Position numbers and translations under genes: made by a program. DNA of 11,530 nucleotides from Candidatus Latescibacterota bacterium (GTDB lineage: Bacteria > JAAXHH01 > JACQVL01): positions 1-11,530 of the forward strand of contig JACQVL010000274.1 in NCBI GenBank assembly GCA_016209865.1, written 5' to 3'. Numbering within the stretch: the first letter of the stretch is position 1; every line of letters starts with the position of its first letter. The notes under the pieces are model-generated. The model saw only the letters and a list, made by a program, of their open reading frames with translations. It made no database searches and was not told the DNA's origin. Positions 1-11,530 of this stretch are shown here, piece after piece.

Positions 1-1169
1 AATCGTCCGGGGAGCTGGTGGAGACCGTGGTGCTGTCGACCTGCAACCGGAGCGAGATTTACGCCACGACGAACGGGGCCGCCCCGGACCCGAGGCCGGG
101 GGAGACGTGGTTCTACCAGATCCACGGTCTGTCGGACGGGGACCTCACCCCGTATCTCTACCGACTGACGGACGAAGCGGCCATCCGCCATCTCTTCCGG
201 GTCGTGTCCAGCCTCGATTCGATGGTCGTGGGGGAGCAGCAGATTCTCGGCCAGGTGAAAGAGGCTTACCTCCGCTCGCTCGAAGAGCAGACGACGGGCG
301 TCATCCTGAACCGGCTGTTCGAGCGGGCGCTGGAGGTCGGGAAACTCGTCCGCGAGACGACCGACATCGGGGTGGGCGCGGTGTCGGTCAGTTCCGTGGC
401 GGTCGAGTTGGCGAAGAAGATCTTCAAAGACCTGGGCCGGCACACCGCGATGCTCATCGGCGCCGGAGAGACGAGCGAGCTCACCGCCCGGTACCTGGTG
501 GAGAACGGGATCAAAACGGTCATCGTGGCCAACCGGACGCACGAGCGGGCGGTCGAATTGGCGGAGCGGATCGACGGCCGGGCGGTCCGGTTCGAGGAAG
601 CCCGTCGGTGGATGACCGAGGTGGACATCGTCATCAGTTCGACGGGCGCACCGCATTACATCCTGAGCCGGGATGAGATGGTCGAAATCATGCACGACCG
701 GCGGAACCGGCCGATCTTCCTGATCGATATCGCCGTCCCACGGGACATCGACCCCCAGGCACGCAGTGTCTACAACGTCTTCTTGTACGACATCGACGAT
801 CTGCAGTCGGTCGTCGATGATAACGCTGAGCGGCGCCGGAAAGAGGGGATGAAAGCGGAGCGGATCATCGAGGAGGAAGTCGCCAGATTCCTCAGCTGGT
901 ACCGGGGACTGGCCGTCACTCCGACGATCGCCCAGTTGCGACAGTACGCCGACCAGGTTCGGACGAGCGAGGTGGAGCGCGCGCTGGCCCGCCTGAAACA
1001 TCTCTCCGAGGCCGATCATAAGACGATCGAGCAGATGAGTCAGGCTCTCGTCAATAAACTCCTCCATACCCCCACTGTCCGCCTCAAAGCGTCGTCGGAC
1101 CCCGGCCGCGAACTTCAGTACCTCCACGCCCTCCGCCATCTGTTCGGGCTGGACGAGGAAAAGCAATGA
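1..1169 (+). CDS. hemA: Glutamyl-tRNA reductase, 5'-partial
   Basis: Reduces glutamyl-tRNA(Glu) with NADPH to glutamate-1-semialdehyde, the first committed step of the C5 route to 5-aminolevulinate in the cytosol. The frame is open to the left edge (first full codon at 3). About 36 N-terminal residues are missing, judged from the catalytic Cys in STCNR (codon 42-44), which is Cys50 in the E. coli enzyme. The GTG at 18 lies inside this conserved block and is not the real start. Further family blocks are VVGEQQILGQVKEAY, the GVGAVSVSSVAVELAKK linker and the Rossmann motif GAGETSELTARYL. A C-terminal helical dimerisation region ends in HLFGLDEEKQ. HemL, the next enzyme and usual channelling partner, is encoded at the far end of this same cluster. 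The stop codon directly adjoins a heptamer-repeat spacer leading to hemC. Identification is firm. Confidence 0.97.
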   Translation, partial: SSGELVETVVLSTCNRSEIYATTNGAAPDPRPGETWFYQIHGLSDGDLTPYLYRLTDEAAIRHLFRVVSSLDSMVVGEQQILGQVKEAYLRSLEEQTTGVILNRLFERALEVGKLVRETTDIGVGAVSVSSVAVELAKKIFKDLGRHTAMLIGAGETSELTARYLVENGIKTVIVANRTHERAVELAERIDGRAVRFEEARRWMTEVDIVISSTGAPHYILSRDEMVEIMHDRRNRPIFLIDIAVPRDIDPQARSVYNVFLYDIDDLQSVVDDNAERRRKEGMKAERIIEEEVARFLSWYRGLAVTPTIAQLRQYADQVRTSEVERALARLKHLSEADHKTIEQMSQALVNKLLHTPTVRLKASSDPGRELQYLHALRHLFGLDEEKQ

Positions 1170-1170
1170 A

Positions 1171-1285
1171 GAGTGGCGAGTGACGAGTTAAAGAATAAAA
1201 ACAATTCATGTTGGTGCCCCATTTCTCTTCTGTTTCTCTTTGTTCTTACCCGTCACTCGTCACTCATCACTTGTCACTCGTCACT
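1171..1285 (+). repeat. Heptamer-armed inverted repeat between hemA and hemC
   Basis: This occupies almost the whole hemA-hemC spacer. The right arm (1251-1285) is five tandem 7-bp units close to CGTCACT; units 3 and 4 each differ at one base. The left arm (1172-1188) is about 2.5 units of the complementary AGTGACG. Pairing 1172-1188 with 1248-1264 gives 15 Watson-Crick pairs, one G-U and one mismatch over 17 nt. The loop side is purine-rich on the left (AAGAATAAAA) and pyrimidine-rich on the right (TTTGTTCTT), which could extend the stem. The element starts two bases after the hemA stop and ends eight bases before the hemC start. It could act as an attenuator, an RNA-stability hairpin or a mobile repeat; the sequence cannot say which. 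Confidence 0.8.
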
Positions 1286-1293
1286 TGATCTGT

Positions 1294-2196
1294 ATGTCTC
1301 TCTCCCTCATCATCGGCACGCGCGGCAGCCAGCTCGCCCTCGCGCAGACGCGGATGGTCGCCCATGACCTCCAGGCGGCGAACCCCGGCCTGACAGTCGA
1401 GACGCGTACGCTCACGACCACAGGGGATCGGATCACGGACGCCCCGCTTGCCTCGTTCGGCGGCGAGGGGGTGTTCGTCAAGGAGCTCGAACGGGCGCTC
1501 CTGTCCGGGGAGATCGACCTGGCCGTCCACAGCCTGAAGGACCTGCCGACGACTGTGCCTGATGGCCTCGTCATCGCCGCAGTGCCGGAGCGAGCCGACG
1601 TCCGGGATGCGCTCCTCGCCAAACAGCCTGGTGGGCTGGCCGTCCTTCCCGACGGGGCGCGCATCGGGACGAGCAGTCCGCGGCGGCGGGCGCAGTTGCT
1701 CTCCCACCGGCCAGACCTGCAGATCACCAACCTGCGCGGCAACCTCGACACCCGCCTCCGGAAACTCACTGAGACCGACCTGGACGCCATCGTCCTGGCT
1801 GCTGCCGGCCTCGACCGGCTGGGGTGGAGCGACCGGATCACCGAGCGATTATCTTGTGAGATTTGCCTTCCGGCCGTCAGTCAGGGGGCGCTCGCCGTCG
1901 AGACGCGACGGGATGACGACGCTATCATCGCGGCGGTCAGCCGGCTCAACCACGAACCCACTGTCACTGCCGTCACCGCAGAACGGGCGTTCTTGCGTGC
2001 ACTTGGCGGGGGATGCCAGGTGCCCGTCGGCGCCTGGGCGCGGTTCGAGGGGCCGACGCTCCGGCTGGATGGAATGATCGCGCACAGCGACGGCGTCTGG
2101 CTCGTCCGGGACGCGGTCGCCGGCCGGCCGGATGAGGCAGAAGAGTTAGGATCACGGCTGGCGGCGATGCTGCTGGAACGGATGCCCAAAGAGTGA
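1294..2196 (+). CDS. hemC: Hydroxymethylbilane synthase (porphobilinogen deaminase)
   Basis: Condenses four porphobilinogens head-to-tail into the linear tetrapyrrole hydroxymethylbilane, the substrate of the HemD domain encoded next. From ATG 1294 the protein has 300 residues, close to the family's usual length, and opens with the canonical MSLSLIIGTRGSQLALAQT. The catalytic Asp lies in HSLKDLPT (Asp83). TSSPRR (about 126-131) and NLRGNLDTRL (about 146-155) carry the cofactor/substrate-binding arginines. Cys241 in GGGCQVPVGA is the attachment site of the dipyrromethane cofactor. The frame stays open upstream to a TTG at 1240, but that stretch only translates the heptamer repeats, so ATG 1294 is preferred. 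No Shine-Dalgarno sequence is visible between the repeat and the ATG, which is unusual here. The last codon and stop overlap GTG 2193 of the next frame, suggesting coupling. Confidence 0.97.
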   Translation: MSLSLIIGTRGSQLALAQTRMVAHDLQAANPGLTVETRTLTTTGDRITDAPLASFGGEGVFVKELERALLSGEIDLAVHSLKDLPTTVPDGLVIAAVPERADVRDALLAKQPGGLAVLPDGARIGTSSPRRRAQLLSHRPDLQITNLRGNLDTRLRKLTETDLDAIVLAAAGLDRLGWSDRITERLSCEICLPAVSQGALAVETRRDDDAIIAAVSRLNHEPTVTAVTAERAFLRALGGGCQVPVGAWARFEGPTLRLDGMIAHSDGVWLVRDAVAGRPDEAEELGSRLAAMLLERMPKE

Positions 2197-2216
2197 ACAG
2201 GGCAAAGAGGGAAAAA

Positions 2217-3743
2217 GTGACCGGCATCGTGTACCTCGTCGGCGCGGGGCCGGGCGACCCCGGCCTGATCACCGTCAAGGGCCTCGCCTGCCTGAGACAG
2301 GCAGACATAGTGGTGTTCGACCACTTGGCGGATGCTCGGCTCGTCGCAGAAGCCTCGCCGCATGCGGAACGCATCTCCGTCCCCTGGCAGCCCGACCGGC
2401 AGGAACGGATCAACCAGATTTTGCTGGAGTACGCGCGCGCCGGGAAGACAGTCGTCCGGCTCAAAGGTGGCGACCCGTTCGTGTTCGGACGCGGCGGCGA
2501 GGAGACGCTGTTCCTGGCGGAGCACGGCATTCCGTTCGAGATCGTTCCCGGCGTGACCGCCGCCGTCGCCGTCCCCGCGTACGCGGGCATTCCCCTGACG
2601 CATCGGGGACTCGCATCCACGATCGCCATCGTGACGGGACACGAGGACCCGGCAAAGCCAAACTCGCACATCGACTGGCAGGCGCTCGCCGCCGGCATCG
2701 GGACGCTCGTCTTTTACATGGGCGCGAAAAACCTGCCGTCGATCGTCGAGCACCTGATCGCCCACGGAAAACCAGCCGGCACCCCCGTCGCGCTCATCCA
2801 GTGGGGCACGAAGCCGTCCCAGCGGACGCTGGTCGGGACGCTGGCGGACATCGTCCCGCGAGCTCAGCAGGCCGCGTTCAAGCCGCCCGTCCTCATCATC
2901 GTCGGAGACGTCGTCCGGCTGCGGGAGCAGCTCAACTGGTTCGAGACGAAGCCGCTCTTCGGCCTCCGGGTGCTCGTTACCCGCAGCCGGGAACAGGCGG
3001 GCGATCTCTCCGGCTGGCTGGCCGCGGCGGGAGCAGAACCGGTCGAAGTCCCGCTCATCCGGATTACCGACCCGGATGACTGGATGCCCCTCGACCATGT
3101 GATCGACCAACTCAATACGTACGACTGGCTCGTCTTCACGAGCGTGAACGGGGTAGAGAAATTTTTTGATCGGCTGTTCGCCTCCGGCCGGGATGTGAGA
3201 GCGTTGAGCGGGCTGAAAATCGGAGTCGTCGGAACGGCGACGGTTGAGCGTATGCGCACATACGGGACAGTCGCAGACTACCATCCAGTACGCTTCGACG
3301 CCGATGCACTCGTCGAAGGACTCGGCCAGTCATACACGATGCGCGGCGCCCGCGTCCTGTTCCCCAGCGCCGATATCGCGCGGGAGACGGTCGTCACCGG
3401 CCTGCGCGCCCTGGGCGCGGAGGTCATGCCGGTCGTCGCGTACCGCACCGTGTCCGAGACGACCCTTCCGCCCGCCATCATGACGATGCTCGAACAGGGG
3501 GAGATTCATGTCATCACGTTCGCCAGCCCGTCTACGGTGAAAGCGTTCATGCATGTTATCGGGGAGTCGCGCGCCCTCGACCTGCTGTCCCGCGTCGTCG
3601 TCGCCTGTATGGGGCCGGTCACACAGCAGGCGGCGGAGAACGCCGGAATGCGGGTCGGGATCGTCCCGGCGGAGGCGACGATCCCGGCGCTCGTTCATGC
3701 GATAGAAGAGCATTATCATGCCTCACATCGACATCGACCCTGA
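2217..3743 (+). CDS. cobA-hemD: Fused uroporphyrinogen-III C-methyltransferase / uroporphyrinogen-III synthase
   Basis: A two-domain enzyme. Residues 3-242 are a SUMT (CobA) methylase that uses S-adenosylmethionine to make precorrin-2 from uroporphyrinogen III. Residues about 248-505 are the HemD cyclase that makes uroporphyrinogen III from HemC's product. SUMT motifs visible are YLVGAGPGDPGLITVKG, VVRLKGGDPFVFGRGGEE (79-96), PGVTAAVAVPAYAGIPLTHR and VTGH. The HemD part opens with GLRVLVTRSREQAGDLSGWL and includes VFTSVNGVEKFF and ITFASPSTVKAF. GTG 2217 is chosen because AGAGG lies six bases upstream and the protein then begins right before the methylase fold (508 residues). GTG 2193, which overlaps the hemC stop as GTGA, would add eight residues (MNRAKREK) and cannot be excluded. 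The fusion places the branch-point enzyme and its substrate source in one chain. The 3' end overlaps the ferredoxin gene by 26 bases. Confidence 0.95.
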   Translation: MTGIVYLVGAGPGDPGLITVKGLACLRQADIVVFDHLADARLVAEASPHAERISVPWQPDRQERINQILLEYARAGKTVVRLKGGDPFVFGRGGEETLFLAEHGIPFEIVPGVTAAVAVPAYAGIPLTHRGLASTIAIVTGHEDPAKPNSHIDWQALAAGIGTLVFYMGAKNLPSIVEHLIAHGKPAGTPVALIQWGTKPSQRTLVGTLADIVPRAQQAAFKPPVLIIVGDVVRLREQLNWFETKPLFGLRVLVTRSREQAGDLSGWLAAAGAEPVEVPLIRITDPDDWMPLDHVIDQLNTYDWLVFTSVNGVEKFFDRLFASGRDVRALSGLKIGVVGTATVERMRTYGTVADYHPVRFDADALVEGLGQSYTMRGARVLFPSADIARETVVTGLRALGAEVMPVVAYRTVSETTLPPAIMTMLEQGEIHVITFASPSTVKAFMHVIGESRALDLLSRVVVACMGPVTQQAAENAGMRVGIVPAEATIPALVHAIEEHYHASHRHRP

Positions 3744-3897
3744 GAAATGCGGTTACTGCGGTGGGTGCGTGATCGTCTGCCACGACGACGCGATCGACCT
3801 GCTCGAAGTGACGCTGACGATCTCGGACGCCTGCACCCTCTGCAACGCGTGCATCGTCTTCTGCCCGGTCGGCGCGCTGGAGATGGCGGATGACTGA
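3718..3897 (+). CDS. Small 2[4Fe-4S] ferredoxin
   Basis: A 59-residue protein beginning MPHIDIDPEKCGYCGGCVI. Two cluster-binding motifs are complete: Cys11-x2-Cys14-x2-Cys17-x3-Cys21 and Cys39-x2-Cys42-x2-Cys45-x3-Cys49-Pro. This is the bacterial-type dicluster ferredoxin pattern, a cytosolic one-electron carrier. The residue after Cys21 is His, where this family commonly has Pro, which could alter the environment of one cluster. The start overlaps the end of cobA-hemD by 26 bases, and its stop overlaps the next ATG by 8 bases (ATGACTGA), so it should be translated with the adjacent flavoprotein. Ferredoxins encoded next to geranylgeranyl reductases donate electrons to them in some methanogenic archaea; by analogy this is probably the partner of the 3890 gene. 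Partner assignment is inference. Confidence 0.9.
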   Translation: MPHIDIDPEKCGYCGGCVIVCHDDAIDLLEVTLTISDACTLCNACIVFCPVGALEMADD

Positions 3898-5068
3898 GCA
3901 GTATGATGTCGTCGTCGTCGGAGCGGGCCCGGGCGGGTCGGTCACGGCCAAAACGCTCGCCGCCCGCGGTGTCTCCGTCCTGCTCGTCGAGAAGCGGCAG
4001 GAGATCGGAGCAGCCCTCCGGTGCGCGGAGGTGGTCGGACCTCGGCCGGAAATCCGCCGGTTTATCGAGGTCGATGAGGGCTGGGTTCTGCAAGACATCG
4101 ATGAGCTGTGGCTCTTCCCGCCGGGCGGACAGAAGATCGAAAAACGCCTCCCCGGCTGCGGGGTGCTGGTCGATCGCAAGCGGTTCGATAAAGCCTTAGC
4201 CATCGCGGCAGCCGACGCGGGCGCGCGGGTGTGGACGAAGACACGGGCGACCGGATTGACGCGGGAGGATGGTCGCGTCGTCGTCACCCTCCGCCATCTC
4301 GGGACGGACCGCCGGGTCGCCGCCCGCGTCGTCGTCGGCGCGGACGGGGTGGAGTCGCTCGTCGGCCGGTGGGGCGGGATCGAGACCGCGCTGGGACTGA
4401 CGGGCGTGTTCTCCGCCGTCCAGTACCACCTGACGGGGATCGACGGGCCGTCCGGAGTGCTGCAGTTCTTCTTCGGGAACGAGGTCGCGCCCGGCGGCTA
4501 CCTGTGGGTGTTCCCCAAAGGCGACCGCACGGCGAACGTCGGGGTGTGCGTCTCGCCCGCCTGCCAGAAAGACCGGCGCGCGCTCGATTACCTGAACGCG
4601 TTCGTCGCCGCCCGGTACCCGGAGGCCAGCTCGGTCGAGATGGCGATGGGTGGGATTCCGATCGCGGGCCCGCTGAAGTCGCTCGTCGCGGACAACGTCG
4701 TGCTCGTTGGGGACGCCGGCCATCAGACGAACCCGCTGTCCGCTGGCGGCATCATGAACGCGATGGTCGCGGGAGCGATGGCCGCTGAGGTCATCGCGGA
4801 TGCGCTCGCGCGGCGGGATGTCTCCAAAGAGAGCCTCAGCGCGTACGACCAGCGATGGCGTGAGACGGCGGGCAACCTCTACCGCTGGCATGCCCGCCTG
4901 CGCCGGCTCTACCTCAAGCTGAGCGACCGTGACCTCGACCGGCTCGGCGAGGTGCTGGCCGCGCTCATCAGAGATCGCCAGCCAGACGACCTGTACAGCA
5001 TCGAGTTCGTTGCAACCCTGCTCAGGTCGATGGCCTGGATGCTACCGAAGTTCCGTTTTTTGAGGTGA
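3890..5068 (+). CDS. Geranylgeranyl-reductase-family FAD-dependent oxidoreductase
   Basis: A 392-residue flavoprotein of the GGR/ChlP group, which saturates isoprenoid double bonds of quinones, lipids or chlorophyll tails. Visible are the N-terminal dinucleotide fold YDVVVVGAGPGGSVTA (GxGxxG at 11-16, Glu34 ending strand 2) and RCAEVVG with Cys45, matching the conserved Cys of archaeal GGRs. Also present are GCGVLVDRKRFDKAL, VVGADGVESLVGR, the substrate-cavity motif YLWVFP (204-209) and the FAD-closing motif GDAGHQTNPLSAGGI (274-288). ATG 3890 has GGAG seven bases upstream and overlaps the ferredoxin stop, so the pair is coupled. The next gene starts six bases after the stop. The true substrate is unknown: menaquinone or polyprenyl chains are the default guess, while the tetrapyrrole setting leaves open a porphyrin-linked substrate. 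Family call is strong; substrate call is not. Confidence 0.88.
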   Translation: MTEQYDVVVVGAGPGGSVTAKTLAARGVSVLLVEKRQEIGAALRCAEVVGPRPEIRRFIEVDEGWVLQDIDELWLFPPGGQKIEKRLPGCGVLVDRKRFDKALAIAAADAGARVWTKTRATGLTREDGRVVVTLRHLGTDRRVAARVVVGADGVESLVGRWGGIETALGLTGVFSAVQYHLTGIDGPSGVLQFFFGNEVAPGGYLWVFPKGDRTANVGVCVSPACQKDRRALDYLNAFVAARYPEASSVEMAMGGIPIAGPLKSLVADNVVLVGDAGHQTNPLSAGGIMNAMVAGAMAAEVIADALARRDVSKESLSAYDQRWRETAGNLYRWHARLRRLYLKLSDRDLDRLGEVLAALIRDRQPDDLYSIEFVATLLRSMAWMLPKFRFLR

Positions 5069-5074
5069 ACAATC

Positions 5075-5734
5075 ATGCCGTTCTGCCCGGACTGCGAATA
5101 CGAATACGAAGGCGACATCACCGTCTGCCCGGACTGCGGGGCGACGCTCGTCGAGGCGTTGACGGAGCAGCCTCAGTACATCTGCGACGAATGTAAAGAG
5201 CCCCTGCCGGGCGATGCCGCGTGGTGCTCCCAGTGTGGAACAGTCTTCATCGACACGCTCCGGTGCTTCCGTCACCCGGACACGTCCGCGCATGGCCGGT
5301 GCGTCATCTGCGGCCAGCATCTGTGCAAACAGTGCGCCGTCCGGAACATGGGACGGTATTTCTGCGAACAGGACGCGAACGTTGAGATGGTCGAAGGGTA
5401 CGTCAACGTGTACACCACCGGGCACGATTGGGAAGCAGAGTTGATCAAAGGCTACCTTGAGAACGAGGGCATTCCGTGTCGAGTCTTCTCCCAGAAAGAC
5501 ACCTCCCGGATGTTCACCATCGGGAATTTGAGTGTCATCAAACTGCTCGTCCCACGCTCCCGGTTTCGCGAAGCGGAGATGATTCTTGCCGAGAAATTCG
5601 TCCCCTCCGGCGCCGTCCAGTATGAGTGCGAACGGTGCGGGGCGATCTGCGGGAAGGACGAGATGCGGTGTCCGAATTGTGGGGAGGAGTTTGAGGAAGA
5701 GAGGGGTCAGGGGTCAGGGGTCAGGGGTCAGTGA
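5075..5734 (+). CDS. Zinc-ribbon protein with DUF2007 domain
   Basis: A 219-residue protein of unknown function rich in CxxC pairs. Cys4/7 with Cys18/21 form the first zinc ribbon and Cys37/40 with Cys51/54 the second. A B-box-like segment at 64-97 has Cys64, His67, Cys76, Cys79, Cys84, Cys87 and Cys97. Residues about 116-175 (GHDWEAELIKGYLENEGIPC to SRFREAEMILAEKF) match the DUF2007 'putative signal transducing' fold. Cys185/188 and Cys199/202 close a C-terminal zinc ribbon. No signal peptide or membrane segment is seen. GAGGTG, overlapping the stop of the preceding gene, sits six to seven bases before the ATG, so it is coupled to the GGR gene. The last residues (GQGSGVRGQ) and the stop codon are encoded by 7-bp repeats, so the native C-terminus has probably been extended or replaced. 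It may be a regulatory or metal-sensing adaptor; I cannot assign a function. Confidence 0.85.
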   Translation: MPFCPDCEYEYEGDITVCPDCGATLVEALTEQPQYICDECKEPLPGDAAWCSQCGTVFIDTLRCFRHPDTSAHGRCVICGQHLCKQCAVRNMGRYFCEQDANVEMVEGYVNVYTTGHDWEAELIKGYLENEGIPCRVFSQKDTSRMFTIGNLSVIKLLVPRSRFREAEMILAEKFVPSGAVQYECERCGAICGKDEMRCPNCGEEFEEERGQGSGVRGQ

Positions 5735-5831
5735 GGTCAGAAAATCAGGAAAATGGGAGAAGATGGGGAAATCGTATTTGCCGAGCATCTCTTTCCGGTC
5801 TTGTCTTTCCTGACCCCTGAATCCTGACCCC
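5703..5831 (+). repeat. Heptamer-armed inverted repeat between zinc-ribbon gene and hemB
   Basis: The left arm is four perfect tandem copies of GGGGTCA (5703-5730), running through the last codons of the upstream gene; a partial copy follows the stop. The right arm (5811-5831) is TGACCCC, TGAATCC, TGACCCC. The arms pair at 22 of 24 positions. The intervening 70-80 nt is again purine-rich on the left (AGAAAATCAGGAAAATGGGA) and pyrimidine-rich on the right (TCTTGTCTTTCC), so the hairpin may be much longer than the arms. It ends 23 bases before hemB and leaves that gene's ribosome binding site free. The layout matches the hemA-hemC element, but the heptamer sequence is unrelated. Confidence 0.82.
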
Positions 5832-5841
5832 TGCTTTTCTG

Positions 5842-5848
5842 AAAGGAG
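5842..5848 (+). promoter_or_regulatory. Ribosome binding site of hemB
   Basis: AAAGGAG lies six bases before ATG 5855. It is the strongest Shine-Dalgarno match in the window and sits just outside the right heptamer arm, so hemB translation should not depend on melting the hairpin. Confidence 0.75.
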
Positions 5849-5854
5849 TCTCCC

Positions 5855-6829
5855 ATGCTATTCCCCATCCACCGGCCGCGCCGGTTACGCCGGACGGAGG
5901 CATTACGCCGGATGGTGCGCGAGACCCGGCTGTCCGTCGATGACCTGATCGAGCCGCTGTTCGTCTGCCCGGGACACCGGTCCCGCCAGGAAGTCGGATC
6001 GATGCCGGGCGTCTTCCGGCTGTCCGTCGATCTGTGCGTCGACGAATGCCGCCGGACGGCGGAGGTTGGGATTCCGGCGGTCATCCTGTTCGGCATCCCG
6101 GAGTCGAAGGACGCGGTCGGGTCCGGGGCGTACGCGGAGGACGGGATCGTCCAGCGCGCCGTCCGGGAGGTCAAACAGGCGTGCCCCGACCTGACGGTCA
6201 TCACGGACGTGTGTTTGTGTGAATACACCGACCACGGGCATTGCGGGGTGATCCGCGACGGAGACGTGGAGAACGACCCGACGCTCAACCTTTTGACGAA
6301 GACCGCCCTTTCGCACGCCCGCGCGGGCGCGGACATCATCGCCCCGTCGGACATGATGGACGGCCGGGTCGGGACGATCCGCTGTGGGTTGGATGAGAAC
6401 GGGTTTACCCAGACTCCTATTATGGCGTATTCTGCGAAATATGCGTCCGCTTACTACGGCCCGTTCCGGGAAGCCGCCGGTTCCGCCCCACAGTTCGGCG
6501 ACCGGCGGTCGTACCAGATGGACCCGGCCAACGCGGAGGAGGCGCTCCGGGAAGTGGAGCTCGACCTCGACGAAGGGGCGGACATCGTCATGGTCAAGCC
6601 TGCCTTAGCGTACCTGGACATCATCCATCGGGTGAAAACCCAGTTCGGCGTCCCGGTCGCCGCGTACAACGTCAGCGGGGAGTACGCGATGATCAAAGCC
6701 GCCGGCCGGTTGGGCTGGGTCGATGAGACGCGGGTGATGATGGAGACGCTGACCGCCATCAAACGGGCGGGCGCGGATTTGATCCTGACGTATTTTGCAA
6801 AGGATGTGGCCGGATTATTGAGGGATTAG
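5855..6829 (+). CDS. hemB: Porphobilinogen synthase (5-aminolevulinate dehydratase), Zn-type
   Basis: Condenses two 5-aminolevulinates into porphobilinogen, linking HemL's product to HemC. The protein has 324 residues, normal for the family. The Schiff-base lysines are Lys195 in [16 protein letters not shown] and Lys248 in [13 protein letters not shown]. The metal site is the cysteine-rich form, Cys120-x-Cys122-x7-Cys130 in [15 protein letters not shown], so a catalytic-zinc enzyme is expected rather than the Mg-only type with aspartates. Other family blocks are [40 protein letters not shown] and [13 protein letters not shown]. The ATG at 5855 follows AAAGGAG by six bases. The stop lies inside degenerate 7-bp repeats that begin the hemB-hemL spacer. 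Identification is firm. Confidence 0.98.
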
Positions 6830-6917
6830 GGGGTGGGAAATGGATTCCCGCTTTCGCGGGAATGACAACAACGTGTGTTCTTCCCGAACCCCGTACCCCG
6901 AATCCCGAACCCCGAGG
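6818..6917 (+). repeat. Degenerate heptamer arms around a palindrome, hemB-hemL spacer
   Basis: The right side (6883-6917) holds five 7-bp units close to CCCGAAC, ending directly in the hemL ribosome binding site. The left side (6818-6838) reads TTGAGGG, ATTAGGG, GGTGGGA. This is a weak complement of the right arm (whose reverse complement contains ATTCGGG and GTACGGG) and includes the hemB stop. The 28-bp palindromic element at 6841-6868 lies between them. The right array is clear; the left arm is a weaker reading. Confidence 0.6.
6841..6868 (+). repeat. Palindromic interspersed repeat, dRS3-like, copy 1
   Basis: A perfect hairpin, ATTCCCGC-TTTC-GCGGGAAT (6844-6863), inside a 28-bp sequence whose exact reverse complement occurs at 8261-8288. 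The core fits ATTCCC-N8-GGGAAT, the pattern of the neisserial dRS3 repeat; similar palindromes are widespread in bacterial intergenic DNA. In one frame it translates as MDSRFRGND, which can create a false hemL extension. Confidence 0.85.
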
Positions 6918-6919
6918 AG
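6914..6919 (+). promoter_or_regulatory. Ribosome binding site of hemL
   Basis: GAGGAG lies seven bases before ATG 6927 and decides the start. Its first bases belong to the last unit of the CCCGAAC heptamer array, so any folding of the array would affect access to this site. Confidence 0.7.
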
Positions 6920-6926
6920 ACGACGG

Positions 6927-8222
6927 ATGAATCGATCCCGATCCCATACCCTTTTTGCGCGAGCCCAGCAACTTCTCCCCGGCGGCGTCAACAGTCCGGT
7001 GCGGAACTTCGGCCGGGTGGGCGGCAATCCGGTGTTCATGGCTCGTGGAGCCGGGTCGAAGGTGTACGACGTCGACGGCAACGAGTACATCGACTACCTC
7101 GGCTCCTGGGGGCCGCTCATCCTCGGCCACAGCCACCCGAAGGTGGTGGAAGCCCTCAAGCGGGTGTGCGAGACCGGGACGAGCTTCGGGGCGCCGACCG
7201 AGATCGAGGTGCGATTAGCGGAACTCGTTCTCTCCGCGTTCCCGTCGATCGACCACGTCCGGATGGTCAACTCCGGGACGGAGGCGACGATGAGCGCCGT
7301 CCGGGTTGCCCGCGGGTACACCGGCCGGGACCGGATCGTCAAGTTCGAGGCCGGGTATCATGGTCATGGGGACAGCTTCCTCATCAAGGCCGGGTCGGGT
7401 GCGGCGACGTTCGGCATCCCCGACAGTCCGGGCGTCCCGGCGGCATTGGCGGAGCTGACGATCAACCTCCCGTTCAACGATGCGGAGGCCGTCACACGAA
7501 CCCTTTCGGAGCGCGGGGATGAGATCGCGTGCGTCATCGTCGAGCCGGTGGCGGGCAACATGGGGATGATCCCGCCGCGGCCCGGCTTCCTCCAGACGCT
7601 CCGGTCGGAGACGGCGAAGCGCGGCATCATCCTGATCTTCGACGAAGTGATCACCGGGTTCCGCGTCGCGTTCGGTGGCGCTCAGGAGCTGTACGGAATT
7701 CAGGCGGACATGACCTGCTTAGGAAAGATCATCGGCGGCGGCCTGCCGGTCGGGGCGTACGGCGGCCGGAAAGAGATCATGCAGTCGGTCGCCCCGTCAG
7801 GCGCGGTCTACCAAGCGGGCACCCTCTCCGGCAACCCGTTGGCGATGACGGCGGGGTACGAGACCTTAACGCTGCTTCAAGAACCGGGGGTGTACGAACG
7901 CTTGGAGCGGATGGCCGCCCGATTAGCGGATGGACTGCGTGCAGCGGCACAAGAGGCGGGCGTTCAGACGTGTCTCACCCGCGTCGGGTCGATGTTCTGC
8001 ACGTTCTTCACGGACCGGGAGGTGTACGATTACGACGCCGCCGCGTCATCGAACGCAGAGCAGTACAGCCGGTACTTCTGGGGGATGCTCGACCGGGGGG
8101 TGTACCTCGCCCCGTCCCGACTGGAGACCGGATTTGTCTCTTTGGCGCATACGGAGGAGGATATTGAGAGGACGATTGAAGCGAGCCGGGAGAGCCTGAA
8201 GGCGGTGACGAGTGACCAGTGA
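6927..8222 (+). CDS. hemL: Glutamate-1-semialdehyde 2,1-aminomutase
   Basis: A PLP enzyme that isomerises glutamate-1-semialdehyde, made by HemA, to 5-aminolevulinate. The protein has 431 residues from ATG 6927, normal for HemL, and starts [20 protein letters not shown] with the family motif [13 protein letters not shown]. The cofactor lysine is Lys267 in [17 protein letters not shown]. Other blocks are [56 protein letters not shown] and [18 protein letters not shown]. The frame is open upstream to 6840, but that part only translates the palindrome and heptamer spacer. The C-terminal residues AVTSDQ and the stop codon are encoded by GTGACGA-type heptamers, a sign that the 3' end was overwritten or extended by repeats. 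The gene is flanked by inverted copies of a 28-bp palindrome. It is the last + strand gene of the cluster and converges with the nucleotidyltransferase gene. Confidence 0.98.
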
Positions 8223-8225
8223 CGA
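8205..8225 (+). repeat. Three tandem heptamers at the hemL 3' end
   Basis: GTGACGA, GTGACCA, GTGACGA in tandem, containing the hemL stop codon. It is the same heptamer family as the hemA-hemC spacer. A possible degenerate complementary stretch lies at 8299-8319 (CGTCCAC, TACCCAC, TGTCCGG), inside the 3' end of the convergent gene. Confidence 0.7.
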
Positions 8226-8260
8226 GTAATGCCATTTCCCTATGATAACATCGCGTAGGA

Positions 8261-8288
8261 TTGTCATTCCCGCGAAAGCGGGAATCCA
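8261..8288 (-). repeat. Palindromic interspersed repeat, dRS3-like, copy 2
   Basis: The exact reverse complement of 6841-6868. The hairpin core at 8266-8285 is an 8-bp perfect stem with a GAAA loop. It lies in the 72-base convergent spacer between the hemL and nucleotidyltransferase stops, where a symmetrical hairpin could serve as a two-way transcription stop, though no clear U-tract follows on either strand. No other terminator is visible here. Confidence 0.85.
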
Positions 8289-8294
8289 GTCATT

Positions 8295-9497
8295 TCATCG
8301 TCCACTACCCACTGTCCGGTTTTCCCAAATCCGTCGCACCCGTTGTATCCCTTTCATCACCGCAGTCCACGGCACCTGCCACAGGTGATCGACTCCCCAG
8401 AGGTGCTGGAGAAACTGTGGAAATCCGATCAATTTGTTGTAGAAGCCATCACGGCCGATCGACTCGACATACTGCTGGTACCGGAGCCGGAGCATCGACA
8501 TCGGCTTTCTCAGGTCTTCCGGGCCAGTCTTGGCCTGATACTCCATCTGCTCCGCGTTCGACACCGGGGCTTGACGCAGAGCGTGCAGCACGGACGGGGG
8601 GATTGGAGCGTCCAGTCGCTCATGCAGATAACTCAGCATGTCCCGGATCGGTAAGCTCAGACGGTGCTGTTGAGCCTGGGCGACGAGCCGGTTCCAGTCG
8701 AGACCGGGCGAATCGTTCACGATCACCATCGCGTCGACGATCCAGCGTAACGGAGGCGTCCCGCTCCATCGCGCGCCGTGCACGCACACGTGCAGCAATT
8801 GATCAGCCGGGTTCAGGACGGAGACGGGCACATCGTCAAGACGCGTCGAGATCGCCCCCGACCAGAAGTCGTCATCCGCGTGGGGCTGGCAGCAGTCGAG
8901 CAGCGCATGCCAGTGGAGGTCGCATTCATACCCGCCGGGGTCGCGGAATCCATGCGCGTGAATGGCTGACTGATACGCCTCCGTCAACGTCGCCGGGAAG
9001 GCGCGGATCGGTGTCCAGCGTAAGGCGCCCAGGACCGTGACCGCCGCGGACGCCTGGGCAGTCGGCACCAGGACGTCAAAATCCTCCATCGGCCGCAGGC
9101 CGTAATCGCGGTAATAGAGCAGGATGAGCGCCGCTCCTTTGAGTACCATCGTCTCGATCTCGGCCGCGTGGAACGCGCGGAGGAGCCCAGCCAGGCGATG
9201 GAAGAGGAGCTGGTTTTTATACCACGTGTGGCGGTAGATGCCCTTGAACCGCTGCATCAGCGGATGGTCGATGTCTTGCGCTCGCAGGTTCCGGTAGAGC
9301 AATGGCAGGAGTTGATACGACCCCGCGTCGAGGTGATCGAGGTCGAGGCCGTCGTGCCAGGCTTCCCAGGCCACGACAGCGTCTCGGCCCTGCCAAAGCA
9401 CCGCTTTGACCAACAACTCCTGCTGCGGGGTCGGCCAGCAGGCGCCTTGCGATGAATTGCGGATTGCAGATTGCGGATTGCGGATTGAGAAATCCAT
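8295..9497 (-). CDS. Nucleotidyltransferase-like protein, NTP_transf_5 family
   Basis: A 400-residue member of the uncharacterised nucleotidyltransferase family (PF14907 type). The diagnostic region is MVLKGAALILLYYRDYGLRP followed by MEDFDVLVP: Lys120-Gly121 and the acidic pair Asp139/Asp141, as in polymerase-beta-fold NTases (Gly-Ser is replaced by Gly-Ala). Downstream, YECDLHWHALL, NPADQLLHVCVHGARW and LRWIVDAMVIV match the family's helical part. The substrate is unknown. Relatives occur in polysaccharide loci and as accessory genes of lasso-peptide clusters. ATG 9497 shares its A with the stop of the ABC gene (TAATG), so translation is coupled. Residues about 4-14 (SIRNPQSAIRN) are encoded by 7-bp repeats, and recognisable family sequence begins only after residue 20. 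The 3' end (TVGSGR) may also overlap weak heptamers. Confidence 0.85.
   Translation of the reverse strand: MDFSIRNPQSAIRNSSQGACWPTPQQELLVKAVLWQGRDAVVAWEAWHDGLDLDHLDAGSYQLLPLLYRNLRAQDIDHPLMQRFKGIYRHTWYKNQLLFHRLAGLLRAFHAAEIETMVLKGAALILLYYRDYGLRPMEDFDVLVPTAQASAAVTVLGALRWTPIRAFPATLTEAYQSAIHAHGFRDPGGYECDLHWHALLDCCQPHADDDFWSGAISTRLDDVPVSVLNPADQLLHVCVHGARWSGTPPLRWIVDAMVIVNDSPGLDWNRLVAQAQQHRLSLPIRDMLSYLHERLDAPIPPSVLHALRQAPVSNAEQMEYQAKTGPEDLRKPMSMLRLRYQQYVESIGRDGFYNKLIGFPQFLQHLWGVDHLWQVPWTAVMKGIQRVRRIWENRTVGSGR
9454..9488 (-). repeat. Five tandem heptamers inside the nucleotidyltransferase start region
   Basis: On the + strand the units are GAATTGC, GGATTGC, AGATTGC, GGATTGC and GGATTGA in perfect 7-bp register. 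On the coding (-) strand they read as GCAATCC-type repeats and specify IRNPQSAIRN. No complementary arm is seen nearby, unlike the hemA-hemC and pre-hemB elements. The array begins seven bases inside the start codon of the gene. Confidence 0.8.
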
Positions 9498-11182
9498 TAC
9501 CGTCTCTCTACTACCTTCACCAGGTCGTTCTGATCCTGCGTCACCGCCTGGCCGTTCCGTAGCACATACACAGATTGTGCCTCTCGCACGATCGCCAGGT
9601 CGTGACTGATCAACAGGATCGTCGGCGGAGGATCGAGCGTCTTCAGGGTCTGCATCAGTTGGCTTACCGCGGCCCGGTCGAGATGGTTGGTGGGTTCATC
9701 CAGGATGAGCAGTGTCGGCTGGCGGAGCAGCGCCCGGGCGATCGCGAGCCGTTGGCGCTGTCCCCCTGACAGCAGGACTCCGTTATCCCCCACCCAGGTG
9801 TCATAGCCGTCAGGGAGTTGGTGGATAAACTCAGCCGCCGTCGCCAGCTCGCACGCTCGATCCACTCGTTGAGCACTCACATCCGGACACCCGTACGTGA
9901 TATTCTCCCACACCGTCCCTGGCAAGATCACCGGATCCTGCGTCACTACTCCGATCGAGCGGCGGAGATGCCCGATATCCAGGTCATCAAACGGATGATC
10001 ATCCGCCAGGAGCTGGCCTTGCTGGGGACGATAGAACCCTAACAACAGATAGAGGATCGTGCTCTTGCCCGCGCCATTCGGCCCGACGAGCGCGACGGTC
10101 GTCTGAGGCTGAATCGTCAGACTGAGGTTCTGCAAGACGGGACGGTCTGTGTACTGAAACGAGACCGACTCGAACGCGACCTTGCCGCTCAACGCGATTC
10201 GTTTCCGGCCCGCATACGGGGGAGTGTCCTCGGTCCGCACGAGGTGGAACAGCGTCATGAGCGCTTCATTCCCCACGATGATCGAGGGGAATACCCCCCA
10301 GATCGTCCTCAGATAATTCCCCAATAACCCCACCCCGACGTAGAACGACAACAACGCGCCTATCGTCATCGAGCCTGCCATGACCGCCCGGCCCCCCACG
10401 ATCAGGATGAGGAGCCCGGCCACCGTGATCATCGCATAGTGCGCTACACTGTACGCCGACTGGAGCCAGACCATCGCTCCACTGGTCACCCGCATGTCTT
10501 CAAAATGCTGGCGTTGCCGCTCGATCTCAAACGATTCGGCGGCCTGAATCCGGGTCAGGTCGATCATCTGAAGGACAAACAACATCCCCTTGCTGAAGGC
10601 CTTTTGGGACCGGCGAAAGGCGTTGATGCGCGCTTTGACCCTGCTCCCCATCGAGCGACTGACGAGGAACACCAGCGGAGCCACGCTCAACATGACGACG
10701 AACAAAAACCAGTTGAGATAGAGCAACACCCCGCTCAGGGCGAGACTGATCGCCAGGGCTGGCAGGAACTGTGCCACCAGCGCATAGCTCATCGTATCCA
10801 GACGCCCCACGTCGTGGACGATGGTCGCGTGGAGTTTGCTGCGATCCGCCTCGGTGTAATAAGCCCGCGAAAAGGTATAGAAGCGGTGTAAGAGTTCCTC
10901 GCGGAACCGCTGGATGGCGACCTTGACGATGGTGAGGGCTCGATACTGCGTCCAGAGCGTCACCCCGCTGTTGACCAGGTTGAGCCCGCACATCGCCGCG
11001 CCAGCGAGCAGAAGACGAGGGAGATTCCTGGCGGGAATGATCGTATCGAACACCCACCGCACGAGCAACGTGATGGAGACCACGATCATCACCTGCCCGC
11101 AGGAGATGCCGACGTTCAACGCCAGCGCCTTGTAGGCGCCCCGGTAGAATGTGCTGTAATACTGCCAGGCGGAGCGGTTCAT
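9497..11182 (-). CDS. ABC exporter, fused membrane and ATPase domains
   Basis: A 561-residue type I ABC half-transporter (MsbA-like layout) that would work as a dimer in the inner membrane to export a lipid, glycan or peptide. Membrane segments are at about 22-46 and 57-75, two around the middle ([20 protein letters not shown]) and two before residue 300 ([14 protein letters not shown] and [13 protein letters not shown]). ATPase motifs are Walker [10 protein letters not shown] (367-375), Q-loop Gln415, signature LSGGQ (471-475), Walker B LLILDE (491-496) and H-loop His527. All catalytic residues are present. The start is placed at ATG 11182, overlapping the upstream stop as ATGA; a further 24 in-frame codons to 11254 overlap the glycosyltransferase and lack family character. 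No peptidase C39 domain precedes the membrane domain. Substrate is unknown; neighbours suggest a glycan or a modified peptide. Confidence 0.93.
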
Positions 11183-11530
11183 GTCAACCCTGCCAGCGCC
11201 ATCAGCTTCGACAAGGAATTCAGGTTCACAGAGTAGTCTGGCTTTGGAACCCACTTCGGATTGGGATGGACAGGGGCTCCGTCACTCCTGCCGATTAAAT
11301 AGTAGTAATCAAGCCCAAGACAGTGGCTCAGTTCCCAGTACGTCGGTTGTGGCCACGAGGGTGAGAACAATTCGATGACTTTTGTTCCAGGACTGCAGAA
11401 GACAAGGTTCGCCAGTCCCGCGCCATGAGGCGCGATCACCACCGTGGCCGACGCGAACAAGGCCGCCTGCTCCTTGACAGACAGACCCCTCAAGACGTGT
11501 TTCTCAAACCCAAATCGTCTGAGAAAATCC
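11179..11530 (-). CDS. GT61-type (DUF563) glycosyltransferase, 3' part only
   Basis: The C-terminal 116 or so residues of a glycosyltransferase whose frame runs open off the right edge; the TTG at 11493 is internal. The visible part, FLRRFGFEKHVL then LSVKEQAALFASATVVIAPH, GAGLANLVFCSPGTKVIELF and YWELSHCLGLDYYYLIG, matches the GT61 signature (PHGAGLAN followed by G-T-x-V-I-E-L-F). These enzymes add sugars to glycans or proteins at the cytosolic side in bacteria. The gene's last codons overlap the ABC exporter start (ATGA). Base composition is visibly less GC-rich than the hem genes, consistent with an accessory, possibly transferred, glycan locus. Confidence 0.85.
   Translation of the reverse strand, partial: DFLRRFGFEKHVLRGLSVKEQAALFASATVVIAPHGAGLANLVFCSPGTKVIELFSPSWPQPTYWELSHCLGLDYYYLIGRSDGAPVHPNPKWVPKPDYSVNLNSLSKLMALAGLT

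Follow-up and report, generated by a model that had tools for sequence, protein, structure and literature searches.

Heptamer arrays of many unit families follow one strand rule at gene borders in a Candidatus Latescibacterota genome

Described heptamer repeats and the arms of the window

Tandem heptamers near gene ends are known from Xanthomonas (unit GGGAATC) and Nostoc (unit GGGGAYT), where they obey a strand rule and have been linked to quadruplexes, and where no regulatory role was found for them (Rehm et al. 2015, PMC4692102). The same study described inverted convergent pairs of these repeats, with 70–75 cases in Xanthomonas and few in Nostoc. Geobacter metallireducens carries pairs of 7-mer and 8-mer arrays whose two members lie on opposite strands (Aklujkar et al. 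2009, PMC2700814). Mrazek (2007), as cited in PMC4692102 and PMC4679880, found that in most bacterial genomes examined no class of long simple repeats was more abundant than heptamers, and is also cited for proposing that the polymerase interacts with a length of 7 nt. The preliminary description of the DNA studied here matched its inverted arms at operon junctions to no described class, an arrangement that is in fact already known from the pairs of Xanthomonas (PMC4692102) and G. metallireducens (PMC2700814).

The window, by which we mean the whole stretch of 11,530 nucleotides that was analysed, is one whole contig (C204) of a 3.75 Mb genome that is in 356 contigs and 83% complete. Its plus strand carries hemA, hemC, a cobA/hemD fusion, a ferredoxin gene, a geranylgeranyl-reductase-like gene, a zinc-ribbon/DUF2007 gene, hemB and hemL, and beyond hemL an NTP_transf_5 gene and then an ABC transporter lie on the minus strand. 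The best-ranked named relative of HemB comes from a Candidatus Poribacteria genome (73% identity), another match of 73% is labelled Spirochaetes, and 14 of the 15 same-order genomes compared have HemB matches of 75–78% identity. The repeats of the window are as follows, with TRF marking positions given by that program.

1167–1188, plus strand: left arm, unit GTGACGA, directly after the hemA stop (1167–1169), G-rich strand sense (TRF)
1251–1285 (from 1248 in the arm-pair scan), minus strand: right arm, GTGACGA inverted, five units, 8 bp before the hemC start (1294) (TRF)
5702–5731, plus strand: left arm, four units of GGGGTCA, overlapping the end of the zinc-ribbon/DUF2007 gene (TRF)
5809–5833, minus strand: right arm, GGGGTCA inverted, 21 bp before the hemB start (5855) (TRF)
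6842–6866, plus strand: REP-like palindrome GGATTCCCGCTTTCGCGGGAATGAC in the hemB–hemL spacer, a dispersed repeat unrelated to the arrays
6883–6917 (6883–6915 in TRF), minus strand: single arm, unit GGGGTTC/GGGATTC (CCCGAAC on the plus strand), before the hemL start (6927)
8205–8227, plus strand: single arm, unit GTGACGA, overlapping the hemL end (TRF)
8263–8287, minus strand: inverted copy of the REP-like palindrome in the convergent hemL/NTP_transf_5 spacer
9454–9488 (9456–9487 in TRF), plus strand: single arm, unit GGATTGC, antisense, on the side where the NTP_transf_5 gene of the minus strand starts

All seven arms have period 7 in TRF, and every heptamer array noted in the preliminary description was found again at the position first reported or a few bases from it. 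Five unit families had been listed there; since CGTCACT is GTGACGA read on the other strand, the window holds four. A lag-match scan of periods 2 to 30 gave only 7 and multiples of 7 at equal score, and zero arrays were found by the same scan in 100 Markov shuffles of the window. Inverted arms face each other at two junctions, hemA–hemC and zinc-ribbon–hemB, and the other three junctions are single-armed; at all seven arms the G-rich strand runs out of the gene, which we refer to below as the border rule.

Some arms extend into the genes themselves. The last residues of the zinc-ribbon/DUF2007 product before its TGA (RGQGSGVRGQ) are encoded by the GGGGTCA array at 5702–5731, and the GTGACGA array at 8205–8227 supplies both the C-terminus VTSDQ and the TGA stop of hemL. 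Separately, the NTP_transf_5 open reading frame on the minus strand (9375–9497) has a possible start before its array that would give the array-coded N-terminus SIRNPQSAIRNSS, the true start being uncertain. Predicted RNA folds of the two arm pairs reached z = −5.1 for hemA–hemC (1165–1292) and −74.4 kcal/mol with z = −6.0 for zinc-ribbon–hemB (5695–5840), and an Rfam search of the window gave no match at gathering scores. The REP-like palindrome has 199 copies in the genome within 2 mismatches (reversed control, 0), and is present in 15 of 106 array spacers and 7 of 142 array-free spacers.

Arrays across the genome

Arrays were sampled in 80 stretches amounting to 0.77 Mb, or 20% of the genome, 40 of which (395 kb) form an unbiased subset picked by contig number with repeats disregarded; two relatives were sampled at 0.48 Mb and 0.44 Mb. 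Genes were called with a simple hexamer-based caller, whose stops are reliable and whose starts are approximate, and Markov controls gave 0 to 3 arrays at the thresholds applied in the genome sample. Extrapolating from the unbiased subset, the genome contains about 990 arrays. Spacer or gene-edge arrays in these 395 kb numbered 85 with period 7, 12 with period 8 and one each with periods 6 and 12, and none had period 4, 5, 9, 10 or 11. Period-9 arrays and most of period 12 sit within coding sequence in the same subset, as expected of in-frame repeats. Spacers and gene edges account for 85 of the 90 heptamer arrays, non-coding DNA making up 9.1% of the bases, and the earlier observation that arrays hug stops and starts is thus confirmed on the scale of the genome sample. 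The commonest unit (pattern GTGACGAGTGACGAG, at most one mismatch) has 755 matches in the genome versus 4 for its reversed control, and about ten unit families occur, all under one rule.

Octamer arrays also make inverted spacer pairs in this genome, for example at L056:2149–2232 and L030:57–135. The earlier statement that unit length is always 7 is therefore correct for the window but too strict for the genome, with its 12 spacer octamers against 85 heptamers, and since the octamers share the same architecture the length limit is 7–8 bp rather than exactly 7. A scan of the genome sample for tandem 7-mers found border enrichment, inverted arms and unit variation between loci, all three of which the preliminary description had proposed to look for. 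It had also named equal abundance of other unit lengths as an outcome that would count against it; this is not the case in the sampled genome, but octamers do match heptamers in G013, a relative discussed below (32 versus 28).

Of the arrays no more than 40 bp from a gene end, 154 have a G-rich strand that runs out of the gene, sense after a stop and antisense before a start, and 23 have it the opposite way. The bias was 72 to 12 in the unbiased sample and 122 to 19 when one array was taken per gap. Pyrimidine-rich G-strands, such as GGATTTT, obey the rule 18:1, and the rule tracks G/C skew, not purine content. A purine gradient across spacers was considered as an effect of the arrays and rejected, as it is present in array-free spacers too. 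Arrays with no inverted partner detected still obey the rule (71:20). We hold the reality of the arrays and of the border rule with very high confidence.

The arms themselves have a defined build. Their lengths peak at about 24 bp (24–25) and about 31 bp (30–33), or three or four units plus a part unit; the preference for four units reported for the heptamer class is thus found here, with 30–33 bp as the peak and 24–25 bp second. Arms mostly start and finish at one fixed point of the unit, and in the main family variants sit in the middle of the arm, the outermost unit at either end being mostly consensus. Units are skewed to G over C, the C-strand of the arrays being 41% C and 12% G. On the G-rich strand, A content is 38–39% before the arm and about 50% after it, versus 23% in spacers, and these A-rich flanks are seen on paired and unpaired arms alike and across most families, a hint that the arm moves as a defined module.

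We counted an array as having an inverted partner when at least 13 of 14 bases of its own unit occurred inverted in the same spacer. This was so for 82 of 190 arrays (43%), versus 1 of 190 (about 0.5%) in direct orientation, 0 in shuffled spacers and 4 with the unit of another family. Among adjacent array pairs, 36 of 49 face inward (G-rich on the left, C-rich on the right), and 29 of these 36 share the same unit family, where 13.5 were expected and 21 was the maximum in 5000 permutations. In the main family, the two arms have 10 non-consensus units in common versus 5.3 by permutation (p = 0.007), and no sharing of variant units between arms was seen in the smaller families. Arm-to-arm distance ranges from 12 to 158 bp, and no interior sequence is shared beyond the REP-like palindrome and one 14-base match. 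An extended foldback of the whole spacer was also considered and rejected: with the arrays removed, array spacers have z = −0.63 versus −1.30 in array-free spacers, so they fold no better than the latter and the fold signal resides in the arrays.

Relatives and unit turnover

G013 belongs to the same order but to another family, and its octamers mostly follow the same border rule. The leading octamer there, AAATCACC, differs from the AATCACC heptamer of the same genome by one added A, and the two coexist as a one-base change homogenised along arrays. Arrays of AAATCACC gave 329 matches in G013 and 0 in the other 15 genomes of the phylum. In the same way, the GTGACGA array, searched as a 19-mer pattern, was absent from 58 other genomes, including same-phylum ones. 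The dominant unit therefore differs completely between genomes of one order, and units are lineage-specific. In G002, the sampled genome of genus g3, one period-7 array was found in 440 kb. In several g3 relatives (L254–L261) we also observed, at the hemA–hemC junction, a tandem duplication of about 30 bp in 2 or 3 copies that takes in the hemA stop codon region.

The phenomenon is widespread: in a set of 80 HemB loci drawn from many phyla, the commonest period was 7 (17 arrays), with 12 arrays of period 6 and 2 of period 8, and 8 of the 19 arrays of period 7 or 8 had an inverted partner. On one contig labelled Armatimonadetes (NC_groundwater_1070), a GTGACGA-type heptamer lies upstream of hemB (L098:1353–1382), so that either the unit is widely shared or the bin bears a wrong label. 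A Planctomycetia contig (L164:6422–7253) has two inverted heptamer pairs lying close together, of CAGTTAT and ATCAGTG types, and by G/C skew one faces outward and one inward.

Candidate genes were compared between these genomes. The SbcD hairpin nuclease is present in the sampled genome (G000), G013, G011 and G001 and absent from five g3 genomes, among them the array-poor G002; its loss was rejected as a permissive cause, as the pattern is reversed, with array-bearing genomes keeping SbcD, and amounts to one phylogenetic contrast. Loss of mismatch repair was rejected as the driver because MutS is present in the genome. A dedicated polymerase had been among the mechanisms first suggested, and for one of the reverse-transcriptase type the distribution is unfavourable: PF00078 was not found in the sampled 83%-complete genome, in the array-bearing G013 and G011 or in G001, whereas the five g3 genomes searched do have matches, in what is again one phylogenetic contrast and so only a lead.

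Possible origins and comparison with known repeats

It is conceivable that each pair is a miniature element of the MITE or REPIN kind, with the heptamer arms as terminal inverted repeats, and that a trans-acting transposase inserted it whole into a short operon spacer. The inward topology with the same unit at both ends would fit, as would the A-rich arm flanks and the outer distances (median 24 bp), which are like those of ordinary spacers (median 38 bp). Spacer lengths point the same way at individual junctions, hemB–hemL being 97 bp here and −4 to 45 bp in 11 of 14 same-order relatives, hemA–hemC 124 bp versus 36 to 105 bp in same-order genomes, and zinc-ribbon–hemB 120 bp versus 9 bp in G013 (by inspection). 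Over 23 conserved junctions (10 versus 13), however, the length difference was in the expected direction but not significant (p = 0.20). The interiors have no conserved sequence or fixed size, and the Y1/REP (RAYT) transposase PF01797 had no match in the genome, which is 83% complete. We consider insertion of whole elements unlikely. An artefact of assembly or binning in a fragmented metagenome genome is hardly credible: arrays are twice as frequent at contig ends (11 of 112 versus 144 of 2800 interiors), which may mean that the repeats break the assembly, but the strand rule is strict, the loci number in the hundreds and differ in their flanking genes, and independent genomes show this architecture with other units.

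Function could also account for the placement. Were the G-rich arrays to fold four-stranded and control transcription or translation, the role suggested in Xanthomonas and Nostoc, the position and strand rule equal to those of Rehm et al. (2015, PMC4692102) would be expected, and the GGGGTCA and GGGGTTC families do have G-runs. Yet the dominant unit GTGACGA has none, and of 200 arrays 14 have a three-tetrad motif and 55 a two-tetrad motif, leaving 131 without even a two-tetrad motif. The rule holds equally in both classes (100:15 without a two-tetrad motif, 54:8 with quadruplex capacity), so quadruplex function cannot explain the placement and we consider it very improbable as the general cause. 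The arms may instead be protein- or Rho-binding sites, loading Rho on untranslated or antisense transcripts, or chromosome-protein sites as proposed for Geobacter. The C-rich, G-poor strand is the one transcribed by RNA polymerase entering a gene from either side, the rule is symmetric at borders and follows G/C skew rather than purines, single arms obey it too, and a rho gene is present. Three junctions carry unrelated arrays both here and in G013, where the unit is an octamer (3 of 8 versus 0 of 5, small numbers), but 3 of 13 junctions are too few to count as positional conservation. Moreover, rho is also found in array-poor relatives, arrays occur at only a minority of junctions and they are nearly missing from G002, and we regard binding sites of this kind as quite unlikely. 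A broader idea, which we put forward as a long shot, is that the arms are a putative sequence-independent mark of gene borders, for which any strongly G/C-skewed unit of 7–8 bp would serve. If so, the selected trait would be C-rich, G-poor RNA on every transcript coming into a gene from outside, in either direction, with Rho loading on untranslated and antisense transcripts as a possible use.

The reading we prefer, at about even chances, is that the arrays arise by slippage within arms, intrastrand template switching between arms and ectopic spread. On this reading every array is a single arm from a population of short spacer repeats that extends over the whole genome and is of the Xanthomonas and Nostoc kind. 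Replication slippage would lengthen and homogenise the arm, and its unit could then be copied to the facing arm when the polymerase switches template within the strand, much as quasipalindromes are corrected. Such switching at imperfect palindromes has been described as a mutational mechanism in yeast and apes, and we infer its application to these arms. Occasional ectopic recombination or copying might carry a successful unit to many spacers, giving the lineage a dominant unit, and selection for reading frame and gene integrity would confine the arrays to spacers, where paired arms could fold as a putative intercistronic hairpin or cruciform, with mRNA processing as a candidate use. Copying between arms would explain the inverted arms of the same unit, the limited sharing of variants and the lineage-specific units. 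It does not alone explain the single arms: more than half of the arrays have no detected partner, and these too obey the rule. Among the readings first offered for this DNA, spread plus homogenisation is the likeliest. The general idea of a generating mechanism with changing sequence also survives in part, as length is constrained and the unit varies within the genome and turns over between relatives, but the octamers speak against a mechanism tied to exactly 7 bp.

Kinship in kind with the Xanthomonas and Nostoc repeats can be stated with high confidence. As in those repeats (PMC4692102), the units here are heptamers enriched in spacers, with a preference for four units and a position within 50 bp of gene ends; the G-rich strand is coding after stops and non-coding before starts; and inverted convergent pairs occur, with under-representation between divergent genes. 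The arrays of G. metallireducens, in the parts of PMC2700814 compared, are similar in their opposite-strand pairs of 7- and 8-mers at variable distance and in having several families per genome, but they are read there as binding sites of a global regulator, some with insertion sequences at fixed distances, and those parts report no strand rule at gene borders such as is seen here. The STRR repeats of filamentous cyanobacteria (Mazel et al. 1990, as cited) likewise include three tandem heptanucleotide families in one genome. The TAACTGA repeats of Beggiatoaceae, cyanobacteria and Bacteroidetes (MacGregor 2015, PMC4679880) are also spacer heptamer arrays near start codons; unlike the present arrays, they have one unit, mostly just upstream of starts, with a single indirect repeat and no G/C skew.

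The differences from the Xanthomonas and Nostoc repeats lie in the units. About ten families coexist in this genome under a common rule, G-runs are missing from the main unit GTGACGA, octamers join in, and the dominant unit changes completely between same-order genomes. Period 7 in spacers, the strand rule, four units and inverted pairs are all shared with that class, and a quadruplex-forming unit is not. The arrays thus work like the Xanthomonas, Nostoc and Geobacter repeats but are a variant rather than a member of the quadruplex class. This genome separates the causes that have been proposed, as placement persists without quadruplex capacity and the length limit is 7–8 bp, and its roughly one thousand copies in about ten families are material for testing how heptamer repeats spread. 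What is new in comparison with the known systems is that many unit families follow one rule in one genome, and that most of the arrays are incapable of forming quadruplexes and yet abide by the rule equally.
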